From the NCBI GenBank assembly GCA_022829145.1, contig CM040758.1, positions 27,115,967-27,179,966 on the forward strand: 64,000 bases of DNA, written 5' to 3'. The notes under the pieces were generated by a model. The model did no database searches. It was given only the letters and a program-made list of their open reading frames with translations, and was not told the DNA's origin. Position 1 is the stretch's first letter. Every line of letters starts with the position of its first letter. The DNA is from Albula goreensis (taxonomy: Eukaryota; Chordata; Actinopteri; Albuliformes; Albulidae). The translations under genes and the position numbers were made by a program. Positions 1 to 64,000 of the stretch are shown piece by piece.

Positions 1-2344
1 AGGGTCTGAGTGTATGTATTACAGTAAGTATCACTCCTGTTCCTAATCACACACAGAGTCCCTCTCTGTCAGTAACAGAAGGGTCTGAGTGTCTGTATTG
101 CCGTAAGTATCACTCCTGTTCCTAATCACACACAGAGTCCCTCTCTGTCAGTAACAGAAGGGTCTGAGTGTCTGTATTACAGTAAGTATCACTCCTGTTC
201 CTAATCACACAGAGTCCCTCTCTGTCAGTAACAGAAGGGTCTGAGTGTCTGTATTTCAGTATCATTCCTGTTCCTAATCACACACAGAGTCCCTCTCTGT
301 CAGTAACAGAAGGGTCTGAGTGTCTGTATTACAGTAAGTATCACTCCTGTTCCTCATCACACACAGAGACCCTCTCTGTCAGTAACAGAAGGGTCTGAGT
401 GTCTGTATTACAGAAGGGTATCACTCCTGTTCTTAATCACACACAGAGTCCCTCTCTGTCAGTAACAGAAGGGTCTGAGTGTCTGTATTACAGTAAGTAT
501 CACTCCTGTTCCTAATCACACACAGAGTCCCTCTCTGTCAGTAACAGAAGGGTCTGAGTGTCTGTATTACAGTATCACTCCTGTTCTTAATCACACACAG
601 AGTCCCTCTCTGTCAGTAACAGAAGGGTCTGAGTGTCTGTATTACAGTAAGTATCACTCCTGTTCCTAATCACACACAGAGTCCCTCTCTGTCAGTAACA
701 GAAGGGTCTGAGTGTCTGTATTACAGTATCACTCCTGTTCCTAATCACACACAGAGTCCCTCTGTCAGTAACAGAAGGGTCTGAGTGTCTGTATTACAGT
801 ATCACTCCTGTTCCTAATGACACACAGAGTCCCTCTCTGTCAGTAACAGAAGGGTCTGAGTGTCTGTATTACAGTAAGTATCACTCCTGTTCCTAATCAC
901 ACACAGAGTCCTCTCTGTCAGTAACAGAAGGGTCTGAGTGTCTGTATTACAGTAAGTATCACTCCTGTTCCTAATCACACACAGAGTCCCTCTCTGTCAG
1001 TAACAGAAGGGTCTGAGTGTCTGTATTACAGTAAGTATCACTCCTGTTCCTAATCACACACAGAGTCCCTCTCTGTCAGTAACAGAAGGGTCTGAGTGTC
1101 TGTGTTACAGTAAGTATCACTCCTGTTCCTAATCACACACAGAGTCCTCTCTGTCAGTAACAGAAGGGTCTGAGTGTCTGTATTACAGTAAGTATCACTC
1201 CTGTTCCTCATCACACACAGAGTCCCTCTCTGTCAGTAACAGAAGGGTCTGAGTGTCTGTATTACAGTAAGTATCACTCCTGTTCCTAATCACACACAGA
1301 GTCCCTCTCTGTCAGTAACAGAAGGGTCTGAGTGTCTGTATTACAGTAAGTATCACTCCTGTTCCTAATCACACACAGAGTCCTCTCTGTCAGTAACAGA
1401 AGGGTCTGAGTGTCTGTATTACAGTATCACTCCTGTTCCTAATCACACACAGAGTCCCTCTCTGTCAGTAACAGAAGGGTCTGAGTGTCTGTATTACAGT
1501 AAGTATCACTCCTGTTCCTAATCACACACAGAGTCCTCTCTGTCAGTAACAGAAGGGTCTGAGTGTCTGTATTACAGTAAGTATCACTCCTGTTCCTAAT
1601 CACACACAGAGTCCCTCTCTGTTAGTAACAGAAGGGTCTGAGTGTCTGTATTACAGTATCACTCCTGTTCCTAATCACACACAGAGTCCCTCTCTGTCAG
1701 TAACAGAAGGGTCTGAGTGTCTGTATTACAGTAAGTATCACTCCTGTTCCTAATCACACACAGAGTCCTCTCTGTCAGTAACAGAAGGGTCTGAGTGTCT
1801 GTATTACAGTAAGTATCACTCCTGTTCCTAATCACACACAGAGTCCTCTCTGTCAGTAACAGAAGGGTCTGAGTGTCTGTATTACAGTATCACTCCTGTT
1901 CCTAATCACACACAGAGTCCCTCTCTGTCAGTAACAGAAGGGTCTGAGTGTCTGTATTACAGTAAGTATCACTCCTGTTCCTAATCACACACAGAGTCCT
2001 CTCTGTCAGTAACAGAAGGGTCTGAGTGTCTCTTATTACAGTATCACTCCTGTTCCTAATCACACACAGAGTCCCTCTCTGTCAGTAACAGAAGGGTCTG
2101 AGTGTCTGTATTACAGTATCACTCCTGTTCCTAATCACACACAGAGTCCCTCTCTGTCAGTAACAGAAGGGTCTGAGTGTCTGTATTACAGTAAGTATCA
2201 CTCCTGTTCCTAATCACACACAGAGTCCCTCTCTGTCAGTAACAGAAGGGTCTGAGTGTCTGTATTACAGTATCACTCCTGTTCCTAATCACACACAGAG
2301 TCCCTCTCTGTCAGTAACAGAAGGGTCTGAGTGTCTGTATTACA
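1..2344 (+). repeat. 79-bp tandem array (about 31 units); candidate microexon array of gene A
   Basis: About 31 head-to-tail units of 79 bp (75 bp where TAAG is missing). Every unit has the same internal order: a CTAAT branch-point-like site, a pyrimidine run ending in CTCTCTGTCAG, a 30-nt block, then ACA followed by GTAAGTATC, a strong 5' splice site. The 30-nt block is open in phase 1-1 and encodes the decapeptide ITEGSECLYY. The same phase is used by the clear tail exons that follow. About 10 units lack TAAG and keep only a weak GTATCACTC donor. About 8 have a 1-2 nt deletion in the pyrimidine run. The 30-nt block varies little in length; the unit near 2012 has a 1-nt insertion and the unit near 390 a changed donor. 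The implied introns of 45-49 nt are very short for a vertebrate, so splicing of all units is inference. An ordinary intronic minisatellite that captured one exon is the alternative. Confidence 0.8.
2315..2344 (+). CDS. Gene A candidate microexon, last array unit
   Basis: 30 nt between CTCTCTGTCAG and GTAAGTAACT, phase 1-1, encoding TEGSECLYY with a split Ile codon. It is the unit nearest the unique sequence and the one most likely to be a real exon even if the rest of the array is not spliced. Confidence 0.45.
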
Positions 2345-5300
2345 GTAAGTAACTTCATCTTAAATACCTGGTCACATGATCCCATTTCGACTGTGAATGT
2401 CTACAGTGAAGCTTTATCACCTGCATACTGAACTAACTTGGTTGTATTTCTGATTGTAGGGAAGAAGAAGCCGATAAATGAAGGTACGTGTTATTACCAT
2501 GTGTGTTTAGCTTTTTGATACAGATGGAACACATTCTCTGAGATGTTCCAGAATGTTCCATAGCTGCTGACCTGGGCTCAGATCTGCTGCCTGAGGCTCT
2601 GACGGAGAGGCTGAATGCTGTAGGATCTGTCACATCAGCACAGAGAGGTTGTGTTAGAGCAGCAGGCTGTGTAGTGTGTGTGGTCATGCTAACGCTTAGA
2701 GAAGCACAGCACAGAGAGGTTGTGTTAGAGCAGTAGGCTGTGTAGCGTGTGTGGTCATGCTAACGCTTAGAGAAGCACAGCACAGAGAGGTTGTGTTAGA
2801 GCAGCAGGCTGTGTAGTGTGTGTGGCCATGCTAACGCTTAGAGAAGCACAGCACAGAGAGGTTGTGTTAGAGCAGCAGGCTGTGTAGTGTGTGTGGCCAT
2901 GCTAACGCTTAGAGAAGCACAGCACAGAGAGGTTGTGTTAGAGCAGCAGGCTGTGTAGTGTGTGTGGTCATGCTAACGCTTAGTGAAGCACAGCACAGAG
3001 AGGTTGTGTTAGAGCAGTAGGCTGTGTACTCTGTGTGGTCATGCTAACGCTTAGAGCAGCACAGCACAGAGAGGTTGTGTTAGAGCAGCAGGCTGTGTAG
3101 TGTGTGTGGCCATGCTAACGCTTAGAGAAGCACAGCACAGAGAGGTTGTGTTAGAGCAGCAGGCTGTGTAGCGTGTGTGGTCATGCTAACGCTTAGAGAA
3201 GCACAGCACAGAGAGGTTGTGTTAGAGCAGCAGGCTGTGTAGTGTGTGTGGTCATGCTAACGCTTAGAGAAGCACAGCACAGAGAGGTTGTGTTAGAGCA
3301 GCAGGCTGTGTAGTGTGTGTGGTCATGCTAACGCTTAGAGAAGCACAGCACAGAGAGGGTGTGTTAGAGCAGCAGGCTGTGTAGTGTGTGTAGTCATGCT
3401 AACGCTTAGCGAAGCACAGCACAGAGAGGTTGTGTTAGAGCAGCAGGCTGTGTAGTGTGTGTGGTCATGCTAACGCTTAGAGAAACACAGCACAGAGAGG
3501 TTGTGTTAGAGCAGCAGGCTGTGTAGTGTGTGTGGTCATGCTAACGCTTAGAGAAACACAGCACAGAGAGGTTGTGTTGGAGCAGCAGGCTGTGTAGCGT
3601 GTGTGGTCATGCTAACGCTTAGAGAAGCACAGCACAGAGAGGTTTTGTTAGAGCAGCAGGCTGTGTAGTGTGTGTGGTCATGCTAACGCTTAGAGACGCA
3701 CAGCACAGAGAGTTTTTGTTAGAGCAGCAGGCTGTGTAGTGTGTGTGGTCTTGCTAACGCTTAGCGAAGCACAGCACAGAGAGGTTGTGTTAGAGCAGCA
3801 GGCTGTGTAGTGTGTGTGGTCATGCTAACGCTTAGAGAAGCACAGCACAGAGAGGTTGTGTTAGAGCAGCAGGCTGTGGTGCGTGTGTGGTCATGCTAAC
3901 GCTTAGAGAAGCACAGCACAGAGAGGTTGTGTTAGAGCAGCAGGCTGTGTAGTGTGTGTGGTCATGCTAACACTTAGAGAAGCACAGCACAGAGAGGTTG
4001 TGTTAGAGCAGCAGGCTGTGTCGTGTGTGTGGTCATGTAAACACTTAGAGAAGCACAGCATAGAGAGGTTGTGTTAGAGCAGCAGGCTGTGTAGCGTGTG
4101 TGGTCATGCTAATGCTTAGAGAAGCACAGCAGAGAGAGGTTGTGTTAGAGCTGCAGGCTGTGTAGTGAGACTCAAGCTAGTTATTGTGTCATATGTGAGA
4201 CTCAATCTTATTACCCTCCAAATGAAACAACGTAAAAAGAGAAAGGAGCTTCAGCTATTCAGTCTCATGTTAGGGGACTGGTCCCACAATCTCATTTTAC
4301 TCAGATCTCTTATAGTGAAGCCGTATCACCTGCATGTAGAACTAACTGCTGTATTTCTCATTTTAGGGGACACAGAATTTCAGAGAGTCAGCACTGGTAA
4401 GTTGTCATTGTGTTTGTGTGTATTTTGTGTATTTCTGTGCATGTGTGTATTTGCACATGTGTCCGTGTATGCTTTCAATAACTCTTTCGGTAGATATGCA
4501 AGCATGTCTGTGAATATGTGTGTTTGCGTGCTTTGCACGTGCATGTAGTTACAGTGTCTCTATAACGTTTGGGACAAAGACATGTACAAAAACATGCAAC
4601 AAAGCACTAAATATGACTAATTGAGGGAGCATGAATATGGTGTCCTGAAAAGTGGAGAGTATGTGTGCAATGTGTGATGGGTAAATCTGTAAATGTTTTA
4701 AAATTCCATGACAATCTTCTCTTTACCCACTTGTGAATTGTTGGACTATAAATAACAAGTACAGAGCCAAATGAAGATAAAAATGTGTCTTTGTCCCAAA
4801 ACGGTATGGAGTACACTGTGTGTCTCTGAGTATGTGTGCGTGACTTCACTCTTCACCGTAGAGTGAAGCCCCATCTGCTAAAACTGCATATGGGCTAAAA
4901 AACTAAGACTGAATTACACATGCTTACCTGTGCTACATTATATGTTCTGTTTCAGGCATTGTCCTTATGCAACATCATCATTTTGTTTCATACCTTGATT
5001 TAAATTGAGTCAGTTTCCAGCTCTTTATGATATCCATTAACAGATGTAATGTTATGGAGCTTACATGACCAATTCACAATAACCTGTGAAATTGATGGAA
5101 GACAATTGATTTTATTTAATGTGTTTATCTGTTGAACCTCTGAGCTGACCACTCAGTGAGTGTAATATTGGTAAGTTAAAGTTTGATATTGATAAGTTAT
5201 AACTGAATGCTTCTTATGGGTTGATACTGAGAGAGCTGGGTAAAAATGGCTTATAACTCTGTGTTTGTATCTATGAGGTTCTGCTGTATGTGCTGTTCTT

Positions 5301-5547
5301 TTTATTAAGCAACAAGGTTAATCTTCATTCCTAAATTTACTGAATGTTTTTTTTTATTTTACCTTAAGGAGAAGTGAATTGCGATGAGCCGAAAGTGACT
5401 GTAGGAGGAGACTCAAACAGCGCAGAGGTGAGTGTAGCATTTGTCTGCTGCTCCTCTTCCTCTCCTCTGTCTGTCGGCCAAGTTTACAAACTTTACCTTT
5501 ATTCATTCACTCTTTTCCTCACACAGAACAACTGTGACAGGCTTTAA
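2315..5547 (+). CDS. Gene A (3' part): cytoplasmic tail of a SLAM/CD2-like IgSF receptor
   Basis: Tail exons of a plus-strand receptor whose ectodomain and transmembrane exons lie left of the window. The model joins 2315-2344 (last array unit), 2460-2483, 4367-4396, 5369-5427 and 5527-5547. Phases are 1-1, 1-1, 1-1, 1-0 and 0-stop, so the frame stays open to TAA at 5545. The acceptors before 2460 and 4367 lie in similar sequence (a TATCACCTGCAT block, then a T-rich tract), so those two exons look like duplicates. Intron sequence after 2483 (about 2540-2590) is near identical to that after the tail exon at 57417 of gene D, making A a paralogue of D. No ITIM or ITSM is present; the only tyrosines are the YY of the repeated decapeptide. 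Receptor identity is inferred from this paralogy and the neighbouring genes. Confidence 0.5.
2460..2483 (+). CDS. Gene A tail exon, 24 nt
   Basis: Acceptor TTTCTGATTGTAG and donor GTACGTGT bound a 24-nt phase 1-1 exon encoding a basic stretch, KKKPINE. It matches the gene D exon 57382-57417: both follow TCTGATTGTAG, end in AATGAAG, and are followed by the same GATGTTCCAGAATGTTCC intron sequence. Confidence 0.6.
2636..4166 (+). repeat. 71-bp minisatellite, about 21 units
   Basis: Units contain GCTAACGCTTAGAGAAGCAC and GGTTGTGTTAGAGCAGCAGG. The array lies wholly in the gene A intron between the 24-nt and 30-nt tail exons. Units differ by scattered substitutions and the array ends cleanly in unique DNA near 4167. 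No exon-like splice structure is seen in the unit. Confidence 0.95.
4367..4396 (+). CDS. Gene A tail exon, 30 nt
   Basis: T-rich acceptor TTTCTCATTTTAG and donor GTAAGTTGT flank a phase 1-1 exon encoding GDTEFQRVST. The upstream 50 bp resembles that of the 24-nt exon, so this is probably a duplicate that survived on the far side of the 71-bp array. Confidence 0.55.
5369..5427 (+). CDS. Gene A penultimate tail exon, phase 1 to 0
   Basis: Acceptor TTTTACCTTAAG, donor GAG|GTGAGTG, 59 nt. It encodes GEVNCDEPKVTV then GGDSNSAE, an acidic Ser/Asn-rich tail without tyrosine. The phase shift from 1 to 0 is shared with the 62-nt tail exon of B1 and with the 83-nt DIYANSTY exons, suggesting a conserved gene plan. 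Confidence 0.55.
5527..5547 (+). CDS. Gene A terminal coding exon
   Basis: Strong acceptor (CTCTTTTCCTCACACAG) followed in phase 0 by NNCDRL and TAA at 5545-5547. The untranslated region would continue into the 42-bp repeat; no close AATAAA was found. Confidence 0.45.
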   Translation, partial: NNCDRL

Positions 5548-5555
5548 CACAACTG

Positions 5556-5830
5556 TAAGACCTCCGAATGTGACCCCTCACACCTACAACCCAGCACAAA
5601 GGCCTCCAAATTTGACCCTGACAACCTGTAACCCAGCAGGAAGATCTTTGAATGTGACCCCCTCCCAACTACAACCCAACACAAAGGTCTCCAAATTTGA
5701 CCCTGACCACCTGTAACCCAGCAGGAAGATCTCCAGAGGTGACCCCTTGCATCTGTAACCCAACAGGAAGATCTTTAAATGTGACCCCCCTCTCAGCTAC
5801 AACCCAACACAAAGGTCTTCAAATTTGAAC
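5556..5830 (+). repeat. Degenerate 42-bp repeat, about 6.5 units
   Basis: Alternating units carry CCAAATTTGACCCTGAC and TTGAATGTGACCCC with ACCCAGCA blocks. It starts just after the gene A stop, so it is probably 3'UTR if gene A ends here. Confidence 0.8.
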
Positions 5831-6388
5831 CGTCCTGTTTATAACCCAGAATGCAAAAATGTGCGAAATTAATCATACAAATATTCAACATTATAAGGTA
5901 AAATTATTACATTGTTCATGTTTTTTACTTGCCAAATAATGTAATAATTGCCAGATAATAATAATTATTATCAGTAACCTTTTCTTATGTTATTTAGTAG
6001 AAAATGTTGTTACATTACCCAGCAATGTACTGTGTTATCTGTAGGGTTTCATTTGGTTGTTTTAATTTCAGTAACTCTGTTAAAACTCCAGAGATGATGA
6101 AGAAATACAGAGAAAGTGAAGCTCTTTTTTCTGTGAAAGTGATGTATTATGTGTTATTGTAAGAGATGAGCAGGTCAGTATCAGTCAGTAGTTACATGTG
6201 ACAGAGTGAGACTGTGTGTGTGTGAGAGAATGGAACTGTAAGTGTGTCTCTCTGTGTGTGAAATGTTCTGCTAGATTTTACTCTGTTCTTTTTTAATCTT
6301 TTTTATTTGAAAACCCACTGTGTTTTTTTGCTGGAATTATATGAACATTTTACCACCTTTTAGCCAAATTTGAGAATTGTAGTCTGAG
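5831..6388. other. Gap: AT-rich non-coding sequence
   Basis: AT-rich DNA with short GT runs. No open frame, splice-bounded exon or recognisable mobile element is visible. Confidence 0.5.
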
Positions 6389-6815
6389 TTGGTGTAGCTG
6401 ATTGGTAATGAGCTGAGAGTGAAGGTGCAGCTAATTGATAATGAGCTGAGAGTGAAAGTGCAGCTGATTGGTTAATGAGCTCAGAGTGAAGGTGTAGCTG
6501 ATTGGTTAATGAGCTCAGAGTGAAGGTGTAGCTAATTGGTAATGAGCTGAGAGTGAAAGTGCAGCTGATTGGTAAATGAGCTCAGAGTGAAGGTGTAGCT
6601 GATTGGTAATGAGCTCAGAGTGAAGGTGTAGCTGATTGGTAATGAGCTGAGAGTGAAAGTGCAGCTGATTGGACAATGAGCTCAGAGTGAAGTTGCATCT
6701 TATTGGTTAATGAGCTCAGAGTGAGGGTGTAGCTGATTGGTTAATGAGTTGGGAGTGAAGGTGTAGCTGATTGGTTAATGAGTTCAGAGTGAAGGTGTAG
6801 CTGATTGGTAAATGG
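6389..6815 (+). repeat. 34-36 bp minisatellite, about 12 units
   Basis: Units of the type GTGTAGCTGATTGGTTAATG plus AGCTCAGAGTGAAG, with GTAGCT/GCAGCT variants. The motif ATTGG is an inverted CCAAT box, but it recurs in every unit and no gene start is nearby. Confidence 0.9.
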
Positions 6816-6867
6816 GGACTTTGCTGTTCCCTTTAATCCAGAGGCTGAAATAATGTGATTATTATTT

Positions 6868-8911
6868 CACTTATTACACTGGCAGTGACCCACAGCGTCC
6901 AGCAGTGCCTTTGTTAATAACATTATTACACTGGCAGTGACCCACAGCTCCCAGCAGTGCCTTTGTTAATAACATTATTACACTGGCAGTGACCCACAGC
7001 TCCCAGCAGTGTCTTTGTTAATAACATTATTACACTGGCAGTGACCCACAGCTCCCAGCAGTGCCTTTGTTAATAACATTATTACACTGGCAGTGACCCA
7101 CAGCTCCCAGCAGTGCCTTTGACCCACAGCTCCCAGCAGTGTTAATAACATTATTACACTGGCAGTGACCCACAGTGTCCAGCAGTGTCTTTGTTAATAA
7201 CATTATTACACTGGCAGTGACCCACAGCTCCCAGCAGTGCCTTTGTTAATAACATTATTACACTGGCAGTGACCCACAGTGTCCAGCAGTGTCTTTGTTA
7301 ATAACATTATTACACTGGCAGTGACCCACAGCTCCCAGCAGTGCCTTTGTTAATAACATTATTACACTGGCAGTGACCCACAGCGTCCAGCAGTGTCTTT
7401 GTTAATAACATTATTACACTGGCAGTGACCCACAGCTCCCAGCAGTGCCTTTGTTAATAACATTATTACACTGGCAGTGACCCACAGCTCCCAGCAGTGC
7501 CTTTGTTAATAACATTATTACACTGGCAGTCACCCACAGTGTCCAGCAGTGTCTTTGTTAATAACATTATTACACTGGCAGTGACCCACAGCTCCCAGCA
7601 GTGTCTTTGTTAATAACATTATTACACTGGCAGTGACCCACAGCTTCCAGCAGTGTCTTTGTTAATAACATTATTACACTGGCAGTGACCCACAGCTCCC
7701 AGCAGTGCCTTTGTTAATAACATTATTACACTGGCAGTGACCCACAGTGTCCAGCAGTGTCTTTGTTAATAACATTATTACACTGGCAGTGACCCACAGC
7801 TCCCAGCAGTGTCTTTGTTAATAACATTATTACACTGGCAGTGACCCACAGTGTCCAGCAGTGTCTTTGTTAATAACATTATTACACTGGCAGTGACCCA
7901 CAGCGTCCAGCAGTGCCTTTGTTAATAACATTATTACACTGGCAGTCACCCACAGTGTCCAGCAGTGTCTTTGTTAATAACATTATTACACTGGCAGTGA
8001 CCCACAGTGTCCAGCAGTGTCTTTGTTAATAACATTATTACACTGGCAGTGACCCACAGCTCCCAGCAGTGCCTTTGTTAATAACATTATTACACTGGCA
8101 GTGACCCACAGTGTCCAGCAGTGTCTTTGTTAATAACATTATTACACTGGCAGTGACCCACAGCTCCCAGCAGTGCCTTTGTTAATAACATTATTACACT
8201 GGCAGTGACCCACAGCGTCCAGCAGTGCCTTTGTTAATAACATTATTACACTGGCAGTGACCCACAGCTCCCAGCAGTGTCTTTGTTAATAACATTATTA
8301 CACTGGCAGTGACCCACAGCGTCCAGCAGTGCCTTTGTTAATAACATTATTACACTGGCAGTCACCCACAGTGTCCAGCAGTGCCTTTGTTAATAACATT
8401 ATTACACTGGCAGTGACCCACAGCTCCCAGCAGTGCCTTTGTTAATAACATTATTACACTGGCAGTGACCCACAGCTTCCAGCAGTGTCTTTGTTAATAA
8501 CATTATTACACTGGCAGTGACCCACAGTGTCCAGCAGTGTCTTTGTTAATAACATTATTACACTGGCAGTGACCCACAGGTCCCAGCAGTGCCTTTGTTA
8601 ATAACATTATTACACTGGCAGTCACCCACAGTGTCCAGCAGTGTCTTTGTTAATAACATTATTACACTGGCAGTGACCCACAGGTCCCAGCAGTGCCTTT
8701 GTTAATAACATTATTACACTGGCAGTCACCCACAGTGTCCAGCAGTGTCTTTGTTAATAACATTATTACACTGGCAGTCACCCACAGTGTCCAGCAGTGT
8801 CTTTGTTAATAACATTATTACACTGGCAGTCACCCACAGTGTCCAGCAGTGTCTTTGTTAATAACATTATTACACTGGCAGTCACCCACAGTTCCAGCAG
8901 TGTCTTTGTTA
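6868..8911 (+). repeat. 52-bp minisatellite, about 39 units
   Basis: Units contain TTGTTAATAACATTATTACA and CTGGCAGTGACCCACAG. Two variants alternate irregularly (CAGCTCCCAGCAG and CAGTGTCCAGCAG), a higher-order pattern expected from unequal exchange. One unit near 7120 has an internal rearrangement. Confidence 0.95.
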
Positions 8912-11900
8912 TTGTAATGGATTTCCTAAGGAGTCACTGATATATCCTTGTTATTTTCTGAGTGTTTTTGCTTGTTTTTATTAAAATGTCAGTCTAAGTT
9001 GAGAGCTAAGACTATAAAGCTTGTTTGGATTAGGATGATGAATCTCTTTCCTTCCAAAGAATACATATGCACTGTTTCACTGATTATCCATGATGCTGTG
9101 AAAATGCTTTTTACTGCCATTTTTCCTTCTGCTCAATGCACTATTTTTAAAATGTTTGAAAGTTTTATTTAGTTAATGTGTGTGCAGTGTGATTTATGGT
9201 TGTATTTGTGTGTATTTGTATGTGTATATGCACTCACTGCTGCTGCCTTCAGTACTGAATCACTTGAAGCAGAATAATGAGAGTGAACATGCAGCACAGG
9301 GGCTGATGGGTAAAATATCACTCATTAAAATCATTCTGCTCATCATACGCTGCACTGATACCTGTGAGTGTTACCTGTGCACAGGTGTAAGTTTGTCACC
9401 GGATTGACTCTTACCTGTCTTTTTCGGTGTATATCATTCTATCTCTCAGGTGTTTTATATGCAGAATCAGTGATAAGGGGATTCTCTTATGTTACAGACT
9501 GTTTTAAAAGGAAAATGTTAAAACAGCAAGAATGTGCCTGTATTTTATATATCCTGCTTTTGCTCTTGTATTCCAGTAATTAAGTTTTGTTCTCATGTAT
9601 CTAACCAGCTGATGCTGTAATAAAAATATATTAACATACATTTGTAGTGTTTGAGAGTGTGAATCATTAGTTTTGGATGTTTTTTTGTAAAAACTGTTTC
9701 TCCACTGAAATCTCAATGCTGTATCAAAGAGTGAGTGTTCCCAGTACAGTGCCCAGAGAAACAGCAAGGCTGAGTCTGAAAACGTTTTATATTCCAATGA
9801 TAAATATTATAAATAAATATTGCTCCCAATAAAATGAGTGTTATGTCTTTAAGCAGCACAAATGGAAGTATTTTTAATTTTATGACTGTTGTATGGTTCA
9901 CAGCTGTCTTTAAATGTGCAGCTAAATGGCAGGGCTGTGTTTTCCTGTGAGGGGAGCTCTCTCTCACTCCTCGCTGAACTCACAAAGCACAATGGCCAGA
10001 GTGAGCCCAATATTACAAATGTGTCCCCCTCTCCTCCACTACCTCCTGGTGTCCCCCTCCCCCTTCAGGAGGGGTGCCAGTATCAGAGGGGGACAGGAGG
10101 ACACATTTTTCCAGTATTGGGACTCGCCCACAGAATTCCCAGGAATCCATTTCCTCAGATAACATTCACAGCAGAGTGCTGACAGCACAGTCAGTGAGCA
10201 GATAGACAAATACACTAGGAATGTGTTTTTAAAAGACTTGCTTTTACACTCTGGGCAGCATTTCAAAATATGTTATGTAATTATAGTATGTAGGGGTTAA
10301 CTTGCAGGTATTGCAGCTGCATGTCTAAACCACACCATTTCTAGAATAACAGTTAAAGCATTACAATAAAATCAGGGTCTAAAATGTTAAAATAAAATAT
10401 GGTGTGTAATTAAATATTCAGATAAACATACTTGTGTACCATCAAATACTACTGCAGCATTACATATGAAAATACAGAATATTTTCATACATAATCTCAA
10501 TGAACCATCCATTCTCTCTGCAGAACTGTGCTATCCACAGGTTTGAAATGTCTCAGCTGGAACTTCCCAGTCTTTACTGTGATGTCATGCTTGCCTCCTG
10601 TTGAGGCCACACCCACCATCTGTGACAGGAAATGGAGCCTGTTCCTCCACAGGGTCAGCAAGGGTGGTGATGTAACTGTAAAGATGAACCAAGAAACACA
10701 ATGACCATGTTTGGACAAACACCCCTAATATGATATTAATATTTTAAAAATGGGAACATTGGGTTTTCCAAAAAATAAAATAATAACCTTCAGTTTTAGA
10801 GTTCAGAAACAGCCACTACAGGGTCAATATAAACTTCCTGTCTTTTGAGGTTCTCACCAGTTCATCTGAGGACAGGGACATCCTGTCACATGACTGCCAG
10901 TTTCAGTGCCACTCCACCCTACTCTCTTTGTGCAAAGCAGTTATATGTACATTCTAAAGCACACTTTCTCCTTGCTGTTCCCCTTTTGCCAAAACCCCTG
11001 CTGTACTCCAGAAACTCAAACTGAACTCAGCTCATGGCTACATGTTTAGGTTAAACATGAAGCCACATGTAAAAAATTAAACATAAAAATGAGAACTGTT
11101 TAAGGTGCAGAATAAATGTGGAGCTGCAGATAAATAATGTGGTGCTGGAAATAACGATTGGATCAGGGCAGGTACTATTACCTATGTTATCAACTTTAAG
11201 TTCATCTATGACCAGCTGAACACATTTTTTCTCTCTTTTTTAGTATCCAAACATAAAAATTTCCAGCAGAGGCTAAACGGAAAGCTGGGCCTTCTAATCT
11301 GTGAAGCTGCAGTGTCTTTAGTTTGCTGTCAGGAAAGATCAGAGTGTGCCCTTAGCGCACAGAAGCTGTTTGCTGACAAAGACCATGCAGGCACTGCTTC
11401 ACTTTGTTTCCACAACAATATGAAAACATTTTCTCAGTCAAATATAGAATTCTTTATGCATGTATGAAGTTTCCTGTTTGTTGCTCAGTAACTTCCCCTT
11501 TAATGTTTTATCAGCTCCAGTCTCAGGGTTGTGAAGGGCGTGTCTGCGTAACGATTTCTGCACAGCCATTTTGCAGAGCAGCAAAATTTCTACCATTTTC
11601 TACATGATCTCACAATTCACATCACACCCTTGAGCTCCTTTGTACCTCAACACTGCCATCTGCAGGGAATTATGAGGAGTGCGTGTATAAATGAGCAAAC
11701 AGAGAAAAACTTCTTTACAAATCAAAATGAATTCAGCCCATTCTCTGGAACATGTTTATTTTAGAAAAATACACAGAAACAGTATTTCAGAGGAAAACAA
11801 ATTACATGTAATTTTAAAAATAGTGAATTGGCAGGAAATACACACATAAATATTACCAAAGCATATAGAAACACGATAAAACATGAAACATAGTAGACAG

Positions 11901-12060
11901 TGCACAGTGATGTTCTGCATCTCGGGGATGTTGCTAGGAGACACATCAGATGCCAAAATCAGGAGGATTCAGCATGATTTTCCCTCCCCATCACATGATT
12001 TTCCCTCCCCATCACATCTGTAACTTGCCTGGTCTGGGAGTGTAGTCAAACCTCTGCCAT
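8912..12060. other. Intergenic gap, no supported gene
   Basis: About 3.1 kb of mostly AT-rich unique DNA. Open frames are all short and lack splice context or recognisable domains. An AATAAA occurs at 9619-9624 (+) without an assignable gene. One arm of an inverted repeat is at 10854-10917. Confidence 0.5.
10854..10917 (-). repeat. Inverted repeat arm (partner 13545-13608)
   Basis: The reverse complement of this stretch matches 13545-13608, sharing TGGCAGTCATGTGACAGGAT and TCCTCAGATGAACTGG. The two arms enclose about 2.6 kb including the 31-bp array. No terminal duplication was recognised, so an inverted fragment of an unknown interspersed repeat is as likely as a transposon. Confidence 0.75.
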
Positions 12061-12061
12061 A

Positions 12062-13530
12062 ATTCCTTATTTATTTGCTCTGTACCCCAAAGCCCTGCCC
12101 CTTATTTACTCTGTACCCCAAAGCCCTGCCCCTTATTTACTCTGTACCCCAAACCTCTGCCCCTTATTTACTCTGTACCCCAAAGCCCTGCCCCTTATTC
12201 ACACTGTACCCCAAAGCCCTGCCCCTTATTTACTCTGTACCCCAAAGCCCTGCCCCTTATTTACTCTGTACCCCAAAGCCCTGCCCCTTATTTACTCTGT
12301 ACCCCAAAGCCCTGCCCCTTATTTACTCTGTACCCCAAAGCCCTGCCCCTTATTTACTCTGTACCCCAAAGCCCTGCCCCTTATTTACTCTGTACCCCAA
12401 AGCCCTGCCCCTTATTCACACTGTACCCCAAAGCCCTGCCCCTTATTTACTCTGTACCCCAAAGCCCTGCCCCTTATTTACTCTGTACCCCAAAGCCCCG
12501 CCCCTTATTCACACTGTACCCCAAAGCCCTGCGCCTTATTTACTCTGTACCCCAAAGCCCTGCCCCTTATTTACTCTGTACCCCAAAGCCCTGCCCCTTA
12601 TTTACTCTGTACCCCAAAGCCCTGCCCCTTATTCACTCTGTACCCCAAAGCCCTGCCCCTTATTCACACTGTACCCCAAAGCCCCGCCCCCCTTATTTAC
12701 TCTGTACCCCAAAGCCCTACCCCTTATTCAAACTGTACCCCAAAGCCCTACCCCTTATTTACTCTGTACCCCAAAGCCCGGCCCCTTATTCACACTGTAC
12801 CCCAAAGCCCTGCACCTTATTTACTCTGTACCCCAAAGCCCTGCCCCTTATTTACTCTGTACCCCAAAGCCCTGCTCCTTATTTACTCTGTACCCCAAAG
12901 CCCTGCCCCTTATTTACTCTGTACCCCAAAGCCCTGCCCCTTATTTACTCTGTACCCCAAAGCCCTGCCCCTTATTTACTCTGTACCCCAAAGCCCTGCC
13001 CCTTATTCACACTGTACCCCAAAGCCCTGCCCCTTATTTACTCTGTACCCCAAAGCCCTGCCCCTTATTTACTCTGTACCCCAAAGCCCTGCCCCTTATT
13101 CACACTGTACCCCAAAGCCCTGCGCCTTATTTACTCTGTACCCCAAAGCCCTGCCCCTTATTTACTCTGTACCCCAAAGCCCTGCCCCTTATTTACTCTG
13201 TACCCCAAAGCCCCACCCCTTATTCACACTGTACCCCAAAGCCCTGCCCCTTATTTACTCTGTACCCCAAAGCCCTGCCCCTTATTCACACTGTACCCCA
13301 AAGCCCTGCCCCTTATTTACTCTGTACCCCAAAGCCCTGCCCCTTATTCACACTGTACCCCAAAGCCCTGCGCCTTATTTACTCTGTACCCCAAAGCCCT
13401 GCCCCTTATTTACTCTGTACCCCAAAGCCCTGCCCCTTATTTACTCTGTACCCCAAAGCCCTGCCCCTTATTCACACTGTACCCCAAAGCCCTGCCCCTT
13501 ATTCACACTGTACCCCAAAGCCCTGCGCCT
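12062..13530 (+). repeat. 31-bp minisatellite, about 46 units
   Basis: Units carry CCCCAAAGCCCTGCCCCTTA and TTTACTCTGT, with a TTCACACTGT variant. Because the unit is stop-free and 31 is not a multiple of 3, a 490-codon frame stays open across it. That frame is a composition artefact, a 31-residue period over three units, and not a protein gene. Confidence 0.95.
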
Positions 13531-13544
13531 GTGTACTAAGTGAG

Positions 13545-13608
13545 TAGAGGGGCACTGAACCTGGCAGTCATGTGACAGGATATCTATGTCCTCAGATGAA
13601 CTGGAGGG
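13545..13608 (+). repeat. Inverted repeat arm (partner 10854-10917)
   Basis: Second arm of the inverted pair, immediately after the 31-bp array; see the partner entry for the shared sequence. Confidence 0.75.
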
Positions 13609-14084
13609 AAACTCAGGAACCTGCACTGACCTCTGCTGCTTGAGAAAACTGAGGATTGGGCAACAGGCCTCTCCCTGTTAGATTATTAATTATATATCAC
13701 TGGTACATTTGTCCAGATGAGTTGAAATATGTTTCTGACCTGATCAAACACACTTACACTGGGAGTTAATCAAGTAATGTTCTGTAAAGGAATATGCAAT
13801 TCAATCAAAAATAAACTTTTAGTCTTTTTAAGGGCATATGCTAATTTATTTTGGTTTAAAAGAACGTGTGTCCTTATCTTAAGTAAAATAGAAAATATTC
13901 AACCTTTATTCTTGTATAAAGCTCTTAAAGCGATGAATTTTCTGTTACATTGTTAGAAAATGACTACAGAAATAAATCATTTTTAGAGAACCATGAAGAT
14001 GGGACCTTTCACTGTATGAATGAGTGAACAGACTGAAGATAAACAGGATAAAGTGTTGTCTGGACTGTGATGCCAGGAGCGAAG

Positions 14085-14212
14085 GAGGGAGGGGCAAGAT
14101 CCTCAGCTCCTCCCACTGTACTGCTGGCAGTCTCCTGGTTCCCTCCCTCAGCCTGGAGAAGTAACTGGAGCTGCAACAGCAGAGGCCTCACTAACAGGCA
14201 GCCTCACCTGCG
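14085..14212 (+). repeat. Interspersed repeat arm, inverted relative to 24747-24880
   Basis: Shares GGCAGTCTCCTGGTTCCCTC, the CTGGAGAAGTAAC region and GCCTCACTAACAGGCAGCC with the reverse complement of 24747-24880. The pair brackets about 10.5 kb holding the triplicated tail-exon module. Both copies also carry an open frame (WFPPSAWRSN), so this is probably part of a dispersed element of unknown class. Confidence 0.7.
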
Positions 14213-14420
14213 AGTGTCTTTGTGTGTGTGTGTGTGTGTGTGTGTTGTGCTGTTTTGGGTTAACCCTTTTCCTTGTATTTTCTTTGTTTTGGGAGTCCCC
14301 AATGCCTTTATGCCTTTTGAGAGAAATGCCCCCCCCCAAGGGAAGCCCAGGGGAAGCAGATTTGGGGCTCAAGGCAAGGATCCATAGACATGAAGTGTTT
14401 CCAATGACATGAAACACAGC

Positions 14421-14632
14421 ATTCTGAGCAGTGTTTACTCTTCAGCAGCTCCAGCAGAGGTGTGTGAGATTGTGAGGACTGATAAAGGGAGCAGCAGCAT
14501 TAGCATACAGGGTGCTGTGTGAAGCTGAGATGGGCGCTCCTCTCATCACCCTGACTCTGTGACTGAGGAACTAGATGGTGTGAAATAAATGACCATTGCC
14601 TCTTGACATGTTGAGAAAAGAAACAGATTGCA
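14421..14632 (+). repeat. 200-bp direct repeat, copy 1
   Basis: Matches 15020-15229 (AGTGTTTACTCTTCAGCAGC, TGTGAGGACTGATAAAGG, CTGACTCTGTGACTGAGG) with few differences and small indels. The spacing of 600 bp indicates a local tandem duplication. Confidence 0.85.
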
Positions 14633-15019
14633 TGCTTAGACTGCTGCATGCTCCTTTAATGTGTTCACAGTATGTAAAAATGTAGTTCAAATGTAAGTTT
14701 AATTTGGTAACTTCAGGTAACTAACCCTTGAACGATATTCTTGGGGAAAATTGGAGGACCTCATAACTTGGTATCATAGATACATACCCACACTGAACCT
14801 GCCATGTCCATCAGCAGTAATGGCTGCATTATATCACACTTTTCCAGTGTGTGCTCGCTCTGTGGATTCATTCTGAGACACTCTAAGGGCCAGTTTGTCA
14901 CTGAGAATGACATTACATTTGTCACAGGACAGAAGCATAAACATGACACTCAAAATGGCTGCATGTGAACAGACCGTTGGGCCTCAGTGAAGAGACGCAC
15001 ATGAGTGACTGTGGTCACT

Positions 15020-15229
15020 TTGAACAGTGTTTACTCTTCAGCAGCTCCAGCAGAGGTGTGTGAGATTGTGAGGACTGATAAAGGGGGCAGCAGCATTAGC
15101 ATAGAGGGTGCTGTGTGAAACCCAGACGGGCGCTCCTCCTCACCCTGACTCTGTGACTGAGGAACTAGAAGGTGTTAAATGTATGACCATTTGCCTCTGA
15201 ACTTTAAAATGTTGAGAAAGTAAACACAC
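15020..15229 (+). repeat. 200-bp direct repeat, copy 2
   Basis: Second copy of the 14421-14632 repeat. It has no coding potential or splice structure that I can recognise. Confidence 0.85.
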
Positions 15230-15641
15230 TAAAACATTTTTTGGGGTAGGCTGTGTTTTTCATGTCTTTTTAAGGCGAACACAATGCACTGAGAAGGAGC
15301 TCCAATTCAATGTGTGCCCCATGCACTCTTAAACACACAGACCCAACAAACAACACAGGACATGGTTTTCATATGTTGCACACTTGAAAAATGCGAGCGT
15401 GAGAACAGAGCTGTGAAAGTTCTCTTCCATGTGGTACAGCAGGCGCCTTTTCTACAGTTCAAACCTCAGCAACGCATGGCAAATGGAAGTAACAATCTCA
15501 ACAACAACAATAAAAAAAAAAAAAAAATAGTGTCGTGTCATTTTTTATTTTTAAACATAGAAGGAAGTACACGTCACAACTCATCTGTAGCCTGCTCAGG
15601 CCCTTCTCACCTGCTGGCTCACAAAGCTAATGGTGGCACAG

Positions 15642-16077
15642 AGATCCCTGCTCTAAGCTAATGGGGCACAGAGCTGGGGGCCCTGCTCTAAGCTAATGGG
15701 GGCACAGAAGCTAATGGGGCAAAGAGCTCCCTGCTCTAAGCTAATGGGGCACAGAGCTCCCTGCTCTATGCTAATGGGGGCACAGAGCTCCCTGCTCTAA
15801 GCTAATGGGGCACAGAGCTAATGGGGGCCCTGCTCTAAGCAATAATGGGGCACAGAGCTGGGGCACAGAGCCCTGCTCTAAGCTAATGGGGCACAGAGCC
15901 CCTGCTCTAAGCTAATGGGGCACAGAGCCCTGCTCTATGCTAATAGGGCACAGAGCTGGCGCACAGAGCCCTGCTCTTAAGCTAATTAATGGGGCACAGA
16001 GCCCTGCTCTAAGCTAATGGGGCACAGAGCTCCCCGCTCTAAGCTAATAGGGCACAGCGCTCCCTGCTAAAGCTCCT
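15642..16077 (+). repeat. 30-bp minisatellite, array 1
   Basis: Units of CCCTGCTCTAAGCTAATGGG plus GCACAGAGCT, with many indels. The same family makes arrays 2 and 3 and flanks the triplicated module. This is the most degenerate of the three arrays, hence perhaps the oldest. Confidence 0.9.
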
Positions 16078-17093
16078 CAGATCTGGGGAATCTCATCTGA
16101 AGCTCTGAGAAACACCACTACCCTAAAACACCTTAGAGGTCATCTCACAAAACAGATCTCTGTCATACACAGCACATCAATATATACAGTAGCACCTCTG
16201 CATGGAGGCTTTGTTACCCTTTGATATTATATAATTAAATATGTTTTAAAAAAATATACCCGCCTGTGATTGTTAGTATTGTATATACTGGCCTGTCTGC
16301 ATGTGCTTGTCATTACTGTCTCCTAATTTTGCTGCTTATCTAACCTGTGTAACTCTAGGAGCAGCAGCCTTCGGCTTCTTGGGGGGACAGTAAGTGCTGT
16401 TGGCGTAAATGTCTTCATCAGCGGCTTCTGAAACACAAACACACAGAGGAGAGAGTGAGAGAGAGACCTGGGGTAGAGGGAGGGAGAGAGGGAGAGACCT
16501 GGGTAGAGGGAGGGAGAGAGGGAGAGACCTGGGTAGAGGGAGGGAGAGACCTGGGTAGAGGGGAGGGAGGGAAACCTGGGCAGAGAGAGAGGGAGAGAGA
16601 GAGGGAGAGACCTGGGTAGAGAGGGGAGGGAGAGAGGGAGAGACCTTGGGTAGAAGGAGGGAGGGAGAGAGGGAGAGACCTGGGGTAGAGGGAGGGAAGG
16701 AGGGAGGAAAGAGAGAGGGAGTGAAAGGTTAGAAACCACTGCAGCCATTTAGTAAAGGGCTGATTCATTGAAATGTGGAACAAAGGGATTTCCCCCAATG
16801 TACAAAAATGGAGACAAACATGATCCTGAATCACTTCCAGGACATCTTAGAGAGGTAATGAAACTCGGTTGTGAATATACAGCGCCCTTGATACTGTTTA
16901 TGACATGTGTACAGGTAATGGATCCCTGACTGTTTATCTCCTACACCTTGCACTAAAATCTTAATCCAGGTCATGACATTGCAGGAATGCATGAGGTTGG
17001 TTTGTGTATGATGTACTTTGGGCAATATTTAAACACCCAGTAGTGACAGAGACAGATATGCAGCCTTACCAGTTTGTTCCAACTGCTGAATCT

Positions 17094-17095
<2 letters not shown>
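16070..17095 (-). repeat. Triplicated module, copy 1
   Basis: About 1 kb repeated at 18036-18955 and, lacking its left part, at 21552-22307. Order on the plus strand: unique block, minus-strand tail exon, purine-rich GGGAGAGACCTGGG repeat (16440-16720), a unique block with GATGTACTTTGGGCAATATT, then a GA run. The copies are very similar over their unique blocks, so triplication is recent. Confidence 0.85.
16345..16427 (-). CDS. Tail exon with DIYANSTY motif, copy 1 (open)
   Basis: Read on the minus strand: acceptor GTTTCAG, 83 nt, donor CAG|GTTAGAT, phase 1 to 0. It encodes ADEDIYANSTYCPPKKPK followed by AAAPRVTQ. The first tyrosine sits in Y-A-N, the pTyr-x-Asn consensus for Grb2-type SH2 domains; neither tyrosine fits ITIM or ITSM. 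Phase and size match penultimate tail exons of this receptor family, so it could serve as an alternative tail for B1, about 8 kb upstream in transcription. No transmembrane exon lies nearer, so it could also be an orphan left by duplication. Confidence 0.5.
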
Positions 17096-18035
<940 letters not shown>

Positions 18036-18040
<5 letters not shown>

Positions 18041-18952
18041 AAGCTCCTCAAATCTGGGGAATCTCGTCTGAAGCTCTGAGAAACACCACTACCCTAAAAC
18101 ATCTTAGAGGTCATCTCACAAAACAGATATCTGTCATACACAGCACATCAATATATACAGTAGCACCTCTGCATGGAGGCTTTGTTACCCTTTGATATTA
18201 CAATATTCATTTACTTAAAATTATGTTTTAAAAACTATACCTTCCCATGATTGTCTGTTTTGTATATCCTGGCCTGTCTACATGTGCATGTCATTACTGT
18301 CTCCTAATTTTGCTGCTTATCTAACCTGTGTAACTCTAGGAGCAGCAGCCTTCGGCTTCTTGGGGGACTGTAAGTGCTGTTGGCGTAAATGTCTTCATCA
18401 GTGGCTTCTGAAACACAAACACACAGAGGAGAGAGTGAGAGAGAGACCTGGGGTAGAGGGAGGGAGAGAGGGAGAGACCTGGGGTAGAGGGGGAGAGAGG
18501 GAGAGACCTGGGTGAGGGAGGGAGAGAGGGAGAGACCTGGGTAGAGGGAGGGAGAGAGGGAAAAGAGAGAGGGAGTGACAGAGTTAGAAACCACTGCAGC
18601 CATTTAGTAAAGGGCTGATTCATTGAAATGTGGAACAAAGGGATTTCCCCCAATGTACAAAAATGGAGACAAACATGATCCTGAATCACTTCCAGGACAT
18701 CTTAGAGAGGTAATGAAACTCGGTTGTGAATATACAGCGCCCTTGATACTGTTTATGACATATGTACAGGTAATGGATCCCTGACTGTTTATCTCCTACA
18801 CCTTGCACTAAAATCTTAATCCAGGTCATGACATTGCAGGAATGCATGAGGTTGGTTTGTGTATGATGTACTTTGGGCAATATTTAAACACCCAGTAGTG
18901 ACAGAGACAGATATGCAGCCTTACCAGTTTGTTCCAACTGCTGAATCTGAGT

Positions 18953-18955
<3 letters not shown>
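18036..18955 (-). repeat. Triplicated module, copy 2
   Basis: Same organisation as copy 1, with a shorter purine-rich repeat (18420-18580). It ends in a short GA run that abuts the Tx1-like LINE fragment. Confidence 0.85.
18326..18407 (-). pseudogene. Tail exon with DIYANSTY motif, copy 2 (frameshifted)
   Basis: Same exon as copy 1 but 82 nt: the CCCCCC run after the second tyrosine codon has lost one C. DEDIYANSTYSPP is intact; downstream the frame changes and the phase at the donor is wrong. A base-calling error in the homopolymer cannot be excluded. Confidence 0.5.
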
Positions 18956-18990
<35 letters not shown>

Positions 18991-18999
18991 CTTAAACAG

Positions 19000-21500
19000 T
19001 ACTTCATTGAGCCATTTACATCAATGGACACCAAATATAAAAATCCAATTAGCAAAACTCATTTATGTTCTGTTCAAACAATAAATAAATGCATGAATAC
19101 ATTACAATTCAACCTCAACAACACAGTGTTGCAAAACATCAGCTAAGTTTTACATCTAAGAGAATTTAAAATCCAATACCCCATCATCTCCTACTTCACA
19201 CAACAGTCTGCCTTCCGACCATATTTCAGAAAACCCCATGAGGTCATTGACCAGTTTGAAATAAGCATACTCAGTCTTGATTCGCACAATCACCATCCCT
19301 TTAGAAACACCCTCTGCATCCGTTGAACCAGTACCTGATCTTATTTTTATGAGTTTTCCAAATGGCAATCTTGGCTGTAACCAAAAGAAAATTTAATAAA
19401 CAAATTTTCCTCCTCTTATTGAAGTTGTACTGGGGACCACTGATAAAACTCTGAAGAAAAAACTACACCAAAACCTTCAAAACAATTCAGTCTTTCAAAG
19501 AATTAAAAAGCCTCTCAACCTCAAACAGTTAATAAACAAATGGTCTACTGTCTCATTAGCCGCACAGAGAGGAAACTCCCTCTCCACTGCTGGATTCAGG
19601 TGTGCCACGTGTCTGTATGTTGCTGTAGGCCCGAGAATCTGCCTCCACTCTAAATCGGCTGTACGCTCCTCAACAGGAGGTTTGTACAGGAACCTCCAGC
19701 ATCCTCTAAGCGAGAAGTCTGGTCCAAACACTTCTGACCACCTCCAGGCTCACATTCTTCTTAGAACTGACTCTGTGGGCATTAAAAGTCATCTGCCACA
19801 CTCTTAAAAGGGACCGATAAAATGGAGTCAAATTGCTCAAGTCCATGTCCTTCAGCTTCAGTAAAAAAAGCTGTCTATCATAGCCAAGCCCCGATACTTT
19901 TCCTTAAAAGAACACATGCCACACTGACCCAACCAAGGTCTTTTAACTTTTCAGCCTGCAATTGAAAAGTGTTAACTCGGCTCCTCACGTCCCCCAGGCT
20001 CTGCCCACCCTCTTCCACAGGTAGGTACAACATGGGCGCTGGAATCCAGTGCTGCCCTGACCAAAAAAAAAGTTCACAAATGTCCTCTGCAGCTCCTTTA
20101 TCAGATTGTCTGGAGGCTCCAGTACATTAAGCTTGTGCCATAGCATAGAGGTGGTTATTAACAACCAAGACTCTACCCCTGTAGGATGGCTCGGGTAATA
20201 GCCAGCGCCATTTAGACAACCTAGCAGACACTTTCCCCAGCACTCCCTCTCAATTTTTATGTTGATATGCTTCCGTACCTGGAAAAACACTGAACTTTAA
20301 GACCCTCCCTTCTCCACTGTTAACCCCCTAGAAGCTGAGGGGTTCCCATTATTCCATGGACCCACAAAAACCCCTCACTCTTAGCCTAATTAACTTTGGA
20401 AGATGAGGTCCTCTCATATATGTTTGAACTCTTTCCATGGGCTAAAATGTCCACATGCCCCGTGATAAAAACAGTAACATCATCCGCATACGCTGATCCC
20501 AAACAAACTGCCTCCCTAAGATCCCCGGTACAAGAAACCCTTTTTGATTACTCCTTAATCTACATAATAGAGGCTCGATTGCCAGGATATACAACTGTCC
20601 AGAAAGAGGACAACCTTGTCGAATCCCTCTCTTCATAGGTACTGAGCAACACAAGCCACCCACCATTTTGAGCATGACCGAAGCCCCTGCATTCAACAAT
20701 CTTAACCAAGACATAAAATTCTTTCGAAACCCAAAAGCCTTCAAAACATTTAAGTGGCACAGCCAGGGGAAAGCTACTGAACAGCATCTGAGAGCTCATC
20801 TAAACCGATCAACTTTTCCAAAGCACTGTTGTCCTCCGGATCCAGCTTGGGGAGGCCTTGCAACAGCTGAGCTGTACACTCAGGGTCACAGTCCGTTTCG
20901 CCATTTAGCTCTGAATAAAAATCAGCTGCCATCCTCCTCATTTCCACAAGGTCAGTAGTTACTGTCCCATCATCCTGGCGAAGATGAAGAATATGTTTCT
21001 GTTCTGCTACCTTGTGTTCCAGATTAAAAAGAATAAGCGGTAGGAGCATATATATCTTTAATTTAGGACATTCTGGCTCTAATCAATGCCATGCTCCCGC
21101 AAAAAAAATCCTTAGCTTCAGTTTTTTCCCCACTGAAGTCACAACACTCCCCTTAGTAACACTCATATCTTTTTCCATATCAATGATTTCTTTCTCTAAC
21201 TTTTCAATATTTTGTTTCAGAACAGCTGTCGAGCCATATGCAAAATGCTGACAAAAAACTCTTATCTGCGTTTTTCCAACCTCCCACCATTGAGTCAGAT
21301 TTTCAAAAGTTGTCTTATTCATCCTCCATATTTCCCAAAATAGGTATCCCATGTGGTAATCAGAAAAACATTTTCCACTGGTAAAACTACATGCATTTGC
21401 AATCCAGTTATTATAATAATTACTCAAATAAATCCTATCCAACCTAGCACCAATGACTTTAGAATCAATTATCTTTATCCATGTGTCCATGTGTATTGGT
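19000..21500 (-). mobile_element. Decayed Tx1/L1-like LINE fragment
   Basis: Minus-strand pieces in shifting frames match a non-LTR retrotransposon. From 5' to 3' on that strand: the end of an endonuclease-like region (LDRIYLSN, then SDYH, 21.1-21.5 kb), a linker with FYSELNGE (about 20.8-21.05 kb), a reverse-transcriptase core with RGIRQGCPLSGQLY (about 20.6 kb), and a 3' segment with LLITTSMLWHKLNVLEPP (about 20.0-20.3 kb) typical of fish Tx1-clade elements. Several stops and frameshifts make it inactive. It lies between module copies 2 and 3. Clade assignment is from memory of conserved blocks. Confidence 0.8.
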
Positions 21501-21551
21501 TGACTGACTTATTATACTGACTTATACTTAATATAATTTTTTTATAAATAT

Positions 21552-22307
21552 GTTTTAAAAAAGTATACCTGCCCATGATTAAAATATTCATTTACTTAAA
21601 AGTTATGTTTTAAAAACTATACCTTCCCATGATTGTCTGTATTGTATATCCTGGCCTGTCTGCATGTGCTTGTCATTACTGTCTCCTAATTTTGCTGTTT
21701 ATCTAACCTGTGTAACTCTAGGAGCGGCAGCCTTCGGCTTCTTGGGGGGACTGTAAGTGCTGTTGGCGTAAATGTCTTCATCAGTGGCTTCTGAAACACA
21801 AGCACACAGAGGAGAGAGTGAGAGAGAGACCTGGGGTAGAGGGAGGGAGAGAGGGAGAGACCTGGGTAGAGGGAGGGAGAGAGGGAGAGACCTGGGGTAG
21901 AGGGAGGGAGAGAGGGAAGAGAGAGGGAGAGACAGAGTTAGAAACCACTGCAGCCATTTAGTAAAGGGCTGATTCATTGAAATCTGGAACAAAGGGATTT
22001 CCCCCAATGTACAAAAATGGAGACAAACATGATCCTGAATCACTTCCAGGACATCTTAGAGAGGTAATGAAACTCGGTTGTGAATATACAGCGCCCTTGA
22101 TACTGTTTATGACATGTGTACAGGTAATGGATCCCTGACTGTTTATCTCCTACACCTTGCACTAAAATCTTAATCCAGGTCATGACATTGCATGAATGCA
22201 TGAGGTTGGTTTGTGTATGATGTACTTTGGGCAATATTTAAACACCCAGTAGTGACAGAGACAGATATGCAGCCTTACCAGTTTGTTCCAACTGCTGAAT
22301 CTGAGTC
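21552..22307 (-). repeat. Triplicated module, copy 3 (left part missing)
   Basis: Begins in the AT-rich ATGTTTTAAAAACTATACC block and continues through the tail exon, purine-rich repeat (21800-21940) and unique block to a GA run. The leftmost few hundred bases present in copies 1 and 2 are absent, presumably lost at the LINE junction. Confidence 0.85.
21708..21790 (-). CDS. Tail exon with DIYANSTY motif, copy 3 (open)
   Basis: 83 nt, phase 1 to 0, same splice signals as copy 1. It encodes ATDEDIYANSTYSPP then KKPKAAAPRVTQ. Ser replaces the Cys of copy 1 after the second tyrosine. It is the copy closest to B1 (its 62-nt tail exon is at 24013) and so the best candidate for use. Splicing the B1 transmembrane exon (phase 1) straight to it keeps the frame. 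Read-through would give VR and a stop. Confidence 0.55.
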
Positions 22308-22341
22308 TGAGAGAGAGAGAGAGAGAGACAGAGAGAGGGAG

Positions 22342-22387
<46 letters not shown>

Positions 22388-22390
<3 letters not shown>

Positions 22391-23852
22391 ACAGAGGCAC
22401 AGAGCTCCCTGCTCTAAGCTAATGGCGCTCAGAGCTCCCTGCTCTAAGTTAATGGGGCACAGAGCTCCCTGCTCTACGCTAATGGGGGCACAGAGATCCC
22501 TGCTCTAAGCTAATGCCGCACAGAGCTCCCTGCTCTAAGCTAATGGGGGCAAAGAGCTCAATGCTCTAAGATAATGGGGCACAGAGCTCCCTGCTCTAAG
22601 CTAATGGCGAGAGCTCCCCTGCTCTAAGTTAATGGGGGCAAAGAGCTCCCTGCTCTAAGATAATGGGGGCAAAAAGAGCTCCCTGCTCTAAGATAATGGG
22701 GGCACAGAGCTCCTGCTCTGCTAATGGCGCACAGAGCTCCCCTGCTCTAAGCTAATGGGGCACAGAGCTCCCTGCTCTAAGTTAATGGGGCACAGAGCTC
22801 CCTGCTCTAAGCTAATGGGGGCACAGAGCTCCCTGCTCTAAGCTAATGGGGCACAGAGCTCCCTTCTCTAAGCTAATGGGCACAGAGCTCCCTGCTCTAA
22901 GCTAATGGCGCACAGAGCTCCCTGCTCTAAACTAATGGGGGCACAGAGCTCCCTGCTCTAAGCTAATGGCGCACAGAGCTCCCTGCTCTAAGCTAATGGC
23001 GCACAGAGCTCCCTGCTCTAAGCTAATGGGGGCACAGAGCTCCCTGCTCTAAGCTAATGGGGCACAGAGCTCCCTGCTCTAAGTTAATGGGGCACAGAGC
23101 TCCTGCTCTAAGCTAATGGGGGCACAGAGCTCCCTGCTCTAAGCTAATGGGGGCACAGAGCTCCCTGCTCTAAGCTAATGGGGCACAGAGCTCCCTGCTC
23201 TAAGCTAATGGGGGCACAGAGCTCCCTGCTCTAAGCTAATGGGGCACAGAGCTCCCTGCTCTAAGCTAATGGCGCACAGAGCTCCCTGCTCTAAGCTAAT
23301 GGGGGCACAGAGCTCCCTTCTCTAAGCTAATGGGGCACAGAGCTCCCTGCTCTAAGTTAATGGGGCACAGAGCTCCCTGCTCTAAGCTAATGGGGGCACA
23401 GAACTCCCTGCTCTAAGCTAATGGGGCACAGAACTCCCTGCTCTAAGCTAATGGGGCACAGAACTCCCTGCTCTAAGGTAATGGGGCACAGAACTCCTGC
23501 TCTAAGGTAATGGGGCACAGAGCTCTCTGCTCTAAGTTAATGGGGCACAGAGCTCCCTGCTCTAAGTTAATGGGGCACAGAGCTCCCTGCTCTAAGTTAA
23601 TGGGGCACAGAGCTCCCCGCTCTAAGCTAATGGGGCACAGAGCTCCCTGCTCTAAGCTAATGGCACACAGAGCTCCCGCTCTAAGCTAATGGGGCACAGA
23701 GCTCCCCACTCTAAGCTAATGGGGGCAAAGAGCTCCCTGCTCTAAGCTAATGGGGCACAGAGCTCCCTGCTCTAAGCTAATGGGGCACAGAGCTCCCTGC
23801 TCTAAGCTAATGGGGCACAGAACTCCCTGCTCTAAGCTAATGGGGGCACAGA
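22388..23852 (+). repeat. 30-bp minisatellite, array 3
   Basis: About 49 units of the same family, with GGCGCACAG and GTTAATGG variants interspersed. It lies between module copy 3 and the last recognised tail exon of B1. Confidence 0.95.
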
Positions 23853-23949
23853 TAGTGTGATAGATGACCACCAAAGCTGCTGCAGATATCTGCTCCTGTG
23901 CTAAACTCCTCTGAGCGTCTGAATCATTGTATGTCGTCAGTGTTCTTTT

Positions 23950-23967
23950 TCACTCCCTCCCCCCATC
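23950..23967 (-). CDS. Gene B1 possible terminal exon
   Basis: Acceptor ATGATGTTTTAG then, in phase 0, DGGRE and TGA. It is supported only by the acceptor and by phase agreement with the preceding exon. Confidence 0.25.
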   Translation of the reverse strand, partial: DGGRE

Positions 23968-24012
23968 CTAAAACATCATTAATGACCCTGTTTAACCTGT
24001 TCCTGCACCTAC

Positions 24013-24074
24013 CTCTTTCTGTGTCGTACAGTCTCCGTGGTTACTATCAGCAGATGAAACGTCAGCTGTGAGAT
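24013..24074 (-). CDS. Gene B1 tail exon, phase 1 to 0
   Basis: Acceptor TTTTAG, donor GAG|GTAGGT, 62 nt, encoding DLTADVSSADSNHG and DCTTQKE. It is an acidic Ser/Thr-rich tail without tyrosine. Phase and position resemble the gene A exon 5369-5427. It may be mutually exclusive with the DIYANSTY exons further downstream. Confidence 0.5.
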
Positions 24075-24746
24075 CTAAAACAAACACACACCAGAGGACG
24101 TGACCACACTGTCCATTAGCACAATGAAAGCTGGAGATCTACAGAAGGTGAGCAGCAGCGGTCAGCTCCATGGAACCAAAATACCAGCTGGGGACATGGT
24201 GGAATATGCACACACACATATGAAGTGAATCCACACACATATTCACAGACATACATTTTTTGTCACAATGCAGCAACAAAGTTTATTAAAATACACAACC
24301 ATCAGAATACACAGGGAGACCAGATAGATCAGTCCACTGAGCAGCAGTCTTATCCACGTGTAAATCTCTGGGAGAGTGGAGTTCAAGTCCTGGCCCTTCA
24401 ATCTATAACCTCACCCCCTTCTCTGTAACCCCCCCAGCCTTCCTACTGTCTGAATAAAGAAAACATACGTAAGGGTAGTGGCAGGTGTGGTCACTGAGCC
24501 AGGTGGTGAGGTGAAGTAAAACTCAACAAAATATAAACAAAATGTGGCCAAAGGCCTTTATTTACCCATTTTGGGTATTATTCAAAACACAAAACAGGGT
24601 CAAAACTCAGAACCAGCACAGCCTTAAGGAACCAACAAAAACCAAAAGCCCAAAACCCAAGACGTCTGTTCAGCCTCTCAGGCTGTGCTTAAATAGAAGG
24701 CCTAATTGAGGCAAGTGCTCACACCTGAGTTGATGAGAAATCACTT

Positions 24747-24880
24747 GCAGGTGAGGCTGCCTGTTAGTGAGGCCTCTGCTGTTGCAGCTCTGGTTACTTC
24801 TCCAGGCTGAGGGAGGGAACCAGGAGACTGACAGCAGTACAATGGGAGCAGCCGAGGAGCTTGCTCCTCCCTCCACCTCT
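24747..24880 (-). repeat. Interspersed repeat arm, inverted relative to 14085-14212
   Basis: Partner of the repeat at 14 kb. It lies in the B1 intron between the transmembrane and tail exons. The surrounding 24.5-25.1 kb has no other recognisable exon. Confidence 0.7.
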
Positions 24881-25160
24881 CCAAGCACCACAGTGGGTAG
24901 CTGAATTACAGTCCCCTTTGAAAAACACCAGTTCCAGCACAAACACCAAACCCATGCACATCCACACATACAATATTACAGGGAGACTGCCCCATGTACT
25001 ATGCAATGTCCATGGGATCATATCAATCACTGATAATACACTTGCTGTAAGCTCCAATAAAGTGATAATCCTGTTTCCCTGCCCTTTGTCTCACTGCTAC
25101 ACAACCTCAGTCTCCCTTCATTTGCTCAGCCAGTCACAACAGAAACCACACCTCTCTTAC

Positions 25161-25274
25161 CTTCAGTCTTAGATATTCCTCTCCTTTTCCTCAGGTAGAT
25201 GAATATCCCCAGCAGAATAAATAAAACTCCAATCCCAGCACCAACCCCAGGACCAATCACAGCCATGGGATTCC
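25161..25274 (-). CDS. Gene B1 transmembrane exon
   Basis: Acceptor CTGTTTAAAG, donor GAAG|GTAAG, 114 nt, phase 1-1. It encodes a Gly-rich hydrophobic helix (VGAGIGVLFILLGIFIYL) followed by a basic stop-transfer RKRR. The helix resembles that of B2 (AGIGAGIGVIFILL), confirming paralogy. Confidence 0.8.
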
Positions 25275-25289
25275 CTTTAAACAGAGACA

Positions 25290-26005
25290 ATACAGATGGG
25301 TGAGCAGCAGCAGCAGTGTGCTGTAGTAGGACACAGTACAGATGGGTGAGCAGCAGCAGTGTGCTATAGTAGGACACAGTACAGATGGGTGAGCAGCAGC
25401 AGTGTGCTGTAGTAGGACACAGTACAGATGGGTGAGCAGCAGCAGTGTGCTGTAGTAGGACACAGTACAGATGGGTGAGCAGCAGCAGTGTGCTGTAGTA
25501 GGACACAGTACAGATGGGTGAGCAGCAGCAGCAGTGTGCTGTAGTAGGACACAGTACAGATGGGTGAGCAGCAGCAGTGTGCTGTAGTAGGACACAGTAC
25601 AGATGGGTGAGCAGCAGCAGTGTGCTGTTGTAGGACACAGTACAGATGGGTGAGCAGCAGCAGTGTGCTGTAGTAGGACACAGTACAGATGGGTGAGCAG
25701 CAGCAGTGTGCTGTAGTAGGACACAGTACAGATGGGTGAGCAGCAGCAGTGTGCTGTAGTAGGACACAGTACTGATGGGTGAGCAGCAGCAGTGTGCTGT
25801 AGTAGGACACAGTACAGATGGGTGAGCAGCAGCAGCGTGCTGTAGTAGGACACAGTACAGATGGGTGAGCAGCAGCAGTGTGCTGTAGTAGGACACAGTA
25901 CAGATGGGTGAGCAGCAGCAGTGTGCTGTAGTAGGACACAGTACAGATGGGTGAGCAGCAGCAGTGTGCTGTAGTAGGACACAGTACAGATGGGTGAGCA
26001 GCAGT
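25290..26005 (-). repeat. 43-bp minisatellite, about 17 units
   Basis: Unit with ACAGATGGGTGAGCAGCAGC and GTGTGCTGTAGTAGGACAC. It adjoins the B1 transmembrane exon on its 5' side, so the acceptor region of that exon borders it. Long open frames on the minus strand (HPSVLCPTTAHCCCS) are artefacts of a stop-free unit. Confidence 0.97.
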
Positions 26006-26200
26006 TGTATTAAAGCTGAAAGTGGAAAGCTCAAATTTGTAATCATTGTTTTTAAAAATGTTTTAAAAAAGTGAAGAGTAGTGTGCATATTTTGATGTCA
26101 AAATGCATACTTGGTATGAAAAATGGAAAAAAAGAAGGCAGGTATGAAATTGTAAGACAAGCCTGAGTTTGTGACAGTGTGGCAGAGACATGTCCCTCAC

Positions 26201-26299
26201 AGTAGAGATCTTCAGGTTTACCTGTGAATGTGCTGTTGCTGGTTGGGTTTGCAGCCAAACAGCTGGAGGTAAAGTTGAACTCTTCTGTTTTGGTCTGAT
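26201..26299 (-). CDS. Gene B1 remnant C2 exon (99 nt)
   Basis: Acceptor CTGCACAG as in the other C2 exons, then a deletion: the first two cysteines and the Trp strand are gone. What remains is SSCLAANPTSNST and KPEDLY, the F-G part of the domain. A donor TACT|GTGAGG gives 99 nt and keeps phase 1-1; CAG|GTAAAC at 26222 is an alternative. Intact paralogues are 264-300 nt. It cannot fold as an Ig domain. Confidence 0.6.
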
Positions 26300-26577
26300 C
26301 TGTGCAGAGACACAAAAGCAAGGAGAGCCTTCAGCACTGGTCAGTACGCACTGAGCCCTGACTCCACCCTGTGTGTGACAGAGCAGGGTGGCTCTTCATA
26401 GTTAGCTCACATATACAGCTAACACCACATGCTTTACACCTCATTTACACTCCACTTAAACACAAACACACACACACAGTGAACATCTCTCTCCAGTGAA
26501 TACAGAAAGATTGAATATCTGTCATTAATACAGCACAAAGCACAGTGAACACAGTGGTGATACTTACTGTACACAGT

Positions 26578-26857
26578 CAGCTGGTAGACACTGTATGATT
26601 TCTCCTCATCCTGATTCTGCACTTTATATTGTCCTTTATCCTCCATCTTCAGACGAGTGATGGAGAAGAGTCCAGTTCTGCTGTCCCACTGCACTCTGTC
26701 ACTGCCTGTGAAAGCTTTTTTTTTCACTTTGGCAATCTGATTTAAACCTTGTACCCTTGTAAGAAATCCTTGTTTTTCACTGCAGCTGGGAAAATGACCT
26801 TTCCTCCCATAATGCATTTCAGCACCTTCTCAGGTTCAGCAGAGGACCCATACACAT
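26578..26857 (-). pseudogene. Gene B1 V-like exon with frameshift
   Basis: The first part reads LKCIMGGKVIFPAAVK and runs into a stop. The second part, in another frame, reads QIAKV, then FTGSDRVQWDSRTGLFSIT, and ends with YQLTVY and the donor TACA|GTAAGT. Paralogues are 294 and 309 nt and open throughout. The domain lacks the B- and F-strand cysteines, as in CD2/SLAM V domains. Confidence 0.7.
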
Positions 26858-28049
26858 CTAGAGAGAGAGAGAGAGAGGTGGAGGAGACTATTGGATCTCT
26901 TTTATTATATGTACTGACCAAAAATCACTAAAAACACACATAAAAATACAATTAGCAGAATGAAATCCATCAAAGGAAAAGAAGCCAGAGAACACAGACA
27001 CATGTGCATTACAAAAAACAACATGAGGACCGCTGTGAGAGAAAATAAAGTCTATCAGGTGACTCAGTGACGATACTGGCTCTCCCTTTAGCCACACAAA
27101 CACATTCACACACTCTCCACAGCCCCTTAAAATCCCTCAACATTCTTTATTTTATCACAGAGACTTCCCCAATCCTGTAAGACATGTGCATCCTCATATA
27201 AGAATCTGAAGATTCTCCAAAGATCCTGATTTAGATTTTTTCTGAAGACAAATTCATGTGCATAATAATAAGAATAATAATAATAATCATAATCATAATC
27301 ATAAATAATCATCACCCTTTTTAGGGTGTATTGCCATAAGGAATGGAGATATGTTTCTTATGACCAGTAAAATGGCTGACAGTGAAGGATGTGAGACTCT
27401 GTTGTAAGATATGTTGCAGTGTTCACATGGCTTGGCATTTACACTTACGCTCATATTCATGGACATTCTCATAATTTTCACAGAATTAAATCAATTATTC
27501 ATGACTTATTTCACTGATATAGTAAGTCTTTTAAACCACTAAGTAAAGTCACTAAAATGACTTAGTAAGTGTTTGGGGTGACTGAGTAAGTCGTGTAAAA
27601 CCATTCAAATGACTTAATAACTGTTTTTAATAAAATCTTAGCAATTATCTCTGAGACAGGAAATGCCATACCTTTGAGCATAAACCACCTGTACAGTCCC
27701 ATAATAATTTAAATTACCTTGAGGAAACACACACCAAACTGTGACAGCAAACTGTTCTAATAACATTCTTGGAAAATACTTCTCAGAATTAGTCAGGAAA
27801 GTAATCCTAAAATAAACTGCCATTTATTTTATAAATGTATTTATAAATATAATTTCCACAGAGAAACTACAAGTAGCCAAATGAAAGTATTTTTGAAATA
27901 CATTTTCTTCCTGTTTCTACAGAACAGTTCATAATACAATATCTTAATAGAATAATGTTAAGAAAATTATTTTGCCACCAACTGTCATTTCTATGACGAT
28001 TAGTGGCAAAATAACACATTGTGACAGCTGAAACCTTCAGAGATAAAAC

Positions 28050-28615
28050 AGTTACAGATACACTGGGGTCCAAAAGTCTGAGACCACTCGTGGAAGAGCT
28101 TCTGTATTGCATTCCTTTATAAATTTATTAAACATTTTTAAATGACAAATTATATTAACAGTTTGAGTGAAAGGTTGTATCTTTGAAAAATGAACATGAA
28201 TTTCAGAATGTTTTAGTTTTCAGTATGTCCCCTTTTGCTTTAATGACAGGGTTCACTGGAGCTGGCATGGGCTCCATAGTTATGTCCAAAACCTGATGAT
28301 CCATGTTATCCCATGGTCTTTAAGTGCTGAAAACGTTTAAATGATCCCATAAGTTAAACTTTAAGTGACCCCATAAATGTTCGATGGGGTCTGACCTTTT
28401 CTTAAAAGGAATTGACAGGGTCACTGTCACTAATTTGTTTACATTTAACCTAGAAATAGTACGGAATCTTAAACATTTCTTCTTCATTTTAAATGTCAGA
28501 ACTTTTCTTCGTTTAAAAGGTTTCAAAATCCTAAAACTTTTGGATTATTTCTAGGTTAACTTGGAAAAAAGTTTGAAAAAAAATGTTCCAGACCTTTGTA
28601 CCACACTGTATGTAT
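28050..28615 (-). mobile_element. Tc1-like transposon remnant
   Basis: Ends are imperfect inverted repeats: CACTGGGGTCCAAAAGTCTG at about 28062 and, reversed, CAGTGTGGTACAAAGGTCTG at about 28610. Inside, a minus-strand fragment reads DPIEHLWGHLK, the C-terminal signature of Tc1 transposases. About 560 bp, so internally deleted and non-autonomous. It lies in the first intron of B1. Confidence 0.65.
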
Positions 28616-28729
28616 AATTGTCTGTATGAATTCATATTCCAAAATAATGATATAATAACAGCTTACAGGTATTTTGACAGTTATAAATATTATTTGTCAA
28701 TTTGCCTAAAAGAAGAAAAGAAGTCTTAC

Positions 28730-28772
28730 CAGAAAGCCAGAGAAGACCCAGAAGAACAGTCATGTGTCTCAT
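28730..28772 (-). CDS. Gene B1 signal-peptide exon
   Basis: ATG at 28772, 43 nt to donor CTG|GTAAGAC: MRHMTVLLGLLWLSG, a short hydrophobic signal core. Length and phase are identical to the first exons of B2 and B3. Confidence 0.75.
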
Positions 28773-29394
28773 CGCTGCAACTGTCGATGAAGTATCTCAG
28801 TTTGAAAGAGCCAGGCTGTTTGGACGTTTCTGCTTCATACTTTATCGGGTTTCACACATACAGACGCAAACCCCTCCTCCTTTTAATGAAAGTTTGTTTT
28901 GTAGCTTTAAAGTAAGATTCAGTTCCTTCTCCTTAATCCTGATTTGCTTATGCCCTGCATTTCCATCACCCCAGCATAATATGAACTCCCTGCAATATTT
29001 TTCATATTCTCAGACTTGTTGTAATATACCATTTAACTTTAAAAGGAGCAACAGAAGTGTAATGTGTCCAGCAACTATTTCCTAATTCTTTTTCACAAAA
29101 TAAATTTTCATTTATTTTCACATGTTAACCATGTGACATTTGACAATTTTGTTCATCAGAAATAATAAAACAGCATTTCTCTACACTGTTTATATGGTAC
29201 ATGAGTTCATTAGTATGCTTGAACATGCCTCAGTTTGTTTCAGTTCAATTTAATTGTATTTAGTGCCTTTTTAATATGTAGTGTTTAAAAATAACAGCAG
29301 GTAACAGGCAGCACGACCTGATGAAAGCTGTGTGCTGCAGGAGGTCAGCAGTGAGCCCATAATTCACATGTCTGGAGTGTGTGAATGATGCACT
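28773..29394. other. Gap: upstream region of B1
   Basis: AT-rich DNA that should contain the B1 promoter. I see no convincing TATA box or strong factor site. Confidence 0.35.
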
Positions 29395-29942
29395 TCTAGC
29401 CACAAAGAGAGCATGCATGTAGGGTGTACCACAGAGCGTGCCTGCATGCAGGGTACACCACAGCGCGTGCATGCATGGAAGGCACCCCACAGACAGTGCA
29501 TGCATGCAGGGCACGCCATAGAGAGTGCATGCATGCAGGGCACACCATAGAGAGTGCATGCATGTAGGACGTGTTACAGAGAGAGAATGCGTGCAGGGCA
29601 TGCCACAGAGAGTGCATGAATGAAGGGCATGCCACAGAAAGTGCATGCATGTAGGGCGTGCCACAGAGAGTGCATGCATGCAGGGCACCCCACAGAGAGT
29701 GCATGCATGCAGGGCACCCCACAGAGAGTGCATGCATGTAGGGCGTGCCACAGAGAGTGCATGCATGCAGGGCATGCCACAGAGAGTGCATGCATGTAGG
29801 ACGTGCTACAGAGAGAGAATGCATGCAAGGCATGCCACAGAGAGTGCATGCATGCAGGGCACCCCACAGAGAGTGCATGCATGTAGGGTGTGCCACAGAG
29901 AGTGAATGCATGCAAGGCATGCCACAGAGAGTGCATGCATAC
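29395..29942 (+). repeat. 30-bp minisatellite, about 18 units
   Basis: Unit with GAGTGCATGCATGCAGGGCA and CCACAGA; each contains the alternating purine-pyrimidine run GTGCATGCATG. Open frames on both strands (such as MHALSVARPTC) are repeat artefacts. Confidence 0.97.
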
Positions 29943-30476
29943 TAGTCAGTTCTTAATACTGCTCTGCACCCATACCCCATCTACACTTCTGCAAACCCTG
30001 TTTTGTGCAAGAAAGGAAGGCTCAATCGTGTCTGTTTTAAGACATTAGGCCACAGATTCCTGTTATTCGAAACTGAAAACAGCTGCATATTTCCTTGGCA
30101 GAGAAAACTTAAAATAAGTCTGTAAGAATAATATAAAAATATTGAAAATCAAAATAAAGCAAGGGATGTAAGTTCTGTCACCTTAGTTATACTTAGCGAA
30201 GCCCTCTTCCCCTTGTGTAAAGAATGTCATACATGCATGCTATATCTTACACTTTGTCTCCCTCTAGTGATCAAAAGAAAAGAAACCATCCCATTGACAA
30301 CTTCTTTTAAATGTGAACTTTGGCCGCTCAAGTCTTGCTTAAAATACAACTCAACTATTTTATTAGATTACTCTTCATTTTATTTTAAAAGAACAATATT
30401 AATGTACAAGCCATATTTATGTTACAGGTACAACCACATCCATCGCAGTAACCGAGGAAAAGAAACATGTGAACAT
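29943..30476. other. Gap between the 30-bp array and B2
   Basis: AT-rich unique DNA, no supported gene. The reverse-strand AATAAA at 30477-30482 is a plausible B2 polyadenylation signal, about 0.5 kb past its stop. Confidence 0.35.
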
Positions 30477-30986
30477 TTTATTCTGTATTGTTTTCAGTGT
30501 ATCTGCGCTGCCGTCCTCCATGTTGTTTCCATAGCAGCGGCTCAGGGTGTGGGGCCTCCTGGGGCCCCCTGTCTCTCTGTGCAGTGGTGACCTGCAGCCT
30601 GCGGGCCCTGGGTTACAGAACAGGCTGAAGGAGAGGGAGGAAGCAATAGACAACCATCAGCCACAATTACACACAATTACAGCGCAAGCTGACTCACCCC
30701 GTGTAACACATCCTGAGATTGTACATACTGCAGTTATACTGTCTAAGTTATTTTATAAGAATATAGGTACCATATAATCTAGCACAGTGGCCCTGAAGAG
30801 CCACAGCCTCTGCCAGGTATTGGTTTGACCCTGGATTCCACAAACAGTTCAAATTACACTCAAGGTTCTGTGTGGTAAGTATTGTATCATAAGTACCCTC
30901 ATTTGGACTGTCAATCACTAGAGAGTTCACACCTCTTTTTCTCTAATGTGGGCTGTCAGTCACTGCGGAAACCACACCTCTCTTAC

Positions 30987-31089
30987 CTTCATCTTGTCCT
31001 CAGGTAGACATATGTCCCTGACAAAAGTATGAATATAACTCCAATCCCAGCTCCAATCCCAGCTACCAGGGGTGTGCGGATGTCTCTGT
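30987..31089 (-). CDS. Gene B2 transmembrane exon with early stop
   Basis: Acceptor CTGTAACAG. Encodes TPLVAGIGAGIGVIFILL and then VYLRTR and TGA, followed two bases later by the donor GTAAGA. Relative to B1 about 17 nt are missing between CTGAGGA and the donor, which brings the stop into frame. Confidence 0.75.
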
Positions 31090-34000
31090 CTGTTACAGAG
31101 AGACAGAGCAGACTGGTGAGCAGCAGTGTTAGCTCCGCCCCCTGCACTGGTGAGCAGCAATGTTAGCTCCGTCCCCTGCATTGGTGAGCAGCAGTATTAG
31201 CTCCGCCCCATGCACTGGTGAGCAGCAGTGTTAGCTCCGCCCCCTGCACTGGTGAGCAGCAATGTTAGCTCCGCCCCCTGCATTGGTGAGCAGCAGTATT
31301 AGCTCCGCCCCATGCACTGGTGAGCAGCAGTGTTAGCTACGCCCCCTGCATTGGTGAGCAGCAGTATTAGCTCCGCCCCCTGCACTGATGAGCAGCAGTA
31401 TAAGCTCCGAACCATGCACTGGTGAGCAGCAGTGTTAGCTCCGCCCCCTGCACTGGTGAGCAGCAGTGTTAGCTCCGCCCCCTGCACTGGTGACCAGCGG
31501 TGTTAGCTCCGGCCCCTGCATTGGTGATTGACATATGACACACCAGATCATAACAGAGTGATTGTAGCACAGGGCTGTAGTATACTGGTAGCCACAGACT
31601 GCATGTGTTAGCTCCTTTTCCTAAGGACATTATAAGGTTCAGTGTAGGGCTGATCTTTTGTCTTATGCTCACAAAACCCACCTCACACAATGCCTCTTCC
31701 TATCTGTTTGTACTTTTTCATATAGTGCACATTTCCTGTGCCCTGTTACACTGTCACAGAGTCTCACCAAAGCAGAACTCTTCAGGGTTAACTGTGACCG
31801 TCTTGTTGCTGACTGGGTTTGCAGCCACACAGCTGTAGGGGGCGCTGTTCTCTTCTATCTCCAGAGGGAGAGACAGGGGGGTGTTGGGATCAGGGCTGCT
31901 GGTGGAGTCCAGTGACTCCCCCTCTCTCTGCCAGGACAGGGTGACCTCTCTCCCGTTCTCCACAGAGCACAGCACACTGCAGGTGGGTTTCATCTTGTTC
32001 CTGCTGGACACTTGAGGTGTGGACACTGGATCTGTGCAGAGAAAAGTTGTCATACTTTGTAACATTAAAATATATCCACTTATTAATTAGTTTCTGTCTT
32101 GTGGTACGATTATCAGAACAGTGTTCAGTCGGTAGTGACAAACCTGAGCACAAAACAGAGGAGCGAGTATGATAAACTATAATACAATGATGACAACATA
32201 ATATTTATAATGACTAGCTATACTATATTATCACCACCAATGACTGTAATTTTTATATATTTGCAGGCATTGTATGATTTTTTTTTTTTTTTTAATCCCA
32301 AAAATTGTTTGCAGGTGGATCTCTGAAGTATCCATTAGTGCTGCACACTGGTGTAGCCATAGCAACTCTGGCATTGGTAGGGTCCATCTTAGAATCAAGA
32401 TTCTGGCCAGTCCCATCAGCCTGGTTTTATAACCCCTTGCTTCTAAATACTTTGTTCTGAGTGTGCGGCCCTTGACTTGGCGACAGTGAAACTTGAACAT
32501 AGTTTCTTGCACCTCATAAACACACATTGGAGTTCAACATCTGTAAAGGTTTGTCACATCCGACCATGTTTGTCTACCTTTGAACAAAGCATTGGACTCC
32601 CACCTGTTTGCTTTGTTTACTTTTCATTGGCAAACCAAACCTGCTAGCTTTTCCATGCTAGCATAATTACTGTTTAAGCAGTGTAATCTTTACTGGCTGG
32701 TGTAACTCTACAAAGAATAGGTCACTTCTTGGATTCTTATGTTTTCATATTTACACATTTTATTACATATCTAAGACAGATATATGGTTATTAGTCTGGA
32801 TATCTTGCGACCTAAAAAAAGTTGGATATGTATGACTTGTGAAAAAATAGATGCAGTGCAATGACATATCCAGATCTCCTCATCTCCATCTCATACAAAC
32901 TCAAGCAGCAGAAGTTAAGCTACAGAACTGATACAATGTTAAGTAACATTACTCAAATCTTTATGACTATTTTAGGTCATTACAAACCATTTATGAGCAT
33001 CATATATTTTTTGTAACCTGAGAAAAAGAATCTAATTTTATGACTTTATCCTCTTTGGTGCTGACATGTTGCTTGGTTGGCTCACACTAAAAGCTCTCTG
33101 GTTACTGTGCGGCTCTGGGATGGTCCATAGGTCTTTATGCTTCACAGAGCTTGTGATCAAGAGCTAGCTGGCCCTATGTGAAGCTAGCTAACACTATCTG
33201 AAGCTAGCTGGCCCTATGTGAAGCTAGCTAACCCTATCTGAAGCTAGCTGACCCTATCTAAAGCTAGCTAACCCTATTTGAAGCTAGCTGGCCCTGTTTG
33301 AAGCTAGCTGACCCTATTTGAAGCTAGCTGACCCTATGTGAAGCTAGCTAACCCTATCTGAAGCTAGCTGACCCTATCTAAAGCTAGCTAACCCTATTTG
33401 AAGCTAGCTGGCCCTGTTTGAAGCTAGCTGACCCTATTTGAAGCTAGCTGGCCCTATCTGAAGCTAGCTAACCCTATTTGAAGCTAGCTGGCCCTGTTTG
33501 AAGCTAGCTGACCCTATTTGAAGCTAGCTGGCCCTATCTAAAGCTAGCTAACCCTATTTGAAGCTAGCTGACCCTGTTTGAAGCTAGTTAACCCGATTTG
33601 AAGCTAGCTGACCCCATGTGAAGCTAGCTAACCCTATCTAAAGCTAGCTGGCCCTATGTGAAGGTAGCTGACCCTATTTGAAGCCAGCTGGCCCTATGTG
33701 AAGCTAGCTGACCCTATGTGAAGCTAGCTGACCCTATCTGAAGCTAGCTGACCCTGTTTGAAGCTAGCTAACCCGATTTGAAGCTAGCTGACCCCATGTG
33801 AAGCTAGCTAACCCTATCTAAAGCTAGCTGGCCCTATGTGAAGGTAGCTGACCCTATCTGAAGCTAGCTGACCCTTTTTGAAGGTAGCTAACCCTATTTG
33901 AAGCTAGCTGGCCCTATCTGAAGCTAGCTAACCCTATTTGAAGCTAGCTGGCCCTATCTGAAGCTAGCTGACCCTGTTTGAAGCTAGCTAACCCTGTTTG

Positions 34001-35959
34001 AAGCTAGCTGACCCTATCTGAAGCTAGCTGACCCTGTTTGAAGCTAGCTGACCCTATTTGAAGCTAGCTGACCCTATGTGACGCTAGCTGGCCCTATCTG
34101 AAGCTAGCTAACCCTATTTGAAGCTAGCTGGCCCTGTTTGAAGCTAGCTAACCCTATTTGAAGCTAGCTGGCCCTATTTGAAGCTAGCTGCTCCATGCCA
34201 GTTTCTTCCTGGTTTACAGGATGATTTTGCGATGTAATAGAAACGCTGAAGAGAACGTTTAGATATCTGTTAGTGCAAAAATGTCATATTTTGTAAATCT
34301 GGAAAGGACAGAGAAATTTTGTTTAATTGTTTATGTGTTTACTTCCATTCATATCCTACATCATTTTCCCAGTGTTAAAACTGCTTTTCTTTATATCTGG
34401 CTGTAATATTAATCTGATTATTACATACTCTGACAAGAATTCATTTTGTGCCTTTGTGCTGTTTTAGAGGCCTTACAGTGTCTCACCAAAGCAGTACTCT
34501 TCAGGTTTGACTGTGACTGTCTTGTTGATGGCTGGGTTTGCAGCCACACAGCTGTAGGGGGCGCTGTTCTCTTCTATCTCCAGAGGGAGAGACAGGGGGG
34601 TGTTGAGATCAGGGCTGCTGGTGTTTGACAGTGTCTCCCCTCTCTCTGCCAGGACAGGGTGACCTCTCTCCCGTTCTCCACAGAGCACAGCACACTGCAG
34701 GTGAGTTTCATCTTCTTCCTGCTGGACACTTGAGGTGTGGACACTGGATCTGTGCAGAGACACAAAAGCAAGGAGAGCCTTCAGCACTGGTCAGTACACA
34801 CTGAGCCCTGTCTCCACCCTGTGTGTGACAGAGCAGGGTGGATCTTCATAGTTAGCTCACATATGCAGCTAACACCACATGTTTTACACCTTGTTTACAC
34901 TCCACTTAAACACATACACATGGTGAGTATCTCTATAGGATACGGAAGCAGTGAATATCTCATTGATGCACTAAGGAGAGTGATCACAGTGCAGATACTT
35001 ACTGTAAACACTCAGCTGGTATATGTAGACTAATTCCTTATGCCTCTCCATATTCTCAACTCTGTACTCTCCAGAATCCTCCATCTTCAGCCCAGTGATG
35101 GAGAAGAATCCAGTGCTGTTGTCCCACTGCAGTCTGCCACTGACAGTGTCAATATCAACGTAGGCAGTAGCTCTGATCACCCTGGCAGTCTGGCTGCCAT
35201 TTATGAAGAGCAGTCCATTCCGTCTCACTACAGCTGGGAAAGTAACAGTCTCTCCCAGAATGCATTTCAGCTCCTTTATCTCAGCAAACTGGGCAAAGGA
35301 CACACCCACAACTGGAGATAGAGAAATGACATTGGTTCAGTTCGAGGTATAAACACCATGTCATACAGATAACTGATCCGCTCATTAGCAGGTATGTCAG
35401 AGGAATTAAGCACAGGTGTGGTCGGGTTATAGTGTGTTCTGGTAGTTGCTGTTCATATTGTTCCATTATAAAATGAGTACATATACAATTCTGCTCTAGG
35501 ATAACTAAAATAGTATGTGCTAGATTAATTGTGCTGTGCTAGGGTAACTAAATACACACTGAATCTGTGCTTGACTAATTCAAAACACATGCCTTTTCTG
35601 TGGTAGGGTAACTACATACACACTATGAGCCTGCACCAGGATATCTAAATACACACCATCACTTGGTCAGCTCAGTGGCAGTTTTCTCTCACCAATTCTC
35701 ACACCAGAACTACATATCTGAGCAGATTTGTGTCAACAATAAAACCCTTGCAAGTTCATGTCTCGTCTTTGGAATTTAATAACTGAACAATCACAGTGCG
35801 ACCATGTACTATCCATATATCCATATTCTGCCCTAATAATATCTTTTCCCAAAACAGTATTGTTTTATTGTGTGTATATTTTGTGAATAAAACTCAAAAG
35901 AGAATAAAAGTCCTACCACAAAACTCGAGAAGGACCAGAAAGACAGCAGTGTGTCCCAT
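30989..35959 (-). CDS. Gene B2: SLAM/CD2-like receptor, V-C2(-C2)-TM with minimal tail
   Basis: Exons: signal 35917-35959, V 35003-35311, C2a 34487-34749 (263 nt, frameshifted), C2b 31768-32031 (264 nt, intact), TM 30987-31089 with stop TGA at 30989-30991. If C2a is skipped, all phases agree and the product is 238 residues: signal, V, one C2, a Gly-rich helix and the tail YLRTR. If C2a is included the frame is lost. Skipping would restore the ordinary two-domain plan. The tail is only about five residues, so it cannot signal itself; a ligand or decoy role is inference. The C2a defect is one missing C in a homopolymer and could be a sequencing error. Confidence 0.65.
31100..31525 (-). repeat. 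34-bp minisatellite, about 12 units
   Basis: Unit with CTCCGCCCCCTGCACTGGTG and AGCAGCAGTGTTAG. It sits immediately 5' of the B2 transmembrane exon, the position held by the unrelated 43-bp array in B1. Confidence 0.95.
31768..32031 (-). CDS. Gene B2 second C2 exon (intact)
   Basis: 264 nt, phase 1-1, acceptor CTGTGCAG, donor CTTTG|GTGAGAC. Four cysteines in the SLAM-type C2 pattern: CSVLCSVENGREVTLSW, then YSCVAANPVSNKT and EEFC. No frame defect. It is very similar to the first C2 exon and to that of B3, indicating recent exon duplication. Confidence 0.85.
32040..33150. other. Gap: B2 intron between the two C2 exons
   Basis: Non-coding, AT-rich, with a poly-T run at about 32278-32294. No further exon was recognised. 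Confidence 0.4.
33155..34195 (+). repeat. 20-bp minisatellite, about 52 units
   Basis: Unit AAGCTAGCTGACCCTATTTG with GGCCC and AACCC variants. Each unit contains AGCTAGCT, an 8-bp palindrome. It lies inside the B2 intron between the duplicated C2 exons. Confidence 0.97.
34487..34749 (-). pseudogene. Gene B2 first C2 exon (1-nt deletion)
   Basis: Begins KMKLTCSVLCSVENGREV, then changes frame after SWQREG, where the plus-strand run CCCC replaces the CCCCC of the paralogues. The second half continues in another frame (LSLPLEIEENSAPYSCVAAN). 263 nt instead of 264 confirms a single lost base. Confidence 0.75.
35003..35311 (-). CDS. Gene B2 V-like exon
   Basis: 309 nt, phase 1-1, fully open. Key parts: IKELKCILGETVTFPAVV, FINGSQTARVI, GRLQWDNSTGFFSITGLKM, EDSGEYRVEN, YQLSVY. 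B- and F-strand cysteines are replaced (TFP and YRV), the hallmark of CD2/SLAM V domains. One unpaired Cys remains in KC(I/L). The SGRLQWDNSTG stretch resembles the FKGRVRLDPQSG region of CD48-like proteins. Confidence 0.85.
35312..35916. other. Gap: B2 first intron
   Basis: No repeat or exon recognised; short recurring phrases such as GCTAGGGTAACTA. Confidence 0.4.
35917..35959 (-). CDS. Gene B2 signal-peptide exon
   Basis: ATG at 35959, 43 nt to donor GTG|GTAGGAC: MGHTAVFLVLLEFCG. Same length and phase as B1 and B3. Confidence 0.75.
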
Positions 35960-37720
35960 CTTGCAGCTGTAGAGAGAAACATGAAACAGAGCTAACTTTG
36001 CAGATCTGTTTTTTACAATTTTCCACGCATGCAGACTGTAATGTTGTCACGGACGACCCCTGCGCTCAGAATGGCATTTCTGACATCCCCACGCACGTGA
36101 TGAGAACTCAATGCTGCACGGCTTCCCTGTCAGAAAAAGGGGAAAGGGGTTTTTTTCTTCTTTTTTCCCTTTCTCATGTAATTAGTCTGCTTTCTCGTGG
36201 CAAAAAGCAAGTACTGTACTATACTCCTCTTTTATGCAGTCAGTTACAATGATTTTACATTTCATGAACAAGTTTATACTCAGTATGTTTTGAACTGTAA
36301 TGAAATTACTCAAGTCAATTGTTGTAGCTGTTGCATGAACAAAGCATTTGCCAATGAGAAGCCCAGCTTCCTTTGAGCTTCTCTCACTGTATCCCAGTGA
36401 CTCGGACAGAATGAAAACCTGCCGCCACAGCAGGCATTAGCCAGAAATATCTCTGGCCTGGATTTACCTTTATGTTGGCTATCAAATACTGAGGGAAAAG
36501 TCAATATACCTTTGAGGTGATCGTGGCTGTCATTCAGGCAGATGGACACTCAGAAACGCACAGTTCACCCTAGCATTGTCTGTGTGAGCGCTACGCAGCT
36601 GTGTGAGTCTTGGCAGACCAACAGTAGCAGGGGCTGGCCTCCGCTGTGCCACCACCGCACACAGACCTCCACAGTGCTTTGAAACAGCAACACCTACATG
36701 ATCCTGCCCTCACAAACCCCTGTCAGCCGCTGCTGCACAGCTATCCAGTGTTATGCACATATTTACATTCAAGAACTTGAATGAGCTTTTGATGCTAACT
36801 TGGGTAGTTAGCCGGCTAACCGGATAAAATTAGCAAGCTGCAGACTGCTTAATGAAATACATGATTCTACAGCTGTCTACCCACCTCTGGCTGATCTGAG
36901 CTGCAGTTCTCATTGAGTTAAGTTTGATTGCTTTTACACGTTTGTAGCACCCCCACACCCCCCACCTGTGTGTGTTTACCTTTTCACTAATCTAGAGTTA
37001 CTCCACAAACACGACAACAACCACTATAGTGGACTTTATTTGTTGTGCACCTTTTTTTTACATTTGCATCCAAATTTGTTTAACAGAAAATTATAATTGA
37101 CAACAAGATGTTAAATAAAAACAATACAATAATTAAGTAAAAGAACATCGGGTCAAAACAAGAAATGAGAGCAACAAGCAGTAAAAACAAAAAAATAACA
37201 TACAAATTAGATATAATTAAAACAACTTTCAATATTTAAGCAGGAAAATATAGAGTAATATAATAAAAGAATATGGAGTAATAAAAGCCATTGAAACCAG
37301 AAATTATTTACAAGCATCCTGAATTGCGCCTCCCCAGTTGTAGATCTGTACTCCTATCTGTGACAGCCAAACCCAGCCTCATCTGCAGTTCACCATGTTA
37401 AAGTCTTTTATTATTTTAAATTACACCCCAATTAATCTCCCCTCTGGGTTACAATTATCAAAGACTTCAGCATGTTCTAAAGGTTTTGTACAATTAATTA
37501 AAACTCAAGACCGAATCAATTAAGTGACATGAGCCCCATTCAGAAACCAGACACAAGAAATGTGTCCAAGAAATGTACTAGCTAGAAGGGTACACTGGAC
37601 AGACTGTAAGTTTAATGTTTGTAAGGTATGGTTCCTGCAGTGATACCATGGAATCTGGGAAGGGATAAAGAGAAGGGAGCAGTAATCACGAATGAGCAGC
37701 TTCTGGCCATCCAACTCAAA
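35960..37720. other. Gap between B2 and B3
   Basis: Unique DNA upstream of B2. A minus-strand AATAAA at 37035-37040 is a plausible B3 polyadenylation signal. TTAGCCGGCTAAC near 36810 recurs near 45455 in the gene D first intron. Confidence 0.4.
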
Positions 37721-37721
37721 C

Positions 37722-37935
37722 TGAACTGCTCATAGCCCTGTTACTCAAACTGAACTGCTCATAGCCCTGTTTCTCACTCAAACTGAGCTGCTCATAGCCC
37801 TGTCACTCACTCAAACTGAGCTGCTCATAGCCCTGTCACTCACTCAAACTGAGCTGCTCATAGCCCTGTTACTCACTCAAACTGAGCTGCTCATGGCCCT
37901 GTTACTCAAACTGAGCTGCTCATAGCCCTGTCACT
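37722..37935 (+). repeat. 30-bp minisatellite, about 7 units
   Basis: Unit with AAACTGAGCTGCTCATAGCC and CTGTCACTCACTC, probably in the B3 3' untranslated region. Confidence 0.9.
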
Positions 37936-38011
37936 TAATACATGGATGGAATAATTATATTGCATCAAAAAGGATTAGAATTGATCCTGACATGTGTCGG
38001 TTATCCATGAG

Positions 38012-38013
38012 AT

Positions 38014-38079
<66 letters not shown>
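38012..38079 (+). repeat. (GT)n microsatellite
   Basis: About 33 GT dinucleotides just past the B3 stop codon. Confidence 0.98.
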
Positions 38080-38081
<2 letters not shown>

Positions 38082-38108
38082 GGGGTGTGGTCCCATCTCT
38101 GTGCTTCT

Positions 38109-38157
38109 TTACAGGTCTGTATCTGTCTCCTCATGTCTCCCCCTCCTTTTCTCACTG
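38109..38157 (-). CDS. Gene B3 terminal exon
   Basis: Acceptor CCTTTCTGTTTGCAG. Entered in phase 2 it reads SSEKRRGRHEETDTDL and TAA. The phase fits the unusual phase-2 donor of the transmembrane exon, which supports the assignment. Confidence 0.6.
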
Positions 38158-38608
38158 CTGCAAACAGAAAGGAAAAACTCTTGTAAATCACAGTCAGAAA
38201 ATGTTCTTCTGGTGTAAGAACAGTGATGCTGGTGATGTAAGAGTATTAAACAGATGTTTTAGACATGCATACATACACAGATGTTCTACATACACTCAAA
38301 GGATGTCAGCAAATTGTTGTGTAAAAAAAAAAAAAAAAACTTTTCCATTTTAACTTTCTTAAAACTTATCCAGCAATATGGTCTTGAAGCATATGTGTGT
38401 GATTGTCTTGGGTGAATAAATCATTGCATTTTGCAATGACTCAATCAGTAGTTCATAAAAATGTACACAAAACTGCCCCAGAGTCCCAAACTATGGTAAT
38501 GTATGGCAGTTTGTTTCTCCATCAGAGTCTGAGAGAAGGAGAACATTATCTTTAAGAAATCCACCTCAGCAAGTAATGAGCAGGATTTTAGGAGAGTAGG
38601 ATGACAAC

Positions 38609-38684
<76 letters not shown>

Positions 38685-38850
38685 TATGATAGTTATAACA
38701 GGTGTATTTACCTGTGTTGATGTTGAGTAAGAACTCTTCCCTCTCTGTACAGGCGGATTAACAGCAGAACTGCCAGAGTCACCAACACAAACTCCACCAG
38801 CCTCAACACCAACATTGTGTAAACCACAACATCACAGGAATGGCGACCTA

Positions 38851-38895
<45 letters not shown>

Positions 38896-41800
38896 CTCTT
38901 ACCCACAGAGAGCTGCTCCATAGATGGGTTAGTGTCACACATAGATAATAATGACAGATATAGATACACATAGACATGTGGATGGTTATTACCTGATCCA
39001 TTGTGGTCACTGCAGTCCACTCTACAGAGCTCTGAGGTGTTTAAAACAGTTCTCTCCTCACTGACTGGGTTTGCAGCCACACAGCTGTAGGTAGAGTTGG
39101 GGTCATCTCTCTTTAGAAGGAGAGACAGGGGTGTGATGAGATCAGGGCTGCTGGTGTGGGACAGTGTCTCCCCCTCTCTCTGCCAGGACAGGGTGACCTC
39201 TCTCCCATTCTCCACAGAGCACAGCACTGAACAGCATCTGCCCTGGTACCCCTCAGCTGCTGTGCTTGTGATACGGGGCTTTGAGACTGAGCCTGTAAGA
39301 GACACACTGATCAGCACAGCAACACTGATACACACACACACTCACACACACACAGATCAGCACAGAAGCACTGATACACACTCACACACACACACTGATC
39401 AGTACAGCAACACTAATACACACTCACACACACACACAAGCATGAATTCTCTCTCTGTGCTGTTACAGAAACCTCTCAGTGTCTCACCAAAGCAGAACTC
39501 TTCAGGTTTGAAACTGTGACTGTCTTGTTGATGGCTGAGGTTTGCTGAATGGGCCACACAGCTGTAGGGGGCGCTGTTCTCTTCTATCTCCAGAGGGAGA
39601 GACAGGGGGGTGTTGAGATCAGGGCTGCTGGTGGAGTTCAGTGTCTCCCCCTCTCTCTGCCAGGACAGGGTGACCTCTCTCCCGTTCTCCACAGAGCACA
39701 GCACACTGCAGGTGGGTTTCATCTTCTTCCTGCTGGACACTTGAGGTGTGGACACTGGATCTGTGCAGAGACACAAAAGCAAGGAGAGCCTTCAGCACTG
39801 GTCAGTACACACTGAGCCCTGACTCCACCCTGTGTGTGACAGAGCAGGGTGGCTCTTCATAGTTAGCTCACATATACAGCTAACACCATATTCTTTAAAC
39901 CCCAACACTCCCAACTTCAGTCGGCGGGAATTGTCTTTGTAACAGACTTATGCTGAAGTAATGTGGTCTGATTATGGTTACACTGCTTTTGCAGTCTGAC
40001 TGCATAATTCAGATTTCATCTAAGCTCTGACTATTACTGTCAGATGCTCAATGCAAAGTAAGGTTGCATACTTAATATCCCCTTTAATAGCTCTGAGTCT
40101 ACTGCCATCCCCATCCCCTCAGCTCTGAGAGAAGATTTTCTGCTCTCACTAAATTAAAATCTAAGTACAGACATAGGATGTCAGTAGAATAGGTTAAAAT
40201 GGAGTTGTAAAATATGTGCATTACCAGTTGTTTTTTAAACAATCTGAATTTCAAGTGGCTTATCCAATGTTCTGTTTACATCATGGCATTTAAAAGGTTT
40301 TAAGAGAGTCAAATGGTCAGATCCAATGTAAAAATTGGCTACTCCTCCCTCAAGATAATACATATGACATGCCTCAGATGAGTGAGGCACTTGGCACTGT
40401 CCATCAGCTCCAGGGCTATTCTCTTACACTTTGGCCATAACCTTGAATTTAAATTTAGACAACATTTATGCAAAAATGTAGCTTCTCATAGATTTTCTAA
40501 ACGTGTACAATGAAATTTGATCAACATATCACATTTGTGTTGAGTTAAAAAAAATCTTCCAAACTCTTAGCTCTTTCTCTTTGTTTGGCTCTCAGTGCTG
40601 ATAAGGCACTCATTGTTCTGTCCTGGTTTTGGTAGATGAATGAAATGAAAAAAAAGGCTTTTGACACAGAGAGTTAGTGGTATGGGTTTTTTATGCCAGA
40701 ACATTTTGCGTATGGTTTATTAATCATATTCAGTAACACAACACACAGTGGTGATACTTACAGTACACAATCAGCTGGTAAACAGTGTCAAATTTTTGCC
40801 CATCAGCGTTCTGAACTATATACTCTCCAGAATCCTCCATCCTCAGCCGGGAGATGGAGAAGAGTCCAGTGCTGCTGTCCCACTGCAGTCTGCCTGTGAA
40901 GGTGTTGCTGGTGATGTGAATAGTTTGTTTAATAACTTTGGCAATTTGGATTTCATTTTTGAAAATATAACCAATGACCTTCACTGCTGCAGGGAAAGTG
41001 ATTTTCTCTCCCACGATGCATTTCAGTTTCACTGCAGAATGGGCTGGGGGCACCCCTAGAAAAAGGGAGAGAGAGAGGGAGAGATGTGATTGTTTTAGCC
41101 ATACATATAACGTGCCACTCTCTGGGAGGTGTGTGATAGTACTAAAGAGATTCTGGGTGGGTTATAGTCCACGTCTAATTACAAAACCGTTCAATTTAGG
41201 AAAGCTCTGCTGTACAGATGTATGAATTACTGTTTTAGCCATGTCTGAGCGGCCTGTAAGTTCATTTCTGTCCTTAAAGGGGCTTTTATGTTTGGGAATA
41301 CTCTCTTTTTCTGCAGCTGCAGCCAGACTCATTCCATATTTCATAGTTCATATTTATTAGTCTAGATTGTGCATCTACCAGTTTGCTCTCTGTTCAGTGT
41401 TTGTGGTGTTTCTAAGGAGTGGACACTGCGCCCATGCACTGAGTCTAACTCAGGAAACTCTGCAGCCCCCTAACCACACATCCTGTACGCTACATGCAGA
41501 TGCTCCAGTTTATAGACAGGTGCTTTTTTATGTGTTATCATGTGATGGTTCTGTAGCAGATGCTCCCTGTGCCATAATTTATATTTTACCTAAAGACACA
41601 TCCATATGTACCACTGATGGATTATACCTAAAGACACATCCATATGAACCACTGATGGATTATACCTAAAGACACATCCATATGAACCACTGATGGATTA
41701 TACCTAAAGACACATCCATATGAACCACTGATGGATTATACCTAAAGACACATCCATATGAACCACTGATGGATTATGCCTAAAGACACATCCATATGAA

Positions 41801-43458
41801 CCACTGATGGATTATACCTAAAGACACATCCATATGAACCACTGATGGATTATACCTAAAGACACATCCATATGAACCACTGATGGATTATACCTAAAGA
41901 CACATCCATATGAACCACTGATGGATTATACCTAAAGACACATCCATATGAACCACTGATGGATTATACCTAAAGACACATCCATATGAACCACTGATGG
42001 ATCATGCTCCTTTTTACACATACATAAAAGCAACTGAGCTTTGTGTTATGGATTTCCCATACAAACCCCTAGAAAGCTAACAGATACAGTACATTCACAA
42101 TGACAAACACATGAATACAGTACTTATCTAGAGACTGTGCACACACAAATCAGAGCGGCACACTAATACACTGTAATACAGACTCGTCCATATATGCTTG
42201 CATGTTTCTCTCATGTACACAAGACTTTCAGATCTTAGCCTATGACGGAAATTTATCACTACTGCAATTTATACTGTGGAAATCTCAACAAATCTAGCAA
42301 ACCAATGAAATGTTAAGATAAAGCATACAACACAATTGGAATGAACATTTCAAATAATGGTCTATAATCTATTTATAGTCATTTTAGCTCTATCAATTAA
42401 TGAGATGATGGTAAAATGAATCCTGAATTGTCTGTTTAGGCTGAATTGAAGTCTAAACAGAAGGAAAGCAGAGTATTTCAAGTCGGTCAGTGAACACTGA
42501 CCCTTTCTGTCTTAGGCTTCTTGTTTGATGGTAATGTCAGCTACCGCGCAAAAGGACACACTCGTTTCAAGGAGAGAGAAAACTATTGTCACAGATGAAA
42601 AGTTTTCATTAATGTTAAAACACTGAATGGCGAACACTATTCTATAACGTGGGTTTGTGCCTGGTGTTGGCCATTGTTTTTACTCATGTATTTAAGTTGA
42701 TTGCAGCAGCAGGTAAAAAGCAGCAGCGTTTCTCCGAATGCACTCATTTGAGGTGCCGTGAAAGCATGTGCAGTGGGTCTGCCCGACCTGAATGAGGAGA
42801 AGCACTCTCCCCCAGCGCCTCTCAGAGCCTGCTGCCTGCTACCTGCTGCCTGCTCTTCACCTCACACAGCACTGTGTCTGAGGAGAAGCACTCTCCCCCA
42901 GCGCCTCTCAGAACCTGCAGCCTGCTGCCTGCTCTTCACCTCACACAGCACTATGTCTGAGGAGAAGCACTCTCCCCCAGCGCCTCTCAGAACCTGCAGC
43001 CTGCTGCCTGCTGCCTGCTCTTCACCTCACACAGCACTATGTCTGAGGAGAAGCACTCTCCCCCAGCGCCTCTCAGAACCTGCAGCCTGCTGCCTGCTCT
43101 TAACCTCACACAGCACTGTGTCTGAGTGCTCTGGCCTCAGTGCACTGGTACCAAAGGGAATGGCGGCCATGGGACCAAACCTGCACCGGACCCAGGAGGT
43201 CAGTTAGTGACTAAATTATTCACCCTGAGCCAGTCATTTACAGCAGTGCCTCTACTGTCCTACTGTTCCTTCTCACAACACAGGCAGGAATGAGGTGGAA
43301 ACCTTGATACTCTCGATATATGACATATGATCTTATTCTACTCTGTCATTAAATAAATTGTATTGTTTATTTGTACATACTTTGTGAATAAAAGGGTTGA
43401 AAACAGAAGTCTTACCGTAAACCCAGAGGATGCTGAGAAAAACAGCTGCGTGTCTCAT
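38109..43458 (-). CDS. Gene B3: SLAM/CD2-like receptor, V-C2-C2-TM(R/E), complete open model
   Basis: Exons: signal 43416-43458 (43 nt), V 40762-41055 (294), C2a 39488-39760 (273), C2b 38993-39292 (300), TM 38712-38847 (136), tail 38109-38157 (49). They sum to 1095 nt, 364 codons plus stop, with matching phases (1,1,1,1,2). The ectodomain has one cysteine-less V and two four-cysteine C2 domains. The membrane segment contains Arg and Glu and differs entirely from the Gly-rich helices of B1 and B2. The short basic tail (EKRRGRHEETDTDL) has no tyrosine. This is the best-preserved gene of the window. The charged helix suggests partnering with an adaptor chain, which is inference. It is divergent from gene D, with starts 1.6 kb apart. 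Confidence 0.7.
38612..38680 (+). repeat. (GT)n microsatellite
   Basis: About 34 GT dinucleotides in the last B3 intron, close to the donor of the transmembrane exon. Confidence 0.98.
38712..38847 (-). CDS. Gene B3 transmembrane exon with charged residues
   Basis: Acceptor after a T-run, CTTTTTTTTTTAG; donor CACAG|GTAAAT, phase 1 to 2. Encodes DVVVYTMLVLRLVEFVLV and TLAVLLLIRLYREGR. The hydrophobic span of about 25 residues holds Arg and, three residues on, Glu. Confidence 0.75.
38859..38892 (+). repeat. (GA)n microsatellite
   Basis: Short GA run next to the acceptor tract of the B3 transmembrane exon. Confidence 0.95.
38993..39292 (-). CDS. Gene B3 second C2 exon
   Basis: 300 nt, phase 1-1, acceptor CTCTTACAG, donor TCAG|GTAATA. 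Reads RCCSVLCSVENGREVTLSW, YSCVAANPVSEERTV, LCRVDCSDHNGSG. It contains the four C2 cysteines plus extra ones near both ends. It is more diverged than the first C2, so an older domain. Confidence 0.8.
39320..39440 (+). repeat. CA-rich 40-bp imperfect repeat
   Basis: Three units with CTGATCAGCACAGCAACACT and CACACACAC in the intron between the two B3 C2 exons. Confidence 0.8.
39488..39760 (-). CDS. Gene B3 first C2 exon with locally shifted frame
   Basis: 273 nt, phase 1-1. Intact through TCSVLCSVENGREVTLSW and NSAPYSCVA, then HSANLSHQQDSHSF where paralogues have ANPAINKTVTV, and back in register at KPEEFC. Two small insertions cancel, giving +9 nt over B2's 264. All four cysteines survive; the G strand is scrambled. 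Confidence 0.75.
40762..41055 (-). CDS. Gene B3 V-like exon
   Basis: 294 nt, phase 1-1, open. Key parts: AVKLKCIVGEKITFPAAVK, EIQIAKVIKQTI, FTGRLQWDSSTGLFSIS, MEDSGEYIVQN, YQLIVY. It lacks the B- and F-strand cysteines. Donor TACT|GTAAGT. Confidence 0.85.
41588..42000 (+). repeat. 38-bp minisatellite, about 11 units
   Basis: Almost identical units with ACCTAAAGACACATCCATAT and GAACCACTGATGGATTAT in the first B3 intron. The high homogeneity suggests a young array. Confidence 0.97.
42791..43125 (+). repeat. 79-bp repeat, about 4 units
   Basis: Units with GAGGAGAAGCACTCTCCCCC and CCTGCTGCCTGCTCTTCACC in the first intron of B3. A plus-strand open frame (about 42758-43207) runs through it but has no domain and is probably spurious. 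Confidence 0.9.
43416..43458 (-). CDS. Gene B3 signal-peptide exon
   Basis: ATG at 43458, 43 nt to donor ACG|GTAAGAC: MRHAAVFLSILWVYG. Confidence 0.75.
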
Positions 43459-43854
43459 CTCTGTACGGGTGTATGGTCTGTGTGTGGTATTTTCCTTTTG
43501 AAAGGGGCTGGTCTGTCAGACTAGCTCTGCTTCCGGAAACGTTCACACCTACAGACCCTTTCATCTCATGTCCATTTCACCTTTATTTTCCGCTGGTTGA
43601 GATCTGTGCTTTTCTTTTCACAGTGTAGTGTTTTCTGTATGCTCCCTGTCACAAACGGCTCCAGTATCACTACATCTCACCAGCAATTCAGTCGCTTCTG
43701 CTTTTTACACTGTGAACAAATCAAAGAAAGCATCAGCTTACAGCATACTGCAGGGCTGGGCATGTCCATGAGTTTATAGTAGGGCTGGGAACCTGCAGCA
43801 GGATCTGTGAATGGGTCATGTGAATGCCCCCTCCTCTCACCGTGTCACCGTCAC

Positions 43855-44032
43855 TGGGGCAGTGTAGTGGCTAAGGTACATGACTGGGACCCCTGTCTAG
43901 CTACGACAAGAGCACCATTGCTGTTTTGGCATTAACCCCACATAGCTCTCAAGGGGGGTTGGTCCTTGGTTAGCCTTATCAACTATAAGTCGCTTTGGAT
44001 AAAAGCATCTGCTAAATGATTGAAATGTAATG
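43855..44032 (+). mobile_element. tRNA-derived SINE with L2-type 3' tail
   Basis: Head GGGGCAGTGTAGTGGCTAAG with a tRNA-like A-box region, and the widespread fish tail AAGTCGCTTTGGATAAAAGC plus ATCTGCTAAATGATTGAAAT. Full length about 180 bp. It sits between the divergent starts of B3 and D. Confidence 0.8.
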
Positions 44033-45072
44033 TGTCTGCACTCAGTCCCAGCAATAGGGATGAAGTCTTCCTCCCCATGTGTTATTCAGGGATGACCCAG
44101 CTCACAGAACTACAGGCCTGAGCAGGATAAAAGAAAGACTGTGAATGCATGTTTAAAATGAGTACTCAGAAGCTCTTCGTGTTCTGTGCTTAAGGTCCAG
44201 GAGTGGCTCTCTGAGCTGTGAAGCCACAGCCATGCTGTCCTACTTTTGACCATCGGACAGGTTCATCTGCTTTCTGCCCTTTTAGCAGGCATGTGCCTCG
44301 CCTAACTCATCCGAATGCATGTATCATATAAGTGTTAACCACAAGCTACCTTAGGCATAGTGCATTCACTTCAATGGCAGGGTGAGTGTTATTTTATAGC
44401 AGTGTGTATGCTTACAATATTACCCCACTTTCATTGAGCGAGTTTCTAGAGTTTTTTTTGTGGAGGGCAATTTTTTGTGCAGAAACGCCTCATTACAGCA
44501 CCCTTCGCCACAGGTTGTTGCTTGAAAACTTTTCTATGACAGATATCTGGACTCTGTTTCTGGTGATTTACAATTTAGGTAGTTGATTTATTCAGTTTTA
44601 CTTCACTTTTATCATGGTCGTTTGTGATACAAACACTGTGAGGTCTCTTCCATTTTATCGCGTAAGGAAGACACATAATCATTTTTTATCAAATCTGTCT
44701 ACAATATATGCCTTATGTTTTTAATTAGTTCGCATTTTGTGTAAATGTTTACAATGTTTACATATTGACATCCATTTTCTTTCAAACTGCTGTTAAAAAG
44801 AAGAATTTTACTGTAGACATTTGAACTTTTATTTTGACATTATCCTTTGTTTCCGAAACCGGAAGTAATTTTTGTACATTCACTGGCCTCACGCAGCTGT
44901 AGCCTTACATATACACCGCTGGAGAAATACAAAACAATCGCAATTGCAATAATTCTAGAAAACGTTTTTTGTCAGTGAAACACCACTTGGACTAAACGTC
45001 AATCTTGCACTGGAATTCTTCATAAAGGGAGACGCTGAAAACAAGCTAACGTTTCTCAGGAGTATCTGTAAA
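44033..45072. promoter_or_regulatory. Divergent B3/D intergenic region, D promoter side
   Basis: About 1 kb before the gene D start. A CCGGAAGT ETS-type site at 44859-44866 is the only motif I would name. No TATA box is convincing. The last 120 bp resembles the gene E leader (GGAGACGCTGAAAACAAG occurs in both). Confidence 0.3.
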
Positions 45073-45106
45073 ATGGGATATTTAATTACACTGGTGTGGA
45101 TTTTGG
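45073..45106 (+). CDS. Gene D signal-peptide exon
   Basis: ATG at 45073, 34 nt, donor TTGG|GTGAGT: MGYLITLVWIL. Same length, phase and opening residues as gene E. Confidence 0.8.
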
Positions 45107-48100
45107 GTGAGTAATACTCCGCAAAGCCTTCATGTCCGCTCCAGCACACGAAACGCTGCAGAAAACATATTTGCTGTTTCGGATTCTGTTGCGGTAAAGA
45201 AATCAAAAGCAACTTAGACAAAGTTTGAACAAGCAGAGTACTTGGCTAACCTCGGTTCTGAGGGATACGCTACGAAGCAGGCCCACTGGTAATCTGGCTG
45301 ACTTTAGTCAATATTATTAAATTAGTAAATTAATCTCTGTGACTGGCTCTTAATCATTTATTGTGTGATAGTTACACTATAAAAGTTAATGACTTGTTGT
45401 CCACGTATCATTGCCTTTGAAAGGTTTTCACGTCGGCATGTTTAAATTCGGCTAAGTTAGCCGGCTAACTTGGATAGGCAGCTTCGCATCTGAGTATACG
45501 CCACTGCCAGCTTTCACTGGTGAGAGTAAGCTCTATACTGTCAACACCGCTATTTTGTAGCGTGAACAAACGCATTCGGCAATGTTCAGCGCCTACCTTG
45601 ATCCTATACATGTATTTGCCCTTATGTGTCTGCGCACCAATATTTTAGGCAGTGATAGCTTGACACTTTAATTTAGACTAGTTTCATGTAATGGTTTTCT
45701 TTATGTGGTTTTGGAGGTCTGTTGGCTGGATCTATATGTAGGCTGTTTTGTTGGAGGTGTTTGCCATGTCTATAATTTTATTTGTTTATTATAAAAATAG
45801 CCTTGTAGCTGCATATTTTACTGAAAAGTAACATAAATAATTCTGTTCCTTGGTGTGAAATTTTGGTTGAAAAGATAAAAGTTTGAGGAATGAACTTGGG
45901 CCTTTTTTTTCTCTCATCATTTGTTTCAATAAGGTGTACCCCTTAGTGGTAAACCTTATTTCCACCCCTAGCTGTACCCCTTAGTGATTGGTTATGAAAT
46001 GGAGGTGTTTCATATAGCTAGCAGTAAAAGCTCATTGGAAGCAGGGGGCCCTATTTTCCTGAGCATTTTGACACATTCAGAAAAATCAATTGAACAATGA
46101 GTTCCTGCTGACAGTTTTCAAGGGCTGGGGTCTGAAATGACCAATTTGTGACCAAAATAAGGAAAATAAAAAAAAAAATCACAGAGTTTTTACCCTGTTG
46201 CTGTAATGTATGTTTTGATCAGTTTGATTGTAACAGTTGTAAGCCTTCTTAGTTTCTTAGTTTGCTTGAATTGTTATGACTTAAAGGGCTCTAGAAAAGA
46301 AGGGGCCACATCCGTTTACAGCCACATTTAAGCTATAAGAGCTAAAACAGTACAGGGATACGGCAGAGGTATGGAGTTTATAGTAGTATTGGTATTAGAG
46401 TATAGTATAGCATTAGAGTAGCATCCCATAGTTAGACAATTTGACACAGTGATCAAGAACATCAAATACGTACATGAAGTTATGTTTCAGTATATAAACT
46501 CTGTAAAATTTTGTTCAGTTAAGATTAAAACCATACCACAGTCATATGCCGGTTTTGAGAACAAATGTCCAGATACACTTGCTTCGGTCTGTTAGCCAGT
46601 AATAGTGTGTCTGTGGTCTTAACATGTCCACCTCACATTCAGATATCACTGTTACTCTGTGCATGAAACTACATGGAAAACTGGCTGAGGATGCCAGCAG
46701 CTTTAGTGGTTTAGTGGCTGCAGTGGTTAGCTTATTCTGACCTGTCTGACCCCTGATAGTCTATTGTATAACGCCTATTGTCTGGTGACCTTCCCTGATG
46801 GCGGCCTGTCTCTGTATGTCTCCAGCTGTCGCTGTGTCCTTTACCCTGTCTGAGGAGCTGCATGGCATCATGGGAAAGGCTGCCATTTTCCCAACAGCAG
46901 TGAGGAAGAGTGGGAGCTTAATTAATGGTGGTTCGACCACTATTGGAGATGTCACCCATGGTCAGTTTACTGCTCTCCCCAATGAGAAGTTCACAGGCAG
47001 ACTGCAGTGGGACAACAGCACTGGACTCTTCTCCATCACTGGGCTGAAGATGGAGGATTCCGGGGTTTATACAGTGCTGAATAATGATGATAAAGACAAT
47101 GATAAATCTTTCCAGTTCCGTCTCACCATTACTGTAAAGTAAGTACAGTAAGTATCATTATAACACTACCAAGGATGCTAGCTGCTTTCAGTCTTCATTA
47201 GACGGACCGATATGCGATTATCGTGATGGCAGTGTGGTAAATGATGAAACTGGAGTGAAACCTTCCAGTACCTTCTAACCATGTAAGTACAGTGAGTATC
47301 ATTAAAAAACCACCAAGGATGCTAGTTGGTCTTCATTAGACGGATCGATATGCTGCATTATCGTGGATTATGTGGTAAACCAAAGATTAACATGTTTAAT
47401 AGTTTCAATTATTTTTAAGTTACATTACATTATTACATTATAGGCATTTAACAGATGCTTTAATCCAGAACGACTTACAAGACAAAGTACTGTTCTTTCA
47501 GGACGAGGGTTTCCAAGTGCTAGCAAGGGTAAAAGTCTTGCCAGTAGGGTTAGCATGGACTAAACCCTATGGATGACCTATTGAAGAAACAATATATGAT
47601 AATATAATAAGTAGATTTAAAACTTAAAATTGTGGCATTTCCAATGTGCACGTTTTCTTCTGTTTTTTTTTCTGGGCAAAGAAATGTCACTGCCTACTTC
47701 TACATGTCCAGTAAATCTTTGCTGCATATCGCTTCTGACTGTGGTTGTCACATGTGAAACCAAAATGCTGCCACACAGCCAAGGTGCTTCTGCATTTAGG
47801 AATCAGATCACCTTCAGCTTCTGCGTTTAGGAATCAGATCACCTTCAGCTTCTGCATTTAGGAATCAGATCACCTTCTACTTCTGCGTTTAGGAATCAGA
47901 TCACCTTCAGCTTCTGCGTTTAGGAATCAGATCACCTTCTACTTCTGCGTTTAGGAATCAGATCACCTTCTACTTCTGCGTTTAGGAATCAGATCACCTT
48001 CAGCTTCTGCGTTTAGGAATCAGATCACCTTCAGCTTCTGCGTTTAGGAATCAGATCACCTTCTACTTCTGCGTTTAGGAATCAGATCACCTTCAGCTTC

Positions 48101-51100
48101 TGCGTTTAGGAATCAGATCACCTTCAGCTTCTGCATTTAGGAATCAGATCACCTTCTACTTCTGCGTTTAGGAATCAGATCACCTTCAGCTTCTGCGTTT
48201 AGGAATCAGATCACCTTCAGCTTCTGCGTTTAGGAATCAGATCACCTTCAGCTTCTGCGTTTAGGAATCAGATCACCTTCAGTTTCTGCGTTTAGGAATC
48301 AGATCACCTTCAGCTTCTGCGTTTAGGAATCAGATCACCTTCTACTTCTGCATTTAGGAATCAGATCACCTTCTGCAGCTGCGTTTAGGAATCAGATCAC
48401 CTTCAGCTTCGGCGTTTAGGAATCAGATCACCTTCAGCTTCTGCGTTTAGGAATCAGATCACCTTCTACTTCTGCGTTTAGGAATCAATCACCTTCTACT
48501 TCTGCATTTAGGAATCAGATCACCTTCTGCAGCTGCGTTTAGGAATCAGATCACCTTCAGCTTCTGCGTTTAGGAATCAGATCACCTTCAGCTTCTGCGT
48601 TTAGGAATCAGATCACCTTCTACTTCTGCGTTTAGGAATCAGATCACCTTCTACTTCTGCATTTAGGAATCAGATCACCTTCTACTTCTGCATTTAGGAA
48701 TCAGATCACCTTCTACATCTGCGTTTAGGAATCAGATCACCTTCTACATCTGCGTTTAGGAATCAGATCACCTTCTGCAGCTCTGGCTGCTGCCTCACTA
48801 TGACCCTCAGGTCGACTCATTTCAACAACTAGCCAACTGGTTCTTTGCCTCACAGCGGATTCACTGATCCCTGCTCGACTGGTGCATGATGTCATCAGTG
48901 TGCATGCATCTACATCAAGAGCCGATTGTGCACACAGAACTTCCTCTGCACTCTCTATCTCCATGCAGTTGTTGGCTTATTAAAATAAATGAATTATCAC
49001 AGTCAATATGCTGATTTGATCGTATCCATTAGCGATGTTTTTAAAATGCAATATATGGTGCAGCCCTACTTTGCCATGCTCTGTCAAGCCTGTACTCGGT
49101 GCCAGGCTTGTACTGCCGCGGTCTCCAGCTCCTGCCTGTACTGCCGCGGTCTCCAGCTCCTGCCTGTACTGCCGCGGTCTCCAGCTCCTGCCTGTACTGC
49201 CGCGGTCTCCAGCTCCTGCCTGTACTGCCGCGGTCTCCAGCTCCTGCTTGTACTGCAGCGGTCTCCAGCTCCTGCTTGTACTGCCGCGGTCTCCAGCTCC
49301 TGCTTGTACTGCCGCGGTCTCCAGCTCCTGCCTGTACTGCCGCGGTCTCCAGCTCCTGCTTGTACTGCCGCGGTCTCCAGCTCCTGCTTGCTTTGGGGCT
49401 CGTTTAGCTTTTCTCTTCAGCATATGAAGCGCATGTTCACATGATTTGATCTGAGCTCAAGCTTTGCCAAACACACTCATCCCTCCGGAGCCCCTGTGTT
49501 TATCAGTTGCGCATGGCTCTTTCTTACATTGGAATGTTGCATGTATGAATTCCCAACCTCCTTTTTTATTTTGCTCATCCTGTGAATGAGTGTTTTATTT
49601 ATTTTTTGTGTGTCTCTCTCTGTCCACAGTTCCAGTCTTGGCGCCCAATGTCAGTGTCACCCATGCTGAACACCCCTGCAAATTACTGTGCACTGTGGAG
49701 AAGGGAACGCAAATCAACATGTCCTGGTACAGAGAGGGGGAGGAGTTAAGCCTTATCCACACCCCTCCTGTAAACGCTCCTTATTACCTGCCTGTACCTG
49801 TGTATGAGAGCGGCACCTACACCTGTGAGGCTGTAAACCCCGTCAGCAGCAGTAAGACCTCAGTCACTGTGGGGCAGGAATGTGCAGGTGAGCTTCATGT
49901 ACCTCTGAAATCTAAAATCAGAAAATGAGACACGTGATCAACATTTTAAAAGGATCTGTGCTTCTTTCAGATGGGAATTTTCCCATTCAAATTAAACTCA
50001 TTTTTCAAATGATGCTTTATTTGTGATGTTTGTTTTGTTGATAGTGGCAGTGCGTATGTGCTCTGGTTTTCTACACTTAAGTCATGTGTGTTGTTCCAGT
50101 GTGTGACATTGCTTTGGTTTTTTGTATCCAGTAAAATTATCAGTTTTTATTTTTAAAAGATAAAAGGGTCTGATCAGGACCAAGGGCAAACCTAAATCAC
50201 ACGGTCAACATTCTAATGATGTTCACACAGTTGTACTAATGAATGTTTTGTGTTTATTTCACCATGTGACCCTGGACATGCTCCTGTGGACCTCAGTCAA
50301 AGCTCAACCATGTAAGTAACTCCTATAATCTCTGGGTTAGGGTTAGGTGTGTAAGGGTTAGGTGTGAGGGTGAGGGTTGGTGTGAGGGTAGGGTGGGTTA
50401 GGTGTGTGAGGGTGAGGGAGGTGTAAGGGTTAGGGTTAGGTGTGTGAGGGTGAGGGTTAGGTGTGTGAGGGTGAGGGTTAGGTGTGTAAGGGTGAGGGTT
50501 AGGTGTGTGAGGTGAGGTTAGGTGTGTAAGGGTTAGGGTTAGGTGTGTTAGGGTGAGGGTTAGGTTGTGTGTGAGGGTGAGGGTTAGGTGTGTAAGGGTT
50601 AGGGTTGTGTGAGGGTGAGGGTTGAGGGTTAGGTGTGAGGGTTAGGTGTGTGAGGGTGAGGGTTAGATGTGTGAGGGTTAGGGTTAGGTGTGTGAGGGTG
50701 AGGGTTAGGTGTGTGAGGGTGAGTGTTAGGTGTGTGAGGGTTAGGTGAGTGAGGGTGAGGGTTAGGTGTGTAAGGGTTAGGTGTGTGAGGGTGAGGGTTA
50801 GGTGTGTAAGGGTGAGGGTTAGGTGTGTGAGGGTGAGGGTTAGGTGTGTGAGGGTGAGGGTTAGGTTTATAAGGGTTAGGGTTAGGTGCGTAAAGGTGAG
50901 GTTTAGGTGTGTGAGGGTGAGGGTTAGGTGAGTGAGGGTGAGGGTTAGGAGTGTGAGGGTGAGGGTTAGGTGTGTGAGGGTGAGGGTTAGGTGTGTGAGG
51001 GTTAGGTGTGTGAGGGTGAGGGTTAGATGTGTAACGGTGAGGGTTAGGTGTGTAAGGGTTAGGGTTAGGTGTGAGGGTGAGGGTTAGGTGTTTAAGGGTG

Positions 51101-54100
51101 AGTGTTAGGTGTGTGAGGGTGAGGGTTAGGTGAGTGAGGGTGAGGGTTCGGTGTGTAAGGGTTAGGGTTAGGTGTGTGAGGGTGAGGGTTAGGTGTGTGA
51201 TGGTGAGGGTTAGGTGTGTGAGGGTTAGGGTTAGGTGTGTGAGGGTGAGGGTTAGGTGTGTAAGGGTTAGGGTTAGGTGTGTGATGGTGAGGGTTAGGTG
51301 TGTGAGGGTGAGGGTTAGGTGCGTGAGGGTTAGGGTTAGGTTTATAAGGGTGAGGGTTAGGTGCGTAAAGGTGAGGGTTAGGTGTGTGATGGTGAGGGTT
51401 AGGTGTGTGAGGGTTAGGGTTAGGTGTGTGAGGGTTAGGTGTGTGAGGGTGAGGGTTAGGTGCGTGAGGGTTAGGGTTAGGTTTATAAGGGTGAGGGTTA
51501 GGTGTGTGAAGGTGAGGGTTAGGTGCGTGAGGGTTAGGTGTGTTAGGGTTAGGGTTATGTGTGTGAGGGTGAGGGTTTGGTGTGTGAGGGTGAGGGTTAG
51601 GTGTGTGATGGTGAGGGTTAGGTGCGTGAGGGTTAGGGTTAGGTGTGTAATGGTGAGGGTTAGGTGTATAAGGGTGAGGGTTAGATGTGTAACGGTGAGG
51701 GTTAGGTGTGTGAGGGTGAGGGTTAGGTGCATAAGGGTGAGGGTTAGGTGCGTGAGGGTGAGGGTTACGTGCGTAAGGGTGAGGGTTAGGTGCGTGAGGG
51801 TGAGGGTTAGGTGCATGAGGGTGAGGGTTAGGTGTGTGAGGGTGAGGGTTAGGTGTGTGAGGGTTAGGGTTAGGTGTGTGAGGGTGAGGGATAGGTGTGT
51901 GAGGGTGAGGGTTAGGTGTGTAAGGGTTAGGGTTAGGTGCGTGAGGGTTAGGGTTAGGTGAGTGAGGGTGAGGGTTAGGTGTGTGAGGGTTAGGGTTCTA
52001 GCGGTCTCCAGCTCCTGCCTGTACTGCCGCGGTCTCCAGCTCCTGCCTGTACTGCCGCGGTCTCCAGCTCCTGTCTGTACTGCGGCGGTCTCCAGCTCCT
52101 GCTTGTACTGCCGCGGTCTCCAGCTCCTGCCTGTACTGCCGCGGTCTCCAGCTCCTGCCTGTACTGCCGCGGTCTCCAGCTCCTGCCTTGTACTGCCGCG
52201 GTCTCCAGCTCCTGCTTGTACTGCCGCGGTCTCCAGCTCCTGCCTGTACTGCCGCGGTCTCCAGCTCCTGCTTGTACTGCCGCGGTCTCCAGCTCCTGCT
52301 TGTACTGCCGCGGTCTCCAGCTCCTGCTTGTACTGCCGCGGTCTCCAGCTCCTGCTTGCTTTGGGGCTCGTTTAGCTTTTCTCTTCAGCATATGAAGCGC
52401 ATGTTCACATGATTTGATCTGAGCTCAAGCTTTGCCAAACACACTCATCCCTCCGGAGCCCCTGTGTTTATCAGTTGCGCACGGCTCTTTCTTACATTGG
52501 AATGTTGCATGTATGAATTCCCAACCTCCTTTTTTATTTTTCTCATCCTGTGTATGAGTGTTTTATTTATTCTTTGTGTGTTTCTCTCTCTGTCCACAGT
52601 TCCAGTGTTGGCGCCCAATGTCAGTGTCACCCATGCTGAGCACCCCTGCAAATTACTGTGCACTGTGGAGAGGGGAACGCAAATCAACATGTCCTGGTAC
52701 AGAGAGGGGGAGGAGTTAAGCCTTATCCACACCCCTCCTGTAAACGCTCCTTATTACCTGCCTGTACCTGTGTATGAGAGCGGCACCTACACCTGTGAGG
52801 CTGTAAACCCCGTCAGCAGCAGTAAGACCTCAGTCACTGTGGGGGAAGAATGTGCAGGTGAGCTTCATGTACCTCTGAAATCTAAAATCAGAAAATGAGA
52901 CACGTGATCAACATTTTAAAAAGGATCTGTGCTTCTTTCAGATGGGAATTTTCCCATTCAAATTAAACTAATTTTTCAAATGATGCTTTATTTGTGATGT
53001 TTGTTTTGTTGATAGTGGCAGTGCGTATGTGCTCTGGTTTTCTACACTTAAGTCATGTGTGTTGTTCCAGTGTGTGACATTGCTTTGGTTTTTTGTATCC
53101 AGTAAAATTATCAGTTTTTATTTTTAAAAGATAAAAGGGTCTGATCAGGACCAAGGGCAAACCTAAATCACACGGTCAACATTCTAATGATGTTCACACA
53201 GTTGTACTAATGAATGTTTTGTGTTTATTTCACCATGTGACCCTGGACATGCTCCTGTGGACCTCAGTCAAAGCTCAACCATGTAAGTAACTCCTATAAT
53301 CTCTGGGTTAGGGTTAGGTGTGTGAGGGTTAGGGTTAGGTGTGAGGGTTAGGTGTGTGAGGGTGAGGGTTAGGTGTGTGAGGGTGAGGGTTAGGTGTGTA
53401 AGGGTTAGGTGTGTGAGGGTGAGGGTTAGGTGTGTAAGGGTGAGGGTTAGGGTGTGTGAGGGTGAGGGTTAGGTGTGTAAGGGTGAGGGTTAGGTGTGTA
53501 AGGGTTAGGGTTAGGTGTGTAAGGGTTAGGGTTAGGTGTGTAAGAGTGAGGTTAGGTGTGTAAGGGTTAGGGTTAGGTGTGTGAGGGTTAGGGTTAGGTG
53601 TGTGAGGGTGAGGGTTAGGTGTGTAACGGTGAGGGTTAGGTGTGTAAGGGTTAGCGTTAGGTGTGTGAGGGTTAGGGTTAGGTGTGTGAGGGTGAGGGTT
53701 AGGTGTGTGAGGGTGAGGGTTAGATGTGTAAGGGTTAGGGTTAGATGTGTAACGGTGAGGGTTAGGTGTGTAAGGGTTAGGGTTAGGTGTGTAATGGTGA
53801 GGGTTAGGTGTGTGAGGGTGAGGGTTAGGTGTGTGAGGGTGAGGGTTAGGTGTGTGAGGGTGAGGGTTAGGTGTGAGGGTGAGGGTTAGGTGTGTGAGGG
53901 TGAGGGTTAGGTGTGTAAGGGTTAGGGTTAGGTGTGTGAGGGTGAGGGTTAGGTGTGTGAGGGTGAGGGATAGGTGTGTGAGGGTGAGGGTTAGGTGTGT
54001 GAGGGTGAGGGTTAGGTGTGTAAGGGTTAGGTGTGAGGGTGAGGGTTAGGTGTGTAAGGGTTAGGTGTGTGAGGGTGAGGGTTAGATGTGTAACGGTGAG

Positions 54101-55994
54101 GGTTAGGTGTGTGAGGGTGAGGGTTAGGTTTTGAGGGTGAGGGTTAGGTGTGTAACGGTGAGGTTTAGGTGTGTGAGGGTGAGGGTTAGGTGTGTGAGGG
54201 TGAGGGTTAGGTGTGTAAGGGTTAGGGTTAGGTGTGTGAGGGTGAGGGTTAGGTGTGTGAGGGTGAGGGTTAGGTGTGTGAGGGTGAGGGTTAGGTGTGA
54301 GGGTGAGGGTTAGGTGTGTGAGGGTGAGGGTTAGGTGTGTAAGGGTTAGGTGTGTGAGGGTGAGGGTTAGGTGTGTGAGGGTGAGGGTTAGGTGTGTAAG
54401 GGTTAGGTGCGTGAGGGTGAGGGTTACGTGCGTAAGAGTGAGGGTTAGGTGTGTGAGGGTGAGGGTTAGGTGTGTAAGGGTGAGTGTTTGGTGTGTGAGG
54501 GTGAGGGTTAGGTGTGTGAGGGTGAGGGTTAGGTGGTGAGGGTCAGGTGTGTGAGGGTGAGGGTTAGGTGTGTGAGGGTTAGGGTTAGGTGCGTGAGGGT
54601 CAGGGTTAGGTTTGTGAGGGTGAGGGTTGGGTTTGTAAAGGTGAGAGTTAGCTGTGTGAGGGTGAGGGTTAGGTGTGTGAGGGTGAGGGTTAGGGTGAGG
54701 GTTAGGAGTGTGAGGGTGAGGGTTAGATCTGTACGGGGGTTTTCTGTGTGTCTCATAGTGGGAGGGAGGGCTTCCAGAGGACAGCATGAGCAGTCTGTTA
54801 CTGAATGGGTTTGACTTTCACTCTGTCACAGGTCCAGGTTCAGAGGTCACAGCATATGGTGTTGCCGTTGGTATTGCCATTGGTGTGATTACTGCCATCA
54901 TCTTCTTAGCGGTCTTTGTCGGCTTGAAGAGTTATGGAAATCCCAATTTTATAAAAGGTATGTATGGATGAAACTAATTTGAAGTCTGATAGGATTTTAA
55001 AACAGAGGCAGAAGTGTGTGTGTGCGTGTGTGCGTGTGTGTGTGTGTGTGTGTGACAGGTTGGTAAAGGTATGTGTGTGTGTGTATGGAGACAGGTTGGT
55101 AAAGGTGATGTAAGGAGACAGGTTGGTAAAGGTGGTGTGAGACAGGTTGGTGTGTGTGTGAGACAGGTGCGTGTGTGTAAGGAGACAGGTTGGTAAAGGT
55201 GTGTGAGGAGACAGGTTGTAAAGGTGGTGTGAGGAGACAGGTTGGTAAATGTGGTGTAAGGAGATAGGATAGTAAAGGTGGTGTAAGGAGACAGGTTGGT
55301 AAAGGTGGTGTAAGGAGGCAGGTTGGTAAAGGTGGTGTAAGGTGACAGGTTGGTAAAGGTGGTGTAAGGAGACAGGTTGGTAAAGGTGGGTAAGGAGAAG
55401 GTTGGGCTGGTATAAGGAGACAGGTTAGTAAAGGTGGTGTAAGGAGACAGGTTGGTAAAGCTGGTATAAGGAGACAGGTTAGTAAAGGTGGTGTAAGGAG
55501 ACAGGTTGGTAAAGGTGGTGTAAGGAGACAGGTTGGTAAAGGTGGTGTAAGGAGGCAGGTTGGTAAAGGTGGTTTAAGGAGACAGGTTGGTAAAGGTGGT
55601 GTAAGGAGACAGGTTGGTAAAGCTGGTATAAGGAGACAGGTTAGTAAAGGTGGTGTAAGGAGACAGGTTGGTAAAGCTGGTATAAGGTCTCACTCTCCTC
55701 TCTCTCTCTGTTTGCAGAATTAAAGAAACTCTTAATAGGTAAGTGCCCTTTCAGGTTCTGTGTTTACAAAGACTAAAAACAAAACAAGCTAAATCCTGAC
55801 TGAACAGTAGGAATGTGTGCACTGCGAATAAGATTGTTCGTAAATCTGAAAGATACTTCAAAATGCATCAGTTTAAAGGATTTCATTCAAACACATTAGA
55901 ACTCCTGAGACTGCCTCTAGCATAGAGATGAGGTGTTGAGTAGGTGTGTGTGATTGTGTAGTTGCATGGGAGGATGTGCACAATAATAACAATA

Positions 55995-56036
<42 letters not shown>

Positions 56037-57771
56037 GTTATTATAGGCCAATAGGGCCATTCAGTGTGCTTTACAGAAAGATGGGAGATATAAATGAATA
56101 TATGCAAAAATAATGTAGAATAAGGCAGTGTTGCAAAGTGTTGCAAAAAGCAAGCTCATAGAAATGGGTAATAAGCTGTGATTAAAAGCAAAGACTGACT
56201 CAGCAGATCTGATGTAGAGCAGGAGACTGTTCGAGTCTGGGGTCCGTCACAGCACAGGAGCGATTGCTGTTTTACAGTAGTAAAAGTGAGGTAGTGGCAA
56301 GTGATGATAACACCAGTATAACAACATAATAAGGCCTTATGTCATCAGAATTTACAGCTGTGGTCAAAAGTTTATTACACACACTTGTAAAGAACATGTA
56401 TATCATGGCAGACTTAAGTTTCCAATGATTTCTACAAGAACCAAAATTCATTAATGTTTCTTGTGACAAAGAAGTATGAGCTCCAAAATCAGTCCATCAC
56501 AAAAGAATAAGAGTTGTAAATTACCTCTAAATTCTCCAGGAAAACCCAAAATCATCATCCAGAAGGCTGGGTCTTGGATGCAGTTGGGTTTTCCAACAGG
56601 ACAATGACCCCAAACACATCTAAATTGGTGAAGGAATGGATAAATCAGGCTAGAATTAAGCTTTTAGAATGGCCTTCACAAAGTCCTGACTTAAACCCCA
56701 TCCAAAACATGTGGACTGTGCTGAAGAAACAAGTCCATGTCAGAAACAAACAAACAAATTTAGTTGAACTACACCAATTCTGTTAAGAGGAGTGGTCAAA
56801 GATTCATCCACAAGCTTGCCATTAACTTGTGGATGGCTACCAAAAGCACCTAACTGACGTGAAAATTTAGCCAAATATTAGCATTGCTGTATGTATATTT
56901 CTGACCCAGCAGATTTGAACACATTTTCAGAAGACCCATAATAAATTTATAAAAGAACCAACATAATATAAATGTTTTTATATTATAATATAAAACATAA
57001 TATAAATGTTTTTGTGACAAAGAAGTATGTGCTCTAATTATTCTGTCACAGAAATTTAGGAGTTAAGAGAAATCTTTGAAAGCTCAGGACTTCCATGATA
57101 TACATGTTCTTTAGTGTGTATGTAAACTTTTGACCACAACTGTACATAAGTGTGACAACATAGAATCTACTGGTGTATGAGATTCTGCAGAATCTGGTGC
57201 ATGTGAAAGGATACTCATATTTATGCCTTTTATTTGACTGTAGTGCACAGTGATGCTTCATCACCAGTGAATAGAGGTGAGTGTTCTCACTGTGTGAGCT
57301 TACGATATTCTGCTGGAGAGAGTCACAGCTCCGTTCTTCATGAGTGGATACTCATATTTATACCTGTTTCTCTGATTGTAGGAGAGCAGGTCCGTTTATC
57401 ATCACCAGTGAATGAAGGTGAGTGTTCTCATTGTGTGAGCTGTAGGGTAGAGACTATCCCTGTATGAGATTCTGCAGGAGAGATAAAGCTCCATTCTTCA
57501 TGAGAAACTCAGCCAGCTCATGCTTAGTTAATGGAGGAGGGAAACACTGTCTGAGATGTTCCAGAATGTTCCATAGCTGCTGGCCTGGGCTCAGATCTGC
57601 TCTCCTTTATGTTTTATGTTACACAGAGACTCAGGCAGCGCTGTAACATTTCCCCGCTGCTCCGCCCCTGTTACCTGTCTGGTGCTGGAACTTCACATTA
57701 ATTTGTTCACTTTTTCCTCCACATTAGGGTGGTGCCAGACTGCAGACTCTCTGAGGGATGGGTCAGTCTGA
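45073..57771 (+). CDS. Gene D: SLAM/CD2-like receptor with duplicated C2 exon
   Basis: Exons: signal 45073-45106, V 46826-47138, C2a 49630-49887, C2b 52600-52857, TM 54832-54957, tail 55718-55738, 57244-57276, 57382-57417, and 57728-57771 with TGA at 57769. From C2a onward every junction is phase 1, so both C2 exons can be joined or one skipped. The two C2 exons differ by only a few bases and sit in a 2.97-kb tandem duplication. The V exon ends in phase 2 at its best donor, which would put C2 out of frame; a V-less product or a V-only product ending LTITVK stays open. The tail has no tyrosine. Ligand and function are unknown; the family mediates leukocyte contacts. Confidence 0.65.
45107..46825. 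other. Gap: gene D first intron
   Basis: Unique AT-rich DNA with no exon. TTAGCCGGCTAAC near 45455 is shared with 36810. The last 250 bp resembles the equivalent gene E intron. Confidence 0.4.
46826..47138 (+). CDS. Gene D V-like exon
   Basis: Acceptor ATGTCTCCAG. Reads LSEELHGIMGKAAIFPTAVR, KFTGRLQWDNSTGLFSIT, MEDSGVYTVLNND, FRLTITVK. There are no cysteines at all. Length 313 nt to GTAAAGTAAGT against 309 in gene E, so the donor phase is 2 rather than 1. Read-through stops at 47141-47143. Confidence 0.85.
47230..47390 (+). pseudogene. Partial duplicate of V-exon end and donor
   Basis: GAAACCTTCCAGTACCTTCT followed by AACCATGTAAGTACA repeats the end of a V exon, closer to gene E than to gene D's own. 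The flanking CTTCATTAGACGGA(C/T)CGATATGC occurs on both sides (about 47195 and 47333). It has no acceptor, so it is a relic of exon duplication or conversion. Confidence 0.6.
47416..47545 (-). mobile_element. SINE/L2-type 3' tail fragment
   Basis: On the minus strand it reads TTGTAAGTCGTTCTGGATTA then AAGCATCTGTTAAATGCC, a diverged version of the fish SINE tail. Only the 3' part is recognisable. Confidence 0.55.
47786..48778 (+). repeat. 31-bp minisatellite, about 32 units
   Basis: Unit with GGAATCAGATCACCTTCAGC and TTCTGCGTTTA, alternating with a CTACTTC variant, in the gene D intron between V and C2. Confidence 0.97.
49088..49393 (+). repeat. 28-bp GC-rich minisatellite, copy 1
   Basis: About 11 units with CTGCCGCGGTCTCCAGCTCC, each with a CCGCGG palindrome and CpGs. 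It is the left end of the 2.97-kb duplication; the second copy is 51996-52360. Long open frames on both strands are artefacts. Confidence 0.95.
49630..49887 (+). CDS. Gene D C2 exon, copy a
   Basis: 258 nt, phase 1-1, acceptor CTCTGTCCACAG, donor GCAG|GTGAGC. Reads EHPCKLLCTVEKGTQINMSW, GTYTCEAVNPVSSSKTS, GQEC: a four-cysteine C2 domain. Confidence 0.85.
50297..50311 (+). CDS. Gene D possible 15-nt microexon, copy a
   Basis: GGACCTCAG, then TCAAAGCTCAACCAT, then GTAAGTAAC: 15 nt, phase 1-1, stop-free (VKAQP plus a split codon), between C2 and the transmembrane exon. It would add a five-residue hinge. Supported only by splice signals. Confidence 0.3.
50325..51995 (+). repeat. Telomere-like G-rich repeat, array 1
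   Basis: Units of about 21 bp built from GGGTTAGG, TGTGTGAGGG and TGAGGG. True TTAGGG hexamers occur but never in long perfect runs. Guanine is almost wholly on the plus strand. Long open frames on both strands (RVRVRC on plus; THLTLTL on minus) come from the 21-bp period. Confidence 0.95.
51996..52360 (+). repeat. 28-bp GC-rich minisatellite, copy 2
   Basis: About 13 units of the same family as 49088-49393, joined directly to the end of the first G-rich array at GGGTTCTAGCGGTCTCC, which marks the duplication junction. Confidence 0.95.
52600..52857 (+). CDS. Gene D C2 exon, copy b
   Basis: 258 nt, phase 1-1, same splice signals as copy a. Protein differences are two: KG to RG in TVE(K/R)GT and GQEC to GEEC. 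No frame defect. Confidence 0.85.
53268..53282 (+). CDS. Gene D possible 15-nt microexon, copy b
   Basis: Identical duplicate of 50297-50311 with the same flanking splice-like signals. Confidence 0.3.
53305..54730 (+). repeat. Telomere-like G-rich repeat, array 2
   Basis: Same 21-bp family as array 1, between C2b and the transmembrane exon. Slightly shorter and with its own variants. Confidence 0.95.
54832..54957 (+). CDS. Gene D transmembrane exon
   Basis: 126 nt, phase 1-1, acceptor CTCTGTCACAG, donor AAAG|GTATGT. Encodes GSEVTAYGVAVGIAIGVITA and IIFLAVFVGLK: a Gly/Ala/Ile helix with no charged residue inside and a Lys stop-transfer. Confidence 0.85.
55050..55690 (+). repeat. 27-bp minisatellite, about 24 units
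   Basis: Unit AAGGTGGTGTAAGGAGACAG plus GTTGGTA in the intron after the transmembrane exon. Preceded by a short GT run. Confidence 0.95.
55718..55738 (+). CDS. Gene D tail exon, 21 nt
   Basis: Acceptor CTCTCTCTGTTTGCAG, donor ATAG|GTAAGTG, phase 1-1, encoding ELKKLLI. The strong pyrimidine tract immediately after a minisatellite supports it. Confidence 0.6.
55996..56040 (+). repeat. (ATT)n microsatellite
   Basis: About 14 ATT triplets in a gene D intron. Confidence 0.97.
56353..57146 (+). mobile_element. Tc1/mariner transposon remnant
   Basis: Terminal inverted repeats: ACAGCTGTGGTCAAAAGTTT at 56353 and AACTTTTGACCACAACTGTA at 57125. Inside is the transposase C-terminus in frame (SKLVKEWINQARIKLLEWP then SQSPDLNPIQNMWTVL, 56.57-56.79 kb) with the terminal D(E) position changed (NPIQN for NPIEN). 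About 0.8 kb, so internally deleted and inactive. It sits in a gene D tail intron. Confidence 0.85.
57244..57276 (+). CDS. Gene D tail exon, 33 nt
   Basis: Acceptor TTTGACTGTAG, donor AGAG|GTGAGTG, phase 1-1: VHSDASSPVNR. It shares TCATCACCAGTGAAT with the next exon, so these two arose by duplication. Confidence 0.65.
57382..57417 (+). CDS. Gene D tail exon, 36 nt
   Basis: Acceptor TCTGATTGTAG, donor GAAG|GTGAGTG, phase 1-1: GEQVRLSSPVNE. Homologous to the gene A exon at 2460. Confidence 0.65.
57728..57771 (+). CDS. Gene D terminal coding exon
   Basis: Acceptor TTTTTCCTCCACATTAG then, in phase 1, WCQTADSLRDGSV and TGA at 57769-57771. An AATAAA lies at 58498. Confidence 0.55.
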
Positions 57772-58243
57772 TACCCAGCTAAATCTGCAGAAATCACAAC
57801 ACTACCCTCATCAGGTTCTCCTTATCTGAAATTAAATGGATCTTTTGGCCACTGTGGAAAGTCCAATCATGGCATAAGTAACAGATGAGGACTCTTCCCC
57901 CCCGTAGCTGAATGTGTGTCAGAGAATCCCCTCTCATATCTAAGTGACTCTGCCACAGCTCACCTGGCTCCTTTCAACTGTGGTTGACTAGCGCCCCCTG
58001 CTGTCAGTACCACTGTTCTCCCCTGAGAAGATAATGAACATTGAGAGCTGTACTCTAAAGATCGCAGCACATGGTCTATGGCAAATTGCACAATTAAGGC
58101 GCGTCTAAGAGTCCACTTCTGCAAGTTTCACGGTGGTAAGTTTGAACGCAGTGTTAGGCGCAATAATCAAATTGGAAGGAGTTTTTGGTGTGTCCTGGGT
58201 TTAGCACACAGTAACGGAATCAGAGTACCGTCTCTCATTCCCT

Positions 58244-58355
58244 TATAAAGCCAGCTGCAGTTACACCTGAGCAGATTGCTTATTTCACTGAAGTGTCTGC
58301 ATCTCTGCGCAGGAATCAGTCAGCGACAAACACAGGCAATACCTTCATTTCACAG
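58244..58355 (+). promoter_or_regulatory. Possible TATA promoter and 5' non-coding exon
   Basis: TATAAAG at 58244-58250 is followed by CAGTTACACCTGAGCAG, a plausible start region, and a donor TTTCACAG|GTGAGGC at 58355. The block may begin a small plus-strand unit ending at 59987. Confidence 0.3.
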
Positions 58356-58747
58356 GTGAGGCATACTGTAGTTAAATAGATTTTATACTACACTTCATCG
58401 TCCTATGTCCTTTTGGCAGCTGCGAAAAAATGTCTTAACATTATTTTTAACAAACATTTTGCCTTTTTAAACTGCAAATGGTGCTGCAACTTGCAAAAAT
58501 AAATTATTATACAAATGAAACCCAAATGACCCCCTGTATGATTGTATGAATGTATTTTTGTATAATATGAATATATTTGAGTATATTGTATGTATGTATG
58601 AATATATTTTTGTAAAGTTTTTTTTCAAATTTGTTGGTTGTCTTTTTGCATTGTCAGTCTTTTGTAAATACTGTATTTTGTAAATATTTTAGAGCATTGT
58701 TGCTGTGGTAACTGTCCTTTGTAATGTACCTGCTGTATTGGCTGTTA

Positions 58748-59374
58748 AGGCTGGTTTATACTCTGTCGGGCAACCGTTGCTGCAACCAACGACATCGCCT
58801 GTCACAGCAATATTTGGTTTATGCATCAGGTGACGGTCTTTCAGTGGTCGCTGCGATGGTTGTTGAGCGTCGCGCCCTGAGTTAAAATACATAAAATACG
58901 TTAAAATACGTACTTTGACCTGGTCGCCAGCTCCTTTGTTATGGTCACGTTTGTCTCGCACCGACAAGTCAGAAGAGTCTTCACCTCCATGCTTAGCTTG
59001 CTAGCCTTTAACTGATCATCCCCTGTAAAATTGCCAATGGAAGAATCATGTTAAGTGCTGTCGTTGGATATCCGTGTATTAATTGCAGACGAGATTAAAG
59101 AGATTAAAAGATGCCTGAAAAAAAGACAATATCTGGTATGTAGCTGGTAATGTTAACTGCATATTAGCCAGCTAACTGGTTAAAGCTCTATAGTTGCTTG
59201 GCAAATTTACTTACCCTTATTTATGAGATTACTTTAGTGTAGCGTCTTCCTCCTGCCCTGTAGTACAGATGTCACTTTAATGAGTTTATACTTTGTGTAA
59301 ACGACAATGACAGTTGTCAACATCGGGCGACATTATAACGTTCATGAGCATTCTGACTGAGTGTAAACCAGCCA
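58748..59374. mobile_element. Harbinger-type MITE
   Basis: Inverted ends AGGCTGGTTTATACTCTG and, reversed, TGGCTGGTTTACACTCAG, bounded on both sides by TTA (58745-58747 and 59375-59377), the target duplication typical of PIF/Harbinger. About 0.63 kb with no coding capacity. Confidence 0.75.
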
Positions 59375-59687
59375 TTAATGAGCTGCAGTCCTGCAGGTGT
59401 GGGTATAACATGTATATTTATTTAATTGTTTTGTAATTCACTATTGCTTGGTTTCTGTGTTATGGTTTGCTGGGTCTGTCATGTGTAACATGAACTTGGG
59501 GGGCTCAGTGAGTGCACCAGGTACCAGTGCACAGATACTTTCTGTGTTCTCTGTAAACACATTTGTGATTCGATGGCTTTGGTGGGTCTGCCATCTTGTC
59601 ATCTGTTGACTGAGCCTTCAGTATAGAGAGTGCAGTCTCTCTCTCTCGCTCTCTCTTTGTCCCTGCCCTGTTCGATTCTTCCTGACC

Positions 59688-59987
59688 GTGTTTGATTTGA
59701 GTGAGTTTGTGTCAAATCCCAGGCAGACTGTGCCCAGTAGACTGAGCGGCAGCGATGTAGTGCCTAGAACTGCAGTTAAAAGACAGATACAGAGTAAGAC
59801 TGTAGAAATACAGGACCCCTCACAGCCAAAGAGCCGCCTTCAGCCATCCAGCGCTCAGACCCAGCCTAATCTCTCACAAGGTCAAAAGTACCGTGCTTCA
59901 ACAAAAGACTTTTAAAATTGTATATATGTATATATGTTATACAGAATATTGTTTTTTAATACAAGCATTAATTTTCACTGCAATAAA
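59688..59987 (+). other. Possible 3' exon with polyadenylation signal
   Basis: An open stretch without ATG ends RASTKDF and TAA at about 59913, rich in Gln, Ser and Pro (PKSRLQPSSAQTQPNLSQ). AATAAA follows at 59982-59987. A pyrimidine tract precedes it and CAAATCCCAG is a possible acceptor. No domain recognised. It might be the end of the unit beginning at 58244 or an alternative tail of gene D. Confidence 0.3.
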
Positions 59988-60235
59988 AACTTTGATAAAT
60001 ATGTGTTGTAAAGTGTGTCTTTCTTCTGTATGGGGCCCAATGATGAAAATGAACTCAGATTAAAGGTGTTTATTTATTAGTAACATTAGTTTCATGTCCA
60101 TGGTCCCTCAGTTTAAGAGAACACATCATTCTGCACAAGAGCTTTGCATCACACTTCAGCTCATCTAGAATTGAGCATAATGAAATCAATAATGCAATTA
60201 ACTCTTTCTGAAACACTTTTATCCAAATTAACCTA
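59988..60235. other. Gap: short unique spacer
   Basis: No feature seen. Confidence 0.4.
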
Positions 60236-60595
60236 CAGCAGGGTGGGGTTGCGGGCCTCTCTCAGGGGCCGATCCCCCCCAGGGCAGGGTGGGGTTGCGG
60301 GCCTCGCTCAGGGGCCGATCCCCCCCAGGGCAGGGTGGGGTTGCGGGCCTCGCTCAGGGGCCGATCCCCCCCAGGGCAGGGTGGGGTTGCGGGCCTCGCT
60401 CAGGGGCCGATCCCCAGGGCAGGGTGGGGTTGCGGGCCTCGCTCAGGGGCCGATCCCCCCCAGGGCAGGGTGGGGTTGTGGGCCTCACTCAGGGGCCGGT
60501 CCCCCCCAGGGCAGGGTGGGGTTATGGGCCTCACTCAGGGGCCGATCCCCCCCAGGGCAGGGTGGGGTTGTGGGCCTCACTCAGGGGCCAATCCC
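60236..60595 (+). repeat. 46-47 bp G-rich minisatellite, about 8 units
   Basis: Unit with GGGCAGGGTGGGGTTGCGGG and GGGGCCGATCCCCCCC. Three overlapping open frames through it are artefacts. Confidence 0.95.
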
Positions 60596-60914
60596 TTCCC
60601 CCATATGAACTGTATGCATAGTCAGGATTCTCAGGAAAGCTGAGCTATGTCTAATACCATAAATCTTTCGTGAAATCTAACGGCAGAGGGGATGAACTAA
60701 ATAATGAACTGTCCTGTAGAGGGCAGCATTGTGTAACAAATGGAGCATGGAGCAAGGACTGGTGGCTTTGCAAAGCTACAAAATCACGCCGATTGTGATG
60801 TGAAGAGAGCTATTATGTTATGAAAATGCAATCAAAACAGGAAAATGAGAGAAAAGCTCACAGATGAAAAGATGAAATAATTAGTTGGCTAGGTGTAGGC
60901 TGCTAGCCCTCCAT

Positions 60915-61195
60915 TGAATGGATTGCTGCAGCTGAATGAAACTGATCTGAGTTCAGTCAGAGAGGGATTCTGAATGAAACTGATCTGAGTTCAGCCAGAG
61001 AGGGATTCTGAATGAAACTGATATGAATTCAGTCAGAGAGGGATTCTGAATGAAACTGATCTGAATTCAGTCAGAGAGGGATTCTGAATGAAACTGATAT
61101 GAATTCAGTCAGAGAGGGATTCTGAATGAAACTGATCTGAATTCAGTCAGAGAGGGATTCAGAATGAAACTGATCTGAGATCAGTCAGAGAGGGA
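60915..61195 (+). repeat. 38-bp minisatellite, about 7 units
   Basis: Unit with TCTGAATGAAACTGATCTGA and TTCAGTCAGAGAGGGAT. Confidence 0.95.
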
Positions 61196-62150
61196 CTGTG
61201 TTATGACAACTCCATAAAAACAGGAAGAACAGAGGAATAAGAGAAAATGGTCTGGGAATTCACACAAGCATCATGTAGGTATATTAATACTGAGAAGCAG
61301 ATATGGTCATAGTAGATATCTACACTCTACTGCCAACCAGACACCTGTGGATCTAAACCATAATCTCCCTTTTGCAAATGAAAGCCTGGGATGATTTCTG
61401 AACCACAATAATAAATAAAATTAAATAAAATCACAATCAAAGCCTCTTTGTCACCTTGTAATGTAATGTAATAGTTCTAATATGATAAATTAAGTTTTCT
61501 TGGCCTGTCCGTTACACTGTGAGAACCTCAGACACTTCATCAGTTGACTGCCTTGCGGTGAGCCCCATCACTGTACCAGCCCCTTGTCTTCCGTCCCTCA
61601 ATTTTGCTGCCATTCTGCCGGGGTCTTCATTACTGCCACCACTTTACTGCCAGTAGCAACCCGTAGGACGTCACACAGTTGTGACAGACTCTTGTTTTGG
61701 ATACTAGACATGCTCCTGAGTATTCCCAACCCTATTTTCATTGAGTTTTTTTTTTTTTTGTGTAGTCCAGTTTTGACACTTCAGTATTTCAATCTTGTAT
61801 TTTTATGAGTGGCTGAATAAAATGCATTATCTGTTTAAAATATTACTGATTATAATTAACTTTAACATGTGATTTACGTTTTCATCGCTCTTCTATGTTT
61901 AATTAGGTATTTTACCGTTTTTGTGAAATTTCTTCATTTTTGTTGAGGACTCATTTTGACAACCATGAGCCAGAATTTCTTTCCTTACAGCGGTGTAGCC
62001 AGCGGCGCAACCCTTTCATACAAAGCAAATGAAAATACAATAATTCTTTTCCTTTTGGAATTGAAATACCACTTGGAATAAAAACCAAAGTTGTTAATCA
62101 AAGGAGACGCTGAAAACAAGATAACGATGATCACGCGTAGCTGTAAGAAA
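61196..62150. other. Gap: upstream region of gene E
   Basis: AT-rich unique DNA. The last 120 bp matches the gene D leader. No promoter element is clear. Confidence 0.4.
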
Positions 62151-62184
62151 ATGGGATATTTAATGGCATTGCTGTGGATTTGGG
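62151..62184 (+). CDS. Gene E signal-peptide exon
   Basis: ATG at 62151; an upstream ATG at about 62127 is out of frame. 34 nt to donor TGGG|GTAAGT, as in gene D. Confidence 0.8.
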
Positions 62185-63768
62185 GTAAGTCGTGCAACTC
62201 TCCAGAGCTTTCATAAATAAAAGTTGTGAAAAATAAATGTTTGCTGTTTTGGATGCTGTTGCAGTTAAGAAATCAAATAGTCTTGATAAAGCCACTGGTA
62301 GGTTCGCAGCGGCCGGTTTACCGGTGGAATAAGGTTTAAGAGTCTGTTCTAATACAATCGGGCTTCACACTGTCAACACCGTTATATGGGAGATCATAAA
62401 TTATCAAATTCACCCTGAGGTTCTGTAGTAGTAGTGTAGTGACCAAAGTAAGGTTCTCTTCAGTAAAGACTAAATTCATACTTAAGTAAAATGCCAGTTA
62501 CAGAGAACAAATGTCAGGATACACTTGCTCATGAGCAAATAATGTATCTGTGGTCTTAACATGTCCACTTTTACACTCAGATATCACTGTTACTCTGTGT
62601 ATGAAACTACATGGGAAACGGGCTGAGGATGCCAGCAGCTTTAAGGATGGCTGCAGTGGTTAGCTTATTCTGACCTGTCTGACCCCGATAGTCTCATGAG
62701 TGATGTCATCTAGTTTAAGGGTGTGGTAGGAGAAGTGCTCTGGTCTGGGCCTCATGGAATCATTTCAAATCACTGTGTAGGAGGGTGTGCTGAGTTACGC
62801 TTATCTGCTTTACACGTGCAACATAAATATGCGATTTACTGCTATAAACCTTTCAACAAACGCGGATAATCATGTACATAAAAAGAGGAATGATAACAGG
62901 AAGCTTAAAGCCATAAAACTTATGTTCATATAATTTTGTTTGGTGTAACAGTAATAACAAGGAAATAATAATAACACTCTTTAATTAGACTTGTAAGCTC
63001 TGTCCTAAAGTACAAATTTAATATCATAATTCAGTTTCTTCAGATCTCAGATGAGTAAAATCATACCCAACTCAGCCTGACAGAGCAGGATCTGGAGTGT
63101 ATATGGTAAGGTATGTTGCACGCCTTCATTTGGTAAATTTTGCCTCCCTCTCCCTCTCAAAACAGTTTTTTTCAACCAACTCATTTTTTGGAGTATTTTC
63201 ATTTTCAAAAGGTGTCGGAATACTCAGGTGAAAAAAACTGCATCAACAAGAGTTTACCCTCGGAAATCTGAAACGTCTCCCCCAGTGTCTCCCACCATTA
63301 CTGTAAATCCTCTCTGAAGTACATGTGAGGGTGTCCATGTGTTTCTCACACTAAAAACACACAAGTGAAGGAATATATTCTTCTTAATGAATGTGTGTGG
63401 TGAAATAATGCTTGTCTGGTGACCTTCCCTCATGGCGGCCTGTCTCTGTGTTTCTCCAGCTGTTACTATGTCTTCTGCCCTGTCTGAGGAGCTGCATGGC
63501 ATCATGGGAAAGGCTGCCATTTTCCCAACAGCAGTGAGGAAGAGTGGGAGCTTAATTAATGGTGGTTCGACCACTATTGGAGATGTCACCGGTGGTCAGT
63601 TTACACCCTTCCCTAATGAGCAGTACAAAGGTAGACTGCAGTGGGACAACAGCACTGGACTCTTCTCCATCACTGGGCTGAAGATGGAGGATTCTGGAGA
63701 GTACAGAGTGCTGAATAATGATGATAAAACCAAGGAGGAAACCTTCCAGTACCTTCTAACTGTGTACA
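62151..63768 (+). CDS. Gene E (5' part): SLAM/CD2-like receptor, paralogue of D
   Basis: Signal exon 62151-62184 (MGYLMALLWIW) and V exon 63460-63768 (309 nt, phase 1-1, open). The V domain is almost the same as gene D's: SEELHGIMGKAAIFPTAVRK, GRLQWDNSTGLFSITGLKM, EDSGEYRVLNNDD, QYLLTVY, with donor TACA|GTAAGT in the normal phase. It has no cysteines. The intron resembles gene D's near both ends. The remaining exons lie to the right of the window. Because its donor phase is regular, gene E is probably the functional counterpart of D. Confidence 0.8.
63460..63768 (+). CDS. Gene E V-like exon
   Basis: Acceptor TGTTTCTCCAG, 309 nt, phase 1-1. Differs from gene D mainly in FTPFPNEQYKGR and in the terminal KTKEETFQYLLTVY. 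Confidence 0.85.
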
Positions 63769-63799
63769 GTAAGTGCAGTACGCATCAGCGCTACTTACT

Positions 63800-64000
63800 T
63801 ACTCTCACATTTACGCTGCACAGGACTGTCACATTTACACTGCACAGGACTCTCACATTTACACTGCACAGGACTCTCACATTTACACTGCACAGGACTC
63901 TCACATTTACACTGCACAGGACTCTCACATTTACACTGCACAGGACTCTCACATTTACACTGCACAGGACTCTCACATTTACGCTGCACACGACTCTCAC
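63800..64000 (+). repeat. 25-bp minisatellite, at least 8 units, runs off the window
   Basis: Unit CACATTTACACTGCACAGGA plus CTCTC begins about 30 bp after the gene E V-exon donor. Confidence 0.95.

Follow-up and report, generated by a model that had tools for sequence, protein, structure and literature searches.

Does a tandem array whose units resemble small exons feed coding sequence into a receptor tail, or does it leave the transcript as intron? The question is raised by a 79-bp minisatellite that opens the window, the whole 64,000-nucleotide stretch of DNA analysed (C18:27115967–27179966). The array is probably an intronic minisatellite of pseudo-microexons, most likely removed by splicing as intron: an exon-boundary minisatellite would here have mass-produced pseudo-microexons in a receptor family, and the array would be a by-product within an intron, spliced out. 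Another reading, which we consider unlikely, is that a phase-keeping microexon, born when a transmembrane (TM) exon's donor was duplicated once, spread behind nine TM exons and is spliced in as at least one copy, the TM-proximal one at the minimum; a spacing rule that bars neighbours, together with copy number, would then set receptor tail length.

Array blocks and host gene

The tandem-repeat table of the window assigns the array 30.4 copies (Table 1). Splitting at the 30-nt block yields 31 units, the first clipped by the window edge, in agreement with the original prediction of about 31. The array does not start at base 1, as had been supposed, and extends 14 kb further left with a single 2.2-kb interruption that separates block X1, to which the window units belong, from block X0 (115 units, starting at C18:27102034). 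Across the 932 Mb and 208 contigs of the genome, all 362 exact matches to a spacer 30-mer fall within ten blocks, which total 585 units on one contig. As is typical of a minisatellite, the 79-bp units are homogenised and differ in number between loci, from 7 to 121 per block in this one assembly; the block of 7 units, V0, is truncated by an assembly gap. The main unit lengths are 79 bp, 78 bp (one C missing) and 75 bp (AGTA missing). In a CD2/SLAM-like receptor cluster, the start of nine of the ten blocks coincides with a TM exon's 5′ splice site. The tenth, T1, has no TM exon, and its first donor is weakened. Array-less TM exons are also present in the cluster.

The predicted location in a receptor gene holds: the array comes immediately after a TM exon, in tail position and on the correct strand. 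To the left of X0, TM exon 1 (GASEGSSPWHAFGFLVLGFALGAACTVVVIACLYD; 105 nt, phase 1-1) ends in a donor that is also the array's first donor. Left of X0 there are also V-type exon copies near 27095.8 and 27100.0 kb, a C2 exon (L010:3107–3448) and a candidate short exon. X0 and X1 belong either to one gene or to two. The V exon copy nearer X0 is frame-shifted relative to the other copy in this assembly; since a 500-N gap also lies nearby, assembly errors are possible in this region (L009/L010). The segments that carry the V exons, C18:27095548–27096966 and 27099761–27101165, are 98.9% identical.

The array had been said to be followed by tail exons that are equally small and share its phase. The first two candidates are of 24 and 30 nt and both phase 1-1; the later ones are a 59-nt exon of phase 1-0 and then a stop exon. 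The phases of all four agree along the chain. Loci Z and U contain a 30-nt stretch between a GTGAGT donor and an acceptor related to that of the window exon at 4367. At both loci (C18 near 27279490 and 27321775) this candidate has conserved splice sites and, unlike the window exon, would run into an early stop in phase 1. The introns before 2460 and 4367 (window 2368–2461 and 4278–4368) share 77% identity as far as the acceptor, beyond which the exons differ; judged by this identity, the 3′ end of the intron was duplicated at an earlier time. Among the matches listed for the window, no convincing copy of the tail lies elsewhere, the best other match for the joined tail having an E-value of 6.

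Table 1. Coordinates of the array, host-gene candidates and neighbouring features (window positions unless marked C18)
Feature	Position	Strand	Remarks
TM exon 2, GGNTGCNSCFIKICVPISVFIACLCC, 78 nt, phase 1-1	C18:27113200-27113277	+	left of window; X1 begins at its donor
Last 31 units of block X1	1..2351	+	X1 has 65 units, from C18:27113278
Alternative 105-nt open stretch, phase 1-1	2240..2344	+	75-bp unit (AGTA deleted) plus last block; eight such in window
30-nt block of last unit, then donor GTAAGTAAC	2315..2344	+	exact block plus GTAAGTA
Candidate tail exon, 24 nt, phase 1-1, RKKKPINE	2460..2483	+	paralogue at locus Y: donor kept, acceptor lost
71-bp minisatellite in next tail intron	2636..4167	+	71-bp unit also arrayed downstream of 79-bp array at Z
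Candidate tail exon, 30 nt, phase 1-1, GDTEFQRVST	4367..4396	+	splice signals
Candidate tail exon, 59 nt, phase 1-0	5369..5427	+	splice signals and phase
Candidate last coding exon with stop, NNCDRL*	5527..5547	+	splice signals and phase
Array-less TM exon of neighbouring receptor gene, donor GTATGTATG	54832..54957	+	then candidate 21-nt exon at about 55718

Splice signals of the unit

Each unit pairs a 30-nt block with a spacer, which measures 43–50 nt in the window. The block is open in phase 1-1 and encodes ITEGSECLYY, and the units contain CTAAT and a pyrimidine tract with AG, all as originally described; the branch site is identified solely by its match to the consensus. A complete signal set in every unit is not what we find. 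GTAAGTA is present in only 20 of the 31 window units, while 10 have a 4-bp AGTA deletion and one reads GAAGGG. Among the 575 non-terminal units of all blocks, 388 carry GTAAGTATC, 2 a different GTAAGT form, 179 the AGTA-deleted donor and 6 something else, so that 390 have a strong donor and about a third lack a good one. Pairing with U1 is worth –2.3 kcal/mol for the AGTA-deleted donor and –7.5 kcal/mol for the intact one. About two-thirds of units thus have the form of a microexon cassette: small (30 nt), symmetric (phase 1-1) and flanked by splice signals. The spacer is open and in frame in 8 of the 10 AGTA-deleted window units, so that reading through yields a 105-nt stretch of phase 1-1, chance openness of a 45-nt stretch being not rare.

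The signal set of the 79-bp unit exceeds chance. A complete, phase-keeping and open set arises in 2.9% of 5,000 unit shuffles; none of 24 other larger window arrays, picked by hand from the repeat table, carries it on either strand, and it is likewise absent from five further arrays. Three units fold better than their shuffles (z = –2.55). Masking of the acceptor by a hairpin was considered and rejected, as unit acceptors (openness 0.37–0.38) are about as open as those of the candidate tail exons (0.35–0.59). No match to a known RNA family in the two segments searched (L010 and L011) reached the gathering threshold.

Origin of the unit

Within the unit, the final 13 nt of the TM exon recur together with its donor. 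In an array-less relative, the 17 nt that form the left part of the block are intronic, and the 13 nt on the block's right correspond to the end of the TM exon. By this comparison the ‘30-nt microexon’ is chimeric, with 17 nt taken from the intron and 13 nt from the TM exon end together with its donor. From its sequence, we infer that the TM exon is genuine. The array-less TM exons point to an origin by duplication across the 3′ boundary of the TM exon, and not by copying of a small tail exon. The tandem duplication would have run from TGTCTG, 13 nt before the TM exon end, to an intronic TGTCTG. The unit spans an exon–intron boundary, as exon-boundary tandem repeats do. Amplification of a genuine tail exon was rejected on the same comparison of the 17- and 13-nt parts. 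The terminal unit in the window was rejected as founder, as nine blocks are each tied to a TM exon, and their 3′ ends differ.

Several observations count against this account. Exact TGTCTG is missing from five of the nine array-bearing TM exons, and W:7913 and V:17506 resemble the unit alone only weakly, with 12 and 18 of 1,000 shuffles equally good. The TM-end signature of a locus is absent from its own block at Z (0/43), V0 (0/7), V1 (0/121) and Y (0/22), and TATGACA is not confined to X0, occurring in 4 units outside and 2 within it.

Sequence variation among units

Distinct substitutions in 567 units number 35 in the 30-nt block (0.0059 per site and unit) and 50 in the spacer (0.0044; Fisher p = 0.49). 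Nine of the 35 block changes are silent (24% expected) and two create stops (6.5% expected). The silent changes fit neutrality, and in bulk the 30-nt frame is under no constraint on its peptide. The purifying selection on the reading frame that would characterize a microexon is not found in bulk units, those next to TM exons being too few for the comparison.

Indels were expected to concentrate in the spacer. They do so by occurrence, with 347 of 358 in the 567 units not lying wholly in the block (149 of these are the AGTA deletion at the block edge), but not clearly by distinct type, of which 10 of 40 lie in the block against 15 expected (p = 0.06). The constancy of the 30-nt length is similarly near-complete: 11 of the 358 indels fall wholly within the block, and window unit 26 is an exception with an internal frameshift. 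Common indels sit on slippage-prone short direct repeats (AGTAAGTA, CCC, CACA and CTCT). Two features count against the intronic-minisatellite reading, namely the slight rarity of distinct indels in the block and the loss of the acceptor AG in 1 of 572 units where 5 are expected (p = 0.04).

Spacing of donors and branch sites

Branch A lies 22 nt beyond the donor and 26 nt ahead of the acceptor. Efficient splicing is stated to need about 50 nt between donor and branch site (PMC6692369), so neighbouring units are not plausibly joined and only joins that skip units look feasible. As predicted, whole units could be skipped or added in frame. With one unit skipped the introns become 122–129 nt long, and by these lengths a tail made variable through skipped units is possible.

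Inclusion of many blocks, never neighbours, would give tails in which ITEGSECLYY, or the 35-residue form encoded by AGTA-deleted units, occurs a varying number of times. Such a system would draw on the shared phase 1-1 of every block, on unit donors identical to the TM exon donor, which must work, and on the normal-length introns created by every-second-unit joins; the open 105-nt stretches and the small candidate tail exons in the host gene and its paralogues also agree with it. We nevertheless regard it as improbable, given that frame and donors are unconstrained in bulk and that no known tyrosine signalling motif is formed, as checked by eye against the ITIM and ITSM patterns. A spliced block–block junction has no match in the genome with up to three mismatches allowed, which excludes a retrocopy of that kind and is weak evidence against inclusion.

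Read-through of the TM donor would instead retain the intron and produce a short tail, ...CLYDSKYHSCS, with a stop in the first spacer and hence a nearly tail-less receptor. The stop was read directly at X0, and at the other loci, which were not individually translated, it follows from a first spacer of equal length and near-equal sequence (9/9). This outcome is highly improbable in view of the strong donor and the candidate tail exons with good signals downstream at X.

The TM-proximal unit

The first spacer is 49 nt long at all nine TM-linked loci. Mean identity between these loci is 47% for the TM exons, 98.6% for the first spacer and 100% for the first 30-nt block and donor. The fall from about 99% to 47% at the exon edge is a clear case of paralogue exchange confined by the exon. 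The TM-proximal unit (49-nt spacer, exact 30-nt block and GTAAGTATC) is intact at 9/9 loci, compared with 147 of the 360 inner units that follow a strong donor. Multiplying the per-block frequencies gives 1.5e-4 for nine independent loci and 0.004 for six lineages, in which X0 with V0, Z with U, and W with V1 are each counted once; on donors alone the values are 0.03 and 0.10, and the test was conceived after seeing the data. Last units are degenerate by comparison. The exact 39 nt persist in U alone of the ten, and the exact block with GTAAGTA in X1 (at the window end) and U; the last unit of V0 adjoins an assembly gap.

Intact first units at all nine loci count against a purely intronic minisatellite. 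Either the block has a use, or a unit at the array edge escapes the exchange and keeps its ancestral form. On the first alternative, selection would maintain the TM-proximal block alone as a genuine microexon, spliced to the TM exon across an ultra-short intron of 49 nt, while the remaining array drifts. The degenerate last units and the weakened first donor of T1 are in keeping with this, and human introns of 43, 49 and 56 nt do splice (PMC4463651). By the same account, however, the 43- and 49-nt introns are G-rich and have no usual branch site, unlike the array spacer, and vertebrate introns are described as mostly longer than 75 bp (PMC9438311). Together with the 22-nt donor–branch distance, the ancestral state expected of an edge unit that rarely takes part in unequal exchange, and the post hoc nature of the test, these points make a selected first block quite unlikely, and removal of the whole array as intron remains the preferred reading.

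Relation to known systems

In alpha-tropomyosin, two selected exons are mutually exclusive on steric grounds. The array is similar in that a donor too near the next branch site would bar neighbour joining, and differs in presenting hundreds of near-neutral blocks. Schistosome micro-exons are symmetric and frame-keeping. Very small exons are the shared trait; in the account at hand, those of schistosomes lie in a secreted-protein gene and measure 3–81 bp with introns of up to 5 kb, whereas here a homogenised tandem array has 49-nt spacers. Zhuo et al. (2007) reportedly, by their title, derive introns from tandem arrays, a likeness in that tandem arrays give rise to new introns.

Internal tandem repeats at exon–intron boundaries are described in recent human gene duplicates (PMC2812944). 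As far as that description goes, both systems involve minisatellite growth across an exon–intron boundary in large groups of recent paralogues, with copy number differing between paralogues and splicing possibly altered. The human units average 30 bp in four copies, and their changes are supported by transcripts; here the 79-bp unit contains both acceptor and donor, reaches up to 121 copies per block and is known from genome sequence alone. Among the titles and opening abstract lines surveyed, none reported such an array. Exon birth appears to be caught in the act, a short duplication having created a complete exon look-alike from intron and exon end; the survival of array-less relatives alongside makes this step readable. 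Hundreds of near-identical acceptor–donor pairs behind nine TM exons form a natural test bed for splice choice among equal sites, for the minimum donor–branch distance, and for the question whether pseudo-exons come to serve a function in the tail of an immune receptor.

Receptor family and neighbouring repeats

The neighbouring genes tentatively encode V + C2 receptors with CD2/SLAM-like cysteine patterns. CD2/SLAM V domains lack the canonical second cysteine, and all five aligned neighbouring V exons have Y-x-V in place of the usual Y-x-C. The second domain of this family has two cysteine pairs; four cysteines are invariant in all six aligned C2 exons. Profile matches for V place the polymeric Ig receptor first (7e-5), followed by SLAMF5 (6e-4) and then CD4, CD58, SLAMF6 and CD48, while the C2 profile matches many Ig proteins, with FCRL5 on top and SLAMF6 at 1e-4. 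The ITSM tail motif TxYxx(V/I), present in some but not all CD2/SLAM members, was not seen by eye in the host gene's predicted tail.

At least 25 minisatellite arrays make up about 32% of the 64-kb window, several of them within receptor-gene introns. A 68-bp array at L017:5030–5861 has a unit with CTAATGAC and CTCTTACAG, an acceptor-like set with no obvious donor. Two long GGGTGAGGGTTAGGTGTGTGA arrays (window 50334–51997 and 53305–54694) contain telomere-like GGGTTAG words and sit between the C2 and TM exons of a duplicated receptor gene.
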